Made by a program: the position numbers and the translations under genes
Assembly (NCBI GenBank): GCA_947591315.1
Contig: CANQDD010000001.1
Span: forward strand, 1-64,000
Direction: 5' to 3'
Length of the DNA stretch: 64,000 nucleotides
DNA from: an uncultured Clostridia bacterium
GTDB lineage: Bacteria; Bacillota; Clostridia; UBA1381
Shown here: piece by piece, positions 1-64,000 of the stretch
Layout: each line of letters begins with the position of its first letter
Position numbering within the stretch: the stretch's first letter is position 1
Notes under the pieces: model-generated
Told to the model about the DNA's origin: nothing
The model's database searches: none
Seen by the model: only the letters and a program-made list of their open reading frames with translations

Positions 1-456
1 CGCGTACCTATGTCGGATTATGTGATGGAAATCGGAAGTCTTGCGGATTACTCCGACGAAGCGAAAGCGGATTATATAAAGTCTCTTGAAAACGTGTATA
101 TCTGGATTTTCACGCCCGATGAAAACTTCAAGGAAACCGAAGAAAACTATGACAGCGACAGCTTCGGCGTTAAAGCAAAGGCGCACGGCGGCAAAATGGA
201 GATAACGCTGCGCGGCAGACTCGATTCGATAACCGCGCCGGAGCTTCTCGGAGTTTACGAGAAAACGACGGCGGAGGAAAAGGCCACAAAAATCGTCGTT
301 GACGCGTCCGAGCTCGAATATATTTCGTCCGCCGGACTGCGCGTGCTGCTTATGATGATAAAGCAGGTCGGAAACGGCAACCTTACCGTTACGGGACAAA
401 ACGACACGGTTCAGACTATCTTCGAGCAGACAGGCTTTGTTGACATGATAGGCTGA
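1..456 (+). CDS. STAS-domain protein (anti-anti-sigma factor-like C-terminus); frame open at the left window edge
   Basis: C-terminus EITLRGRLDSITAPELL...KIVVDASELEYISSAGLRVLLMMIKQ...FEQTGFVDMI is a typical STAS fold with the S-S-A-G-L-R motif; the frame is open upstream of the first ATG at 10. Confidence 0.85.
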   Translation, partial: RVPMSDYVMEIGSLADYSDEAKADYIKSLENVYIWIFTPDENFKETEENYDSDSFGVKAKAHGGKMEITLRGRLDSITAPELLGVYEKTTAEEKATKIVVDASELEYISSAGLRVLLMMIKQVGNGNLTVTGQNDTVQTIFEQTGFVDMIG

Positions 457-478
457 TAAAACATAACAAAACACTGAT

Positions 479-508
479 AAAAATGACGCCTTCGATGGCG
501 TCATTTTA
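479..508 (+). terminator. Rho-independent terminator after the STAS gene
   Basis: aaaaATGACGCCttcgatGGCGTCATttta hairpin. Confidence 0.75.
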
Positions 509-575
509 CTATTGATTATTTTTTAACAATGCGGTATAATGGTGGAAGGAGTAAATTTACCGCGGAAGGGGCAGC

Positions 576-2282
576 GTGATGAGGGTAATAGATTTTAAGG
601 ACGCGAAGTGCCGCCACTGCTACAAGTGCGTGCGCAACTGCGACGTTAAGGCGATCGCCGTGCAGAACGAGCAGGCGAGGATAATACAGGAAAGGTGCAT
701 ACACTGCGGTCACTGCCTTGAGGTATGTCCGCAGAACGCGAAAACATTCGCGAGCGACGTAGAGCGCGTAAAGGGGTATCTGAAAAACAACGAACGAACG
801 GTCATCTCGATCGCGCCGTCGTACATGGGCGTGCTTGACTTCGACCGTCCCGAGCAGCTTGTCGGCGCGCTTATGAGCCTCGGCTTTTACGAGGTGCGCG
901 AGACTGCCGAGGGCGCGGCTATGGTCACGAACGAGTACAAGCGTCTTATCCGCGAGGGTGAAATGGAAAACATCATAACGACATGCTGTCCGAGCGTAAA
1001 TGACCTTGTCGAAAAGTATTACCCCGAGTGCGCGAAATACCTTGCGCCCGTTGTGTCGCCGATGATAGCGCACGGCAGATACATAAAGAAAACGCACGGC
1101 GCGGACACGCGGGTTGTGTTTTTGGGCCCCTGCATAGCGAAAAAGCAGGAAGCCGTGGGTGATGAGCGAATATTCGGCGCGGTTGACGCGATTTTGACAT
1201 TTGAGGAAATAGACGACTGGTTTAAGGAAGCCGGAATAAATGTGCGCCAATGTGAGGATAAGCCGTTCGCAAACCCCACGCCCGAGGTAAACCGCCTTTA
1301 CCCGATAGGCGGCGGCGTTATACAGTCTGTAATCGCCGACAAGGATATGGAGGGCTACGATAAGGTACAGGTGGACGGTCTTAGAAACTGCATGGAAATG
1401 CTCGAATGTCTTAAAGAGGGCGGGCTTAACAAATGCTTTATCGAAGCCAACGTATGCGCCGGAGGGTGCGTAAAGGGCCCCGCAAGCTCAAAATGGAATA
1501 AGTCGTTCGTAAAGGCAAGGGTGAAGCTTGAAAAGGACGCGTCGTACAAAACACCGTCCGAAATAGAATATCTCTCTACGGGCGAGCTTGAACGCGAGTT
1601 CGGCGACCGCTCGCTGCATGAGGACTTGCCGAGCGAGAAGGAGTACCGCGAGATACTAAAAGCAATCGGTAAATACAGCGAAAAGGACGAGCTTAACTGC
1701 GGCGCGTGCGGCTACTCGACGTGCCGCGAAAAGGCTGCCGCGGTATACAACGGTAAGGCTGAAATCAACATGTGCCTGCCGTACACGCTTATGCAGTCGG
1801 AGTCGATGTCGAACGTCGTGCTTGACGTAACGCCGGACGCGATACTTATAATCGACTCGGAAATGCGTATAATAGAGTGCAACAAAAAAGCGCAGGCTCT
1901 TCTCGGCGTAAGCAAGGAGGAAGCGCTTGAACGGTACATATTTGAGTTTATGGAAGCCGACGACGTTGAAAAGGCTTTAAGCGAAAAACGCTCGATACAG
2001 GACGTTAAGATAAAACTGGAGCACGAGGGGCTTATAATGCGTAGAAACGTCGCGTATATCGGCAGTATGGACTGCGCGCTTTTAACGTTCCACGACATAA
2101 CGAACGAGGAAAAGATAAAGGAACAGCACTACAATTTCAAGCTCGAGGCTATGGATATAGCAAAGAAGGTAATAGACAAGCAAATGACGGTGGCGCAGGA
2201 AATCGCGGGGCTTCTCGGCGAAACAACGGCTGAAACGAAGGTCACAATGACGAAGCTGCGCGACCTGATATTAGAGGATTAA
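576..2282 (+). CDS. [FeFe]-hydrogenase-like protein with ferredoxin domain, CxxCGYxTC Fe-S domain and PAS domain (sensory HydS-like)
   Basis: Two 4Fe-4S motifs (CRHCYKCVRNC, CIHCGHCLEVC); H-cluster-like TTCCPS, GPCIAKKQEA, EANVCAGGCVKGP; LNCGACGYSTCREKA; PAS-like DVTPDAILIIDSEMRIIECNKKAQALLG. Confidence 0.88.
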   Translation: MMRVIDFKDAKCRHCYKCVRNCDVKAIAVQNEQARIIQERCIHCGHCLEVCPQNAKTFASDVERVKGYLKNNERTVISIAPSYMGVLDFDRPEQLVGALMSLGFYEVRETAEGAAMVTNEYKRLIREGEMENIITTCCPSVNDLVEKYYPECAKYLAPVVSPMIAHGRYIKKTHGADTRVVFLGPCIAKKQEAVGDERIFGAVDAILTFEEIDDWFKEAGINVRQCEDKPFANPTPEVNRLYPIGGGVIQSVIADKDMEGYDKVQVDGLRNCMEMLECLKEGGLNKCFIEANVCAGGCVKGPASSKWNKSFVKARVKLEKDASYKTPSEIEYLSTGELEREFGDRSLHEDLPSEKEYREILKAIGKYSEKDELNCGACGYSTCREKAAAVYNGKAEINMCLPYTLMQSESMSNVVLDVTPDAILIIDSEMRIIECNKKAQALLGVSKEEALERYIFEFMEADDVEKALSEKRSIQDVKIKLEHEGLIMRRNVAYIGSMDCALLTFHDITNEEKIKEQHYNFKLEAMDIAKKVIDKQMTVAQEIAGLLGETTAETKVTMTKLRDLILED

Positions 2283-2285
2283 GCT

Positions 2286-3461
2286 ATGAACGTGACGACC
2301 GATATGGCTTGGAAAAGCCTTAACAAATACGGCGAGGAGCTTTGCGGCGACAAGGTTGAGATAGTGAAAACAGCCGACAGTGACATACTGATACTTGCAG
2401 ATGGCATGGGCAGCGGCGTAAAGGCGAACATACTCGCGACGCTCACCTCGAAAATACTCGCCACAATGACCGCCGAAGGCGCGACGATAGACGAGTGCGT
2501 TGAAACAATCGCGAGTACGCTCCCGATATGCAGCGTCAGAAAGGTGGCGTACGCGACGTTTTCGATACTGCAGATATCGCACGGCGGCGACGCGTACCTC
2601 GTCGAGTACGATAACCCCGACTGCGTGTTTGTGCGGAATAAGGAAATCGTAAAGTATCCATACAAAACGCGCGAAATAGGCGGCAAGAAGATACGCGAGT
2701 ACCGTTTCAAAGCCGAAAAGGGCGACTGCTTCGTGCTGATGAGCGACGGAGTGATCTACGCCGGCGCGGGCGACATACTCGACCTTAACGGCTGGACGTG
2801 GGACAAAATGGCTGATTATACGTTGAGCCGCGTACCAAAAACAAATTCCGCGTCGCGTCTCGCGTCGGTTTTAAGTCAGGCGTGCGACGAGCTTTACATA
2901 TCAAAGCCGGGCGACGACACGACCGTTGCCGTGGCGCGGGTCGTGGAGGAACAGGTCGTAAATCTGTTCACGGGCCCGCCCAAAAGCATGGACGACGACG
3001 AACGCCTGATGCGCGACTTTATGGAAGCTGACGGTAAAAAAATAATTTCCGGCGGCACAAGCGCGAACATCGCCGCACGCGTGCTCGGCAAGGAGATAAA
3101 GACGAATATGGCGTCAGCCGATTCGGACGTTCCGCCGACAGCCGAAATTGACGGCATAGACCTTGTTACTGAGGGCGTGCTCACGCTTAACAAGGCTCTG
3201 GGACTTTTGAAGCGTTACGCGTCAGACGACATCGACGCCGACTTTTTCATTGAGCTTGACATGGATAACGGCGCGTCGGAAACAGCGCGCATTATCATCG
3301 AGGAGTGCACGACGCTCAACATGTTTGTCGGCACGGCGATTAACGAGGCGCACAAGGACACGGGCGTAAGCTTCGACCTCACGGTGCGTATGAGCCTTGT
3401 GGAAGGCATAAAGGAAGCGGCGCGGAGCATGGGCAAAACAGTGAATGTAAAATACTACTGA
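2286..3461 (+). CDS. SpoIIE family protein phosphatase (PP2C-type)
   Basis: ILADGMGSGVKAN, LMSDGVIYAG, SKPGDDTTVAVARV motifs; starts 3 nt after the hydrogenase-like gene. Confidence 0.88.
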   Translation: MNVTTDMAWKSLNKYGEELCGDKVEIVKTADSDILILADGMGSGVKANILATLTSKILATMTAEGATIDECVETIASTLPICSVRKVAYATFSILQISHGGDAYLVEYDNPDCVFVRNKEIVKYPYKTREIGGKKIREYRFKAEKGDCFVLMSDGVIYAGAGDILDLNGWTWDKMADYTLSRVPKTNSASRLASVLSQACDELYISKPGDDTTVAVARVVEEQVVNLFTGPPKSMDDDERLMRDFMEADGKKIISGGTSANIAARVLGKEIKTNMASADSDVPPTAEIDGIDLVTEGVLTLNKALGLLKRYASDDIDADFFIELDMDNGASETARIIIEECTTLNMFVGTAINEAHKDTGVSFDLTVRMSLVEGIKEAARSMGKTVNVKYY

Positions 3462-3559
3462 GTACGCATTTTTTTGATTAAAGGTATTGTATATCTTATC
3501 AAAAAGTGGTATTATATATTGATAGGAATTTACATTAAGGTATTTAGTGGTGGTAAAAT

Positions 3560-4159
3560 ATGAAAAAAACGTATAATTTTTATGAGTTGAATTTAATGAC
3601 CGTTATAGTGTCGTTTATGGGCTTTCAGATTGAAAACGGCTGGCTTGCCTTAACGTGCGGCTACATGGACAACAGGAGCATGAATCTGCCGTTCCTTCTC
3701 GGTTACGGACTGACGATTGTGGGATTTTACCTGTTTGTCGGAACGCCGAACAACATAAGGGTGGGTGAGAGCAATCACAGACACCTGACGCGCAGCCAGA
3801 GTTATATTCTGTATTTTCTTATCGCTATGGTCATTGTCAGCCTCGGCGAAATAATGCTCGGCACAATCGTTGAGGACAAGTTCGGGTTCCGGTATTGGGA
3901 TTACACGCGCATACCGCTCCACATAACGAAATACACGTCTATTCCGACGTCGATGATGTTTGCCGCTATAATAACGCTTTTCATGGGTTACTGCTACGAG
4001 CCGCTTATGGATAGCATACATAATATGCCGAAAAGAGCCGTAAAGGTTATCGGTATACTTATGATGATTTTGCTTGTGACGGATTTCCTTTACTGCTTTG
4101 AATTTATGTATATACATCAAGGCCCCTACGCGAAATGGGTAAGGCTCATACGGAAATAA
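3560..4159 (+). CDS. Multi-pass membrane protein resembling the putative ABC-transporter permease CmpB family
   Basis: Five to six hydrophobic segments; GYMDNRSMNLPFLLGYG motif near the N-terminus. Confidence 0.5.
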   Translation: MKKTYNFYELNLMTVIVSFMGFQIENGWLALTCGYMDNRSMNLPFLLGYGLTIVGFYLFVGTPNNIRVGESNHRHLTRSQSYILYFLIAMVIVSLGEIMLGTIVEDKFGFRYWDYTRIPLHITKYTSIPTSMMFAAIITLFMGYCYEPLMDSIHNMPKRAVKVIGILMMILLVTDFLYCFEFMYIHQGPYAKWVRLIRK

Positions 4160-4231
4160 ACAGGCGGTTTTTAAGAATTACAACACGAGGAGCGCAAATA
4201 TACGGAACACAATACTAAGGGAGGACACATT

Positions 4232-6778
4232 ATGAAAAAACGGATTTCGGTACTGCTTTGCGTTGTTATGCTTGCAGCCCTGCTGCCATCGCAAGCATTC
4301 GCGGCAAAAATCGGCGGGGGTTATATATCTTCGGAAGGCGCATGCGTAATGGATTACGAAACGGGTGATGTATTCTACGAGTACAACGGCAGCACACCGC
4401 TCGTTCCGGCGAGCATGACGAAGATTATGAACCTTTACTGCGTTTATGAGGCGCTCAAAAACGGTGAAATAACGCTTGACACAAAGGTTCCGATAAGTCA
4501 GAGCGTGTACAGCAAATCGCGCGATTCCGTGTACCAGAGCGTCCTGCCGCTGTATTACGATACCGAATATACCGTTGACGAAATGATTGACGTGGCGGTC
4601 GTGTATTCCGCGTCAGGCGCGGCAGTCGCGCTTGCGGAGCTTGTCGGCGGCGGCAGCGAAGCGGCTTTTGTTGACCGTATGAACCAAAAAGCGGCTCAAA
4701 TGGGACTTGACGCGTGGTATATAGATAGCTGCGGTATTGCGGAGAACAAAATTTCACCGATAAGCATGGCGAAGCTCGCGAGAAACATTATAAGAGATTA
4801 TCCCGATATACTTGCGCGCAGCGCAAAAAAATCCGTGAGCTTCCACGGAAACACATACAACACAACCGACCATTTGCTTGACACGTATTATTACGATGGC
4901 GCGGACGGCTTGAAAACCGGTACAACGCCCGCGGCGGGCTACTGTTTCTGCGGCACGGCGGTGCGTAACGGACGGCGCATGATTTCTGTTACAATGAGCT
5001 CGTCCTCGACAGGTCAGAGGTTTATTGATACCGCGCGGCTGCTCGATTACGGCTTTGCCGCCGCGAACGATAAATACGGCAGTATTTATTATACCGATCT
5101 GCGCGTGTTTATGAACGGCGCGGAAATGCCTACGCTTGTTTATAACGGCGCGGAGACGCACGCTCTTATTGTCGCGGAGGATTTAAAGGATTACGGCTTC
5201 GACGTGTCGTATGACGAAAACACAAAAACCGTAACGGCTAAATACAACCCGAATAAGGATATCGCGCCGATACCGCTTGAAAGCTATAAGGACAAAAACG
5301 GTCAAAAGGCGTATTCTATTATCAATTCGCCCGTTAAGGTTATAATTGACGACGGCGCGCAAAAGCATGAAATAAGCGACACATACAATATCGGCGGTTA
5401 TGTATGTATGTCGGCGGACGAATTCGGCGATATATATAATTTTGAATGGAACGCAAACGATAAGGCTGTTTACGTCACCGCGGAGGACAAGGCTCCCGCG
5501 CCGACAGCCGCGCCTGACGCTGAGCCGGCAAAGGCTCCTATGACGGAGGACGAGTTGAAGGCGGGACTTACGTCAAAAAGCGCGTACATAATGGACTATG
5601 ATACCGGCGATGAGCTGTTCGCTATGGACGCCGACACGCAGAAGCCCGCCGCGTCAATCGCAAAAATGATGTCGGTGTACGTCCTGCTCGACGCGATCAA
5701 GGCGGGGGAAATAAGCCTTGACACAATAGTCCCGATAAGCGAAAACGTGTATAATCTCTCGCGCAACGAGGACTACAAAATGATGGTAAATCTCGAATAT
5801 GACGAAACATACACGCTCGATGAAATGCTTGACATGATAGTGATTGATTCAGCCGCCGCGTGCGTCACGGCGACTGCCGAGCTTCTGTGCGGCGACGAGG
5901 GAAAATTTGTTGAGCGCATGAACGCGAAAGCGAAGGAAATAGGTATTGCTTCCGAGTTCCATAACGGCACGGGCGTATGCCTGAACCCCGATACCGATGG
6001 CAAGGAAAATCTGATGTCGGCGAGGGAAATCGCGATTATGACGCGTCATATGATTGAGGACTATCCGGAGATATTGGAGCGCACAAGGCACTCGTCGGTG
6101 GAGTTCCACGGTAATACATACTATAATCTCAATAAGCTGTTCACCGATTATTACTACGAGGGTGCGGACGGCTTTAAGAACGGTATGACCGACGCGTCGG
6201 GCTACTGTATGTGCGGCACGGCTGCGCGTGACGGAAAGCGCGTTATAACGGTGACGCTGCCGTCAGACTCCAACGAGGCGCGGTTTACCGACTCCATTCT
6301 GATGTTCGATTACGGCTTTGGGAAGCTCGGTGTTGACACAACGGGTGCCGAGAATAAGCCGAATGATGAAATAACAGTTAATGCGGAGGATATAACGATT
6401 AACATAGACGGAAATTACGTCCTGCCGTTTCCCGACCAAAAGCCGGTTGTAGAGAATAACCGCGTGCTGATCCCCATTCGTCCGCTTATGGAAACGCTTG
6501 AAAAGACGGTAGAATGGAACGGTGAAAAGGAACAGACAACGATAAGCGACGAGACAACAACCGTGCGGCTTACCACAGGCAGCGGCGTTATGGAAAAAAC
6601 CGTGACAAACCCGATAGACGGAACGGTTACAACCGAGGAAATTACCCTCGAAGCGCCGCCGGAGGTTATCGGCGGAAGAACCTGCCTTCCCGTGCGCGCG
6701 GTAGTTGAGGCTTTCGGCGCGGCTGTAATATGGGAAGCGGAAACAAACACGATACTCATTATCGCCGGCGTATGCTGA
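4232..6778 (+). CDS. Tandem D-alanyl-D-alanine carboxypeptidase (peptidase S11 x2) with copper-amine-oxidase-N-like (stalk) domains
   Basis: Signal peptide; two S11 copies (PASMTKIM/LKTGTT and PAASIAKMM/FKNGMT); C-terminal PIRPLMETLEKTVEWNG and LPVRAVVEAFGAAVIWE. Confidence 0.9.
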   Translation: MKKRISVLLCVVMLAALLPSQAFAAKIGGGYISSEGACVMDYETGDVFYEYNGSTPLVPASMTKIMNLYCVYEALKNGEITLDTKVPISQSVYSKSRDSVYQSVLPLYYDTEYTVDEMIDVAVVYSASGAAVALAELVGGGSEAAFVDRMNQKAAQMGLDAWYIDSCGIAENKISPISMAKLARNIIRDYPDILARSAKKSVSFHGNTYNTTDHLLDTYYYDGADGLKTGTTPAAGYCFCGTAVRNGRRMISVTMSSSSTGQRFIDTARLLDYGFAAANDKYGSIYYTDLRVFMNGAEMPTLVYNGAETHALIVAEDLKDYGFDVSYDENTKTVTAKYNPNKDIAPIPLESYKDKNGQKAYSIINSPVKVIIDDGAQKHEISDTYNIGGYVCMSADEFGDIYNFEWNANDKAVYVTAEDKAPAPTAAPDAEPAKAPMTEDELKAGLTSKSAYIMDYDTGDELFAMDADTQKPAASIAKMMSVYVLLDAIKAGEISLDTIVPISENVYNLSRNEDYKMMVNLEYDETYTLDEMLDMIVIDSAAACVTATAELLCGDEGKFVERMNAKAKEIGIASEFHNGTGVCLNPDTDGKENLMSAREIAIMTRHMIEDYPEILERTRHSSVEFHGNTYYNLNKLFTDYYYEGADGFKNGMTDASGYCMCGTAARDGKRVITVTLPSDSNEARFTDSILMFDYGFGKLGVDTTGAENKPNDEITVNAEDITINIDGNYVLPFPDQKPVVENNRVLIPIRPLMETLEKTVEWNGEKEQTTISDETTTVRLTTGSGVMEKTVTNPIDGTVTTEEITLEAPPEVIGGRTCLPVRAVVEAFGAAVIWEAETNTILIIAGVC

Positions 6779-6790
6779 CAGTGAAATAAA

Positions 6791-6827
6791 AAAACGGCTC
6801 AAAACTTATAGTTTTGAGCCGTTTTTC
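6791..6827 (+). terminator. Rho-independent terminator after the S11 gene
   Basis: aaaaCGGCTCAAAACttataGTTTTGAGCCGttttt. Confidence 0.9.
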
Positions 6828-6828
6828 G

Positions 6829-6851
6829 TGGCGGAGAAGGAGGGATTTGAA
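6829..6851. repeat. attL-like direct repeat (duplicated tRNA-Ser 3' end)
   Basis: 23/23 identity to 15239-15261. Confidence 0.88.
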
Positions 6852-6927
6852 TTGTGTTCAAAAATTGAACCCTACAGCGCAACTAACTGCAAAATGGCGT
6901 AAAACCGTACAATTTTAACATTGACAA

Positions 6928-7002
6928 TTAGGGTCAAATTGTATAGAAACGCAGGTAAATGCACCAAAATGAAAGCTGGTTAGGGTCAAAATTAGGGTCA
7001 AA
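6928..7002 (+). repeat. Three direct repeats TTAGGGTCAAA (6928-6938, 6980-6990, 6992-7002), candidate integrase arm-type sites
   Basis: Exact 11-mers read directly from the sequence, within about 150 bp of the left attachment repeat. Confidence 0.65.
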
Positions 7003-7142
7003 ATATCATTGACCACAGTAAAATAAAAATCAGAGGTAAGACTAACTCTCATCTATATTTCTGTAACCCAACTTTTCAATCTAGGCTGAATACACCAAAT
7101 CCCCGCTTTGGAATAGAGCTATTATATCAAACAACTTAATAT

Positions 7143-7425
7143 TTGTCAAACGATATGATATTCATATACAAGATAAGGACTGTTGTCGTTGTTTTATATA
7201 TGTATACCATACACGAAATCGTAAAAAATAGGGCAGGGGACACTAAAATCCCTTGCCCTATTGTACTACATACCTATCCGAGAAAACACAAACCCAAGGA
7301 TTTTGACTATCTTATTAATGACATCATTAAAATTTCGCATGGATATTATTGTCCCAAGTGTGGAACTGAAATTGTAATTGACGACTAAGACTTTTAGGTG
7401 TGATAACTGCGGATATGAGTGGTAG
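7143..7425 (+). pseudogene. Zinc-ribbon protein disrupted by a 1-nt insertion (extra T near 7386)
   Basis: ORF ends GYYCPKCGTEIVIDD*; dropping T7386 gives ...CPKCGTEIVIDDKTFRCDNCGYEW* ending at 7425. Confidence 0.6.
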
Positions 7426-7438
7426 GGGAGGTACACAT

Positions 7439-7795
7439 ATGACGAACGAAGAAAAAGTAATTCAATTTTTAAACGAGAAGTTTCAACAATCCACCAATAA
7501 TATTGTGGCAATAAACGCAGTAGATTTACCAACCATTGGATTGTCAGAACAGGAAACAATACAGGCTCTATACTTATTAGAGGGGGACAACCTTCTGAAC
7601 TTTGTTCAAAAGTCACCCGACGATGATTTTAGTATGTTTTGGAGGGTCGCACTTAAGTCAAGTTGCGTCCATTATTTCGACAATAAGAAAACTATATCTA
7701 CCAATAATCGTAGAGCATGGGTGCAAACATATGCTCCAGTTGCGCTCTCAGTCATAGCTATTATTATTTCAATCATAGCCTTAGTTGTAAAATAA
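7439..7795 (+). CDS. Hypothetical protein with C-terminal transmembrane helix
   Basis: ATG at 7439 preceded by ggggagg; C-terminus APVALSVIAIIISIIALVVK. Confidence 0.6.
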   Translation: MTNEEKVIQFLNEKFQQSTNNIVAINAVDLPTIGLSEQETIQALYLLEGDNLLNFVQKSPDDDFSMFWRVALKSSCVHYFDNKKTISTNNRRAWVQTYAPVALSVIAIIISIIALVVK

Positions 7796-7973
7796 GTGCA
7801 ATTATCTGAACACATAATGCAATACCACAAAACCATGTGGGGAACCACGGATGTCTGCGAGCAAAATTGTTCATTGATATTATTATTTTATTTAATATAG
7901 TCATACACCACCTTATATAAAACACAATTTACGCAAAAAAGGCGCTATCAACGCCTTTTTTTGATTTGTCTAC

Positions 7974-8804
7974 CTACGCCACCTTAAACAATCCATCCTT
8001 GCGCATGATACGCCTGATATAATCTAAACCCTTGCGAGTTACATATGTCACGTTGCGTATCTTACCGTCATGACAGGGAGTTTCCTTAACTTTGAATTTT
8101 CCCTCTTTCCTGAAACGCTCATAGGGGACGTTCACTCTGTCTTTGTTATAGAATAGCACCTTTTTACCCCTGAGATAAGCAAACAACGCATATTCACCAA
8201 TCTCCAATTCTTTGGCAACGGTATTCATATCCATAAGTCCTTCCGTATTCATAAGGTCATTATAAAACTCTTGCAAAGAAGCATTTTTAGCCTGCAACTC
8301 TTTAACCATTGATAATTTAATATCGTCCGAAAAGCTGTTGAAATAGTAGTCAACCATTTCGCTTTCTCTGCCAGACTGAACATATCCACCAACACAACGT
8401 ATCTGCTTTAATATATGCTTAACCTCGCGTTTGAATTGCTTGGCAATAGGCTTTCGGCTCAACATCAATATTTCATACAAACCGTTCTCGGTCACGAAGG
8501 TGTATTCGGTGTTCGGCTGAAAACCCTCTAAACAATGTTTAGTGGGTGTCAGAATAACAACTTTCTCGTCTTCGTCTACCGTTTTTAACATAACCGTCAC
8601 ATTGCTATGGTCGAGCCATTTTGCTACATCTTTAGCAAGAAATAATGGATTTTGGATACTGCCGTACATTTTGAAGTCTTTATCAAGGACGGTACGCTCG
8701 TCAATAAGTATTAACTCATTCACTACAGCCACCGCCTTCCGCATACGACTCATTACGCTTGATATTGTATAGATCGCCAAACTGCCGACGAGTTTTGTCA
8801 ACAA
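7974..8804 (-). CDS. Phage antirepressor, BRO-N-like with C-terminal antirepressor domain
   Basis: FLAKDVAKWLDHSNVTVMLKTVDEDEK...TENGLYEILMLSRKPIAKQFKREVKHILKQIR is characteristic of BRO-N antirepressors; the start may be internal. Confidence 0.85.
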   Translation of the reverse strand: MLTKLVGSLAIYTISSVMSRMRKAVAVVNELILIDERTVLDKDFKMYGSIQNPLFLAKDVAKWLDHSNVTVMLKTVDEDEKVVILTPTKHCLEGFQPNTEYTFVTENGLYEILMLSRKPIAKQFKREVKHILKQIRCVGGYVQSGRESEMVDYYFNSFSDDIKLSMVKELQAKNASLQEFYNDLMNTEGLMDMNTVAKELEIGEYALFAYLRGKKVLFYNKDRVNVPYERFRKEGKFKVKETPCHDGKIRNVTYVTRKGLDYIRRIMRKDGLFKVA

Positions 8805-9033
8805 TACTGGACGCCTTCTGGCTATAATCCAGTAGGACGTTAGCCACTCCTATCAATATACTGCTGTAAAACTTGGTTCCGTATTCCTCGCAGCGTTCCA
8901 AAGCCTCCGAGAATATAGAAGCTACTGCTTCGCACTTGGCAATGTTCTCTTGCGTGTCATCAATCCCTTCACCGACATTCCATAGCTGATGAATATCATC
9001 AGGTGTGAACATAACAGGTCTTTGCTTGTTCAT
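8716..9033 (-). CDS. Hypothetical protein between the RHH and antirepressor genes
   Basis: ORF co-directional with and overlapping the antirepressor. Confidence 0.5.
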   Translation of the reverse strand: MNKQRPVMFTPDDIHQLWNVGEGIDDTQENIAKCEAVASIFSEALERCEEYGTKFYSSILIGVANVLLDYSQKASSIVDKTRRQFGDLYNIKRNESYAEGGGCSE

Positions 9034-9162
9034 TATACTACACTTCCTTTAATTAAAATTTTTGATTGACAAAAATAGCAATCTGTAGTATAATGAAATT
9101 TACAGATGATATTTTTATCTGGGCAAGTAATGCGTTGTGTTCGTTGGTAGCGGGACAACGCT

Positions 9163-9351
9163 TTACTTTTGTTCAAGTTCCGAATATAGCTTATTAACTC
9201 CTCGGCGAATAACCTCAACTCGTGTTTCTTTATAGTAATCAACTAATTTGTCTAATTTATTCAGGGTTGCGTCGTCGAAACGCACACCTAATTGTGTGTG
9301 CTTAGGAGTTTCGCTTTTCGGTCTACCTGTTCGTGGACTTATCGTAATCAC
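9163..9351 (-). CDS. Ribbon-helix-helix (CopG-like) DNA-binding protein
   Basis: TQLGVRFDDATLNKLDKLVDYYKETRVEVIRRGVNKLYSELEQK; GTG start. Confidence 0.75.
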   Translation of the reverse strand: MITISPRTGRPKSETPKHTQLGVRFDDATLNKLDKLVDYYKETRVEVIRRGVNKLYSELEQK

Positions 9352-9354
9352 CTC

Positions 9355-9405
9355 ACTTTTTGATTACCACAAATTCATTATACTTTTTGGTAATCAAAAA
9401 GTCAA
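9355..9405 (-). promoter_or_regulatory. Sigma-A-type promoter (TTGACT-17-TATAAT) within a perfect 14-bp inverted-repeat operator
   Basis: ACTTTTTGATTACC (9355-9368) and its exact reverse complement GGTAATCAAAAAGT (9389-9402). Confidence 0.75.
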
Positions 9406-9454
9406 TAGGCTTTCACAAAATGTAATCTAATTGTAATATTATGTAACCAAGCAT

Positions 9455-9483
9455 TTGACTTAACAAAACTGTGGTGTTATAAT
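9455..9483 (+). promoter_or_regulatory. Promoter TTGACT-17-TATAAT upstream of the zinc-ribbon gene
   Basis: ttgact at 9455-9460, tataat at 9478-9483. Confidence 0.7.
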
Positions 9484-9504
9484 AAGGAAAAGAAGGTGAG
9501 AAAA

Positions 9505-9996
9505 ATGGCTCTCAATTCCAAAAATGTTGTAAAATATTGTGGTAAATGCCATCAAACTGGTGAAAATGTCACTGGCTTCGGAAGAAATCTCTTAGAATAT
9601 CACAGAGGATATATTTTTTGCGAGGATTCAACCAATGTATGCGAATATTGTGGCGGACAGTTAAAAGACACTGGTATTAACAAAGACGATTATGTCACAA
9701 TAGCTAAAATATCAAATGGAAATCGTCAACTTCTTGAAGCCATGATAGGCCTCAAGCAAAAAGACATCATAGAATACGAACTCAAAATGAGTCAATTCCG
9801 CGCCCAAGCACAACAGCAAAGAACTTCACAAAAAAGTGCGGTAAGTAACAATAAACCCAAGTGCCCCACCTGCGGCTCTACCAATGTAGAAAAAATCTCC
9901 ACAACCAGCAAAGTCGTCGGTGGCGCCTTATTTGGGTTGTTTAGCAGTAATGTACGTAATACAATGCGGTGCAAACATTGTGGGTATAAGTGGTAA
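9505..9996 (+). CDS. Zinc-ribbon protein (two Cys4-type segments)
   Basis: CGKCHQTG...CEYCGG and C-terminal CPTCGSTNVEKIS...MRCKHCGYKW; ATG 9505 with RBS gaaggtgag. Confidence 0.7.
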   Translation: MALNSKNVVKYCGKCHQTGENVTGFGRNLLEYHRGYIFCEDSTNVCEYCGGQLKDTGINKDDYVTIAKISNGNRQLLEAMIGLKQKDIIEYELKMSQFRAQAQQQRTSQKSAVSNNKPKCPTCGSTNVEKISTTSKVVGGALFGLFSSNVRNTMRCKHCGYKW

Positions 9997-10145
9997 GGGG
10001 TGTTATTACGTCACTATATGTCGTTATTCATTCAACAATCAAAAATTGCTTTAGAATATTCTCGGCGTCAAGCCAGAAAATTTATACTACGAATGTATGA
10101 TGAAAGGCATACCGCAAAAAAGGAGTTATTCGACAAATGACTCCT

Positions 10146-10646
10146 TTATGTTTGCCTATGTACAATAATATCATATAATATCTTTAACATTTTAACGCCG
10201 CTTTTAAAATATTTCATTATGGTTTCAATGCTTGAAGTAACATTATCTTTACCATGGGCGAAATCGTTTCTAAGTCTAACAAGAGAATTTATGTCAGCTT
10301 TAATATTGCCAGTTTTTATCTTATCCTTAAATGCTTCTGCCCACTGAGGATTTATCTCTTCAAGAAATTTTGTCACAACACCAGTCGAAGGATTGGCAGA
10401 ACTATCAACAACCATATGTTCTAAATAACTACATGCTTCTCTATTTGCATTGATAGTTAAATAATCAAATAATATATTTTTAAATATTATCTCAATCATA
10501 CCGCAAGCGCGAATTGTAGCATATGATATTAAGTAGCGATTATATGAACTTGATATATTTTTATTGACCCATTTTCTAATTGCTAATAATTCGCTGCTCA
10601 CATCCTTAAGTGTGTCACGATATTCACCATTCATAGTCCACCCCAT
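10146..10646 (-). CDS. HEPN-domain protein (RiboL-PSP/MAE-like) with RxxxxH motif
   Basis: All-helical protein; LRNDFAHGK matches the HEPN R-polar-xxx-H catalytic signature; overlaps the end of the DUF262 reading. Confidence 0.65.
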   Translation of the reverse strand: MGWTMNGEYRDTLKDVSSELLAIRKWVNKNISSSYNRYLISYATIRACGMIEIIFKNILFDYLTINANREACSYLEHMVVDSSANPSTGVVTKFLEEINPQWAEAFKDKIKTGNIKADINSLVRLRNDFAHGKDNVTSSIETIMKYFKSGVKMLKILYDIIVHRQT

Positions 10647-12124
10647 AGAGATGCTGGCAAGCTAATTCTATACGAGTACGTATATTGGGAACATCAGTTG
10701 TTCTGGCTTTTATAGAGCCAATAAACTTATCATCACACAATAGATTCATATACTTATCGTAGTTTGCTTCTAATACCTTACCCGAGACGCCAACTGTGAC
10801 TACATATGCGGTTGCCACCATTATTGCATCAAATATTGCAGGATTAATATTTTTTTGTAAAAATAACCTCTGCGCGAGATCCATCTTTGTTTGATGTTGT
10901 GTCATAAGAAGTTACTTTAGCATTTCTAAAGGCATAGTTCTCCAAAGTAGAATATATAACTTTTACAACATCAACAAATAATTGTTTCTTCCCCTCATAT
11001 TCTTCATCTGACATATTCCTATGGTCACCCATATAAATATTCAAATATTTAGTCAAGTTGATCTGTGCTTGCTTACCTTCTTTTCTGTTATGCAAGTCAC
11101 ACATAGCAAAGAATCGCAAGATTAATTCTAAATCAGCCATTCTTGAATCTTCATCTTGTAACTTTAATAACAATCTCCAATATCTGTTTTTGTTGACATC
11201 AAACAACAAATCGTTAAATCGTCCCTGATAAACGCAATTGCGTATTTCTTGCGGTTTTAGAATCTTACCAGTTGTATTAATTCTCTCAAACACCTGATAC
11301 ATTCCAGTATTGTTTTTGGGGCGTTTTTGCTCAAATATAATGGCATGTATTGTCGTATTGCGTATTTTTCTTTGTTCTTCTGGGGTTAATTCTGCAAAAG
11401 TCTTATTGCGCCACTTTTCATTGATAGATTCACTATTTAATAATTTAAATGATTTATTGTCTCCGCCAAATATGCCATTAATAAAGTCGTTTACGGTCAT
11501 TATGCGCTGAAATCCGTCAACAATAAGTAATGTTTCATTCTTTTCTTTTGCTAAAAAGATACTTGGTACCGGCAGCCCTAATAGGACAGAATCAATAAAC
11601 CTACTTGCTTCTTTCTTTGTCCATACATACTTTCGCTGCAACTCAGGCTTCAATAAATCACCATCATTATACATGGTAAGCAACTCTCTAAAAGACAAAT
11701 CCGCTCCCCAAGAAGTTATGTCGTATAAATCGTTGTCAGAATAATTTTCTTCCTCATCTTTTATAGAAGCTAATTTAAGCGATGATTCCATAGATAATTC
11801 CTCCCTAGTACTATATCTCTGACACAATTCAGAAAATGATATAAAATTCCAAAATATATCATAATCAATTATATAACATCTACAAGAAGAATTCAAGATA
11901 CGATGTGAAATTTTATGATAATTTTTTGATATATACAACAAATAAGACAAATATCTTTTATTTGGGGATACAATATATCGCTCAGCACCATATTTAATAA
12001 GAAACAAATCGTTCATTGATATATATTCATCAAATTTCCCGAAGCTATTGGTATTAATATTATCACCAATAAATATAGGGTGCAATTCTAACAACTCCTT
12101 AATTGACATTACTACTTCGTGCAT
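10624..12124 (-). pseudogene. DUF262 (GmrS/ParB-like nuclease-fold) protein, frameshifted at an A7 tract (10850-10856)
   Basis: 426-aa ORF with LLKPELQRKYVWTKKEASRFIDSVLLGLPVPSIFLAK and IVDGFQRIMTV; removing one A joins it to the 93-aa ORF: ...EVIFTKNINPAIFDAIMVATAYVV... Confidence 0.7.
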
Positions 12125-12302
12125 AATACCACCTCCACATATATTAATCTACTTATATTATTCTCTGATTAATGGTAAATATGATTGAGTTGTGGGCATA
12201 CACAATATTACAACTTCGTTACAAACGCACGCGTTCTATTTGTGCCCGTCTTGACATTATATATCCTCATGAGTATAATGAATATGTAAAATTCTTTAAA
12301 TA

Positions 12303-12833
12303 GTGAGTGATTCAATAATGGCTTTTACCGTTCTCAACGCGATTGATACGAAAGTGCCGCAACCGCCTTTTTACTTGAGTGGATTAATCCATGTATTTGC
12401 CACGTGTAAAATTGACACGCACCTCATCAAATTGTTTGAAAACGTATTCTATGCAATTGACCGACAATTAGACTGCGAGAAGCGATTGTATCATGTTCAA
12501 TTAACCCCAGTCACCTGCATTGTTTCCGACAATGATGTCTTTTCTGTAAAATTATCAGACACTACATTGGCGGCTACGGGCGCTATAGCATGTTATTGTA
12601 TTAGCAAATGGCAACATTTCGACGACCAGCACATATGTACGTTTATCGCAGAAGAACTGTACCATCATTTTTGGGCAATAATCAATGAATTGGACGTCAA
12701 TTTTAAGGTTATCGAAGTCCTCCGCCATATATACCCAAATATCAAAATAAGCGACGTCTACTCTATTCAAGAAATGAGAGAAGAAGCAATTCGTCTCAAA
12801 AGAACCGATATTGACTTCGACTCCTTATGCTAA
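12303..12833 (+). CDS. Hypothetical protein
   Basis: 176-aa ORF; contains CTFIAEELYHHFWAIINELDVNFKVIEVL; divergent from DUF262. Confidence 0.5.
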   Translation: MSDSIMAFTVLNAIDTKVPQPPFYLSGLIHVFATCKIDTHLIKLFENVFYAIDRQLDCEKRLYHVQLTPVTCIVSDNDVFSVKLSDTTLAATGAIACYCISKWQHFDDQHICTFIAEELYHHFWAIINELDVNFKVIEVLRHIYPNIKISDVYSIQEMREEAIRLKRTDIDFDSLC

Positions 12834-12834
12834 C

Positions 12835-13092
12835 CTACTTGCCAACAACATCATTCTGCTTTGCAACTTTCTTAATATCAAGGTTACACCCCAACCACGG
12901 CTCTACAACAGCAAATTGCGCTTCCTGCATTTGTTCATCTACAAGCGACAAAATTATCTGCACATCTTTATAGCACAATTTCTGATAAAGAAGCGAATCT
13001 CCTATACGAGAAGCAATCGCTATGACCTTTTGTTTGCGTTCTTCTGGCAACTGATATAATGCCTTGTTAAGTTCTTTATTTGATAAAGCCAT
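12835..13092 (-). CDS. Hypothetical protein
   Basis: 85-aa ORF, ATG start, preceded by aaggagaaat on the minus strand. Confidence 0.5.
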   Translation of the reverse strand: MALSNKELNKALYQLPEERKQKVIAIASRIGDSLLYQKLCYKDVQIILSLVDEQMQEAQFAVVEPWLGCNLDIKKVAKQNDVVGK

Positions 13093-13539
13093 TTTTCATA
13101 TTTCTCCTTAATTCACTTTATTGTCCTTCTTATCAACCTCGGCAATGGAGGCTCACAATATACATGAAAGTGAGCGATAAGATAACTCACTGCTGGTATG
13201 TGCGTATAGCAGTCATGCTCTGCTCGTCGTCGAGCGCCTATTATCACAGCATCGTTGCATATAACCGTGACCACCGGTTGTCGCTACAGTGAGGGCTTGT
13301 CATGAGACCTATCCCTGCGGACAGTTCCAGTGTATGGATTTTTACAGCCAAATGAGGCGAGTACCATACAGTGTAGGAATTTCCCCGCATATTGCGGCTT
13401 CGTTTACAGCAGTGTATCTCACTGCCGATTATATGAAAAACACGGTGTTCCGCCAAAACACATATAATTGTCGATATATTTATGAGATGAAGGCGACGTA
13501 TTTGCCTCCGTCTACCGACGTTTTTAAATCCAGCGAATA

Positions 13540-13870
13540 ATCCCACGCCAAGTCCAAGCGTGCCAAGTGGTGTCAAAGCCTTAGTAATACCATCAAGAGC
13601 TTTAACTCCTACCGTACCCAAATCTACAAAGAATTTAAGCACACCTGAATCAAGAAGTGATGAGGAAAATGCTTCAAAAGAAGCTGATAAACGGTCAAGA
13701 GAATACTGAATAGACTTCTCATAATTCTCTTGCTCTCGCATTGCACTACCCGCACTATCCTCGGCGGTAGCATAAGCCTCTTTTATCATGTCGATATTAT
13801 CCAGTGCAGCCGCCAAAGCATTACCCTGTCGCTTACCGGCAAGCGCTTCCAACAATGCCGCTTGGTCTAT
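13540..13870 (-). pseudogene. Fragment of a phage tail tape-measure protein
   Basis: IDQAALLEALAGKRQGNALAAALDNIDMIKEAYATAEDSAGSAMREQENYEKSIQYSLDRLSASFEAFSSSLLDSGVLKFFVDLGT is typical tape-measure sequence, truncated at both ends. Confidence 0.7.
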
Positions 13871-14312
13871 TATCCTTTATATGGTACTTGACAACACTGT
13901 TATAGAATCTCTCATCAGACGCTAATGCCCTGTCATCAGCTTTTATTACCCATAGTATCAAGTCAAGCTCTGGCAACAGCCCTGCGTACAGCTCGGCATA
14001 TTCATTGTCGCGCTCATTGTTTTCACCCACGCCAGGTACATCTACAAGGGTTACGCCCTTTCCGCTTTCGTCCATACTTATCAGGACTTCCTGCGGTCTG
14101 CGTGTGCATGCTTCAACATCACTTACGGGGCATAAGTCTTTACCGAACAATGCGTTGCACAGGCTGGACTTGCCTACGCCCGTTTTGCCGAATACCCCGA
14201 TTTTAGGTCTGTAGTTAAGTATTTCATTTATTCTGTGTGAGATTTGATTCTGCTGTTCTTGTGTTACTTCTACACCGCTGTTTCTAAGCGAATCAAATAT
14301 ATTATTTTCCAT
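13833..14312 (-). pseudogene. Truncated Era/YeeP-like GTPase (G1-G3 only)
   Basis: GVFGKTGVGKSSLCNALFG, LVDVPGVGENNERD; homology stops around KYHIKD, before any NKxD motif, where tape-measure sequence begins. Confidence 0.7.
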
Positions 14313-14340
14313 TTTTTACCTTACTTCCATTGTGTTTTTA

Positions 14341-14709
14341 TTAGTTGTCTGATGGTTTTTTCAGAGAAGCGCGAATTATCCGCCTTACAGTTTTTTCCGA
14401 ATAATCATACTTTTTCGCCAGCATGGCGGTATTTTTTCCGTCGTACTCCTGCACTATCATCTCCTTTACATATTTCGGGTCGAAAAATTTGACGGGAAAG
14501 CATACCTGCGTCCCCTTGAACATGTGGTGAATCGTCATAGCCGCGTCGAGTCCAAGCTCCTCGCTTATATCTCTGTATACCTTGTTAAGCAGATTTTTGC
14601 TGTCCTCGCTCATCGAAATCACCTCTCTTTGGTATTGTAGCATACCTTTTGGAACGATACAAATCCCATTGTCCTTGGAATTTTCCATAAATTTGTCCGT
14701 AGTATTCAT
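14341..14709 (-). CDS. Mor-family transcriptional regulator-like protein
   Basis: DISEELGLDAAMTIHHMFKGTQVCFPVKFFDPKYVKEMIVQEYDGKNTAMLAKKYDYSEKTVRRII. Confidence 0.75.
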   Translation of the reverse strand: MNTTDKFMENSKDNGICIVPKGMLQYQREVISMSEDSKNLLNKVYRDISEELGLDAAMTIHHMFKGTQVCFPVKFFDPKYVKEMIVQEYDGKNTAMLAKKYDYSEKTVRRIIRASLKKPSDN

Positions 14710-15059
14710 AGACTGACTCCTTCCTTTACGATTGGCGGAGCATATTTTACGGGGAATAGGATTGTGACGGTAAAATCGGAGCTTAATATGTACAGAGTTT
14801 TCAGGTAATTATCGGACACTATATCGGTAAATTCAGGTATTACGCGCTCTATCGGCTCGTGGAATATGTTTTCGAGGTCGGCTAATTCGCCCTCATTTTC
14901 GATTATCAGCACATATCCGCCGAGATTGGCGTCCGTCCTGTCAGTACCGTAGCAGCTATCCAATACACACAGCGTATCGCTCACAGCCGCTTTAAGTTCC
15001 TCGGACATTTTACTTGCGGTTAGTTCTTTTTGTGAAAAAAATTTTTTCATAGACCTCAT
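14706..15059 (-). CDS. Hypothetical protein upstream of and overlapping the Mor-like gene
   Basis: 117-aa ORF overlapping the Mor-like start by 4 nt. Confidence 0.5.
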   Translation of the reverse strand: MRSMKKFFSQKELTASKMSEELKAAVSDTLCVLDSCYGTDRTDANLGGYVLIIENEGELADLENIFHEPIERVIPEFTDIVSDNYLKTLYILSSDFTVTILFPVKYAPPIVKEGVSL

Positions 15060-15176
15060 CCTTTCTATATACGGATTATGATATATTCATATCGAAATAA
15101 TAATATCCGCTTGAAAGAATGATTGATACGGAGCTAATGTAAACTGTAGTTGTCTTGTAGTTAAATTTTCGGACAT

Positions 15177-15212
15177 AAAAACACCATGAATCGTAGGTGA
15201 TTCATGGTGTTT
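15177..15212 (-). terminator. Terminator downstream of tRNA-Ser
   Basis: Minus strand AAACACCATGAATCacctacGATTCATGGTGTTTTTA. Confidence 0.8.
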
Positions 15213-15238
15213 CGCCGTTTTCCCACGGTGGGAATTGA

Positions 15239-15329
15239 TGGCGGAGAAGGAGGGATTTGAACCCTCGCGCCGGTTTCCCGACCTACACCCTTAGCAGGGG
15301 CGCCTCTTCGGCCTCTTGAGTACTTCTCC
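15239..15329 (-). tRNA. tRNA-Ser(GCT)
   Basis: Reverse complement GGAGAAGTACTCAAGAGGCCGAAGAGGCGCCCCTGCTAAGGGTGTAGGTCGGGAAACCGGCGCGAGGGTTCAAATCCCTCCTTCTCCGCCA; GGAGAAG/CTTCTCC acceptor, long variable arm, encoded CCA. Confidence 0.93.
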
Positions 15330-15420
15330 GTAAAGACAGCATACGGTGATTTTCGGGCAGCCGCCGCTCTAAAAAGCAGCCCGCGCCGTACGCAGTACCA
15401 ATATTGATAATTGTAATGAA

Positions 15421-15508
15421 TGGAGGAGAGAGCGGGATTCGAACCCGCGAGCGCTCGCACGCTGCCGGTTTTCAAGACCGGTGCTTTCAACCACTCAGCC
15501 ATCTCTCC
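15421..15508 (-). tRNA. tRNA-Ser(TGA)
   Basis: Reverse complement GGAGAGATGGCTGAGTGGTTGAAAGCACCGGTCTTGAAAACCGGCAGCGTGCGAGCGCTCGCGGGTTCGAATCCCGCTCTCTCCTCCA. Confidence 0.93.
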
Positions 15509-15749
15509 GCTTTCGCGTCAAATTCACTGACGCAGACTATTATAACAAAAACGCGGTTTAATGTCAATAGTTTTTTTCTAAAAGTTTGAAATGAGCCGCC
15601 GCGTGTATTTTCATCACGTCCGTCTTGCAAATTTTACCGAAAACTATTTTGCATATTATTTTAGCTTGCGTGCAAAATAGTATCAGTGTCGATGAAATTC
15701 GACACGATTAAATAGATTTGGGACTTTGAATGTGAAGGAGGGAACAGAA

Positions 15750-15941
15750 ATGGCAAAGAGCAAAATCAACATTCCGCAGGCTAAGCAGGCTATGGATCAG
15801 TTCAAGATGGAGGCTGCACGTGAGGTAGGCGTTAACCTTTCACAGGGTTACAACGGCGACATCACATCGAAGCAGGCAGGTTCGGTAGGCGGTCAGATGG
15901 TTAAGAAGATGATCGAGGATTATGAGAGCAGACTTAAGTAA
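15750..15941 (+). CDS. Alpha/beta-type small acid-soluble spore protein
   Basis: MAKSKINIPQAKQAMDQFKMEAAREVGVNLSQGYNGDITSKQAGSVGGQMVKKMIEDYE; RBS aaggaggg. Confidence 0.95.
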   Translation: MAKSKINIPQAKQAMDQFKMEAAREVGVNLSQGYNGDITSKQAGSVGGQMVKKMIEDYESRLK

Positions 15942-15983
15942 TCGAGTCTTGTGATAATTCTTTATCTTTAATTTGAACCGCAA

Positions 15984-16027
15984 TGAAAAAGGTTATTAAA
16001 AATGGTTTCATTTTTAATAACCTTTTT
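15984..16027 (+). terminator. Hairpin terminator between SASP and the convergent amidohydrolase
   Basis: AAAAGGTTATTAAAAATGgtttCATTTTTAATAACCTTTTTT. Confidence 0.85.
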
Positions 16028-16030
16028 TAC

Positions 16031-17182
16031 TTATTTAATCTTAACGCCGTCTATGAACACCATGACGCATTTCGCGTCAAAACGCGTCGGCAAATCGGTA
16101 AACACCGCTATATCCGCGTCCTTGCCGACCTCCAAAGAGCCGACCCTGTCGTCGATGCGGCAGTTTTTCGCCGCGGCGCTCGTTACCGCACTTAACGCCT
16201 TGTCCTCGTCCATGCCGTGCTTTACCGACATAGCGGCGCAAAGCGGCAGATGCTCTATCGTTATTTCGGGGTGGTCTGTGATAATCGCCACATCTATACC
16301 GCGCTCCGACAAATTCCTGTACGTGTCGAACGTGAGGTTTTTAAGCTCCGGCTTACTCCTGTCGGACAGCGTCGGACCGAGCATGACGGGGATTTTTTCG
16401 CGTTCGAGTATCGGTGCGACAGCGTCGCCGTCGGAGCAGTGCTCAATCGTAATATCGACGTCAAACTCTTTGCCTATCCTTATCGCGGTACAAATATCGT
16501 CCGCGCGGTGAGCGTGGATTTTAACGGGAATTTCCCGTTTAAGCACGGGTATCATCGCCTCAAGCTTAATATCAAACTCCGGCTTTTCGTTATTCTCGCT
16601 GTCAGAGGTATACGCTTCAAGCTTTTCCATGTAATCCCTCGACTTAATAAACAGCTCGCGTATCAGCGCGACCGTGCCCATGCGCGTAACGGGAGCCTCC
16701 TCCTTTTCGCTGTACACAGCCTTCGGGTTCTCACCGAGCGCCATTTTCATCGCGGCGGGCGCTTTTACAATCATATCGTCAATACATATGCCGCACGTCT
16801 TTACAGCCGCGAACTGACCGCCCACGGGGTTAGCGCTGCCGGGACCGGTTACGACCGTTGTAATGCCCGCGCCGCGCGCCTCTTTAAAACCGCGGTCAAA
16901 CGGATTTATGCCGTCGATCGCGCGAAGGTGGGGCATAACGGGATCGCTGTCCTCGTTACCGTCGTCACCCTCAAAGCCTATGGAATCCTCAAACATTCCG
17001 ACGTGGCAGTGCGCGTCAATAAGACCGGGCATAACGACCATGCCTTCCGCGTCAACAACGCTGTCGGCAGCCTGTTCATCAGCGCCGACATATAAAATCT
17101 TTTCGTCAAACAGTACGCAGCCGTTTTCGATAACGTCACCCGCCATGGTGACGATTTTTCCGTTTTTGATAAGTGTTTTCAT
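16031..17182 (-). CDS. Amidohydrolase family protein
   Basis: VVMPGLIDAHCHVG, IPVKIHAHRADDI, VAIITDHPEIT, VGSLEVGKDADIAVF. Confidence 0.9.
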   Translation of the reverse strand: MKTLIKNGKIVTMAGDVIENGCVLFDEKILYVGADEQAADSVVDAEGMVVMPGLIDAHCHVGMFEDSIGFEGDDGNEDSDPVMPHLRAIDGINPFDRGFKEARGAGITTVVTGPGSANPVGGQFAAVKTCGICIDDMIVKAPAAMKMALGENPKAVYSEKEEAPVTRMGTVALIRELFIKSRDYMEKLEAYTSDSENNEKPEFDIKLEAMIPVLKREIPVKIHAHRADDICTAIRIGKEFDVDITIEHCSDGDAVAPILEREKIPVMLGPTLSDRSKPELKNLTFDTYRNLSERGIDVAIITDHPEITIEHLPLCAAMSVKHGMDEDKALSAVTSAAAKNCRIDDRVGSLEVGKDADIAVFTDLPTRFDAKCVMVFIDGVKIK

Positions 17183-18111
17183 ACGCTTTTAATTCCCAAT
17201 TCATTCACATAATTTATCGCGCTGTTCGCCGCGACCGCGCCGTCAGCCGCAGCGGTTATTACCTGACGCAGCGGCGACACCCTTACGTCACCGGCGGCGT
17301 AAATACCGCGTATATTTGTCGCGAGGTACATATCCGTCTTTATAAATCCTCTTTCGCACAGCGCTATACCCGTTTCGCCAGCGAGCGCCGACGAAGGCAC
17401 AATACCTATCGCCACGATCGCGCCCGACGCTTGCAGTACATTTTTTTCACCCGTTACCACATTCTTTACCGACACGCTTTCAAGCGAAGCCGTACCGTTA
17501 AACCGCTCAACGACCGTATCCGTAAGAATCGTTATTTTACCGTTCGACCTTGCTCTTTCGAGAAGCGACGCGCTCGCCTTAAACCGCTTTGAGCGGTTCA
17601 ATACATACACCTTCGAGCAGAGCGTCGCAAGATAAATCGCGTCCTCCATAGCTGTGTTACCGCCGCCCACGACACATACCGCCTTATCCTTGAAAAACGC
17701 GCCGTCGCACGTTGCGCAGTACGACACGCCCGCGCCCGTAAGCTCCGTTTCACCGGGTGCGCCGAGCGTTTTCGGCTCCGCGCCCGTCGCGAAAATTACG
17801 GCTTTTGTCATGTACTTGTTTCTGCGCGTGTGTATAACCTTAACGTCGTATTCGGCGTTTTCGATTGACTTCACGTTATCTCTCAAAAATGTAACGTCAT
17901 ACTTTTTCGCGTGCTTTTCAATCGCCGCCGCAAGCTCCTCTCCGGTGGGGTTGTCCGCAAAACCGGGGTAGTTGTCTATTTCGTGCGTCTTTAATACCTG
18001 ACCGCCGCACGCGAGCTTTTCAAGCACAAGCGTTTTCATGCCGCCGCGCGCCGCGTAAATAGCCGCGCTCATTCCCGCCGCGCCGCCGCCTATTATTGCC
18101 ACATCATACAT
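17179..18111 (-). CDS. Thioredoxin-disulfide reductase family protein
   Basis: MYDVAIIGGGAAGMSAAIYAAR, CATCDGAFF, VVGGGNTAMEDA, GIYAAGDVR. Confidence 0.88.
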   Translation of the reverse strand: MYDVAIIGGGAAGMSAAIYAARGGMKTLVLEKLACGGQVLKTHEIDNYPGFADNPTGEELAAAIEKHAKKYDVTFLRDNVKSIENAEYDVKVIHTRRNKYMTKAVIFATGAEPKTLGAPGETELTGAGVSYCATCDGAFFKDKAVCVVGGGNTAMEDAIYLATLCSKVYVLNRSKRFKASASLLERARSNGKITILTDTVVERFNGTASLESVSVKNVVTGEKNVLQASGAIVAIGIVPSSALAGETGIALCERGFIKTDMYLATNIRGIYAAGDVRVSPLRQVITAAADGAVAANSAINYVNELGIKSV

Positions 18112-19075
18112 CGCTGTCGTCCTCCTCGCTAACATACGCCTCAATAATATACCTCGGTCTGCGCTTAACTTCCTTGTAGAGCTTGCCTATATATTCGCCG
18201 ATAAGCCCCACCGCTAAAAGCTGCACACCGCCTATGAACCATATCGACATCATAAGCGACGCCCAGCCAGCGCCTGTGTTGCCGAGAAGCTTTTCGACAA
18301 GCGCGTACACAGCCATAGCGAACGCGAATACACACACAACCGCGCCGAGCGCGCTTATCATGCGTATCGGACTTATCGAGAACGACGTTATACCGTCAAA
18401 CGCGAACGACAGCATCTTTTTAAGCGGATATTTCGACTCGCCCGCGAACCGCTCCGCTCTGTCGTAATAAACGCTCGTTGACTTAAAGCCGACGAGCGGC
18501 ACCATTCCGCGCAGAAATAAATTCCTTTCGGGAAAATCCGCAAGCGTGTCGATCGCGCGCTTGCTCATAAGGCGGAAATCCGCGTGATTGAATACGATCT
18601 TAACACCCATGAGATTCATAAGCTTATAAAACGCAACCGCCGTCGTGCGCTTGAAGAACGTGTCGGTATCGCGCTTGTTCCTCACGCCGTACACCACATC
18701 GTACCCGTCTTTGAAATTTCTGACCATTTCGGGAATTACGTTTATATCGTCCTGCAAGTCCGCGTCAATCGAAACGGCGCAGTCGCACTCGTCCTTGACC
18801 GTCATAAGACCGCCGTAAAGCGCGTTCTGATGACCGGCGTTATGCGCGAGCTTTATCCCCGAGATTTCCCTGTGTTCACGCGTGAGCGAGCTTATAATAT
18901 CCCACGTGCCGTCGCGCGAGCCGTCGTCAACAAACACGATACGGCTTTTGCCGCTTATAAGACCTTCCGCGGTCATATTGTGAAACAGCTCCAGCATACG
19001 CTTCGACGTTTCCGGGAGCACAGCCTCCTCGTTGTAGCAGGGAACAACCACATATAATTTTACGCTTTTATCCAT
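18104..19075 (-). CDS. Glycosyltransferase family 2 (polyisoprenyl-phosphate hexose transferase type) with C-terminal TM helices
   Basis: VVPCYNEEAVLPET, FVDDGSRDGTWDII, SIDADLQDD; two C-terminal TM segments. Confidence 0.9.
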   Translation of the reverse strand: MDKSVKLYVVVPCYNEEAVLPETSKRMLELFHNMTAEGLISGKSRIVFVDDGSRDGTWDIISSLTREHREISGIKLAHNAGHQNALYGGLMTVKDECDCAVSIDADLQDDINVIPEMVRNFKDGYDVVYGVRNKRDTDTFFKRTTAVAFYKLMNLMGVKIVFNHADFRLMSKRAIDTLADFPERNLFLRGMVPLVGFKSTSVYYDRAERFAGESKYPLKKMLSFAFDGITSFSISPIRMISALGAVVCVFAFAMAVYALVEKLLGNTGAGWASLMMSIWFIGGVQLLAVGLIGEYIGKLYKEVKRRPRYIIEAYVSEEDDSDV

Positions 19076-19252
19076 ATCTCTACCTCTGTAAATAAATTAT
19101 ATGTAATAATTATACTACATTTTTCCTGCTTTAACAAGTGTATCGGCAAAAAAATCGTTTTGTCAACAAAACTTTTATAATTTGTAATGGTAAGTCGGCG
19201 CGTTATGTGGTAATATTATAGTGATAAATAACGAAATCGGGAATGATATATT

Positions 19253-19717
19253 ATGATAAGAAGAATGGAAAAGGGCGAGACACGCGACGTTATGGATCTG
19301 TGGCTCCGCACATCAAATTATTCAAACTCATTTGTCGAGTCCGAATTTTGGACGACGCATTACGAGTACGTAAAGCAAAAGTACATAGACAAGAAGGACA
19401 CCTTTGTGTATATTAAAGACAATAAAATAGTCGGATTTACAGTTGTGGACGAGAGTAACGAGATATGCGGACTGTTTGTTGATCCCGAATACCAGAACGA
19501 GGGGATAGGCAGGGAGCTTATAACCTTCCTAAAGTCCGAGTACCCGCGCCTTCATATTGATATTTACGCGAGAAACAGAAAGGCGTTCGCGTTTTCACTG
19601 CAAACGGGCTTCGTTGTTGACGGCGCGTCGCGGCAGGCGAACAACAACGAGCTTATGTACACCATGGTATGGGGCGAGGACGAAATCGAGGACGATGTAA
19701 AAATCTGGAAAAGATAA
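19253..19717 (+). CDS. GNAT family N-acetyltransferase
   Basis: GLFVDPEYQNEGIGRELITFLK acetyl-CoA motif. Confidence 0.85.
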   Translation: MIRRMEKGETRDVMDLWLRTSNYSNSFVESEFWTTHYEYVKQKYIDKKDTFVYIKDNKIVGFTVVDESNEICGLFVDPEYQNEGIGRELITFLKSEYPRLHIDIYARNRKAFAFSLQTGFVVDGASRQANNNELMYTMVWGEDEIEDDVKIWKR

Positions 19718-19731
19718 TAGGGGAGTGTAGC

Positions 19732-19760
19732 AGCCGTGCGGCAGCGTGTGCCGCGCGGCT
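19732..19760 (+). terminator. Strong hairpin after the GNAT gene (weak U tract)
   Basis: AGCCGTGCGGCAgcgtgTGCCGCGCGGCTtaaatttt. Confidence 0.55.
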
Positions 19761-19820
19761 TAAATTTTATGTTGCAAAACAGAACGATATGTGCTACAAT
19801 ACTGCATTGAGGTGAAAAAA

Positions 19821-20453
19821 TTGAAGGGAGCAATATTTGACGTTGACGGCACGCTGCTCGACTCGATGAAAATGTGGTACGAGCTTGTTGTGCGGTTTTA
19901 CGATGAACACGGCGTGCAGGCTGACGCGGACGAGGCGTTTAAGTACATGGATATGACGCTCGAGGAGTCGATACCGATTATCACAGAGGAACTGGGTCTC
20001 GACATGACGTTTGACGAGATACTGGAGTGCCTCAAAAGCATGGCAGCCGAATATTACAGAGAGAGCGTCCTCTTAAAGGACGGCGCGGCTGAATATATGA
20101 GGAAGCTTCACGGCGCGGGCGTTAAAATAGCGATCGCGACGTCGGGCTATGAGGAACTTTGCAAAGCGGCATTCACGCGTCTCGGCGTGTGGGACTTGAT
20201 AGACGCGCGCGCGTACTCGGCTGAGGTTGGCGTGAACAAGTCAAACCCCAATATATACCTATTGGCGGCGGAAAGGCTCGGAGTTGAACCCGCCGACTGC
20301 ACCGTTTACGAGGATATAGCCGTAGGCATCGAGGGTGCGAAAAAAGGCGGCTTTAGGACGTGCGCCGTATACGACGATTCAAATAAGGACGACACGGAGC
20401 TTTTGAAAGAAACAGCCGACCGCTACATCACAGGCTGGCGGGAGCTTATATAA
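19821..20453 (+). CDS. HAD family hydrolase (beta-phosphoglucomutase-like)
   Basis: AIFDVDGTLLDSM...; TTG start with upstream GAGGTG. Confidence 0.88.
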   Translation: MKGAIFDVDGTLLDSMKMWYELVVRFYDEHGVQADADEAFKYMDMTLEESIPIITEELGLDMTFDEILECLKSMAAEYYRESVLLKDGAAEYMRKLHGAGVKIAIATSGYEELCKAAFTRLGVWDLIDARAYSAEVGVNKSNPNIYLLAAERLGVEPADCTVYEDIAVGIEGAKKGGFRTCAVYDDSNKDDTELLKETADRYITGWRELI

Positions 20454-20468
20454 CAAAGGAAGGTTAGT

Positions 20469-22301
20469 ATGACGGAAAGAGAAAGCATAAGAAATATAGC
20501 GATAATCGCGCATGTTGACCATGGCAAAACAACGCTCGTGGACGCTATGCTCGCGCAAAGCGGCACGTTCCGCGAAAACGAGCAGGTGGACGAGCGTGTA
20601 ATGGACTCGAACGACCTTGAGCGCGAGAGGGGCATTACCATTCTCGCGAAAAATACGTCGCTCGACTACAAAGGCACGAAGATCAACATTATAGACACTC
20701 CGGGACACGCCGATTTCGGCGGCGAGGTGGAGCGCGGACTTGAAATGGCTGACGGCGTGCTGCTTTTGGTCGACGCGTTCGAGGGCTGTATGCCGCAGAC
20801 GAGATTTGTGCTGTCAAAGGCGCTTGCGCTCGGCTTAAAGCCCATCATAGTCGTAAACAAGGTCGACCGCCCCAACGCGCGTCCGTATGAGGTCGTGGAC
20901 GAGGTGCTTGAACTGTTCCTCGACCTCGGCGCGAGCGAGGAACAGATAGACACGCCCGTAATATACGCGTCGGGACGGGACGGCTGGGCAAGCGCCGAAT
21001 ATAACCCCGAGCAGCCGAACGGCGATCTTACGGCGCTTTTCGACCTTATCGTGAGTTATATACCGTGCCCCGACTGCGAGGACGACGCGCCGTTTCAAAT
21101 GCTCGTTTCAAACATAGACTATGACGATTACACGGGACGCATAGCCGTCGGTAAGATACAGCGCGGCAGCGTCACAACGAATATGCCGCTGTCGATATGC
21201 CGTCACGACGGAACGGTCGCGCATGCCAAGGCTACAAAGCTTTATATCTTTGACGGACTAAAAAAATCGGCTGTCGACGAGGTGGGAGCGGGCGATATCG
21301 TGGCAATCTCCGGCATAACCGATATAAATATAGGCGAAACGGTGTGTGATACAAACAATCCCGAACCGCTGCCGTTTGTGAAAATAGACGATCCCGTTCT
21401 TTCCATGACGTTCAGCGTCAACGACAGTCCGTTCGCCGGACAAGACGGCAAATTTGTAACATCGCGCCACCTACGCGACAGACTTTTCCGCGAGCTTGAC
21501 TCGAACGTGAGCCTCCGCGTTGACGAGACGGACACGACCGAGAGCTTCGTCGTGTCGGGACGCGGCGAGCTGCACCTTTCGGTGCTTATAGAGAATATGC
21601 GCCGCGAGGGGTACGAATTTCAGGTGTCGAACCCCGTCGTAATATATAAGACGATTGACGGTGTGAAGTGCGAGCCGATAGAGCGTCTGACCGTCGATGT
21701 GCCGGACGAGTATACGGGAGCCGTAATGGACGGTATTATACAGCGCAAGGGTGAAATGACGAATATGACGCCCGCGTCGGCGGGTTACACAAGGCTGGAA
21801 TTTCTTATTCCGTCACGAGGTCTTATCGGCTACCGCAGCGAGCTTCTCACCGCCACAAAGGGTACGGGCGTTGTAAACAGTATTCTTGAAGGCTACGAGC
21901 CGTACAAAGGCGACATGTCCGCGCGCAGCAGGGGAGTGCTTATCGCGTGGGAGAACGGCACAACGATAACCTACGGACTTTTTAACGCGCAGGAGCGCGG
22001 CACGCTCTTTATAGGACCGGGCGTGGAGGTTTACGAGGGCATGATAGTCGGCGAAAGCTCGCGTCTTGAAGATATTACGGTAAACGTGTGTAAGAAAAAA
22101 CACGCCACAAACACGCGCGCCTCGGGCAGTGACGACGCGCTCAAGCTCACACCGCCGAAGGATATGAGCCTCGAGGAATGTCTTGAATTTATCGCGGACG
22201 ACGAGCTTGTCGAGGTTACCCCCAACCACCTCCGAATGAGAAAACGTATCCTTAACACATCTCTCCGCGCCAAAGCGGAAAGTAGGAAAAAGCAGCAGTA
22301 A
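20469..22301 (+). CDS. typA: Translational GTPase TypA/BipA
   Basis: NIAIIAHVDHGKTTLVDAMLAQSGTFREN, DTPGHADFGGEVERGL, NKVDRPNARP. Confidence 0.97.
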   Translation: MTERESIRNIAIIAHVDHGKTTLVDAMLAQSGTFRENEQVDERVMDSNDLERERGITILAKNTSLDYKGTKINIIDTPGHADFGGEVERGLEMADGVLLLVDAFEGCMPQTRFVLSKALALGLKPIIVVNKVDRPNARPYEVVDEVLELFLDLGASEEQIDTPVIYASGRDGWASAEYNPEQPNGDLTALFDLIVSYIPCPDCEDDAPFQMLVSNIDYDDYTGRIAVGKIQRGSVTTNMPLSICRHDGTVAHAKATKLYIFDGLKKSAVDEVGAGDIVAISGITDINIGETVCDTNNPEPLPFVKIDDPVLSMTFSVNDSPFAGQDGKFVTSRHLRDRLFRELDSNVSLRVDETDTTESFVVSGRGELHLSVLIENMRREGYEFQVSNPVVIYKTIDGVKCEPIERLTVDVPDEYTGAVMDGIIQRKGEMTNMTPASAGYTRLEFLIPSRGLIGYRSELLTATKGTGVVNSILEGYEPYKGDMSARSRGVLIAWENGTTITYGLFNAQERGTLFIGPGVEVYEGMIVGESSRLEDITVNVCKKKHATNTRASGSDDALKLTPPKDMSLEECLEFIADDELVEVTPNHLRMRKRILNTSLRAKAESRKKQQ

Positions 22302-22387
22302 AATACTTGAATATTATCCCGCCGTATGATAAAATAATATTGTGGTATACGTCAAAAAACTTTGACGTTAGAGAGCGAGGTGTCATT

Positions 22388-23053
22388 ATGAAAGCGAAAT
22401 TTTCCATGTCGCGGGAAGAAAATATTTTCTTCGTCAAGCGGAACATTGTTGACTATATATGGAAAAGCGCGAATCTTGAAGGCATCGGAGTAACATATCC
22501 CGACACGCAGACCATTTACGACGGCTTATCCGTATCGGGGTACACAATAGACGAAATCAACGCGATAAACGACTTAAAACACGCGTGGCAGTATATTCTC
22601 GACAACATAAACGCAGAGCTTGACCTCGAATATATAAAGCACACGCATATGCTGCTCGGTAAGTTTACCGTTATAAACGCCGGCTCTTTGCGCCGCGATG
22701 AGGTTCATATCGGCGGCACGGACTGGACTCCCGATCTGCCGGAGGAAAACAAAATTAAGGAAGAAATAAATGCCGTAATGCGCCGCTCGGATATATCACA
22801 CACGGAACGCGCGCTGGATATGACGCTGCTGCTGATGCGTCTGCAAATGTTCTATGACGGCAACAAACGGCTTGCGATGCTCATAGGAAATAAAATTATG
22901 ATAGAAAGCGGTCAGGGAGTAATAAGCGTTAAGCAGAGTGACAACAGCGAATTTTACAGATTGCTTATAGCTTATTATGAAACGGGCAGCGCCGGCGCAA
23001 TCAAACAGTTCATGTATAACAACTGCATTGACGGCATGACGTTTACGCATTGA
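22388..23053 (+). CDS. Fic/DOC family protein with degenerate catalytic motif
   Basis: SANLEGIGVT (inhibitory-helix-like (S/T)xxxE(G/N)), MRLQMFYDGNKRLAMLIGNKIMI at the Fic core position. Confidence 0.8.
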   Translation: MKAKFSMSREENIFFVKRNIVDYIWKSANLEGIGVTYPDTQTIYDGLSVSGYTIDEINAINDLKHAWQYILDNINAELDLEYIKHTHMLLGKFTVINAGSLRRDEVHIGGTDWTPDLPEENKIKEEINAVMRRSDISHTERALDMTLLLMRLQMFYDGNKRLAMLIGNKIMIESGQGVISVKQSDNSEFYRLLIAYYETGSAGAIKQFMYNNCIDGMTFTH

Positions 23054-23086
23054 AAAAGAAGGTCATACGACCTTCTTTTTACTTAT
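23053..23086. terminator. Bidirectional terminator between the Fic and toxin genes
   Basis: aaaaaGAAGGTCatacGACCTTCttttt. Confidence 0.8.
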
Positions 23087-23350
23087 TCATTTATCATCAT
23101 AATGCCCTTTGCAGGCGGCTATAATAATCGCATTATCGGTCACTTTGTATACAACCCTGTTTTCTTCATCAATGCGTCGGCTCCACCAACCGTTAAAATT
23201 ACCTTTCAGCAATTCGGGTTTTCCGATGCCGGAATAGTAATTCCGCTGAATATCCTTTATTAAAGCGTTGATTTTTTTCAATGTCTTTTTATCTTGCCTT
23301 TGCCAAAAGCAATAGTCTTCCCACGCTTTTTCTTCCCAAAGTAATCTCAT
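23087..23350 (-). CDS. Txe/YoeB family toxin
   Basis: MRLLWEEKAWEDYCFWQRQDKKTLKKINALIKDIQRN...GKPELLKGNFNGWWSRRIDEENRVVYKV...CKGHYDDK. Confidence 0.92.
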   Translation of the reverse strand: MRLLWEEKAWEDYCFWQRQDKKTLKKINALIKDIQRNYYSGIGKPELLKGNFNGWWSRRIDEENRVVYKVTDNAIIIAACKGHYDDK

Positions 23351-23354
23351 GGCT

Positions 23355-23615
23355 TTAATCCTCTCTTAAATTATGTTCTACCAGATTTGCCGTGCCTGCT
23401 TCAATATCCGATATAACATTTGTCAGATACGCCATATTACTCTCCGAATAAAACGGATCGGCTGTAATTTCAAAGGGTATTCTTTTTTCTCTGCTTACCT
23501 TTTTCGCGAATATTGTAAAAGCGGTCGTCATGCTCATACCCATTTCCGTACACACCTGTTCCATTGACTTTTTCAGATTTTCGTCCATACGGAAATTCAC
23601 CATTGTCTGTGCCAT
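23355..23615 (-). CDS. RelB/DinJ family antitoxin
   Basis: MAQTMVNFRMDENLKKSMEQVCTEMGMSMTTAFTIFAKKVSREKRIPFEI. Confidence 0.9.
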   Translation of the reverse strand: MAQTMVNFRMDENLKKSMEQVCTEMGMSMTTAFTIFAKKVSREKRIPFEITADPFYSESNMAYLTNVISDIEAGTANLVEHNLRED

Positions 23616-23878
23616 ATATATCACTCCCTTCACAATGATATTATACACGTTTGTAAAGCATTTGTCAACACTTTGCTTTACAAATGATAAAAATTGTCTT
23701 TGTTATTAAATATTTCATCAAAACAGAAAAAAATACTTGATTTTTCAAAATATATGTGGTAAAATACCACGGTATGCAAAATACACACGTCCGCGGATTG
23801 TGCGAATGTTGCCCTTTTGCCGGGGTTTTCGCGCAAGGCGAAGCGGGCGGAGGAACAAAAAACAAGGAGGAAACAAAA

Positions 23879-24622
23879 ATGGCAAACGTAATTTCAATGA
23901 AGCAGCTCCTCGAAGCGGGAGTTCACTTCGGACACCAGACGAGAAGATGGAACCCCAAAATGGCTGAGTACATCTTCACGGAGAGAAACGGCATCTACAT
24001 CATCGACCTTCAGAAAACGGTTAAGAAGGTTGAGGAGGCGTACTACTTCGTAAGAGACGTAGCGGCTTCGGGCGAGGACATTCTTTTCGTCGGAACAAAG
24101 AAGCAGGCTCAGGACTCCATCAAGGAGGAAGCCGAGAGAGTAGGCATGTACTACGTAAACGCGAGATGGCTCGGCGGCATGCTCACAAACTTCAAGACGA
24201 TAAAGCAGAGAATCGAAAGACTCGCGCAGATCAACGCTATGGAGGAGGACGGCACATTTGACGCGCTCCCCAAGAAGGAAGTTATCAAGCTCAAGGCGCA
24301 GAGAGACAAGCTCGAAAAGTATCTCGGCGGCATTAAGGAAATGAAGAAGCTTCCGGGCGCTATGTTCGTTGTAGACCCGAGAAAGGAAAAGATAGCCATA
24401 TCCGAGGCGCACAAGCTCAATATCCCCGTAGTCGCAATCGTTGATACCAACTGCGATCCGGACGAGGTTGACTACGTGATCCCCGGTAATGACGACGCTA
24501 TAAGAGCGGTAAAGCTTATCGCTTCAACAATGGCGAATGCAATAATCGAAGGCAAGCAGGGCGAGGACAGCGCGGCTGACGAAGCGGCTGAAGAAGAAAC
24601 CGAAGCGCCCGTTGAGGAATAA
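23879..24622 (+). CDS. rpsB: 30S ribosomal protein S2
   Basis: [47 protein letters not shown]. Confidence 0.97.
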
Positions 24623-24641
24623 TATATAGGAGGAAACCGTA

Positions 24642-25538
24642 ATGGCATTTACAGCTAAGGACGTTAAAGAATTAAGAGAAATGACAGGCTGCGGCATGAT
24701 GGACTGCAAAAAGGCTCTCACAGAGACCGACGGCGACAAGGAAAAGGCTGTTGAGTATTTGAGAGAAAAGGGTCTTGCGACCGCCGCAAAGAAGGCGGGC
24801 AGAATAGCGGCAGAGGGTATAGTTAAGGCATACGTAAACGGCAGCATCGGCGTTCTCGTTGAGGTAAACTCGGAGACCGACTTCGTTGCGAAGAACGACG
24901 AATTCCAGCAGTTTGTTTCGGACGTTGCAAAGACGGTAGCGGAAGCAAATCCGGCTGACGTTGAGGAATTAAAGGCAACCAAGTGCGGCGACACGACAAT
25001 AGGCGAAATGCTCACCGCAAAAATCGCGAAGATAGGCGAGAACATGAACATCAGACGTTTCGCGAGAATTGAAACGTCAGGCGCTGTTGTTGAGTATATT
25101 CACGCGGCGGGTAAGATAGGCGTACTCGTTGAGGCTGACGCGGAGAATAACGATACCACAAAGGAATGTCTCAAAAATGTTGCGATGCAGGTAGCGGCGT
25201 TAAATCCGAAGTACCTCTCGTCCGACGACGTTCCCGAGGACTACAAGGAGCACGAGAAGAAAATTCTTATCGAGCAGCTCAAGAATGACCCGAAGAACGC
25301 GTCAAAGCCTGAAAATATCATCGAGAAGATGATTACGGGACGTCTCGCGAAGGAGCTTAAGGAAATCTGCCTGCTCGAACAGGAGTATGTTAAGGCTGAA
25401 AATAAGGAGACCGTCGCTAAGTACGTTCAGAGCGTCGGCGGTATCACATTAAAGCAGTTCGTACGCTTCGAGACCGGCGAAGGTCTTGAAAAGAAGGAAG
25501 AAAACTTCGCTGACGAAGTTGCTTCAATGATTAAGTAA
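24642..25538 (+). CDS. tsf: Elongation factor Ts
   Basis: MAFTAKDVKELREMTGCGMMDCKKALTETDGDKEKAVEYLREKG. Confidence 0.97.
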   Translation: MAFTAKDVKELREMTGCGMMDCKKALTETDGDKEKAVEYLREKGLATAAKKAGRIAAEGIVKAYVNGSIGVLVEVNSETDFVAKNDEFQQFVSDVAKTVAEANPADVEELKATKCGDTTIGEMLTAKIAKIGENMNIRRFARIETSGAVVEYIHAAGKIGVLVEADAENNDTTKECLKNVAMQVAALNPKYLSSDDVPEDYKEHEKKILIEQLKNDPKNASKPENIIEKMITGRLAKELKEICLLEQEYVKAENKETVAKYVQSVGGITLKQFVRFETGEGLEKKEENFADEVASMIK

Positions 25539-25559
25539 GTTTTTTCATTAAAAATACCT

Positions 25560-25602
25560 CAAAAACCTCGAAAACGGTATCTTGCCGGATTCGGGGTTTT
25601 TG
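25560..25602 (+). terminator. Terminator after tsf
   Basis: aAAAACCTCGAAaacggtatcttgccggaTTCGGGGTTTTT. Confidence 0.65.
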
Positions 25603-25686
25603 ATTTGTAAAATTAAAAAGCAACCGAAAAACAGTTGCAAAATAAAAAAAGTGTGGTATACTATTGTTAAGGAGATGATGCGGCGC

Positions 25687-25938
25687 ATGGGGAAGAAGGA
25701 AAAATTGATAGCCAAATTAACAAGTACCCCAAAGGATTTTACATTTGACGAGATGAAAACGCTTTTGGAAATGCTCGGATTTGTGATGTCTAACAAGGGC
25801 AAAACAAGCGGCTCGCGAGTAAGATTTATGAAAGGCAATATCCCGATAATTCTGCACAAGCCGCATCCGAGGAAGGAACTGCTCGACTATCAGGTTAAAC
25901 AGGTAAAAGAAATTTTGGAAAAGGAGGGATTGATATGA
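25687..25938 (+). CDS. HicA-type toxin
   Basis: LEMLGFVMSNKGKTSGSRVRFMKGNIPIILHKPHPRKELLDYQVKQVKEILEKEGLI. Confidence 0.87.
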   Translation: MGKKEKLIAKLTSTPKDFTFDEMKTLLEMLGFVMSNKGKTSGSRVRFMKGNIPIILHKPHPRKELLDYQVKQVKEILEKEGLI

Positions 25939-26267
25939 ATAATCTTCTTGAATATAAGGACTATCTCGGCACCGTGGAATACTCGTCGGCGGATAAGCTT
26001 TTATACGGTCAGATTGTGGGCATAAACGGATTGATTTCATACGAGGGCGACAGCATTGAAAGCTTGCAGGCAGACTTTGAGGCTGCTGTAGACGATTATC
26101 TCGACATGTGTGCCGAGCAAAGCATCGAGCCGCAAAAAACCTATAAGGGAACGTTTAATGTCAGAATATCACCCGCACTGCACAAATCGCTCGTTTTGTA
26201 TGCCGCGTCGAACCACAAAAGCCTGAACGCGACCGTTGAGGACGCGATACGCGCGTATGTGGAATAA
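25935..26267 (+). CDS. HicB-type antitoxin with C-terminal RHH domain
   Basis: YKDYLGTVEYSSADKLLYGQIVGINGLISYEGDSIESLQADFEAAVDDYLDMC + FNVRISPALHKSLVLYAASNHKSLNATVEDAIRAYVE. Confidence 0.9.
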   Translation: MNNLLEYKDYLGTVEYSSADKLLYGQIVGINGLISYEGDSIESLQADFEAAVDDYLDMCAEQSIEPQKTYKGTFNVRISPALHKSLVLYAASNHKSLNATVEDAIRAYVE

Positions 26268-26284
26268 TAATTTCCAATAAACGG

Positions 26285-26313
26285 TTGAAAAAACACGCGG
26301 CACATGTTATAAT
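26285..26313 (+). promoter_or_regulatory. Promoter TTGAAA-17-TATAAT upstream of araA
   Basis: ttgaaa 26285-26290, tataat 26308-26313. Confidence 0.7.
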
Positions 26314-26371
26314 CAAAACAGTATCATCGTTCGCTTCATACAAGCGGACGAGTTAAAAGGAGCGGATAAAA

Positions 26372-27853
26372 ATGAAATCAATAAAGGAATTTGAATTCTG
26401 GTTCGTCACCGGCAGCCAGCACCTTTACGGACAGGAAACGCTCGATCAGGTCGCACTTGACAGCGCGGCTATGGTTGAGGGACTGAACGCGTCGGGCAAA
26501 ATGCCGTGTAAAATCGTGTTAAAACCGACGGTTAAAACGCCGGACGAGGTCACGGCTGTGTTCAAGGACGCGTCGCATGACGACAAGTGCGCGGGCGTTA
26601 TCGCGTGGATGCACACATTCAGCCCGTCGAAAATGTGGATAAACGGTCTTAAAAACTTCAAAAAGCCGTACTGCCATTTCCACACGCAGTTTAACCGCGA
26701 AATCCCGTGGGACGAGATCGACATGGACTTCATGAACCTCAATCAGTCGGCGCACGGCGACCGCGAGCACGGCTTTATCGGCTCAAGACTGCGTATGCCG
26801 AGAAAGATCATCGTAGGTTACTGGCAGGACGAAGAGCCGCAGAAAAAGCTCTCAAACTGGATGAGAAGCGCGTGCGGCTACGCTTTGAGTCAGGAGCTTA
26901 AAATGGTTCGTTTCAGCGACAATATGCGCCAGGTTGCGGTTACAGAGGGCGATAAGGTTGAAGCCGAGATCAAATTCGGCTGGGATATCGAGTACAGAGC
27001 GGTCGGCGATCTCGTTGATGTGCTTAACGAAGTGACTGAGGCTGAGATTGACGCTAAAATGGCGGAGTACAACGAGCGCTATACGATGGACACGGACAAT
27101 ATCGACGCCGTTCGCTATCAGGCGAAGGAAGAGATCGCGATCCGCAAGATTTGCGAAAAGTACGGCTACAGCGCGTTTGTGACGCATTTTGACACGCTCC
27201 ACGGTCTTGAACAGCTCCCGGGACTCGCGGCGCAGAACATGATGGCTGACGGCTACGGCTTCGGCGCGGAGGGCGACTGGAAGGTCGCGGCGATGGATGC
27301 TATAATGAAGGCTATGGCTGAAGGCATGGACGGCGGTACGGCGTTCATGGAGGACTATACATACCACCTCGAAAAGGGCAACGAGCACATTTTGGGCGCG
27401 CATATGCTTGAGGTATGCCCGCTCGTCGCGGCGGACAAGCCGAAAATCCAGGTACACCCATTAAGTATCGGCGACAGAAACGATCCGGCAAGACTTGTGT
27501 TTGATTCTAAGAACGGCGACGCGATTGTCGCGTCACTCGTAGACATGGGCGGCAGAATGAGACTTATCGTAAACGACATCAAGGCTTGCAATCCGTTAAA
27601 GCCGATGCCGAAATTACCGGTTGCGGGCGTGATGTGGAAGCCGCTCCCGTCGCTCGAAACGAGCGCGACCTGCTGGATCCTTGCGGGCGGCGCGCATCAC
27701 AGTGTGCTCTCGTACGACGTGACGGCGGAAATGATGAAGGACTGGGCGGCAATGATGGATATCGAGTTCGTTCATATCGGCGCGGACACGACGGTTGAGG
27801 CGTTCGAGAAGGAACTTCTCTGGAATGACATCGCGTATAAAATAGGCAGATAA
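26372..27853 (+). CDS. araA: L-arabinose isomerase
   Basis: EFWFVTGSQHLYGQETLDQVALDSAAMVEGLN; full-length AraA-like sequence. Confidence 0.95.
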   Translation: MKSIKEFEFWFVTGSQHLYGQETLDQVALDSAAMVEGLNASGKMPCKIVLKPTVKTPDEVTAVFKDASHDDKCAGVIAWMHTFSPSKMWINGLKNFKKPYCHFHTQFNREIPWDEIDMDFMNLNQSAHGDREHGFIGSRLRMPRKIIVGYWQDEEPQKKLSNWMRSACGYALSQELKMVRFSDNMRQVAVTEGDKVEAEIKFGWDIEYRAVGDLVDVLNEVTEAEIDAKMAEYNERYTMDTDNIDAVRYQAKEEIAIRKICEKYGYSAFVTHFDTLHGLEQLPGLAAQNMMADGYGFGAEGDWKVAAMDAIMKAMAEGMDGGTAFMEDYTYHLEKGNEHILGAHMLEVCPLVAADKPKIQVHPLSIGDRNDPARLVFDSKNGDAIVASLVDMGGRMRLIVNDIKACNPLKPMPKLPVAGVMWKPLPSLETSATCWILAGGAHHSVLSYDVTAEMMKDWAAMMDIEFVHIGADTTVEAFEKELLWNDIAYKIGR

Positions 27854-27865
27854 ATGCACAATCGT

Positions 27866-27897
27866 ATAAAAAGAGAACCGCGCGGTTCTCTTTTTTA
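27866..27897 (+). terminator. Terminator after araA
   Basis: taaaaaGAGAACCGcgCGGTTCTCtttttta. Confidence 0.88.
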
Positions 27898-28143
27898 TGT
27901 ATTATATTAACAGAACACTTGACAAGCCCTTTATTCGGTGGTATATTATCAGTATAAGCTGTATCAGTAACTACGTTTCGGGCGTGCAACTGGGGCGAAT
28001 TATCTCGCATTATCAGTGATTGCTGCTCTACAGCTTTATTTTTATACGCCGAAATAAAAAGTAAAAACATACAAATAATACTGGAAATTTCCTCGCATAT
28101 GTGGTATACTAAAACGGTATAAACATATCGGAGGGATATAAAA

Positions 28144-28593
28144 GTGAGCAAGAATATACTCTTTGTCTGCACAGGCAACACGTGCCGCAGTGCGATGGCT
28201 GCCGCGCTTATGGACAAAATCGCGGCGGAGCAGGATTTGGACGTGCGCATCGAGTCGGCGGGACTTTTCGCCGCGGACGGCGAAAAAGCGAGCGACAACG
28301 CGATAAAAGCGATGATACCGTACGGCATAGACCTCACAAACCACCTGACGCAGCCTGTGACGGAGGATTTAATAAAGCAGTGCGACCTTATTCTCACCAT
28401 GACGGCGGCGCATAAGGCGGTGCTCGAACCGATTGCGGGCGGCAAGGTTTACACGCTGTCGGAGTACGCGCGCGACGGCGGCGACGTGTCCGACCCCTAC
28501 GGCGGCGGACTTGAGGAGTACAACGAGTGCGCGCGCGAAATATACAGCCTGCTCACTGACGTCGCGGAAAGATTAGCGGAAGAAAATGATTGA
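28144..28593 (+). CDS. Low-molecular-weight protein tyrosine/arginine phosphatase family
   Basis: ILFVCTGNTCRSAMAAALM P-loop; DPYGGGLEEYNEC. Confidence 0.92.
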   Translation: MSKNILFVCTGNTCRSAMAAALMDKIAAEQDLDVRIESAGLFAADGEKASDNAIKAMIPYGIDLTNHLTQPVTEDLIKQCDLILTMTAAHKAVLEPIAGGKVYTLSEYARDGGDVSDPYGGGLEEYNECAREIYSLLTDVAERLAEEND

Positions 28594-29035
28594 GATAACG
28601 AGAATGACGCGTGACGACGTGCCCCAAATCGCGGAGCTTGAAAAAATATGCTTCACGCTGCCGTGGTCGGAGAAATCCTTCCGTGACGAAATGGCGAACA
28701 GGCTTGCGATATACTTTACCGCGAAGGATAACGGCAAGTGCGTGGGTTACGCGGGATTTTGGAACGTGTCGGGCGAGGGCGACGTAACAAACGTCGCGGT
28801 GCTGCCCGAATACCGCCGCAGGGGAGTGGGCAGCTCGCTTGTCGCGGAAATGATAAAAACAGCCGAAAAATTAAAGCTTGAAATGCTGACGCTCGAAGTG
28901 CGCAAAAGCAACACGGCGGCACAGAGACTTTACGAAAAATTCGGCTTTGAAATACTCGGAGAGAGGAAACGCTACTACAGCGATAACGGCGAGGACGCAT
29001 ATATAATGACGAGGACGTTCACGCCGAAAGGGTGA
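28586..29035 (+). CDS. rimI: Ribosomal-protein-alanine N-acetyltransferase
   Basis: GNAT with ...[22 protein letters not shown]...[20 protein letters not shown], next to tsaD. Confidence 0.9.
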
Positions 29036-29039
29036 TAAA

Positions 29040-30041
29040 ATGCTTATACTCGGAATAGAAAGCTCGTGCGACGAGACAGCCGCGGCGGTTACGCGCGACG
29101 GCAGAGAGGTGCTGTCGAGCGTGATAAACACGCAGATAGCCATTCACAAAAAATTCGGCGGTGTAGTGCCGGAGGTCGCGTCGCGGCGGCACATAGAGGT
29201 AATTGACGGCGTGATAGACGAAGCGCTCGGCGAAGCGAACGTGACATTCGACGATATTGACGCTATAGCCGTGACGTACGGCCCCGGTCTTGTCGGCGCG
29301 CTGCTTGTCGGCGTATCGACGGCAAAGGCGCTTGCCTACGCGCTGGGCAAGCCGCTCATACCCGTACATCACATTAAGGGGCATATAACTGCGAATTACG
29401 TCGCGCATAAGGATTTGGAACCGCCGTTCGTGTGTCTTGTCGCGTCGGGCGGTCACAGCCATATCGTGTACGCCGAGGACTACACGCATTATGAAATAAT
29501 GGGCAGAACGCGCGACGACGCGGCGGGCGAGGCGTTCGACAAAATCGCCCGCGTGCTGGGACTGGGTTACCCCGGCGGGCCATTGATAGACAAGCTCGCG
29601 AAGGAGGGCGATCCGAAAGCTGTCGCGTTCCCGCGCGTCAGAATGGACGGCGCGTCGCTCGACTTTTCGTTCAGCGGCGTTAAGACTGCCGTGCTTAACT
29701 ATCTGCACAAGCTCGACCAAAACGGCGAAACGTACGACAAAGCCGATATTGCCGCGAGCTTCCAGGACGCGGTCACGGACGTGCTGTGCGAACATACGAT
29801 TGAAGCGGCGATGATGAAGAACAGCAAAATAATAGCAATAGCCGGCGGCGTCGCGGCAAACAGCGCGCTGCGCGAGAAAATGACGGAGGAAGCGGGGAAG
29901 AAGGGTATACGCGTGCTGTACCCCGAACCGGTGCTGTGTACTGATAACGCGGTGATGATAGCCTGCGCCGGATATTATGAATACCTCGCCGGTACCCGCG
30001 CCGACCTGACACTTAACGCCGTGCCGTCATTGAAGCTGTAG
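29040..30041 (+). CDS. tsaD: tRNA threonylcarbamoyladenosine biosynthesis protein TsaD
   Basis: [53 protein letters not shown]. Confidence 0.97.
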
Positions 30042-30060
30042 GGGCGACCATTGGTCGCCC
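30041..30060. repeat. Short palindromic repeat GGGGCGACCATTGGTCGCCC
   Basis: Near-perfect inverted repeat immediately after the tsaD stop. Confidence 0.65.
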
Positions 30061-30069
30061 GTATGAAAG

Positions 30070-30183
30070 GCCCCCTTGTCAAAGGGGGCAGTCACACGTA
30101 GTGTGACTGGGGGATTCCTTTTTAATTTTACAATGAATCCCTCCACCGCCTTCGGCGGTCCCCCTCCCTTTGACAAGGGAGGC
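30070..30183. repeat. MITE-like/palindromic intergenic repeat (GCCCCCTTGTCAAAGGGGGC ... CCTCCCTTTGACAAGGGAGGC)
   Basis: Terminal inverted repeats, nested palindromes (agtcacacgtagtgtgact, accgccttcggcggt) and internal inverted GGGATTC/GAATCCC. Confidence 0.75.
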
Positions 30184-30238
30184 TCACACCGTTAAATCAC
30201 AATTTACACCCCACAAAAAACACGGAGGACACATAACC

Positions 30239-31318
30239 ATGGAAAAACTACACGTAAACTTAGGCGAAAACTCATACGACATAAAATTCACCGACAGCTT
30301 TACCGCGCTGCCGGACGCGATGCGCGAAATAAACGTGCCGAAGAAGCTGCTGATCGTTACCGACACGAACGTCGAAAAGCTGTACGCCGATGAAGTCAAA
30401 GCACTGCTCCGCGAAAACGGTTACGACGCGCAGGTATACGCGTTCCCGGCGGGCGAGGAGCACAAGAGCATGGACGCGATACTCGGTATATGCGCCGCGT
30501 GCATAAATCACGGTCTTGACCGCAAGAGCATGATCGCCGCGCTCGGCGGCGGCGTGGTCGGCGACATGGCGGGTTTTGCCGCGGCGATATACATGCGCGG
30601 CATAGACTTTATCCAGATACCGACGACGCTCCTTTCGCAATCCGACAGTTCCGTCGGCGGCAAGACGGGCATTGACTTTATGGAGAGCAAGAACATATTG
30701 GGCGCGTTCCGTCAGCCGCGCCTTGTGTACATCAACGTGTCAACGCTCAAAACGCTGCCGCGGGAGCAGTTCGTGTCAGGCATGGGCGAGGTCATAAAGC
30801 ACGGAATAATCCGCGACGGCGAATTTTTCAAATATCTCGAACAAAATGCCGACAGCGTTAAGGCATTAAACGCCGATACGCTTATAAAAATGGACAAAAT
30901 AAACTGCTCAATAAAGGCGGCTGTGGTCGAAACGGACGAGAAGGAAAACGGTCTCCGCGCAATACTGAATTTCGGTCACACGATAGGCCACGCGGTAGAA
31001 TCGGCGTTCGACTTCAAAATGACTCACGGCGAATGTGTGGGCTTGGGCATGATAGGCGCGTCATATATAGCGAAAGAGCGCAATATGATAGATATGGAAA
31101 CTCTTTCGCGCATAGAAAAAATACTCACCCTGTACGGCTTCAAAACGCGTGTAAAGCTGCCGCCCGCCGAGACGGTCATTGAATATATGCAAAAGGACAA
31201 GAAAAAAATCGCGGGAAAGCTGAAATTTGTACTGCCGACAAAGATAGGTGAGGTTTTGCAGACAACGGACGTCACGCGCAACGAAATACTTTCCTCGCTC
31301 GAATATATAGGTGAATGA
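30239..31318 (+). CDS. aroB: 3-dehydroquinate synthase
   Basis: DKLGGGVVGDMAGFAAAIYMRG-type motif, TTLLSQSDSSVGGKTGIDF, LNFGHTIGHAVE; true start MEKLHVNLG with ggagga RBS. Confidence 0.95.
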   Translation: MEKLHVNLGENSYDIKFTDSFTALPDAMREINVPKKLLIVTDTNVEKLYADEVKALLRENGYDAQVYAFPAGEEHKSMDAILGICAACINHGLDRKSMIAALGGGVVGDMAGFAAAIYMRGIDFIQIPTTLLSQSDSSVGGKTGIDFMESKNILGAFRQPRLVYINVSTLKTLPREQFVSGMGEVIKHGIIRDGEFFKYLEQNADSVKALNADTLIKMDKINCSIKAAVVETDEKENGLRAILNFGHTIGHAVESAFDFKMTHGECVGLGMIGASYIAKERNMIDMETLSRIEKILTLYGFKTRVKLPPAETVIEYMQKDKKKIAGKLKFVLPTKIGEVLQTTDVTRNEILSSLEYIGE

Positions 31319-31796
31319 TATGCTTTGGCTTGTTATAAGTATACTTACGGCGGCAGCCGACCAAATAACGAAATATCTCGTCGCGTCCAGTATGGCGGTC
31401 GGCGAAACGGCGTTTTCATTGGGACTTTTCGATATAACGTACGTCAGGAACGAGGGCGCGGCGTTTTCGCTCATGTCGGGCAGAATGTCGCTTTTGAGCG
31501 TAATATCTGTCGCGTTCTGCGCGGCGGTCGTTATATGGTGGATAAAGAAGAAACCGACCCACCCCATGCTCTGCACCGCAGTGACGCTTTTGTTTTCGGG
31601 CGCGCTCGGTAACGCTATAGACCGCATAGCGCGCGGGTACGTCGTGGATTTTATCCGCGCGACGTTTGTACACTTTCCGATATTCAACGTAGCCGACATC
31701 GCCATTACCGTTGGCGCGCTGCTGCTCATTGTGTACGAGATATTTTTTAACAAAGAGGATAAATATGAACACGATAACACTGAAGCCGACGGATAA
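31311..31796 (+). CDS. lspA: Signal peptidase II
   Basis: ADQITKYLVA, FDITYVRNEGAAFSLMSG, GNAIDRIARGYVVDFI, FNVADIAI; start may be ATG 31320. Confidence 0.95.
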   Translation: MNDMLWLVISILTAAADQITKYLVASSMAVGETAFSLGLFDITYVRNEGAAFSLMSGRMSLLSVISVAFCAAVVIWWIKKKPTHPMLCTAVTLLFSGALGNAIDRIARGYVVDFIRATFVHFPIFNVADIAITVGALLLIVYEIFFNKEDKYEHDNTEADG

Positions 31797-32682
31797 GCAT
31801 ATCGGCGAACGTCTCGACAAATTCATATCCGACGCTTCCGACCTTTCCAGAAGCTACGCAGCAAGGCTATGCGAGGACGGCTTTGTCACGCTTGCGGGCA
31901 AGCAGCTTACGAAAAAATACAAAATAACGGGCGGCGAGGAAATAACGGTAGCAATGCCCGAACCGGAGGAAATGACGGCGCAGCCCGAGGATATACCGCT
32001 TGATATAGTGTACGAGGACGACGACGTAATAGTCGTGAACAAGCCGCAGGGAATGTGCGTGCACCCCGCCGTCGGCAACGAGAGCGGCACGCTCGTAAAC
32101 GGGCTTATGTATCACTGTAAGGGCTCTTTAAGCGCGATAAACGGCGTGATACGTCCGGGAATAGTGCACCGCATAGACAAGGACACGTCGGGACTTTTAA
32201 TCGCGGCAAAGAACGACAAGGCGCACCTCGCGCTGTCCGGGCAGCTTAAGGAGCGCAAACCGATGCGCAAATACACGGCGCTCGTAAACGGCAATATAAA
32301 AGAGGACGAGGGCACAATAAACAAGCCGATAGCGCGCCACCCTTATGACCGTAAGAAAATGGCAATCGTGCAGGGCGGACGCGAGGCGATAACGCATTTC
32401 AAGGTGCTGGAGCGGTTCGGCAGCTACACGCTCGTAGAATGTACGCTCGAAACGGGACGCACACACCAGATACGCGTCCACATGGCGTCGATCGGTCACA
32501 GCATAGTCGGAGATCCTCTTTACGGAGCAAAAAAAGAAAAATTTTCGCTAAACGGTCAGCTCCTGCACGCGCGGACAATAGGTTTTACCCACCCGTCAAC
32601 GGGTGAAACAATGGAATTTACGAGCGAGCTTCCGGAGCATTTTTGCCGTATTTTGGAAAAGCTCAGAAAAAATACGACATAA
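31765..32682 (+). CDS. RluA/RluD family pseudouridine synthase
   Basis: GIVHRIDKDTSGLLIAAKND; S4-like N-terminus; LETGRTHQIRVHMASIGH. Confidence 0.94.
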   Translation: MNTITLKPTDKHIGERLDKFISDASDLSRSYAARLCEDGFVTLAGKQLTKKYKITGGEEITVAMPEPEEMTAQPEDIPLDIVYEDDDVIVVNKPQGMCVHPAVGNESGTLVNGLMYHCKGSLSAINGVIRPGIVHRIDKDTSGLLIAAKNDKAHLALSGQLKERKPMRKYTALVNGNIKEDEGTINKPIARHPYDRKKMAIVQGGREAITHFKVLERFGSYTLVECTLETGRTHQIRVHMASIGHSIVGDPLYGAKKEKFSLNGQLLHARTIGFTHPSTGETMEFTSELPEHFCRILEKLRKNTT

Positions 32683-32750
32683 TACTTGAATTTTTGCGCG
32701 AAAAAAGCTATACTGTATATAAGTATGTTTAACGGGAGGAAATACATAAA

Positions 32751-33809
32751 ATGAAAAAGCTGTGCGTCATATTCGGCGGCATGTCGCCGGAGCATGACAT
32801 TTCAAGGAAGTCGGTAACTTCCGTACTTAACAATCTCGACAAATCCAAATATGATATATATGTAATAGGCATAACAAAAAAGGGCGCGTGGTATCTCTAC
32901 ACCGGCGATATTAAAAATATAGAAGGCGGCGAGTGGGAGCAGGACACGGCGAATAAGAAAAAGGCGGTCATATCGCCCGACAGCGAGGACAAAGCCATAC
33001 TTGTGTTTGACGAAAACAGTGTGGAAAAAATACATACAGACGTCATTTTTCCTGTGCTTCACGGCGAGTACGGCGAGGACGGAACGGTTCAGGGGCTTTT
33101 CGAGCTTTCGGGTATACCGTACGTGGGAGCGGGCGTCATGGCGTCGGCGAACGGCATGGACAAAACCTCGTCAAAAATTGTGTTTGAAAGCGCGGGCATA
33201 CCGCAGGCTGACTGGGTGGTCGTAAACAAAAACGACGACTTCGAGGGAAAAATGAACGAGATAGAAAACCGTCTCGGCTATCCGTGCTTTGTAAAACCCG
33301 CGAGAACCGGCTCGTCGGTCGGCGTGGGCAAGGCGCACGACAGAGCGGAGCTAAAGGCCGCGCTTGAAAACGCGGCAAAGTTTGACAGGAAAATTCTTGT
33401 TGAGGAAAACATAGACGGACGCGAGGTGGAATGTGCCGTACTCGGCAACGACGACGTGAAGGCTGCGACGGTCGGCGAAATAATGCCGACGGTCGAGTTT
33501 TACGATTTCGACGCGAAGTACAACGACAATTCCACAAAGCTCCAGATACCGGCAGACCTTCCCGAAGAAACGATAGAACAGATAAGAGAGTACGCGGTAC
33601 GCGCGTTTAAGGCGCTTGACGGTGACGGACTGTCGAGAGTTGACTTCTTTGTGAGGAACTCCGACGGAAAGGTGCTGTTAAACGAAATAAACACACTGCC
33701 GGGCTTTACAAATATAAGCATGTATCCGAAGCTGTGGGGCGCCGTAGGCATAGAATACGGCGAGCTTCTGGACAGACTGATAGAGCTTGCGCTCGAAAGG
33801 GTTAAATAA
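32751..33809 (+). CDS. ddl: D-alanine--D-alanine ligase
   Basis: FGGMSPEHDISRKS, FPVLHGEYGEDGTVQGL, KPARTGSSVGVGKA, NEINTLPGFT. Confidence 0.96.
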   Translation: MKKLCVIFGGMSPEHDISRKSVTSVLNNLDKSKYDIYVIGITKKGAWYLYTGDIKNIEGGEWEQDTANKKKAVISPDSEDKAILVFDENSVEKIHTDVIFPVLHGEYGEDGTVQGLFELSGIPYVGAGVMASANGMDKTSSKIVFESAGIPQADWVVVNKNDDFEGKMNEIENRLGYPCFVKPARTGSSVGVGKAHDRAELKAALENAAKFDRKILVEENIDGREVECAVLGNDDVKAATVGEIMPTVEFYDFDAKYNDNSTKLQIPADLPEETIEQIREYAVRAFKALDGDGLSRVDFFVRNSDGKVLLNEINTLPGFTNISMYPKLWGAVGIEYGELLDRLIELALERVK

Positions 33810-34618
33810 TGAATAATAAGAGCATAGGCGTTTTCGACTCGGGACTGGGCGGACTCACCGCCGTAAAGCAGATAATGCAGGAGCTTCCGAACGAAAACAT
33901 CATATATTTCGGCGACACCGGCAGAGTGCCTTACGGTACGCGCTCGCGCGACACGATTTTGAAGTACACGCGCGGCGACATACGTTTTTTGAAAACGTTC
34001 GACGTTAAAATAATCGTCATAGCCTGCGGTACGGCTTCAAGCGCGGCGCTGCCGATGATAAAAAACGAGTTTGATGTTCCCATAGTCGGCGTAATCGACG
34101 CCGCCGTTTATGCGGCGGTAAGAGCCACAAAAAACGGCAAAATCGGCGTAATAGGCACGTCGGGAACGATAAAAAGCGGCGAGTACGAAAAGCAGATAAA
34201 GGCTTACGATGGCAATATGGAGGTGTACTCCAAGGCGTGTCCGATGTTTGTGCCGCTCGTTGAAAACGGCTACTTCGACGCGCCGGTGACGAAGCTCATT
34301 GTCGAGGAATACCTTGAGGAAATACGCTCAAAGGGCGTCGATACGCTTATACTCGGCTGTACGCATTACCCGCTGCTTGCGAAAACGATAGGTGAGTACA
34401 TGGGAGACGGCGTTACGCTCATAAATTCGGGCGCAGAAGTCGCGAAGTACCTCAAAAAAAAATTCGACCGTGAAATGATGCATTCCTCCGTCACCGACGA
34501 GGAGCAGTACCGCTACTATGTGAGCGATGACATTTCAAGCTTTGAGGAACTCGGCGGTATTTTCCTTGAACGGGAAATAAACGGACAGGTGAGTAAAATT
34601 GACATTGAAAAATACTGA
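33809..34618 (+). CDS. murI: Glutamate racemase
   Basis: IGVFDSGLGGLTAVKQI, IACGTASS, LILGCTHYPLL. Confidence 0.96.
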   Translation: MNNKSIGVFDSGLGGLTAVKQIMQELPNENIIYFGDTGRVPYGTRSRDTILKYTRGDIRFLKTFDVKIIVIACGTASSAALPMIKNEFDVPIVGVIDAAVYAAVRATKNGKIGVIGTSGTIKSGEYEKQIKAYDGNMEVYSKACPMFVPLVENGYFDAPVTKLIVEEYLEEIRSKGVDTLILGCTHYPLLAKTIGEYMGDGVTLINSGAEVAKYLKKKFDREMMHSSVTDEEQYRYYVSDDISSFEELGGIFLEREINGQVSKIDIEKY

Positions 34619-35030
34619 TAAAGAGTATAAAATAGTAGTCAGGAACATACAGACGATAGACGGCGAGCAAAACGTTATCGAAGAAACCGCGCTCGGCAGC
34701 TTTCGTGAAAAAAACGGCAAGCAGTACATAACGTACCAAACCGAAGAAACCGATGAAAGCGAGAGCGTCTCGTCAATACTCATACTTGACGGCGACAGTC
34801 TTACAATAAGACGGCGCGGAAGCACAGGCTCATCGATGATATACAGAGCGGGACACACATATTCGTTCCCGTACGCAACGCCGTACGGCACGATAGACAT
34901 GGAGCTTGAAACGGACAGGCTTATATCATATCTGTCCGAGCGTGGCGGCACGATTGAGCTTTTATATACGCTTACGATACAAGGCGAAAAATACTTTAAC
35001 AATATGAAAATTACGGTTACAAAGGGGTAG
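34599..35030 (+). CDS. DUF1934-like beta-barrel protein
   Basis: NVIEETALGSFREKNGKQYITYQTEETDES...LEMETDRLISYLSERGGTIELLYTLTIQGE-type pattern. Confidence 0.75.
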   Translation: MTLKNTDKEYKIVVRNIQTIDGEQNVIEETALGSFREKNGKQYITYQTEETDESESVSSILILDGDSLTIRRRGSTGSSMIYRAGHTYSFPYATPYGTIDMELETDRLISYLSERGGTIELLYTLTIQGEKYFNNMKITVTKG

Positions 35031-35035
35031 GAACT

Positions 35036-36487
35036 ATGAAGATGAAAAAGATTGCGGCGATTATACTGGCTGTTTCGATGCTTTCTTCCGCGTCCGTTTC
35101 CGCGGCGCCGGAGAAAACAACTGATCCCGAAATAGACTACAGCGGCGAATACATGGCGTATGACCAGATAGCCGACTATATATCGAAGCTTTACATAGAC
35201 GAGTACAGCAAGGATTATATAATTGAGCAGGGGTTGTCTGAGTATTTGCGCGGCGATGACGACAGGCTCGTGCAGCTTCTAAAGGACACGCTCGGAAGTC
35301 TTGACGAGTACAGCGAATTTTACACCGCAGAGGAGTATAAGCAGTTCGAGGACGATCTTTCCCACCTGTCTTACGGAATCGGAATAGCCATGAGGGAAAA
35401 CGAGGACGGACTGTTTGAGGTGACGGACTTTGCCGAGGATAACGATAACGCGAAAAACGCGGGCATAGAAATAGGCGACATAATCACGAAGGTGGACGGT
35501 GTGTCGGTGCGCGGCATAGGTATGGATGCGGTGCGCGGCATGGTAGTCGGAGATGAAGGCACCAACGTCATAATCACGGTGCTGCGCGGGGACGATGAAA
35601 AGGATATAACGGTTACGCGCGGCGTTTCGGTGAGTATGGGTACAGTTGACGCGCAGATATATGACGGTAATATAGGATACATCAGAATTTACTCATTCGG
35701 CGTGGACACCGACGAGGAATTTACGGATGCGCTCAATTTCATGCGCGATAATGACGTAAAAAAAATTATGCTTGATTTGCGTGACAACGGCGGCGGCGTG
35801 ACCGCCACGGTTATTGCCATAGCGCAGCAGATAGTGCCAAAGGGAAAAATAATCGACATGAAGTTCAGACTTCCGTCCGACAACGCGACATACACCTCAA
35901 CACTCGCGAAAAAGGAATTTGACTTTGCGGTGCTTGTAAACGAATATACCGCGTCTGCGTCGGAGATACTTGCCAGCGCGCTTCAGGACTCGAAAGCGGG
36001 CACGCTTATCGGTACGACTACTTTCGGCAAGGCTGTCGTACAGAACATATATCCTCTGCAAAACGGCTCGATAATAAAGCTCACTGCGGGAGAATATATT
36101 ACGCGCAACGGCAAGGAGATAAACAAGATTGGTCTTACGCCCGACAAATATGTTGAAAACGAGGTTTCAAAGTTTGACTCGTCGGAGTATACACAGTTTG
36201 ACTACAATACGAACATATCGCTCGGACAGTCGCATCCGAACGTGAAGGCGGCAAAAGAGAGATTGACGCTTATGGGCAAATATGACGGTGAAATAAACGA
36301 GTTGTTTGACGAGGAATTTTACGACACGGTCAAAGTATTCCAGAGCATGAACGATATTTTCTCATACGGAGTGCTTGACGCGCCGACCATGAAGATGATT
36401 GAAAGTCTCATTTCCGAATATGATATGGTTAAGGATTTGCAATTTGAAGAGGCATACAAAATGCTTGGCGGTGTATTGGATAAATAA
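35036..36487 (+). CDS. S41 family C-terminal processing peptidase with PDZ and peptidoglycan-binding domains
   Basis: Signal peptide; PDZ region; LDLRDNGGGV, VNEYTASASEILASALQDSKAGTLIGTTTFGKAVVQ. Confidence 0.94.
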   Translation: MKMKKIAAIILAVSMLSSASVSAAPEKTTDPEIDYSGEYMAYDQIADYISKLYIDEYSKDYIIEQGLSEYLRGDDDRLVQLLKDTLGSLDEYSEFYTAEEYKQFEDDLSHLSYGIGIAMRENEDGLFEVTDFAEDNDNAKNAGIEIGDIITKVDGVSVRGIGMDAVRGMVVGDEGTNVIITVLRGDDEKDITVTRGVSVSMGTVDAQIYDGNIGYIRIYSFGVDTDEEFTDALNFMRDNDVKKIMLDLRDNGGGVTATVIAIAQQIVPKGKIIDMKFRLPSDNATYTSTLAKKEFDFAVLVNEYTASASEILASALQDSKAGTLIGTTTFGKAVVQNIYPLQNGSIIKLTAGEYITRNGKEINKIGLTPDKYVENEVSKFDSSEYTQFDYNTNISLGQSHPNVKAAKERLTLMGKYDGEINELFDEEFYDTVKVFQSMNDIFSYGVLDAPTMKMIESLISEYDMVKDLQFEEAYKMLGGVLDK

Positions 36488-36492
36488 TTCGG

Positions 36493-36528
36493 CGAATAAT
36501 GCCCCCGAACGATTGTTCGGGGGTATTT
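36493..36528 (+). terminator. Terminator after the S41 peptidase gene
   Basis: aatgCCCCCGAACgattGTTCGGGGGtatttt. Confidence 0.85.
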
Positions 36529-36624
36529 TGCGTTTTGCGGTAAAAGTACAGGCTCATCTGCGTCCGCGCCGGCATATAATAACAGAGCGAGACATAAATA
36601 TAGACATGGAAAGGAAAGGTTAAT

Positions 36625-36849
36625 ATGAACAGATTTGAGCAGCTTTTGCAGGACTTTGACCAAAACCAGCTTCGGGAGATAAACAGATTTCTCCAGAGCG
36701 CCGACGGAAAAAGACTGAAAAATCAAATTTCAAACGCCGACAAAGACCGTCTGATACGTGAGTTTTCAAAGCTCGACGAGACGGAGATACAAAAGCGTAT
36801 CGCGGGACTAAAAGCTTCGGACATCAAAAAAATAATGAAAAATATGTGA
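36625..36849 (+). CDS. Small hypothetical protein (helical)
   Basis: 74-aa ORF with upstream gaaaggaaaggtta RBS-like sequence. Confidence 0.6.
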   Translation: MNRFEQLLQDFDQNQLREINRFLQSADGKRLKNQISNADKDRLIREFSKLDETEIQKRIAGLKASDIKKIMKNM

Positions 36850-36850
36850 G

Positions 36851-37159
36851 GTGTTTAAGATGGCTGACATATCCGAAACAATTAAAAGCCTGCTTGACAG
36901 CGACGCGGGCGACTCTATAAAGAGCATGGTAAGCTCTCTTTCGTCCGGCGGCGGCAAGACGCCCGACGCGGACAGTCTTGCGTCACTCGGACAGCTTAAA
37001 AATATCGCGGAAAATCTTGCGAATAATCATTCCGATCCGAGAACAAATCTGCTGTTGTCTCTTAAGCCGTACATGCACGGCGGCAGACGGCAGACGATAG
37101 ACGGCATGGTGAAAATGATAGGCGCGGTAAATATCATAAGGGCGATGGGATACAAATAA
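36851..37159 (+). CDS. Small hypothetical protein
   Basis: 102-aa ORF; probable start is the MADISE methionine. Confidence 0.6.
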   Translation: MFKMADISETIKSLLDSDAGDSIKSMVSSLSSGGGKTPDADSLASLGQLKNIAENLANNHSDPRTNLLLSLKPYMHGGRRQTIDGMVKMIGAVNIIRAMGYK

Positions 37160-37180
37160 GCGCGGAAGGGGAGGAGCGGA

Positions 37181-37456
37181 ATGTACAGAACTTACAGCTA
37201 TAAGGATATGCCGGTCGTCAGGCGGCAGGAACAGCGTACGGGGGACACTAAAAATGAGCATGCAGGGGACACTAAACCACGAAACGGGGACACTAAAATC
37301 AAAAGCGGGGACACTAAAATCAAATCGATTTTAGGTGACCTTTCGAGCGATGAAATAATCATTCTCGCCGTCGCGTTCATACTTCTCGCGGACGGCTGCG
37401 ACGACAAGCTGCTTATAGCCGCGCTCGCGTTTCTGTTTATTTCCGAGAGACTGTAG
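37181..37456 (+). CDS. Small protein with GDTK repeat linker and C-terminal hydrophobic helix
   Basis: MYRTYSYKDMPVVRRQE...GDTKNEHAGDTKPRNGDTKIKSGDTKIKS...IIILAVAFILLADG. Confidence 0.65.
   Translation: MYRTYSYKDMPVVRRQEQRTGDTKNEHAGDTKPRNGDTKIKSGDTKIKSILGDLSSDEIIILAVAFILLADGCDDKLLIAALAFLFISERL
37241..37318 (+). repeat. Four direct copies of GGGGACACTAAA (37241, 37265, 37286, 37307), spaced 24/21/21 nt
   Basis: Exact 12-mers read from the sequence; same motif at 7236 and 63307. Confidence 0.92.
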
Positions 37457-37518
37457 TATAATTTTCCGCGAAATGTAAATAATAACACTATGATAACAAA
37501 ACGCCACGGAGGACGGAT

Positions 37519-37905
37519 ATGGTATACGAGCCTAAATTCTACAGATGCGCGGAATGCGGAGCGATTTTGGAAGCGATAACGCCGCAGTGCTGCGACGAGC
37601 TTTACTGCTGCGGACACGAAACGCAGCTTATGCGCGCCAATGAGCTAAGCGAGCTTAAAGAAAAGCACATGCCGATAGTTACGCGCGGTGATAAAAGTCT
37701 GACCGTAAGCGTGGGCGGCACGCTGCACCCGATGAGCGGCGAGCACAGCATATTGTGGATAGAGGTAAAGAGTAAGTACCGAACCCGCCGAGTTATGCTG
37801 AAAAAGGGCGACGATCCGGTAGTCACATTCAAAATCCCGATAAACATACCCGTAAAGGTTTATTCCTACTGCAATAAACATGGGTTATGGAAAGCGACTG
37901 CATAA
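37519..37905 (+). CDS. Desulfoferrodoxin (superoxide reductase)
   Basis: FYRCAECGAILEAI...CCGHE; EKHMPIV, GGTLHPMSGEHSILWIE, YSYCNKHGLWKA. Confidence 0.95.
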   Translation: MVYEPKFYRCAECGAILEAITPQCCDELYCCGHETQLMRANELSELKEKHMPIVTRGDKSLTVSVGGTLHPMSGEHSILWIEVKSKYRTRRVMLKKGDDPVVTFKIPINIPVKVYSYCNKHGLWKATA

Positions 37906-37906
37906 A

Positions 37907-37937
37907 AAACAGAGCGTCACAGGCGCTCTGTTTTTAT
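37907..37937. terminator. Terminator between the SOR and convergent GH2 genes
   Basis: aaaaACAGAGCGtcacagGCGCTCTGTtttt. Confidence 0.85.
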
Positions 37938-37942
37938 GTGTT

Positions 37943-40576
37943 TTATGCAAATATTTTTTTAATTTCTTCTTCGGTAAGCATACCGCTCGGATTAAAGCTG
38001 TCGGACGCGGTATAGTATAAAATGCTGTTCCTCAAAGCCTGCACCGCAGCGTGCTGAACCGACAAATCAAAGCTGCAGAACAGGAACGAGCCGTTGCCGA
38101 CCTTTGCCTCAAACAGCGGCGAGCGGCGTATGTTGCTGTAATAGTTCGGCACAGGCTCGACAAGATATTTAAAGTCTGAATTTAAGCACGAAACGTCGGC
38201 GCACACGCAGTTGTCGATCGGATGCTTCCACTGAAAACCGCCGTACTCGCCGGTCGGGAATTTCTTAAACGCGCCGCTTTCACTGTCAATTATAAGACCG
38301 TTTGTGCGCTCGGACGGGAAGTGAGCCGGCGACCAGAACGTGGGCTTAAACAGTCCCTCGATCGGATTTATGAGATTGTCCTTGCTCATGCTCACTATCG
38401 CTTTACCGCCGTTTTTGACTATTTCGTAAAATTCATCGTCCGCGCCGTTAGTAAGAGATATTTCGTTTATATATTTTTCATCGGTATACACGTAGATTTC
38501 CCATTCGTTAGAGTACTCACCGACGCTCACCCTTATAGTTAGCGCTTTCGGCTCGGTTACGAAGTATAGAGGGAAGGACACTGTTTTTGAGCGTGTTTCC
38601 TTTTCCAGCACAACCTCGCCGCCGTCAATCACCTCAACCTTAAACAGCGGCATATTTATGCGCTTTTCGCCGTAGTTGTAGAGGTCAAGCTCCGCCTTGA
38701 ACGTGTCGGTGTTCATAAACACCCTGTCAGCCTTCATAAGCGGCACGGTGTGGTTACAGAACTCGCGGAACTTTTCGGCTGATACAATACCCTTATTTTT
38801 CCAGAACACGTCGAGCATACCGATCGTCGCCGTACCCTGACCCGTATAGTCGCACAGTCCCAGAAGCTCAAAACCGCCCATACGGTTCGTACGCATCGCG
38901 GCTTCGATTTCCTCTTTATACATCATCGCCGCGAACGCGCCCGACGCGCTCTTGAATTTTCCGAGCATATTGTATACGTTATGATTTACCATTTCCTGCT
39001 TTATAAACTCGAAATTCACAGGCTTCAAGCTGCCCGTGTAATCGCTTACGCTGTCAACGTCGGGGTAAACGCAGTATTGACCGACCTCAAACGACACGAC
39101 CGGCAGCGGCATATTCTTTATCGCCTTGTCGTAATTAAGGCGCGTATGCTCGGAGATGACATCGTGGAATACCTGCACCCTCACTCTGTTGCCGCCCGCC
39201 TCGAACGCCGAGAAATAGTCGTCGGCGGGGGACACGGGACGGTCAAAATTCGACGTGAGAGTGTACAGTCTGCGGCTGTCGAGCGCCTTGATCTGCGTTG
39301 TAATATCCTCAAGCATTTCAAAATCGCCGAGATTCTCGTTGCCGTTCGAGAACATTATAAACGACGGGTGATTGCCGTACGTCTCCGATATGCGTTTAGC
39401 CTCGGCGTGGAAAAACACGGCGTGCGCGGTATCGTCGCCCGCTGAAATTGACGTTACGTCCTTGTTAAGCCACAAGGGCATTTCCGCGAGAACGTACACG
39501 CCCGCCATATCGGCGGCTCTGAACGCCGCGTCCGGCGGACACCACGAATGAAAGCGCACGTGGTTAAGTCCATACTCCTTCACCGTGTTAAACACTCTGA
39601 GCCACTCGTTAAGCTCGGTCGGCGGATAGCCGGTAAGCGGATATATCGCGCAGTCGAGCGTGCCGCGAAGTGCTGTTTTTCTGCCGTTAATCGTAAACTC
39701 TGTACCATCCGTGGCGACGGTGCGCATACCGAACGGAACGGTCTTTTCATCGACCGTCACGCCGTCCTTTATCATTTTCACGCGCAGCTTGTACAGCGAC
39801 GGATTAAACTCGTCCCACAGCTTTCTGTGGCGTATCGGATATGTAAAGCGCAGCGGCTGCACCTTGTTATACAGCGTAAAATCGTAGCCGCGCGGTTTAA
39901 GCACTCTGCCCGACGGCGTTTCCGCCGAAACCTCTATATGCACACCGCGGCGGTCGTCGGGGTAGAGACAGTCGCTGTGCGCCGACGCCTTCACGCTTAC
40001 GCCGAATTTCTCTGTTTTAATCTGTATATTTGACAGGTGGAATATTTCCTCGCTTTTGAGATATATGCTGCCGATAACGCCGTTCCATATCGACTGCGTG
40101 TCTACGCTGTAGCCGCTCGACATGCCTTCGAGCGACATTATGTTTGAATTGTCGCAGCGCAGCGTCAGCGTGTGCTTTCCCGCCTTGATTTTGCCGGTGA
40201 GGTCATACGTGTGCGGCGCGCACAGGCTTATAACGCGCCGTGATATTTTTACGCCGTCAATCCACAAATCCGACGCGCCGTTTATGCGCTCGAAAAAGAG
40301 CGTCAGACATTTATCCTCAAAGTCCTGCGGAAGCTCAAACTCACGCTGCAGCCAAAGCGGGCCTATGTACTCATATTCGGGACGCAGCGTCCTTACAGCC
40401 TCATAGCAAAGCTCCGCGGGCGGCGTATACGTTTTACCCACGACGTTAGAGCACGCGTCGCCGGGCAGATTAAAGCCCGCGCGTGACAACTCGCGTTCAT
40501 AAAACCGTTCATTTATTCCGTTATCCTCAATGTCCGTTTCGTAACGCCATTCTCCCGACAAATCCAAAGCGCGCAT
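37943..40576 (-). CDS. Glycoside hydrolase family 2 protein (beta-galactosidase/beta-glucuronidase-like)
   Basis: Sugar-binding/jelly-roll N-terminus; GLNHVRFHSWCPPDAAFRAADMAGVYVLAEMPLW; MFSNGNEN. Confidence 0.88.
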   Translation of the reverse strand: MRALDLSGEWRYETDIEDNGINERFYERELSRAGFNLPGDACSNVVGKTYTPPAELCYEAVRTLRPEYEYIGPLWLQREFELPQDFEDKCLTLFFERINGASDLWIDGVKISRRVISLCAPHTYDLTGKIKAGKHTLTLRCDNSNIMSLEGMSSGYSVDTQSIWNGVIGSIYLKSEEIFHLSNIQIKTEKFGVSVKASAHSDCLYPDDRRGVHIEVSAETPSGRVLKPRGYDFTLYNKVQPLRFTYPIRHRKLWDEFNPSLYKLRVKMIKDGVTVDEKTVPFGMRTVATDGTEFTINGRKTALRGTLDCAIYPLTGYPPTELNEWLRVFNTVKEYGLNHVRFHSWCPPDAAFRAADMAGVYVLAEMPLWLNKDVTSISAGDDTAHAVFFHAEAKRISETYGNHPSFIMFSNGNENLGDFEMLEDITTQIKALDSRRLYTLTSNFDRPVSPADDYFSAFEAGGNRVRVQVFHDVISEHTRLNYDKAIKNMPLPVVSFEVGQYCVYPDVDSVSDYTGSLKPVNFEFIKQEMVNHNVYNMLGKFKSASGAFAAMMYKEEIEAAMRTNRMGGFELLGLCDYTGQGTATIGMLDVFWKNKGIVSAEKFREFCNHTVPLMKADRVFMNTDTFKAELDLYNYGEKRINMPLFKVEVIDGGEVVLEKETRSKTVSFPLYFVTEPKALTIRVSVGEYSNEWEIYVYTDEKYINEISLTNGADDEFYEIVKNGGKAIVSMSKDNLINPIEGLFKPTFWSPAHFPSERTNGLIIDSESGAFKKFPTGEYGGFQWKHPIDNCVCADVSCLNSDFKYLVEPVPNYYSNIRRSPLFEAKVGNGSFLFCSFDLSVQHAAVQALRNSILYYTASDSFNPSGMLTEEEIKKIFA

Positions 40577-40577
40577 A

Positions 40578-43500
40578 TCATATACCTCTTTTCATTATTT
40601 TCTTCAGTTCGATAAGCCCCTGATGCGACGCGTCCTCGCCGAGACCTTTATCCGCGTATGCAGCAGCGTTTTCACTGTCGCCGATGCCGTAGAAGCCGAG
40701 CGCCGCGAGATAGCTGCACATTACGCGGTTTTTCCTGTTCATATCCGTGTCGAACACAAGGAAGTCGGGAAGCGATACGGCGAAATAGTCAAAGTCCGGC
40801 TTGTCGTCCATATGTTCCATACCGTAGGATATAAGGCGGTTAAACATACCCCTTGCGCTTCGCTCGTCACCCAGGGCGCGCTTTGCGAGCGCCATATAGA
40901 ACAGAACCTCGGGCGGACGGTCGTTGTAATAACGCGCGTCGCCTATCGTGCCGTCGCCCTCCGCCGCTTTTTCGTAATAATCCTTGGCGGCTATGTAGTC
41001 AATCTTTTCGTTAGCCCTTCCGAGCGTGTAATAAATATCGTTGTCTGCCGCGTTTATGAGCTTGCCCTCACCAAGATTTTCGGGGTACGTGAGCGCGCTT
41101 TCAAGGTACTCGTTCGCCGCCTCGTAATCGTCATTCTCCGCACATTCGCGTGCAAGTCCGACAAGCGAAAGCTTATATTGAGCGGTGATCTTGCCTTCAC
41201 CGCCCTCCCACGGGTGGAAATGACGCGCGGCGATAGCCTTGTGCGCCTTGTCGTACTGACCGTCGCTGTTTAAGAGCGTCACGTACTCCGTGTAAAGGTC
41301 GTCGCGCTCCTTCACAAGCTCGATATTGTCGGAAAGCAGCTTTAACCGCTTCTTTACCGATACATTCGTCTGCTTGTATATGAGGTCAAGCTCGTACAAA
41401 AGCCGCGAGCTGTCGTGGTCGAGCCTGAACGCACGCTCCATTTCGGTGACGGCTTTACGCTCGTCGCGCAGCTTGTTGAAGTACACGAGCGACAAATTCC
41501 TGTGAACAATGGGGTTTGACGGGTCGATTTCATTCGATTTTGTCCAGCACTGGAACGCCGCGCCCCAGCGTCCCTTGTCATACAGCAAATTGCCGAGCAG
41601 ATACGGCGCGTTCGCGTCACTTTTGTTATGCTCCGTCGCGTAGCGCAGCACGAGCATATCGTTGTGGCGGACGGGGAAGCAGTAGTCGCAGTTACATTTA
41701 GCCGCGACCTCAAGCTCGATCTCGCTTTTTGAATAGTAAGCCATGTAGTAGTGGAGCATCGGTTTGTCAGCCTGCGACACGAGCGCGAGAACCTTCGCAG
41801 CCTCGTCCCACAGCCCGAACTCGGCGTAATTAAGTGATAAATCAATATAGCTGTCCACATCGCCGCGCATTATTGTCGTAAGCTCGTTAAGCACCGCGAA
41901 ATCGTCCGTGATGCGGTACAGCTCGTAACGGCAGCCGTAGTTTAAGGGGTCGAGCTTCATCGTCGCAAGCGCGAAATCCTTCGCTTCGTCGAGCCTGCCC
42001 GTAAGACGCAGCAACGACGTTTTGAGGTTGCGCGCCTTTAGGTTGTGCATACCTCTCGCGAGCGACTGCTCCAAAAACGCGAGAGCCTTGTCGTAGTCAC
42101 CGCGCGACGCGTCAATACACGCAAGCTGATAAAATCCCTTGTCCTGCATGGCAGCCGACCAGATCGACTTATAAAACGCGTCGTACGCCTCGTCGGTTTT
42201 ACCCTGCTTCCTTAGCGCAAGACCGAGGTTGAAATACGGCTCGCAGTCGTATGGGTTGGGATTTTTCCACGTCGATTTTTTTATTGCTTCGCGGAAATGC
42301 TTTTCCGCCTTTTCAAACAGTCCGCGCTCGTAAAGGTATCTGCCGTAAGCGTTGTTAAGGCGTATATCCGTCTTGTCGCGGCGCAGACCTTCGAGGTAAT
42401 ACTCCTCCGGCGAGAACGTGGCGTGACGGTACTGCTCCAAATGGAGAGCCGTCAGATACAATTCCTCCGTCGTCGCTATCTCCGACGGCTTTTTGCACGC
42501 CTCGGCGGGAGCGGGAGTTTTTTCATAAGTTTTCGGTTCGGGAGTGTATGAAACTATTACATTATCGTCACTGTCCGTCAGCGTCAGCGTCAAGTCCTCC
42601 TCACTGTCGCCTATAAGCTCTATTTCTTCATAAAACGGCTTGTCAGGCGCAAGCTCCACGTCCTTTATCGTCTTTTTCTCGATTCTGCCCGACAGCGTTA
42701 CGTTTACCGTTATTTTTTCGGGCGAGTACGCGCTTACGCACGCCTTACCGTCCTTAACCTCAAGATTTACGGCGGCTTTAAGACACGCGTTCTTTACCGC
42801 GCCGACCGTCTTGTACGGCAGGAAATACTGCGTAAACGTCTTTTCCTCATACGGCGCGATAAAAGTAAAGTCGGGCTGATTATCCGTGAACACGCCGGTC
42901 ATAAGCTCTATGTACGGGCCGTTCTCATCGGTCAGGTTGCGGTCCCACGCCTTGCCGAAATCGCCGCAGCCCCACGTCCACTGCTTTTTGCCGGGGGATA
43001 TGTGATGATCCGCTATGTGCAGAAGTCCCGCCTCTCGTCCGTAATCGTAGTTGCCTATAAAGTCGTAATCGGAGTGATACGCCATATACGACGTGGGAAC
43101 GGGGATATTCTTATACATCGAAATATCCACGCCCTCGCTGTAATCCATTTTGTAATACGTGCTTGTGGATATGGGGAAGCGCGACACGTCGCGTTTGCCG
43201 TGATCCATTACCGCGTGAACGTCGGGCGGGAAGATTGACTTTGTGTTCTCGTTTACCGGCACGGCGGGATTTGCCCACCACAGAAAAGTCTGCGGTCTGT
43301 CGGTCTGGTTATATATCTGACCTTTGATTTCGAGGTACGCCTTGCCGGGGTAAAGCGTAAAGCGCGCCATACCCTTCATACGGTGCATTTTTTCTATTTC
43401 GCCGACTATAACGGTCGCGCTGCCGTCCTCGTTTTCGAGTGTTGTAAAGTCAACGGGATCGAATGTCGAGGGACGGTGATGCTGCGGCCAGTTGAACTCG

Positions 43501-43844
43501 ATACCGCCCGACACCCACGGGCCCGCAAGCCCGACAAGCGCGGGCTTTATTACCTCGTTGTGGTACACCGCGTCGTAGCCGTTTGTCTTATCGTATATTC
43601 TGTGTATCTTGCCGCCTATCTCGGGCAGCACCATTACAAGGAGGTACTCGTTTTCGAGATATACCGCCGTGTAGCTCTTATCAATTTTTTCATCGGATAT
43701 GCTTTCGCGCACGGGATGAGGATAAACCCTGCCGGAGCTTCCCTGGTAAACGCGTTTTTCAAGGAACATGGGAAGCTTGCTCGCCCTGCCGGCTTCATAT
43801 GTCGGTATAACTACGTCCTCCGTCCACATCTTAACTTTATCCAT
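40578..43844 (-). CDS. DUF5107-type protein with C-terminal TPR repeats
   Basis: LLVMVLPEIGGKIHRIYDKTNGYDAVYHNEVIKPALVGLAGPWVSGGIEFNWPQHHRPST is typical of DUF5107; many TPR units follow; start set by RBS AGGAGA spacing. Confidence 0.85.
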   Translation of the reverse strand: MDKVKMWTEDVVIPTYEAGRASKLPMFLEKRVYQGSSGRVYPHPVRESISDEKIDKSYTAVYLENEYLLVMVLPEIGGKIHRIYDKTNGYDAVYHNEVIKPALVGLAGPWVSGGIEFNWPQHHRPSTFDPVDFTTLENEDGSATVIVGEIEKMHRMKGMARFTLYPGKAYLEIKGQIYNQTDRPQTFLWWANPAVPVNENTKSIFPPDVHAVMDHGKRDVSRFPISTSTYYKMDYSEGVDISMYKNIPVPTSYMAYHSDYDFIGNYDYGREAGLLHIADHHISPGKKQWTWGCGDFGKAWDRNLTDENGPYIELMTGVFTDNQPDFTFIAPYEEKTFTQYFLPYKTVGAVKNACLKAAVNLEVKDGKACVSAYSPEKITVNVTLSGRIEKKTIKDVELAPDKPFYEEIELIGDSEEDLTLTLTDSDDNVIVSYTPEPKTYEKTPAPAEACKKPSEIATTEELYLTALHLEQYRHATFSPEEYYLEGLRRDKTDIRLNNAYGRYLYERGLFEKAEKHFREAIKKSTWKNPNPYDCEPYFNLGLALRKQGKTDEAYDAFYKSIWSAAMQDKGFYQLACIDASRGDYDKALAFLEQSLARGMHNLKARNLKTSLLRLTGRLDEAKDFALATMKLDPLNYGCRYELYRITDDFAVLNELTTIMRGDVDSYIDLSLNYAEFGLWDEAAKVLALVSQADKPMLHYYMAYYSKSEIELEVAAKCNCDYCFPVRHNDMLVLRYATEHNKSDANAPYLLGNLLYDKGRWGAAFQCWTKSNEIDPSNPIVHRNLSLVYFNKLRDERKAVTEMERAFRLDHDSSRLLYELDLIYKQTNVSVKKRLKLLSDNIELVKERDDLYTEYVTLLNSDGQYDKAHKAIAARHFHPWEGGEGKITAQYKLSLVGLARECAENDDYEAANEYLESALTYPENLGEGKLINAADNDIYYTLGRANEKIDYIAAKDYYEKAAEGDGTIGDARYYNDRPPEVLFYMALAKRALGDERSARGMFNRLISYGMEHMDDKPDFDYFAVSLPDFLVFDTDMNRKNRVMCSYLAALGFYGIGDSENAAAYADKGLGEDASHQGLIELKKIMKRGI

Positions 43845-44062
43845 TTTCATTCTCCTTTCGGAATTTATGGGTATATTATATATTGTTTTCGAGGCAATAT
43901 CAATAGCGTAATTAGTTTTTTGGTTGAATTTCGGAGAAGAAATACAAATGATATGCACACGTAACGGTAATGTCACAAAAACAGCACGAAAAATGTTGCG
44001 AAAACTCATTAAATATGATAGAATTATGTTAACATACTATGTATAGAAAAGGAGAAAATACT

Positions 44063-45949
44063 ATGAATAAGTTTTTAAAAGCAGCTCTCGCGGCAGTTGT
44101 GGCGCTTTCAATGGCGCTGCCGGTGTTCGCGGAGCCGGCCGACACGGACGAACCCGAAGCAACGGCGTCACCCGCGCCCGTGACGGATTCGACAGTATTC
44201 AGCGACATCAATACAGAAAACTTTGCATGGGCAAAGCCGTACATACTTGACATGCACGAAAAGGGACTTATATCGGGTTACGAGGACGGAACGTACAGAC
44301 CCGACAACGATGTTACGCGTCAGGAGGCTCTTTCGCTGTTTGCAAGAGCTATGGGTTCAAACGACGCCGCTAACGCCGAGGTCCTCGCAATCGCGCACGA
44401 CAAATACGACGCGCTTATAAAGAATTACAAGCTTACATGGGGAACCGATGAAATAGCTTATCTCATGTATAAGGGCGCGCTCAAAAAGGCTGACCTCGAC
44501 ACATACCTTCTCGATAATGAAAAGTCAACGCCGATGAAGCGTTACGAGGCGGCTATTATAATCACAAAGGCAATGGGCGGCGAGGAAAAGGCTCTTGCGG
44601 ATCTCGGCGTTGTGCTTGACTACAACGACGCGCGCGAGGTTCCTTCCAACGCGATTCAGTACGTGGCTTACGCGAGCGATGCCGGTATCATGGAGGGAAT
44701 GGGCGACGGACTGTTTTCTCCGAATACCTCGGTAAAGAGAAGTCAGATCGCCGTAATGTTGTCACGCACCGTTGACAAGACGGATTATAAATTTATAAGC
44801 GGAGTTCTTACGGATATTGACACCGATAACACAGAAATTACGATTAAAAACGATGACGATGAGGAAGAAACGTATTCCTACGGCGATGAGACGAACTTCA
44901 AGAACCTCGGTGACGAAACACAGCCGGAGGATATGCCCGGCAATGTCGAAGCGGTAGTCACGCTTTCGGGCAAGAATGCAGCGTCCGTAGAGGTTGTTTC
45001 CGAGCTTCCGAACGAAACGGTTGTCGGCAAGTATGTAAATTATGCCTCAACCTCGGGTAAAACGTCTGTCAGAATAACGCTTGACGAAACGGGCGAGACA
45101 AAGAGCTACGAATGTCTGCCCGACCTGTCGGTGACATATCAGGGCAGCCCCGCGACGGTAAGAAGCTTCACAAAGGGCGACGTGCTCACGCTTGAGCTTA
45201 AAAACGGAAAGGTTGCGAAAATAAGCGGCGACAACAAGACCGTAACCATTTCGGGAGCGGTTGTTGAAAACGTTGACATAACGGACGGCGTTCATATCAC
45301 GATTTCGCACGGTGAAGACGAATATAACGGCAAGACATATGCGGTAAGCAGCGATGTAACGGTAAAGAAAAACGACATAACCGTAGGTCTTGACAGCATA
45401 TATCCCGGCGACAAGGTAAAACTTGAGCTTGAATACAACGTTATAACGAAAATCCAGGCGACGTCTACGACAAAGACAGTTGAGGGTACGATAAAGAGCC
45501 TTACGATAGCTTCTCCCGACTCCACCATGACGCTCAACGTAAAGGGTGAGGAAAAGACGTATACAATACCGAAGGACGTTGTTATAACGGTCAACGGTGA
45601 GGAAGGTTCGCTTTACGATTTCAGAGTGGGAGACCTTGTAAAGGTTACCACAGAAAGCGACGCAATCACAAAGATAACAGCCACCTCAACGCAGGAATCG
45701 TCCGGCGACGTTACCGGCGTTGTAACAGGTATCAACACCTCGTTCGGCGTTGTAAGCGTAAAGGTGGACGGCTCGGAAATTCCCTTAAACGTATTCTGCA
45801 AGGACGACTCAACGACATTTGTCGCGGCTGACGGCAAGTCCAAGAAGATGAAGGACGTTCAGGTCGGTCAGACGGTAGAGGTTAAGGGTACTGTTTCAAA
45901 CGGTGTTTTCGTGGGTAAGCTGTTTGTAATAGTCGCGGAGGCAAAATAA
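44063..45949 (+). CDS. S-layer homology (SLH) domain protein
   Basis: Signal peptide; DINTENFAWAKPYILDMHEKGLISGYEDGTYRPDNDVTRQEALSLFARA. Confidence 0.93.
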   Translation: MNKFLKAALAAVVALSMALPVFAEPADTDEPEATASPAPVTDSTVFSDINTENFAWAKPYILDMHEKGLISGYEDGTYRPDNDVTRQEALSLFARAMGSNDAANAEVLAIAHDKYDALIKNYKLTWGTDEIAYLMYKGALKKADLDTYLLDNEKSTPMKRYEAAIIITKAMGGEEKALADLGVVLDYNDAREVPSNAIQYVAYASDAGIMEGMGDGLFSPNTSVKRSQIAVMLSRTVDKTDYKFISGVLTDIDTDNTEITIKNDDDEEETYSYGDETNFKNLGDETQPEDMPGNVEAVVTLSGKNAASVEVVSELPNETVVGKYVNYASTSGKTSVRITLDETGETKSYECLPDLSVTYQGSPATVRSFTKGDVLTLELKNGKVAKISGDNKTVTISGAVVENVDITDGVHITISHGEDEYNGKTYAVSSDVTVKKNDITVGLDSIYPGDKVKLELEYNVITKIQATSTTKTVEGTIKSLTIASPDSTMTLNVKGEEKTYTIPKDVVITVNGEEGSLYDFRVGDLVKVTTESDAITKITATSTQESSGDVTGVVTGINTSFGVVSVKVDGSEIPLNVFCKDDSTTFVAADGKSKKMKDVQVGQTVEVKGTVSNGVFVGKLFVIVAEAK

Positions 45950-45983
45950 AAAGTCAACGTGTTACATGAATAAAAGAACGGCG

Positions 45984-46012
45984 GTAAGGTGATACGCATG
46001 CGTATCGCCTTG
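45984..46012 (+). terminator. Palindromic hairpin after the SLH gene (GGTGATACGCATGCGTATCGCC)
   Basis: Near-perfect palindrome in the intergenic region. Confidence 0.55.
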
Positions 46013-46056
46013 CTTGCTGTCATAGTTATATAAGGCACAAAATAAGGGGTGAGAGA

Positions 46057-47205
46057 ATGAACCGCTTTAAGAAATATTCGGGATATATCGCAGCGTTTAT
46101 ATTCAGCGTTGCGGTAATCGCGGTATACAAGACATTTGACAATTTCGGAAGCATTGCGGACTGGTTCGGCGCGGTTTTGGGCGCATTGAAGCCGTTTATC
46201 GGCGCGTTCGTAATAGCGTACATTCTTAACATGCCGGCAAAGCGGCTCGAAAAGCTGTTCGCGCGGTCTAAACAGTCATTTGTAAGCAAGCACTCGCACG
46301 GCCTCAGTATACTGTCGGTGTACCTCGCCGCGCTGCTTGTTGTGGCGTTTTTGCTTTACCTGCTTATACCGGCGCTTGTTGAGAACCTGCTTGATTTTGT
46401 TCAAAACATCGGCTCGTACGCCGAATCGCTTTCGCGCTTCATAAATGAGTCGAGCCTTGCGCAGAGGCTGAACCTTCGCGCTGTGGATTTCTCCAAGGCG
46501 GTGGACGCGTTCATAAGCACCATAGACCTGTCAACTCTTCAGACCTACGCGCGCGGCGTTGTGAATTTCACGAGCGGCTTCCTGAATGTGTTTGTCGCGT
46601 TTGTCGCGTCAATATATATGCTGCTCGACAAGGATCGTCTGCGCCGTTTGTTTGTGAGACTGATGAATTTGATGTTCAAGGATAAAACAGTGACGTATAT
46701 CACGGTTCACACTACAAAGACAAATGAAGTATTCACGAATTATATATATTCGAGACTGTCATGCAGTATAATTATGGCTGTGCTGTGCAGCGTTATACTG
46801 TCGCTCATGGGCGTAAAGTACGCGCTCATTCTCGGTATATTTATCGGCTTGATGGATATGATACCGTACTTCGGTTCAATTATTTCAAGCGTTATCGCCA
46901 TACTCATAACATTCCTTACCGGCGGCTTCTGGCAGGGATTCTGGTCGGCTGTCGTGCTGCTGATACTGCAGCAGTTCGACGGTAATATATTGGGACCGAA
47001 AATAATGGGAGACTCACTCGAGATGCGCCCGCTGTGGATAATATTTGCGATTTCTGTCGGCGGCTCGCTGTTCGGATTTATAGGCATGCTTATTTCCGTG
47101 CCGATATTCGCCATTATAAGAATAGTCCTTTCCGACTATATTGAAACGCGCGAAAAAGCAAAAGCCGAAAAAGCGGCGGAAGAGGGTGAAACGGCTGATG
47201 AATAA
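46057..47205 (+). CDS. AI-2E family transporter (UPF0118-like)
   Basis: Multi-pass; LILGIFIGLMDMIPYFGSIISSVIAIL, GNILGPKIMGDSLEMRPLWIIFAISVGGSLFGFIGMLISVP. Confidence 0.92.
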   Translation: MNRFKKYSGYIAAFIFSVAVIAVYKTFDNFGSIADWFGAVLGALKPFIGAFVIAYILNMPAKRLEKLFARSKQSFVSKHSHGLSILSVYLAALLVVAFLLYLLIPALVENLLDFVQNIGSYAESLSRFINESSLAQRLNLRAVDFSKAVDAFISTIDLSTLQTYARGVVNFTSGFLNVFVAFVASIYMLLDKDRLRRLFVRLMNLMFKDKTVTYITVHTTKTNEVFTNYIYSRLSCSIIMAVLCSVILSLMGVKYALILGIFIGLMDMIPYFGSIISSVIAILITFLTGGFWQGFWSAVVLLILQQFDGNILGPKIMGDSLEMRPLWIIFAISVGGSLFGFIGMLISVPIFAIIRIVLSDYIETREKAKAEKAAEEGETADE

Positions 47206-48409
47206 CGTAGCCGTTATAGGCGGCGGCGCGTCGGGACTTGTCGCGGCAATATCCGCAGCAAGCAAAGGCGCGCGCGTCACGATATACGAGAGCGGCGCGC
47301 GGGTGGGAAAGAAGATACTCTCCACCGGCAACGGACGCTGCAATATGACGAATATGAACGCGTCCGCCGAGCATTACCACGGCGCGGACGTCGGGTTTGT
47401 GCGCGGCGCGCGGGAAAAATTCTGGGTGGGGGATACGCTCGGATTTTTTTTGTCTCTCGGCGTCATGACAAAAACAGAACCGGACGGCAGGGTGTACCCG
47501 TACAGCGACAAAGCATCGTCCGTGCTTGACGCGCTGCGGCTAAAGCTTGACGCTCTTGGAGTGCGCACGGTGACGAGTTACGAGGTCAAAAGCGTGAAAC
47601 GCAAAAATAACCGTTTCATAATCATACCGTACCGCGGTGAAAGCGAAACGGCTGACGCGGTAATAGTCGCGACCGGAGGCAGAGCCGCGCCCGATCTCGG
47701 CTCAAAGGGCGGCGGCTATGATATACTGAAGGGGTTCGGTCACACGATTACCGATACGCGTCCGTCGCTCGTGCAAATAAAGACTGAAACCGAAACCGTG
47801 AAAAAGCTTAAGGGCATAAAAATTACGGCGGAGGCAAGCATTGACGGCGCGAGCGAGTACGGCGAAATACTTTTTACCGATTACGGACTGTCGGGCATAG
47901 CGATTTTTTCGCTCACGGCTTACCTCGGCAAACAAAAGACCGTTTCGCTCGACGTTATGAGCGGAACAAGCAGGGAAGAGCTTACAGCTATGCTTACGGA
48001 GCGCGCGCGTCTTATGTCTGACGTGCCGCTTGAAAGCTACTTTACGGGTATGCTCGACAAGCGCGTCGGACAGGCACTGCTGAAAACGGCGGGAATTACT
48101 CCGCTGTCACGTCCGAGCCGCACTATTACAAAAGCGGAAACGGAGCGCCTTGCGGCTGTAATGAAAAAGTGGGAATTTAAGATTGAGGGCACAATGTCAT
48201 GGAACAACGCTCAAACAACAAAGGGCGGAGCCTTAACGTCCGAGTTTGACAAAAACACAATGGAGTCGAAAATCGTAAGCGGTCTGTACGCGTCGGGAGA
48301 GGTACTCGACATCGACGGCGACTGCGGCGGCTATAATTTACAGTGGGCATGGTCGTCCGGGTATATCGCGGGCATGAATGCCGCGCTGCGAAAGGAGAAT
48401 AAACAATGA
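47198..48409 (+). CDS. HI0933/BaiN-like FAD-dependent oxidoreductase
   Basis: NVAVIGGGASGLVAAISAASKGARVTIYE, GRCNMTN, TKGGALTSEFDKNTMESK, GYNLQWAWSSGYIAG. Confidence 0.92.
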   Translation: MNNVAVIGGGASGLVAAISAASKGARVTIYESGARVGKKILSTGNGRCNMTNMNASAEHYHGADVGFVRGAREKFWVGDTLGFFLSLGVMTKTEPDGRVYPYSDKASSVLDALRLKLDALGVRTVTSYEVKSVKRKNNRFIIIPYRGESETADAVIVATGGRAAPDLGSKGGGYDILKGFGHTITDTRPSLVQIKTETETVKKLKGIKITAEASIDGASEYGEILFTDYGLSGIAIFSLTAYLGKQKTVSLDVMSGTSREELTAMLTERARLMSDVPLESYFTGMLDKRVGQALLKTAGITPLSRPSRTITKAETERLAAVMKKWEFKIEGTMSWNNAQTTKGGALTSEFDKNTMESKIVSGLYASGEVLDIDGDCGGYNLQWAWSSGYIAGMNAALRKENKQ

Positions 48410-49026
48410 GAGATTCAATGAAAACAACGGTGGGTTACCAATTTATGTACGTTATACTGACCTACTTTGCGGCGGCTGCCGTTGCCGCTCTTTTCGGAAT
48501 GTTTATATTTTACCAGTTCACCGATATGAACATCGCGAAGCAGTTACTGTCAATAGGACTTATGGGCGTAGAGGCGGCAATGCTTTACATCACCTCCAAA
48601 AAGTTCGCGAATCGGGACATAAAGGACTACACGCCGCTTAAGGAAAGTAAGGTAAAGGGCGCGTTGTTCGGCGTGGCTGTAGCGGCGCTGAACATTATTC
48701 TTATCGCGGCTCACGAGATAGTGTGGGCGGCGTGTTCCGTGCCGCTTGAGGAGGGCGGCAGGGCGCTCAGCGGCGCGGGAGCCGTTGCATACAATTTTAT
48801 ATTTAATATAATATCATTCGCGTATAACGGCTTTATGACCGATCCGCAGCACGGATATATAGGAATTTTGACGATAGCGCTTATGGTTATTGTTCCCATA
48901 GCGGCAACGACGTTTGGATATATAGCCGGCTGCAAAAAATTTGAGCTTGCAGAGAATCTCGATAAGCTGATATATGAAAAGGACGATAAGGAGGACGGAA
49001 ACAATGACGCTTCAGGAAATAGTTGA
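48406..49026 (+). CDS. Hypothetical membrane protein
   Basis: Several TM segments, 4-nt overlap with the upstream gene. Confidence 0.7.
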   Translation: MRDSMKTTVGYQFMYVILTYFAAAAVAALFGMFIFYQFTDMNIAKQLLSIGLMGVEAAMLYITSKKFANRDIKDYTPLKESKVKGALFGVAVAALNIILIAAHEIVWAACSVPLEEGGRALSGAGAVAYNFIFNIISFAYNGFMTDPQHGYIGILTIALMVIVPIAATTFGYIAGCKKFELAENLDKLIYEKDDKEDGNNDASGNS

Positions 49027-49711
49027 CGACAGCGAAAGCATAGTGTTCTTCGGCGGAGCGGGCGTATCGACCGAGAGCGGCATACCCGATTTCCGCAGTG
49101 TGGACGGACTGTACAATCAAAAGTACGATTATCCGCCCGAAACAATATTGAGCCATACGTTTTTTATGAATAAAACCGAGGAATTTTACAAATTCTACTG
49201 CGACAAGATGCTCATAAAAGGCGCAAAGCCGAATAAGGCGCACCTCGCGCTTGCGCGTCTTGAAGAAAAGGGTAAGCTGAAAGCCGTTATAACGCAGAAC
49301 ATAGACGGATTGCACCAAGCCGCGGGCAGCAAAAACGTCATAGAGTTGCACGGCTCGACGCTCCGCAACTACTGCATGGACTGCGGCAGATTTTACGGCA
49401 TAGATTACGTCGCCGCTTCCGAAGGTGTGCCAAAGTGCGAGTGCGGCGGTATCGTAAAGCCGGACGTTGTGCTGTACGAGGAAATGCTTGACGACAACGC
49501 TATTCGCTCCGCTGTGTCGTATATTTCAAAAGCCGACACGCTTATAGTCGGCGGAACGTCGCTTAACGTCTATCCTGCTGCGGGGTTTGTGAACTATTTC
49601 GGCGGCAGGCATCTTGTGATTATAAATAAAGCTCCCACTCCCGCTGACAGCGGAGCGGAGCTTGTTATAAACGCGCCTATCGGCGAAGTGTTCGGTGGCT
49701 TGAGAATATGA
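49004..49711 (+). CDS. NAD-dependent protein deacylase (sirtuin)
   Basis: FFGGAGVSTESGIPDFRS, TQNIDGLHQAAGS, ELHGST, Zn Cys4 (CMDC...CECG), GTSLNVYPAAGFV. Confidence 0.96.
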   Translation: MTLQEIVDDSESIVFFGGAGVSTESGIPDFRSVDGLYNQKYDYPPETILSHTFFMNKTEEFYKFYCDKMLIKGAKPNKAHLALARLEEKGKLKAVITQNIDGLHQAAGSKNVIELHGSTLRNYCMDCGRFYGIDYVAASEGVPKCECGGIVKPDVVLYEEMLDDNAIRSAVSYISKADTLIVGGTSLNVYPAAGFVNYFGGRHLVIINKAPTPADSGAELVINAPIGEVFGGLRI

Positions 49712-49837
49712 ATAAGTGGGCTGACATGTCCGGTAAGCACCCTGAAAATCGCCGTTTGCGTCGTGAATGTCAATAGACAAACAATTATATATGTGATAAA
49801 ATATCTGTGAATAACTTTATTGAAAGGACGCTTGTAT

Positions 49838-52800
49838 ATGTATAAAAGAATTGTTTCAGCCGTATTGTCGGTGTCGCTGCTTCTTTGCGCGGCATACATA
49901 CCCGCGGCGGCGAAGGACGAAAAGGTTACTCTTATCGTCGAAACAGAGGGCGCGCCGCTTCTCGCGACAAAAAACGCGGTTCGCATGGGAGCGGCGGACT
50001 ATATGGAGACAGACGAGGCAAAGGATACGGAGGCGCGTCTTTTAAGCGCGCAGTCGGAGGTAAAGTCCGACATTAAGAAGCGCGTGGGAGCCGACGTTAA
50101 TTCCGGCTTTACGTACACAAGCGTATTAAACGGCTTCTCGATGGAGGCTTACGAAAGCGATATTGAAAGGATAAAGGCGATAGACGGCGTAAAAAACGTA
50201 TACATATCGGAAAAGTTTGAAATTCCGCCGGAGCTTGCGTCAAACGACAGCGTCAACCCCGGTTTCGGCGCGCAGATGATGAACGCGCAGGCGATGTACG
50301 ACGAGGACTTTGACGGACGCGGACAAGTTGTGGCGGTTATAGACGGCGCGTTTGATACGTCGCACAATTTTTTCGCGTCCGGCGTTGCAGAGCCGAAGCT
50401 TACGAAAAGCTCAATAAAGGAATTTATCGAAACCAATGAGTTTAACGCCGATATATCGGCAAATCAGGTTTACAGGAGTGAAAAAATCCCGTTCGCGTAT
50501 GATTACGCCGATAAGGATGCGGACACGTATGATGCGAATGTCGACCACGGTAATTTAGTCGCGGGTATAGTCGCGGGTAAAAACGGCGAGTGTCTTGACA
50601 TGACATTTTCGGGCGTCGCGCCGGAGGCGCAGCTGGTGCTTATGAAAGTGGCGGACAGTGAGGGTTCCTTAGATTTCAGTGTAATTATCAAGGCGATGGA
50701 TGACGCGTCAAAAATGGGTGTGTGTGCGGTGAATTTGAGCATTGGAGGCATGTACGCCGAGTATCCGGCTCTGCTTGAAGCCACGGATAATCTCAGGAAT
50801 GCCGACATAGCGTTTTTATGTGCTGCGGGTAACTCTGACAGATACGAGGAAACGACCGACCACCCCGACTATATTTACAATGAACTTCCTTCTTCTTTTT
50901 CATCTGCCACAGCTGTTGCGTCGATTGATCCGACTAAGAAATTGGTACTCACCGGAAGGTTTACTGTCGGCGATGATATGGAAATAAGTATACTTCTGTA
51001 CCACGAGCCGTTTTTTCAAAAGTTTGCGGACAAGAGCTATGGTTACGTTTACGGCGATACGCTCGCCGATTTTAAGGCGATGGGCGATATTGCGGGTAAA
51101 ATAGTGGTAACTCCGTATGAGTCGGACGCGAAAAGCAATAAGTTGCTTGAAATGGGCGTCATAGGTGTTATATATGTGTCGGAGGATGAAGAATTTGACT
51201 CCGTAACCACGGTAAGTGATGAAAAAATACCGGGTATATTGGTGAGTAAATCCGTCGGTGAGCAGCTTAAAAATGCGGAAAACAAGACCGTAAAAACCGA
51301 AGCGAAAGGAACATGGGAAACATATGAGGACAGTTCGCCGGGTATGGCGTGGTATATGAACTGGAGTACGGGAGCAAATCTTGAGCTTAAGCCTGAAATT
51401 ACTGCTCCCGGCAGCGATATAGTTTCGGCGAGCAATGACGATGAGTACGCAACCAACAGCGGCACGTCGTTTGCGTCTCCGCATATAGCGGGCGCAATGG
51501 CTTTGATGAGCGGCTTTGTTGACGCGAAATATCCCGATGTAACGGGCACGGATAAGGTCGCGCTTATGGAAAATATTTTAATGAGCTCGGCTGACATTGT
51601 GTTCCAAGATGCGGACAAAACTCTCCCCGAGTCGCCGAGACGGCAGGGTGCGGGTCTCGCAAATTTGGAGGATGCAATGACGCTGCCGGTAATTTTAAAG
51701 GGTGATACGGGCAAGTCGAAGCTGAGCATTAAGGATAATCTGACAGATGACATAACGCTTAAGTTCACGGCAAAAAATCTGACGGGCGAGCCTGTAACGT
51801 ATGACGATATAAAAATCTACGCATTTACGGATAACTACGAGGAAAAAAACGGAAAAAATATGATCACCAACTCCGTGCCGCTTAAATTTGAGCCTGCCGG
51901 AGACAATCCCGAAAGCGTGACGATACCCGCGAACGGGGAAAAGGAAATAACGCTTAAAATAACTCTCGACAGCACGCAGACGGCTGCTAACAAGGAAATT
52001 TTCACAAACGGCTTCTGGGTTGACGGCTTTGTCGTTCTTTCCTCAAGCGACAGCTCTGTAACGGAGGCAAGTATGCCATACACGGGCTTTTATGGCGACT
52101 GGATAGCGTTCGACGCTATGACACCGTCGTACTTTGAGGAAGGCGGCAGTGAGAAAAACGGCGGATTGATGATAACGGACGCTGTGCTCGGCACAAATGA
52201 GTATGTTCCCGATGACGCGCCGGACAAGAACGAATACGAGAGCGAGGATTATGTCGGTCTTTCGGGCATCGTTGATTTTGACTATAATATAAATATGCGT
52301 TTGCTGCGCTCGCTGCACGGAGTAAGCAAGACGATCAAGGATTCAAACGGCAATGTTATCAGTACGAAGTCGATAATTAACGGACTGACGCGTCAGGATT
52401 CCGCAGGCAATTATGTGGAAAGCATTTCGATTGACGCGGCAGATTTGAGTGACGGTGACTATTCCGTAACGATATCGGGTACTCTCGGCTATGACAGCGA
52501 GCGGAGCAGAACCGAGGAAAAAACGTATAAATTTTACGTGGATAGCATGCCGCCCAAAATAAGCAATCCGAAAATTTACACAGAGGGCGACAAAATATAC
52601 GCGTCGTTCACGGCGAGCGACAACCGCTATCTTATGGGCGTCGAGGCGCGCGACACTAACAGCAAAACGGTCACGGAACCGATTAAGGCTGAGAAGAACG
52701 CGGATATAACGTTCGACATAACGGATATGGACGAGGAAACGATAGAATTTGCCGTTGTTGATTACGCGTACAATGAAACTGACTTCACAATCGGCTCTGT

Positions 52801-53086
52801 AAGCGCGGAAATCACAGACAGTGCCATAAGCGGCAGCAGCGCCGCGGTTTTTGCGAATGTCACGAACACATCCGACGACGCTGACGTTGATATTATAACG
52901 GCAGTATATGACGGCGACGGCAGACTTATGGGAGTTGACAAGCAGAACGCACTTCTTGTAAGCGGCGAGAAAAAGGTGTTTACGTTCGGCTTTGACAATG
53001 TATCGGGCGCTGCCGATATAAAGCTGTTTGTGTGGAAGCATAATGAAATGACGCCGCTTTGCACAGCGGTAAATAAAGCCTTGTAA
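49838..53086 (+). CDS. S8 (subtilisin-like) serine peptidase with PA-type insert and C-terminal domains (lactocepin-like)
   Basis: Signal peptide; VVAVIDGAFD, VDHGNLVAGIVAGK, SGTSFASPHIAGAMAL. Confidence 0.92.
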   Translation: MYKRIVSAVLSVSLLLCAAYIPAAAKDEKVTLIVETEGAPLLATKNAVRMGAADYMETDEAKDTEARLLSAQSEVKSDIKKRVGADVNSGFTYTSVLNGFSMEAYESDIERIKAIDGVKNVYISEKFEIPPELASNDSVNPGFGAQMMNAQAMYDEDFDGRGQVVAVIDGAFDTSHNFFASGVAEPKLTKSSIKEFIETNEFNADISANQVYRSEKIPFAYDYADKDADTYDANVDHGNLVAGIVAGKNGECLDMTFSGVAPEAQLVLMKVADSEGSLDFSVIIKAMDDASKMGVCAVNLSIGGMYAEYPALLEATDNLRNADIAFLCAAGNSDRYEETTDHPDYIYNELPSSFSSATAVASIDPTKKLVLTGRFTVGDDMEISILLYHEPFFQKFADKSYGYVYGDTLADFKAMGDIAGKIVVTPYESDAKSNKLLEMGVIGVIYVSEDEEFDSVTTVSDEKIPGILVSKSVGEQLKNAENKTVKTEAKGTWETYEDSSPGMAWYMNWSTGANLELKPEITAPGSDIVSASNDDEYATNSGTSFASPHIAGAMALMSGFVDAKYPDVTGTDKVALMENILMSSADIVFQDADKTLPESPRRQGAGLANLEDAMTLPVILKGDTGKSKLSIKDNLTDDITLKFTAKNLTGEPVTYDDIKIYAFTDNYEEKNGKNMITNSVPLKFEPAGDNPESVTIPANGEKEITLKITLDSTQTAANKEIFTNGFWVDGFVVLSSSDSSVTEASMPYTGFYGDWIAFDAMTPSYFEEGGSEKNGGLMITDAVLGTNEYVPDDAPDKNEYESEDYVGLSGIVDFDYNINMRLLRSLHGVSKTIKDSNGNVISTKSIINGLTRQDSAGNYVESISIDAADLSDGDYSVTISGTLGYDSERSRTEEKTYKFYVDSMPPKISNPKIYTEGDKIYASFTASDNRYLMGVEARDTNSKTVTEPIKAEKNADITFDITDMDEETIEFAVVDYAYNETDFTIGSVSAEITDSAISGSSAAVFANVTNTSDDADVDIITAVYDGDGRLMGVDKQNALLVSGEKKVFTFGFDNVSGAADIKLFVWKHNEMTPLCTAVNKAL

Positions 53087-53112
53087 TATCTCAAATCGGC
53101 AGGGAATACATA

Positions 53113-53145
53113 AAAAAGAACAGCCTTTAAAGGCTGTTCTTTTTT
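53113..53145 (+). terminator. Terminator after the S8 peptidase gene
   Basis: aaaaaAGAACAGCCTTTaAAGGCTGTTCTttttt. Confidence 0.85.
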
Positions 53146-53179
53146 ATGCGGGCGCGAACTGTGTTCGACGCTTCGCGTT

Positions 53180-53528
53180 GTGGTGGAGCTGAGGAGAATC
53201 GAACTCCTGTCCGAAAACAAGTCCGGTCGAACCTCTCCGAGCGCAGACTGCGGTTAAAATTCCCTTCCGCACCGCTTCGCAGTCCAAGCTATACGGTCGG
53301 TAGCTCCTAAATCATGGAAAAGGTCGGAGCGGGCCTTAACTCACGTTCACCGCTTAAATGATGCCAGCTGCGCGCCGCGGTACTCACGCAGGCGACAACG
53401 CCGCAATTAGGCAGCGTAAGCTAATTCTGTATCGTTAGCGTTTATATTTAGGTTTGAGCTTTTAAGGTGGCGCTCACCACCGCTCGCTGTTCGGCGTTCA
53501 TCGTCCCCGTCGAAGCCATTGCAGCCCC
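53180..53528 (-). ncRNA. ssrA: tmRNA
   Basis: Minus-strand 5' GGGGCTGCAATGGCTTCGACGGGGACGATGAACGCC ... 3' GGACAGGAGTTCGATTCTCCTCAGCTCCACCA; tag ORF reads ANDTELAYAA*. Confidence 0.96.
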
Positions 53529-53697
53529 ATGTTTGCACGGATAACTCTTATATATTATATCCGCTTGCGGAATAAAGTATAACATTTTTACGCCGCGCTG
53601 TCAATACACTTTAGCGGGCGCTGTATTTTTATTTCAAAAAATTTCAAATAAAGACTTGCAATTTGATATTTCTTCTGGTATAATAGATGAGCGATAT

Positions 53698-53784
53698 GCG
53701 GATATGGCGGAATTGGCAGACGCGCTAGATTCAGGTTCTAGTGAGGGTTCCTTCATGCAGGTTCAAGTCCTGTTATCCGCACCA
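53698..53784 (+). tRNA. tRNA-Leu(CAG)
   Basis: GCGGATATGGCGGAATTGGCAGACGCGCTAGATTCAGGTTCTAGTGAGGGTTCCTTCATGCAGGTTCAAGTCCTGTTATCCGCACCA. Confidence 0.95.
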
Positions 53785-53808
53785 TGCCGCTCTGTGCGGC
53801 TGTTTATA

Positions 53809-53837
53809 AAGTCTTTGCTTTGCAAAGACTTTTTTTA
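53809..53837 (+). terminator. Terminator after tRNA-Leu
   Basis: AAAGTCTTTGctttGCAAAGACTTttttt. Confidence 0.8.
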
Positions 53838-53859
53838 CGCGCGGATTTTTATTTTATTC

Positions 53860-53888
53860 TTTACAATTTCGGAAAATAATGTTAAAAT
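53860..53888 (+). promoter_or_regulatory. Promoter TTTACA-17-TAAAAT for the structured RNA
   Basis: tttaca 53860-53865, taaaat 53883-53888; predicted start near 53895. Confidence 0.6.
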
Positions 53889-53894
53889 ATATTA

Positions 53895-54077
53895 ACCACA
53901 TATTTCTCTGATAATTTAATAAACAACGGCTTACGCTATGGAAAAGGCGTAGGCTTTAACTCTTATCCCGTTGTTTATTTAATTATTGTATTGGGAAATG
54001 TGTGGTAACATTGAGTTCTAAGCTGCGTTTTTTTAATGCGCGGCTTGATGAACGAATGAGGCTGCGCATTTTTATTT
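53895..54077 (+). ncRNA. Candidate structured RNA / attenuator leader of unknown class
   Basis: Long rod-like hairpin (53895-54006), overlapping anti-terminator (54020-54027 with 54039-54046) and terminator (54035-54046 with 54059-54070 plus T tract). Confidence 0.55.
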
Positions 54078-54122
54078 GCGTAAAATTCTAAAAAAATAAA
54101 CATAAGGAAAGGAAAGATTGTT

Positions 54123-55307
54123 ATGAAAAAATTAGTCGTTAAAATTACTAGTTGTTGTTTGGCAATTTCAATCCTATTTTCACTTTCAACTATGCCGTCA
54201 TATGCTGAAAATGAAATAAAAGTATTCTTGGATAACAGTGAAATTGCGTTTGATGTTCCACCTCAGATTATTGATGATTATACCATGGTTCCGATGAGAG
54301 CTATATTTGAGGCATTAGGATATTACGTTGACTGGGATAATATATATCAAGTCATTACTGCCGTTGATATAAAAAATGATACTTCAATTATAATTGATTG
54401 TGGTATTAATTCTATATGTGTGTTTCGTTCCGGTGCTTTTAACAAAGTTATGTTAAACAATGGAGATGTTTCTGAATTTTACAAAAAACATACAAAACAA
54501 ATAGAGCAAAAAATACCTATTATTAATGGAAGGACACTTGTTCCCGTTAGATTGATATCTGAATCAAGCGGGTGCAACGTATTGTGGGATGAAAATACAA
54601 AGAGTGTACACATAACATCCAATACAAATCAGCAGAATGGAATACTATTTTTTGATGAATTTACATGTATTCCTGCCCCTAATGCTAGAATTGAAAAAAA
54701 ACAACCAATGCAACCCGAGATAAGCGGATATAATGCATATATATATGATTATAATAATCAAGAACTAACAAGTGATAAATTGGCAGCATATATGAAGTTA
54801 TTAGAAGAATATGACTTTTACTTTGATCAAAACTATGCAAACGAAACTGGTACAATATTGTTCTCATATAATAACGATCAAAGTATTATTACTTTTTCTG
54901 GTAACGATACAATGACAAGAATTATTGTGTCAGACCAGAAAGGAAAATCTGATACTTATTACAATAATAAAGATTCAGAGCCTTATATAAATTCGTTTAA
55001 CCAACCACAAAATCATCTAGGCAATACACAATCTGCACCCGATTTGTACGTTGAAAACGATTATTTACCAAATCATGGCATGGATTATGACAATGAATCT
55101 TATAATAAAGCAGCATATGAGAATGAGCTTGCCCAAATAAATGCAAAATACGATGCAATGATTAGCGCTGTACAATCATCGTCCAATACATTTTCCGGTA
55201 GTTATGGTTCAAGCTCTACAGTAACAGCCCTTGCACAGCAAATTCAAATGTATGAGCAACAACGTGAAGCAGAAATTGAAATATTAAATGCAAAATATGG
55301 ATATTAA
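54123..55307 (+). CDS. Secreted protein with copper-amine-oxidase-N-like (stalk) domain
   Basis: Signal peptide; TMVPMRAIFEALGYYVDWDN, NGRTLVPVRLISESSGCNVLWDENTKSVHI; visibly AT-rich compared with neighbours. Confidence 0.85.
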   Translation: MKKLVVKITSCCLAISILFSLSTMPSYAENEIKVFLDNSEIAFDVPPQIIDDYTMVPMRAIFEALGYYVDWDNIYQVITAVDIKNDTSIIIDCGINSICVFRSGAFNKVMLNNGDVSEFYKKHTKQIEQKIPIINGRTLVPVRLISESSGCNVLWDENTKSVHITSNTNQQNGILFFDEFTCIPAPNARIEKKQPMQPEISGYNAYIYDYNNQELTSDKLAAYMKLLEEYDFYFDQNYANETGTILFSYNNDQSIITFSGNDTMTRIIVSDQKGKSDTYYNNKDSEPYINSFNQPQNHLGNTQSAPDLYVENDYLPNHGMDYDNESYNKAAYENELAQINAKYDAMISAVQSSSNTFSGSYGSSSTVTALAQQIQMYEQQREAEIEILNAKYGY

Positions 55308-55439
55308 AAATATAATATCAGGCAAATTTGACAGCGCACATTCAATTTTGTTTACGCAAAAAAAATTCAAATTACCTATTGCAGTTTTGTGAAAAACGTG
55401 GTAGAATATACGAGTACTGAATAACAGCTTAATAGTTTG

Positions 55440-55562
55440 AACGGTAGGCGATGATGACCGAGCCCGCGCGATTGAAACCTGCGAACCTTGTCAGATGGGG
55501 AACCAAGCAGCAATAAGCAGTGCGTTCGATGTGTTGCGGTAACCTCGGTCGGAGCCTTTTTA
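55440..55562 (+). ncRNA. ffs: Bacterial SRP RNA (small type)
   Basis: CCTGCGAACCTTGTCAGATGGGGAACCAAGCAGCAATAAGCAG core and GACCGAG/CTCGGTC closing pairing, directly upstream of dnaX; ends approximate. Confidence 0.88.
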
Positions 55563-55623
55563 TAGATAACAATGCGCCTAACGGCGTTTTTTCATGTTAA
55601 AGACGCGGAAAGGAGAGAAGGAT

Positions 55624-57459
55624 ATGGAACATCAGGCTATTTACCGCAAATGGCGTCCGATGGTATTTGAGGACATCGTCGGTCAGACGCATATAACGAG
55701 GACGCTAAAAAACCAGATAACCGGCGGCAAGATCGGTCACGCATACCTTTTCTGCGGCACGCGCGGCACGGGTAAGACGACGTGCGCGAAGGTGTTCTCG
55801 CGCGCCGTAAACTGCCTTCACCCCGTTGACGGCAGTCCGTGCAACGAATGTGAGATATGCCGCGGTATTCTTGACGGCAGTATTCTTGACGTAAAGGAAA
55901 TAGACGCCGCCTCAAACACCGGCGTTGACAATATACGCGAGATACGCGACGATGTGAATTATGTTTCTACCGCGGCGAAGTACACCGTGTATATTATCGA
56001 CGAGGTGCACATGCTAAGCCCCGGCGCGTTCAACGCTCTTTTGAAAACGCTCGAAGAACCGCCGGAGCACGTTATATTCATTCTCGCGACGACCGAGGCG
56101 CACAAGGTGCCGCAGACTATTCTCTCGCGCTGCCAGCGGTTCGATTTCAGGCGTATAAAGCCGTCTGACATAATCCTAAGAATGAAGGAGATAGCTCACG
56201 GCGAGGGATTTGATATAACCGAGGACGCGTATAAAATGCTTGCCCGTCTTGCCGACGGCTCGATGCGAGACGGACTCAGTATTCTCGAAAGGGTTGTGTC
56301 GGCTGAAGGTTCTTCCGTGACAGCCGAAAGCATAACGTCCGTGCTCGGTCTTTCTGCGGCTGACAGCATATACAAAATAATAAAAGCCGTGGCGGACGGC
56401 GACACGGAAACAATTATATCCGTAATTGACGGAGTGCTTGCGGAGGGCAAGGACTTAAAGGTATTCATGGACAGCCTTATACAGAATCTGCGCGATATGA
56501 TGCTGTGCAAGCTTAGCGGCAAAAGCGAAGATGTACTTGACTTAAACGCCGAAGATGTGGTAAAATTGAAGGCGCTTGCGGACAGAATGTCGTTTGAGAA
56601 AATTTCGCGCGCCGTGACGGTACTGTCGGACGCGGCTTCGGACGCAAAGTGGGTGAGAATGCCGAGGGTAATCTACGAGATTGCGCTCATAAAAATATCG
56701 CGTCCCGAATTCGACTCGTCACCTGAAGCGCTGATGGACAGGCTTACGTCGCTTGAGGCGAAGGTCGCCGGCGGAGCGGTAACGGATACAGCGCCGCTCG
56801 AAAGGCGTATAAAAAGGCTTGAAGATAAGGTTAAAGACGGCGTTACGGTTAAAGCTGAGCAAAACGCGCCCGACGACAAGCCGAAGCCGGAGGAAAAGAA
56901 AAAGGTTTCGGCAAGGCTCTACAATCCAATTCCCGAATACGAGCTTACAGCCGACCATCCGCTTGTGAAGGCGGCGCGCAACTGGGAAAACATATCGAGG
57001 ATAATGATACGTTCGGCAGGCTATTTGACAGCCGCGCTCCGAAACAGGAATATCACGATTGACGCGGACGGAATTATACTGATATTCAAAAACGGCGAGT
57101 TTGGGGCGAATATAGCCGCAAACTATAAGGATAAGCTGACGCAGCTTTTCAAACGCGCGAGCGGCACAGATTATATTGTGAAAATCGCGTATGAAAACGA
57201 CCTTCCCGACGATTTGCCCGACGTATGGAGCCTGAAGCCGTCGGAGGACGGCGCGTCGGAGGACAAGCCGGTTTCAAAAGATCCGATAGATAATCTCGTT
57301 CAAAACTTCGGCGAAATTATAGAGGACGCGGACGAAAGCGAGTTTGTCGGATATTCGGCGAAGGACGACGATTTTTCGCAGTCCTCATTCAGCGACGATG
57401 ACAACGACAGGGAAGAGTTCCTCGAAGAGGACGAATTGCCGTCCGACGAGGAAGAATAA
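55624..57459 (+). CDS. dnaX: DNA polymerase III subunit gamma/tau
   Basis: YRKWRPMVFEDIVGQTHITRTLKNQI, FCGTRGTGKTTCAKVFSRAVNC, EVHMLSPGAFNALLKTLEEPP. Confidence 0.97.
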   Translation: MEHQAIYRKWRPMVFEDIVGQTHITRTLKNQITGGKIGHAYLFCGTRGTGKTTCAKVFSRAVNCLHPVDGSPCNECEICRGILDGSILDVKEIDAASNTGVDNIREIRDDVNYVSTAAKYTVYIIDEVHMLSPGAFNALLKTLEEPPEHVIFILATTEAHKVPQTILSRCQRFDFRRIKPSDIILRMKEIAHGEGFDITEDAYKMLARLADGSMRDGLSILERVVSAEGSSVTAESITSVLGLSAADSIYKIIKAVADGDTETIISVIDGVLAEGKDLKVFMDSLIQNLRDMMLCKLSGKSEDVLDLNAEDVVKLKALADRMSFEKISRAVTVLSDAASDAKWVRMPRVIYEIALIKISRPEFDSSPEALMDRLTSLEAKVAGGAVTDTAPLERRIKRLEDKVKDGVTVKAEQNAPDDKPKPEEKKKVSARLYNPIPEYELTADHPLVKAARNWENISRIMIRSAGYLTAALRNRNITIDADGIILIFKNGEFGANIAANYKDKLTQLFKRASGTDYIVKIAYENDLPDDLPDVWSLKPSEDGASEDKPVSKDPIDNLVQNFGEIIEDADESEFVGYSAKDDDFSQSSFSDDDNDREEFLEEDELPSDEEE

Positions 57460-57492
57460 ATAAAACAATAAAATCAGAAAGAGGTATAAATT

Positions 57493-57846
57493 ATGGGTAA
57501 GTACAAAGGGTTTGCAGGTTCGGGCATGAACCAGAACAGAAATGTGTCGAATGTGGTCAAGCAGGCGCAGAAGATGCAGGAGGAAATGGAGAAGGTTCAG
57601 GCGGAGATAGAGGAAAAAACCGTTGAAGCAACCGCGGGCGGCGGCATGGTAACGGTAACAGCCAACGGAAAGAAGGAAATTATCTCGCTTAAAATAAACC
57701 CCGAAGCGGTTGATCCGGACGACGTTGAAACGCTGGAGGATCTCGTTATCGTAGCGGTAAACGACGCTATAAAGAAGGCAGAGGACATGATGGCGGAGGG
57801 TATGAGCGCCATAACAGGCGGAATAAATATCCCCGGACTTTTCTGA
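57493..57846 (+). CDS. YbaB/EbfC family nucleoid-associated protein
   Basis: KQAQKMQEEMEKVQAEIEEKTVEATAGGGMVTVTANGKKEI; between dnaX and recR. Confidence 0.95.
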   Translation: MGKYKGFAGSGMNQNRNVSNVVKQAQKMQEEMEKVQAEIEEKTVEATAGGGMVTVTANGKKEIISLKINPEAVDPDDVETLEDLVIVAVNDAIKKAEDMMAEGMSAITGGINIPGLF

Positions 57847-57850
57847 TACA

Positions 57851-58447
57851 ATGCACGCAACAGCTATAGAAAATCTGATAGAAAAATTTGAGGGGCTTCC
57901 CGGTATAGGCAGAAGGAGCGCGGAGAGAATAGCGTTCCATATTCTGGAACGTATGAGCGCGGACGAGGCTAAAAGCATGGCGTCGTGCATAACCGAGGCG
58001 AAGGAAAAGATACAGTTCTGCCCGACATGTCAAAACCTCACCGACACGTCCCCCTGTAAAATCTGCGCGTCACCGAAGCGCGATGCGTCGGTTATATGCG
58101 TCGTCGAAAGCCCGGAGGACGTTTCGGCGATTGAGTCAACGAACGAGTACAACGGTCTTTACCATGTGCTTCACGGCGCGCTGTCGCCTATGGACGGTAT
58201 AACGCCCGACGACATCAAAATAAACGAGCTGCTTCTAAGGCTCGCGGACGGTAATGTCAAAGAGGTCATTATGGCTACAAACCCGACCGTCAACGGCACG
58301 GCAACGGCTGTGTATATATCAAAGCTGCTCGCGCCGTTCGACGTTAAGGTAACGCGTATTGCTCACGGCATACCCGTCGGCAGCGACATCGAATACGCCG
58401 ATAAAATAACGCTCGTCAAGGCTCTCGAAGGCAGACAGATTATGTAA
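57851..58447 (+). CDS. recR: Recombination mediator RecR
   Basis: LIEKFEGLPGIGRRSAERIAFHIL, Cys4 zinc motif, YHVLHGALSPMDGI. Confidence 0.97.
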   Translation: MHATAIENLIEKFEGLPGIGRRSAERIAFHILERMSADEAKSMASCITEAKEKIQFCPTCQNLTDTSPCKICASPKRDASVICVVESPEDVSAIESTNEYNGLYHVLHGALSPMDGITPDDIKINELLLRLADGNVKEVIMATNPTVNGTATAVYISKLLAPFDVKVTRIAHGIPVGSDIEYADKITLVKALEGRQIM

Positions 58448-58452
58448 AGAGA

Positions 58453-58485
58453 AAACTCACGGAAAAATCCGTGAGTTTTTTTGTA
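58453..58485 (+). terminator. Terminator after recR
   Basis: aaaACTCACGGaaaaatCCGTGAGTttttttg. Confidence 0.88.
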
Positions 58486-58493
58486 AAAAGGTA

Positions 58494-58550
58494 TTGACAA
58501 ATTCAATCTACAGTTGTAAAATAAAAATAGATTTACATATGTAGATTGAA
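58494..58550 (+). promoter_or_regulatory. Promoter (TTGACA-17-TAAAAT) with two BlaI/MecI-like operators TACAGTTGTA (58509-58518) and TACATATGTA (58534-58543)
   Basis: Arms TTCAATCTACAnnTGTAAA and TTTACAnnTGTAGATTGAA form a larger inverted repeat overlapping the -10. Confidence 0.8.
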
Positions 58551-58569
58551 TATAAAGGAGGTAATAATT

Positions 58570-58950
58570 ATGACCGGCGGTAAGGATAAAGGCATCAGCG
58601 ATGCGGAATATGAGATTATAAGTGTGCTGTGGTCGGCTGACGAGCCTATGACGGCGCAGGACATTTCCGAAAGGGAGGAAATGAAAAAGTGGAAATACTC
58701 CACAATCGCCACGCTTTTGAAACGAATGTATGAAAAGGGCGCGGTGACGTATGAAAAACGCGGCAGATATTTTTACTATTCTCCGCTTATCGACGAGCAA
58801 GAGTACAAGACGGAGCAGACAAAGTCGCTTGTGAGCCGTTTGTATAACGGCTCGGTAAAAAATCTTGTTGCGGCACTGTTTGAGAATAAGCAGTTAAGCG
58901 GTGACGATGTTAAGGATATAAAGGATATGTTTGACCTATGGGAGGATTAA
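58570..58950 (+). CDS. BlaI/MecI/CopY family transcriptional repressor
   Basis: ISDAEYEIISVLWSADEPMTAQDISEREEMKKWKYSTIATLLKRMYEKGAVTYEKRGRYFYYSPLI. Confidence 0.94.
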   Translation: MTGGKDKGISDAEYEIISVLWSADEPMTAQDISEREEMKKWKYSTIATLLKRMYEKGAVTYEKRGRYFYYSPLIDEQEYKTEQTKSLVSRLYNGSVKNLVAALFENKQLSGDDVKDIKDMFDLWED

Positions 58951-59801
58951 GCGAAATTTTCATTGGAGCGGTCATAACGTCATGCGTCGGCGGACTGTTC
59001 ACTCTGCTGCTCATAGCGTTAAGACCGCTTACGAGCAGACTGTTTGGGTACACGTGGCAGTATTACATATACCTTGCGGCGCTTGTGATTATGCTCGTTC
59101 CGATAAGCTTCGGCACGTCGTACAGCCCGTATCCCGAGCCGATAGAGGCAGAAAAAGCCGAGGTACAGTCGGACGTGTCTGTAATACCGGAAACGGGCGG
59201 AAATGTGGACATCGACGTTGCCGATACACAGCCGACTGTCGCGCCGGAGCCGGAAAACAGAGCCGGAACGTATGCTGTAAATGCAATCGGCGTGCTTAAA
59301 TACGTATGGCTCGCGGGCGCGGCTGTGTTTTTGATAGGTGCGGCAATAAGCTACGCGCGGTTTAAGCGCTTGATAGGCAAAAATTCAGCCGCGGCGGAGT
59401 GCGTTCTGCTTGACGAGGTAAAAACACAAATCGGCATAAGAAGAAAAATCGCACTAAAGCGTTCACCTCTGACGGACGTGCCGCTTATGGTCGGGATAAT
59501 CCGACCGACGCTCATTCTGCCCGAAACGGAGCTTACGGAAACAGAGCTTCGTCATGTGTTTATGCACGAGCTGACGCATTGTAAAAGGCTCGATCTGTGT
59601 TATAAGCTGTTCGCGCTTATTGTGAACGCGCTGCACTGGTTCAACCCGCTCGCGTATCTGCTTGTGAGACGTATAAACGAGGACTGCGAAATATCCTGCG
59701 ATACGGCTGTCACAAAACGTATGAGCGAGAGCGAGAAGAAGGCGTATATGCGGACAATAGTGAATTTGATGACCGAAAAAGGAGGAAAAAGTTATGTATA
59801 G
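58938..59801 (+). CDS. M56 family metallopeptidase (BlaR1-like sensor)
   Basis: N-terminal TM helices; HVFMHELTHCKRLDL; NALHWFNPLAYLLVRRINEDCEISCD. Confidence 0.93.
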   Translation: MGGLSEIFIGAVITSCVGGLFTLLLIALRPLTSRLFGYTWQYYIYLAALVIMLVPISFGTSYSPYPEPIEAEKAEVQSDVSVIPETGGNVDIDVADTQPTVAPEPENRAGTYAVNAIGVLKYVWLAGAAVFLIGAAISYARFKRLIGKNSAAAECVLLDEVKTQIGIRRKIALKRSPLTDVPLMVGIIRPTLILPETELTETELRHVFMHELTHCKRLDLCYKLFALIVNALHWFNPLAYLLVRRINEDCEISCDTAVTKRMSESEKKAYMRTIVNLMTEKGGKSYV

Positions 59802-60972
59802 GAATTTTTACACAACAAAAATGTATACGGGTAAAAAGGTTGTTGAGAAGCGGTTTAAGGGTATCGCTTCGGCAAAGCCTGTAAAGGGAGCCGCGGCGTT
59901 CGCGGGAGCGCTTACGGCGTTGGTCATGCTCGGCGCGGCAGTATTCGCGAGCGGCGCGGCAAGCGGCATAGTGAATGACAACAACGGTATTGAGGTAAGC
60001 TATAACGGCGAGGCTGTGCAGCTTTGGAACAAGCCGTTTACGGACAATCACGAGGTATATCTGCCGCTTCGGGAAACGCTCAACGCCTGCGGCGTGGGTA
60101 ATGACAGCATTGTTTACGATAACGGTAAAATCGACATCGCGCTCCATTCCGACGAGCAGAACACCGATGTAAACGCGGAAATTACCGTAGGCGAGCACGG
60201 CATAAGATTTGATATTGACGACAGTCAATATCGCGACACATCACACCCCGTTATAATGAAGGACGGCGTTACATACGCGCCAATGGGCGTATTCTCGCAC
60301 ATAAAGAACCTGCAGAAGAACGTTATGACCGAACGCAGTAGCATGGAGACGGACGAGTGGTTCAGGGACGATTTCAGAATTACCTCTGTAATCCGTTATC
60401 ATCTCGCGGACGGACTTGAAGTAAAGCGTTATTACGAGGACGGAACATTTGATGTGCTTTTGAGCCGCCCGATTGACGTTAACGGTGAAAATAAGCTTGA
60501 CCCGAAGTCGTATTACGAGGAAGGCGAGCGCGTAATTATAGGCACGGTCGCGGAGCAGAACGCGTCGCTCGACCTGTCGGAAACAATGGTCAACGACCGG
60601 TATTTTCCGAGCGACCCGATAAAGCGCATTGTGCTTGACGACAAGGGCAAGGTCACATATATCGTGCTTGTGGAAAATCAGAAGCTCGAGCAGCTTAGGT
60701 TTAACGAAGAACCGACTGTAATGGCGAGTGACGGAAAATTCCCCGAAATATCGCATGACGGCAATTCCTCATACTTTGAGGTTGACGGTAAAAGATATTA
60801 TACCGCGCTTATTATAGGCGAGAGTACTGTTTTAACCGGTGACGCGGCGGACAGCGGAGTGACGTATTATGTCCATGACGAAAACGGCAATCCGATCGAA
60901 GCGCCAACAGTCAGCTATCATTTGGCAAATTATATGTACATTCCCTCGTACCTTTTTGTACAGCCGTACTGA
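59794..60972 (+). CDS. Membrane-anchored stalk-domain protein coupled to blaR1-like gene
   Basis: Single N-terminal TM; IEVSYNGEAVQLWNKPFTDNHEVYLPLRETLNACGV; 8-nt overlap with the M56 gene. Confidence 0.75.
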   Translation: MYRNFYTTKMYTGKKVVEKRFKGIASAKPVKGAAAFAGALTALVMLGAAVFASGAASGIVNDNNGIEVSYNGEAVQLWNKPFTDNHEVYLPLRETLNACGVGNDSIVYDNGKIDIALHSDEQNTDVNAEITVGEHGIRFDIDDSQYRDTSHPVIMKDGVTYAPMGVFSHIKNLQKNVMTERSSMETDEWFRDDFRITSVIRYHLADGLEVKRYYEDGTFDVLLSRPIDVNGENKLDPKSYYEEGERVIIGTVAEQNASLDLSETMVNDRYFPSDPIKRIVLDDKGKVTYIVLVENQKLEQLRFNEEPTVMASDGKFPEISHDGNSSYFEVDGKRYYTALIIGESTVLTGDAADSGVTYYVHDENGNPIEAPTVSYHLANYMYIPSYLFVQPY

Positions 60973-60985
60973 TACATTATGCAAA

Positions 60986-61024
60986 CAAAAGATACCGCTC
61001 TCTTTACGAGGGCGGTATTTTTTA
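60986..61024. terminator. Hairpin between convergent genes
   Basis: aaaaGATACCGCTCtctttacGAGGGCGGTAttttttac. Confidence 0.75.
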
Positions 61025-61735
61025 CAGCGTCCCTTTAAGCTCCGCCGCGAGCTTTTCAAGGCAGCGTTTTTCGATACGGCTAACGTAGCTGCGGCTTATG
61101 CCGAGAATATCCGCAACCTCGCGCTGCGTCTTGCGCTTGCCGCCGCCGAGACCGTAACGCCAGCAGATTATATTTGTTTCGTTTACGGTGAGCGTTTTCT
61201 TTATTGCGGCGCGCAGCTTCTGCGCTTCTATTTTGTCCGAAATAATCTCCGAAACATCGGTGTCGTCGGCAGTGAGTATATCGGAAAGTGTCATATTGTT
61301 GCCTTCCTTGTCCGAGCCGACGCTTTCCTCGATTGAAACCTCGTTCTGCAGCTTTTTAGCCTTGCGCATATACATGAGAACCTCGTTTTCAATGCACCGC
61401 GATATGTATGTGGAAAGACGGCTGTTCTTGCGAGGGTTAAAGGTGTTAATGCCTTTTATAAGCCCGATTGTGCCTATTGAAATCAAATCCTCGGTATTTT
61501 TATCGTCGGCGTACTTTTTCGCTATGTGCGCCACAAGGCGAAGGTTGCGCTCTATCAGAATATTTTTCGCGCTTTCGCTGCCCTCGGCGTATTCGGCAAG
61601 ATACTTTTTCTCCTCCTCGGCTGTCAGCGGCTTCGGGAACGCGGCGCTCCCGCTCACATACCCAGCGAGTATAAGTACAGTCTGTATCCATTCAAAAAAA
61701 ATCCCCAACATCTGTCCGTACCCCCTTAAAAACAT
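61022..61735 (-). CDS. sigK: RNA polymerase sporulation sigma factor SigK
   Basis: GYVSGSAAFPKPLTAEEEKKYLAEYAEGSESAKNILIERNLRLVAHIAKKYADD...; uninterrupted ORF. Confidence 0.92.
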   Translation of the reverse strand: MFLRGYGQMLGIFFEWIQTVLILAGYVSGSAAFPKPLTAEEEKKYLAEYAEGSESAKNILIERNLRLVAHIAKKYADDKNTEDLISIGTIGLIKGINTFNPRKNSRLSTYISRCIENEVLMYMRKAKKLQNEVSIEESVGSDKEGNNMTLSDILTADDTDVSEIISDKIEAQKLRAAIKKTLTVNETNIICWRYGLGGGKRKTQREVADILGISRSYVSRIEKRCLEKLAAELKGTL

Positions 61736-61933
61736 AATATGCGCGGTACAAACCTTGTTTTAACATCGTTTCTGTCCTTATTTTGTTTATATTTTGAAAT
61801 ATTGGGAAAAATTATATGGCAAGTCATATTTTGTCTTTTTATTGTAACACACATATAAAGGCGCTGATATTGATTTGAAACGGATAAACCTATATAATTA
61901 AAGCGTGTATAGGAGGAAACGGAGGTCGGATAT

Positions 61934-63268
61934 ATGTTATGTAATAAATGCGGCTCACAGATACCCGATGACGCTAAAGAGTGTGAATTTTGCGGAGCAA
62001 AGGTGGACGCTTCCGTGGATAACGGCGATACAAAGGTATTGAATACGGATGAGCTTGCTTCCGCTGCCGCGGCTTCGGCAGGTGCGGAGACCGTAGAGAA
62101 CAGCGAGGATATTTTTGACGACAATGCAAAGAAACGCCGCGAGCAAATGGAAAAAATGATGGAGGACAAGAAAAAGCAGTTGTCCGAAATCGAAAAAAGA
62201 CGTAACGAAAAACGTAAAAAACAGAAGAGAAAAAAGATAGCGATAATCGCGCTTATATGCGCGGCTGTCGCGGGTGCGTCGTGTATAGGCGCGCATTATA
62301 TAATCAAAAATATAAACGGCGATTCGGTGACAACGGAGCAAACGCTGCCGTTGGCTTCTCCGACTCCGTCAGCAAGCGTTTCACCGTCTGTTAGTCCGTC
62401 GGCTTTGCCTTCGGTAAATCCGTCGGCGGCACCGACCGCTTTACCGACCGCAAGCACTGTACCTTCGGGTGCACCCGCAGCCGGTACGCAGAACGGTAAC
62501 GGCTCTGGAGCGCAGCCATGGGCAAGCACATCGTCGGGCGCGTCGTCGCCGCGTTCGGGCTCATCTTCGTCAGGCGGCACATCAAGCGGCGGTTCAACGG
62601 GAAGCAGCTCGTCAGGCAGCCGTTCATCATCATCGGGAGGAACAACCTCGTCGGGCGGCAGCTCGGGAGGAAGCTCATCATCATCGTCCGCTTCATCGGG
62701 CGGCGGTTCATCGTCGCAAAGCTCGTCGTCATCAGCAGCATACGAGAACGCTTCCGACAGCGGTATTGTGTCGGATAAAATTTCGGCAAAGCTCGTAACG
62801 GGCGGCGAGGTTGTGCGCAACAGCGCGACGGGCAAGCCTTTAATGACGTTCGTAATGGGCGGCGTACGGTATTATGCGAACGTCTCAGAGGGCAGCACGA
62901 CCGACCAGGTTAAGGGCAAGACCTTTACGATAGACGCGGACGCTACGGGCGAAAGCTACAACGGCAACACCATTTACGAAATTTCGAGCATGACCAAGTA
63001 CGAGGGAGACTTCATTCTGCCGGATTCCGGCACAAGGCTCTTGACGCAGAGCGATATAAGCGGACTGTCAAAATACGACCTCGCGCTTGCGCGTAACGAA
63101 ATCTACGCGCGTCACGGGCGTAAGTTCCAGACAGCGGAGTACAGCAAATATTTTTCGGCTAAGTCGTGGTACCACATAAATCCGAATTACAATTACAGCG
63201 ACGACGACGGAAATCTCAACGACATAGAGCGGAAGAATGTTATGCTTATACTTAACGCTGAAAAATAA
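61934..63268 (+). CDS. Zinc-ribbon / TM / Ser-rich linker / YARHG-domain protein
   Basis: MLCNKCGSQIPDDAKECEFCGAKV; TM helix; long S/G-rich region; LALARNEIYARHGRKFQTAEYSKYFSAKSWY. Confidence 0.9.
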   Translation: MLCNKCGSQIPDDAKECEFCGAKVDASVDNGDTKVLNTDELASAAAASAGAETVENSEDIFDDNAKKRREQMEKMMEDKKKQLSEIEKRRNEKRKKQKRKKIAIIALICAAVAGASCIGAHYIIKNINGDSVTTEQTLPLASPTPSASVSPSVSPSALPSVNPSAAPTALPTASTVPSGAPAAGTQNGNGSGAQPWASTSSGASSPRSGSSSSGGTSSGGSTGSSSSGSRSSSSGGTTSSGGSSGGSSSSSSASSGGGSSSQSSSSSAAYENASDSGIVSDKISAKLVTGGEVVRNSATGKPLMTFVMGGVRYYANVSEGSTTDQVKGKTFTIDADATGESYNGNTIYEISSMTKYEGDFILPDSGTRLLTQSDISGLSKYDLALARNEIYARHGRKFQTAEYSKYFSAKSWYHINPNYNYSDDDGNLNDIERKNVMLILNAEK

Positions 63269-63303
63269 AATTGCATACGTAGGATAAAGGGTATATATAC
63301 GAG

Positions 63304-63338
63304 AACGGGGACACTAAAGTAATTTTAGTGTCCCCGTT
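63304..63338. repeat. Palindrome AACGGGGACACTAAAgtaatTTTAGTGTCCCCGTT
   Basis: Inverted pair of GGGGACACTAAA (63307-63318 / 63324-63335) between convergent genes; may also act as a terminator. Confidence 0.92.
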
Positions 63339-63343
63339 ACGTT

Positions 63344-64000
63344 TTAGTTGATACTGTCAATGTCATACGGCGTGATCTGGTATACGAAGTAATTGAGCCA
63401 GTTTGAAAACAGGAGATACGCGTGCGAGCGCCACCTTGCGACCGGACGTCTTGTCGGATCGTCGGCGGGGAAGTAGTGCTTCGGTATCTGCGGATTTAAG
63501 CCTTTTTCGAGGTCGCGGAAGTACTCGTCGCGCAAGGTGTTTGCATCGTACTCGCTGTGACCGGTCACAAAAATACGTCTGCCGCCCTTTGTGAACACGA
63601 TATACACGCCCGCCTCTTTGGACTCGGCAAGCACCTCAAGCTCTTTAACCTTGTCTATATCCTCGCGCAAAACGCACGAGTGGCGAGAATGAGGCGCGTA
63701 AAACTCACTGTCAAACCCGCGCACGAGCTTAGCCGTTCTGCGCGTCACGCGATGTCGGAACACGCCGGAGCATTTTTCCTTAAGCGCGTGCTTCGGCACG
63801 CCGTAATGGTAGTACATACCCGCGAACGCCGCCCAGCATATATGGAGCGTGGAGGTGACGTTCGTCTTTGACCACTCCATTATTTCAATAAGCTCGTCCC
63901 AGTAATCGACTTCTTCAAACTCCAAATTCTCGACCGGCGCGCCGGTTATGATCATGCCGTCGTATTTCGATTTCTTTATCTCGTCAAACGTCTTGTAGAA
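63344..64000 (-). CDS. metA: Homoserine O-acyltransferase (MetA family), 5' end outside the window
   Basis: [56 protein letters not shown]; frame continues to the window edge. Confidence 0.94.

Follow-up and report, generated by a model that had tools for sequence, protein, structure and literature searches.

What precedes the stalk-domain protein gene at 54123-55307 (+ strand) of the window, by which we mean the whole stretch of 64,000 nucleotides analysed here, and does it control that gene? An earlier note, made from the sequence alone, had placed at 53895-54077 a leader RNA of unrecognised class in which an antiterminator and a terminator exclude each other, and had offered two readings, a riboswitch-like attenuator or a 6S-like small RNA. 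The gene itself encodes a secreted protein with the stalk domain named in the note (Cu_amine_oxidN1, PF07833, E = 3.2e-25) and is the probable target. Our analysis indicates that the element is very probably a 5' leader RNA through which transcription of the downstream gene is regulated by premature termination. Leader and stalk gene are flanked by genes for tmRNA (53181-53528, - strand), a tRNA (53698-53781, + strand) and the small SRP RNA (55455-55553, + strand), and upstream of the leader lies a 1088-aa open reading frame (49820-53086, + strand) whose product was recognised by eye as resembling a subtilisin-like serine protease that begins with a putative signal peptide.

All parts of the element lie on the + strand. 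A promoter scan recovered the sigma-A-type promoter that had been proposed, TTTACA (53860-53865) and TAAAAT (53883-53888) spaced by 17 nucleotides (53860-53888 overall), and the RNA is predicted to begin at 53895. There, folding and comparative pairing both identified helix P1, in which ACCACATATTTCTC (53895-53908) pairs with GGGAAATGTGTGGT (53993-54006) with only two departures from Watson-Crick pairing, both U.G. Folding continued the rod with P2 (53911-53929 with 53968-53986), which contains the single mismatch ascribed to it, and with the capping hairpin, P3 (53930-53936 with 53947-53953), whose apical loop (53937-53946) carries UG and AAA conserved at 85 to 100% in the copies found by a class-wide scan. 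The RNA starting at 53895 has a minimum free energy of -72.8 kcal/mol, compared to -39.1 ± 3.5 kcal/mol for shuffled sequences (z = -9.8), which excludes chance as an explanation of the fold and bears out the long rod that had been described.

The remainder of the element is best described as five strands, the first of which is the 5' strand of P3. Strand 2, CGTAGGCTTTAACTC (53948-53962), comprises the 3' strand of P3 and a 3' bulge and is complementary to strand 3, GAGTTCTAAGCTGCG (54013-54027), with a duplex energy of -12.5 kcal/mol in the window. The alternative partner of strand 3 is strand 4 (54035-54049), with which it forms the antiterminator by pairing of AAGCTGCG (54020-54027) with CGCGGCTT (54039-54046). 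Strand 4 is at the same time the 5' arm of the 12-bp terminator, in which 54035-54046 pairs with 54059-54070 ahead of TTTATTT, strand 5 and its U-run spanning 54059-54077; strands 4 and 5 were supported by the swap tests described below. The coordinates given earlier for both hairpins were right to the base, and the two are indeed exclusive, as they share 54039-54046. Folding of 53895-54078 put the terminator fold at -66.8 kcal/mol and the antiterminator fold at -65.2 kcal/mol, a gap of 1.6 kcal/mol, and such near-equal energies are expected of a switch. A further hairpin, H (AATGT-GTGGTA-ACATT, 53997-54012), identified by covariation, can form only if the inner half of P1 is open. Neither of these additional competing pairings, 2:3 and H versus P1, had been noticed in the earlier note, nor had the multi-copy, class-wide nature of the element.

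Homologues were first found by a DNA search, which returned weaker copies in the window's own genome and in its relatives. They share the same ends and come in two sizes, namely, short rods of about 70 to 125 nt, to which the copy in the window belongs, and long rods of about 130 to 220 nt. Two covariance models were then built in this analysis, and their E-values are rough. R1, representing the 3' module, matched 15 places in the window's genome, the weakest with an E-value of 0.014, and at E <= 0.001 matches occurred in 47 of the 70 family genomes, with up to 17 copies per genome, and in 59 of the 95 genomes from the order. R2, derived from an alignment of 34 short copies (A5), represents the sensor half from P1 to strand 3, with the terminator left out; it matched 63 of the 391 genomes scanned across the class Clostridia, distributed over 38 of 222 genera, with E-values down to about 1e-16. 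As a negative control, the class of Megasphaera paucivorans gave no R2 match at E <= 0.001 in 201 genomes under stricter Infernal filters. Absences are weak evidence here, because the genomes are mostly incomplete metagenome assemblies and the larger scans were run with the stricter filters. A 17-base core pattern returned mostly chance matches from genome and viral collections, and a composite pattern of the element found no viral copy.

Matches extend to Monoglobus: the match coordinates in one genome (G196) are identical to those in an uncultured Monoglobus MAG (G476), and the genus group of the former (g42) includes a single contig of 2,757,678 bases (G240), which by inference is probably Monoglobus pectinilyticus. 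Of the other copies, 136 of 159, and 59 of 66 in the class scan, have a TATAAT-like -10 sequence immediately before P1. Within the window's genome, some leaders occur together with their gene as near-identical duplicates, and some leaders stand in tandem, as pairs (G000:C11:62558/62759 and G003:C5) or, at one locus (L405, G358:C138 35045-35587), as three complete units, each with its own -10 sequence and terminator, before one gene.

The earlier note had left covariation among homologous leaders to be looked for, and every helix tested displayed it. An unprompted all-against-all helix scan of A5 ranked P1, 2:3, H and P3 first. In the 34 copies, P1 was 98.8% paired and all 10 of its pairs changed on both sides, P3 was 97.1% paired and 2:3 was 90.2% paired. 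H was 96.1% paired, with changes on both sides at five of five pairs, and at least four of its five pairs were present in 45 of 57 class-scan copies, while P2, assessed in a MAFFT alignment, was 68.9% paired with six of seven pairs changing on both sides. The observed covariation scores and percentages paired were reached by none of 500 shuffles, and the signal was gone when partners were slid by one to three columns. Pairing was kept while the sequences diverged to 52% mean column identity. In addition, P1 contains 21 G.U cells and only 1 A.C cell, indicating that selection acts on the RNA of this strand.

Shuffles of this kind can be outscored by sequences that are merely related, and we therefore added a swap test, in which the mean duplex energy of a strand with its own partner is compared to that with partners from other copies. 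Among 95 nonredundant copies, z reached -20.4 for P1, -6.7 for 1:2 (P3), -4.9 for H, -12.2 for 2:3, -13.5 for 3:4 (antiterminator) and -17.0 for 4:5 (terminator), against -1.3 and +0.3, that is, no signal, for control strand pairs; these values are comparative and inflated by relatedness, which the controls bound but do not remove. The 57 class-scan copies, to which the same caution applies, gave -20.2 (P1), -8.7 (1:2), -10.5 (2:3), -8.4 (3:4) and -18.0 (4:5), with null controls (-0.3 and +1.2). Pairing of the P1 strands with the terminator arms had z values of -10.8 and -8.8 in the window's own family and of only -2.6 and -0.6 in the class scan, and this four-strand exchange was dropped from the core model. 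Averaged over copies, the terminator (-17.0 kcal/mol) is somewhat more stable than the antiterminator (-15.1 kcal/mol), so that the order of synthesis probably matters.

We then compared the element to known RNA classes. No Rfam 15 family reached its gathering cut-off at the window locus, in agreement with the earlier failure to recognise the class; a permissive scan of the locus returned only chance-level eukaryotic, viral and small RNA matches, and permissive limits gave no match at any copy of the element in 40 homologous loci. 6S RNA (RF00013) resembles the element in its long rod, similar size and central asymmetric loop, but the present element is multi-copy, stands before genes and carries an antiterminator. 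A canonical 6S RNA, scoring above the cut-off (66.8 bits), lies elsewhere in the genome (C13:15077-15269) and no tested copy matched RF00013; the 6S-like reading is therefore abandoned. Like T-boxes (RF00230), the element is a clostridial leader with a terminator and an antiterminator, and some copies contain UGGU. This site reads GUAGC, GUCGC or GUGAC in other copies, and since UGGU is not conserved, pairing with a tRNA acceptor is not indicated; with no RF00230 match at the tested copies and no conserved UGGN bulge, a T-box was rejected.

Another close likeness is to transcription-attenuating riboswitches, with which the element shares its place in a 5' leader, a sensor closed by P1, exclusive antiterminator and terminator, and tandem copies. 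It differs from them in its two extra competing pairings (2:3 and H), in having no Rfam riboswitch match and in its targets, which are surface proteins rather than the genes of one metabolic pathway. In open-literature text searches, the only possible earlier sighting among the passages available was the SLH motif, and the element is not described in the passages retrieved from the 2010, 2021 and 2024 motif surveys. The SLH motif is a riboswitch candidate described from 80 examples, which come from Synergistaceae, Clostridia and Negativicutes and of which about 60% precede S-layer-homology (SLH) genes and others genes of unknown function (Stav et al. 2019, PMC6429828). Both are leaders in Clostridia before SLH and unknown genes, and both are orphan riboswitch candidates. 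However, the share of SLH genes of about 60% given there contrasts with 6 of 99 downstream proteins here (30 having LRR_5), and occurrence in Negativicutes contrasts with the absence of matches from all 201 Megasphaera-class genomes under the stricter Infernal filters. As neither feature fits the published description, the element was not filed under the SLH motif; identity with a part of that motif is possible, the comparison being with its text description rather than its consensus structure. Upstream of coding sequences, the element has an intrinsic terminator with which its antiterminator is exclusive, and across the class it keeps a structured, aptamer-like domain of P1, P2, P3 and conserved unpaired bases. 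On these sequence features, we conclude that it represents a new class of putative transcription-attenuating leader, with no Rfam 15 match at the copies tested.

We next considered the genes behind the leaders. A gene with a ribosome site and a start within 150 nt downstream was found for 56% of copies, compared to 16% on the divergent side, and a crude signal peptide was called in 66 of 98 downstream genes (start within 250 nt) but in only 2 of 14 divergent ones; open reading frames and signal peptides were called here by simple rules. Among 99 downstream proteins, of which some are truncated where the locus ends, Pfam domains included BspA-type LRR_5 (30), CHAP (8), the stalk domain Cu_amine_oxidN1 (7), SLH (6) and ricin-type lectin (6). 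Further products are a small coiled-coil protein, AbrB/MazE-like proteins with a zinc ribbon, and XRE regulators. Such genes are what a regulon of the surface and envelope, and not a metabolic pathway, would contain, and they suggest no clear ligand. The position before genes supports, at the level of sequence, cotranscription with the downstream gene and control of it.

The coiled-coil protein is encoded by a recurrent open reading frame of 40 to 49 aa (M..YEEMYxxLFNxITDxIEeL..EEMYI) directly behind the leader (G000:C17:41200, C2:99200, C7:97150 and C9:13740; L251 and L377) and has no Pfam match. The AbrB/MazE-like zinc-ribbon protein follows leaders at L205, L235 and L373, in tandem at the first two, and the L205 protein best matches phrog_4681, an antitoxin family. 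At L252 and L254 (G001:C3 and G015:C7), the leaders are near identical through the first codons (MKRKML) and are followed by wholly divergent surface proteins, as if surface-protein genes had been shuffled behind a common leader. Other structured RNAs occur near some copies: OLE RNA (RF01071, 443 bits; L020:539-1184, - strand) in a genome of the same genus, some 0.3 kb upstream of the leader there, and RT-14 RNA (RF02921) downstream of another (L357:2483-2659, + strand).

The following mechanism can be proposed. From its predicted start at 53895, the RNA would begin with the 5' strand of P1, which would hold the start of the RNA against the rod's end, and P1, P2 and P3 with their conserved unpaired bases would form the sensor. 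Strand 3 would then choose between strand 2 in the sensor and strand 4 of the terminator. Pairing of 3 with 4, the antiterminator, would let RNA polymerase read through, while pairing of 2 with 3 would free strand 4 and allow the terminator 4:5 to form. Since 3:4 excludes both 4:5 and 2:3, stabilisation of 2:3 would lead to termination and its disruption to readthrough. The competition between H and the inner half of P1 would provide a second switch point. The OFF state would be a compact sensor in which P1 and 2:3 are formed and which a bound ligand or protein stabilises, and the ON state an opened sensor with H and 3:4, a direction that we favour only slightly over its reverse. Coexistence of 2:3 and P1 looks feasible for short rods and doubtful for long ones, where the length of the rod may prevent 2:3 from forming together with P1. 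We infer both that the RNA is made and that it switches.

The attenuator announced by the earlier note thus gains homologues, covariation, a conserved promoter and terminator and a position before genes, and the likeliest readings of the leader are an orphan riboswitch and a protein-sensing attenuator. The second of these, in which the same switch would be operated by a protein instead of a metabolite on the sensor, is a sub-case of the proposed mechanism and a realistic possibility, though we would not bet on it. A protein could steer the competition between P1 and H, and no metabolic pathway unites the downstream genes, in contrast to the targets of most metabolite riboswitches. However, no candidate binding protein was identified, and the unpaired bases conserved in the P3 loop and the internal loop would suit a protein or a metabolite alike.

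A family of trans-acting small RNAs, each copy independent and readthrough into the next gene incidental, is unlikely. It would account for the promoter and terminator that nearly all copies have of their own, including each unit of the arrays of two or three (G000:C11; G358:C138), and for the copies without an obvious close downstream gene, which would suit a released small RNA; the same two observations speak against attenuation. A small RNA does not explain why same-strand downstream genes, mostly secreted, are strongly enriched over the divergent side, nor why the antiterminator 3:4 covaries with the terminator, a pairing that the plain terminator of a small RNA does not need. Far less probable is ribosome-mediated attenuation through a small leader reading frame such as ATG GAA AAG GCG TAG in the P3 loop of the window: the chain of strands 1-2-3-4-5 recalls the trp-type arrangement, but a ribosome site with a start codon was present in 42 of 97 leaders, compared to 39.9 expected from shuffling, and the peptides are not conserved, so that this reading was rejected for want of enrichment. 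A dispersed, MITE-like inverted repeat that does not act as RNA, which the many copies, inverted-repeat ends and near-identical duplicates might bring to mind, is hardly credible and was rejected given the strand-specific G.U pairs of P1, the retained promoter and terminator and the pairing conserved despite divergence.

For the sensor-controlled attenuator, a bolder reading, possible but less likely than not, is that it is a widespread new class of orphan riboswitch in Clostridia, through which one intracellular signal would govern a regulon of surface and secreted proteins from many copies per genome. Candidates for this signal would then include second messengers and envelope precursors. 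Many Clostridia of gut and rumen, Monoglobus among them, would have in common an RNA regulon not listed so far, in which up to 17 leaders per genome precede genes for LRR, CHAP, stalk, SLH and lectin proteins exposed to the host or to the fibre on which the bacteria live. With the alignment, the five-strand model and a complete single-contig genome from the Monoglobus genus group, both signal and mechanism become directly testable.
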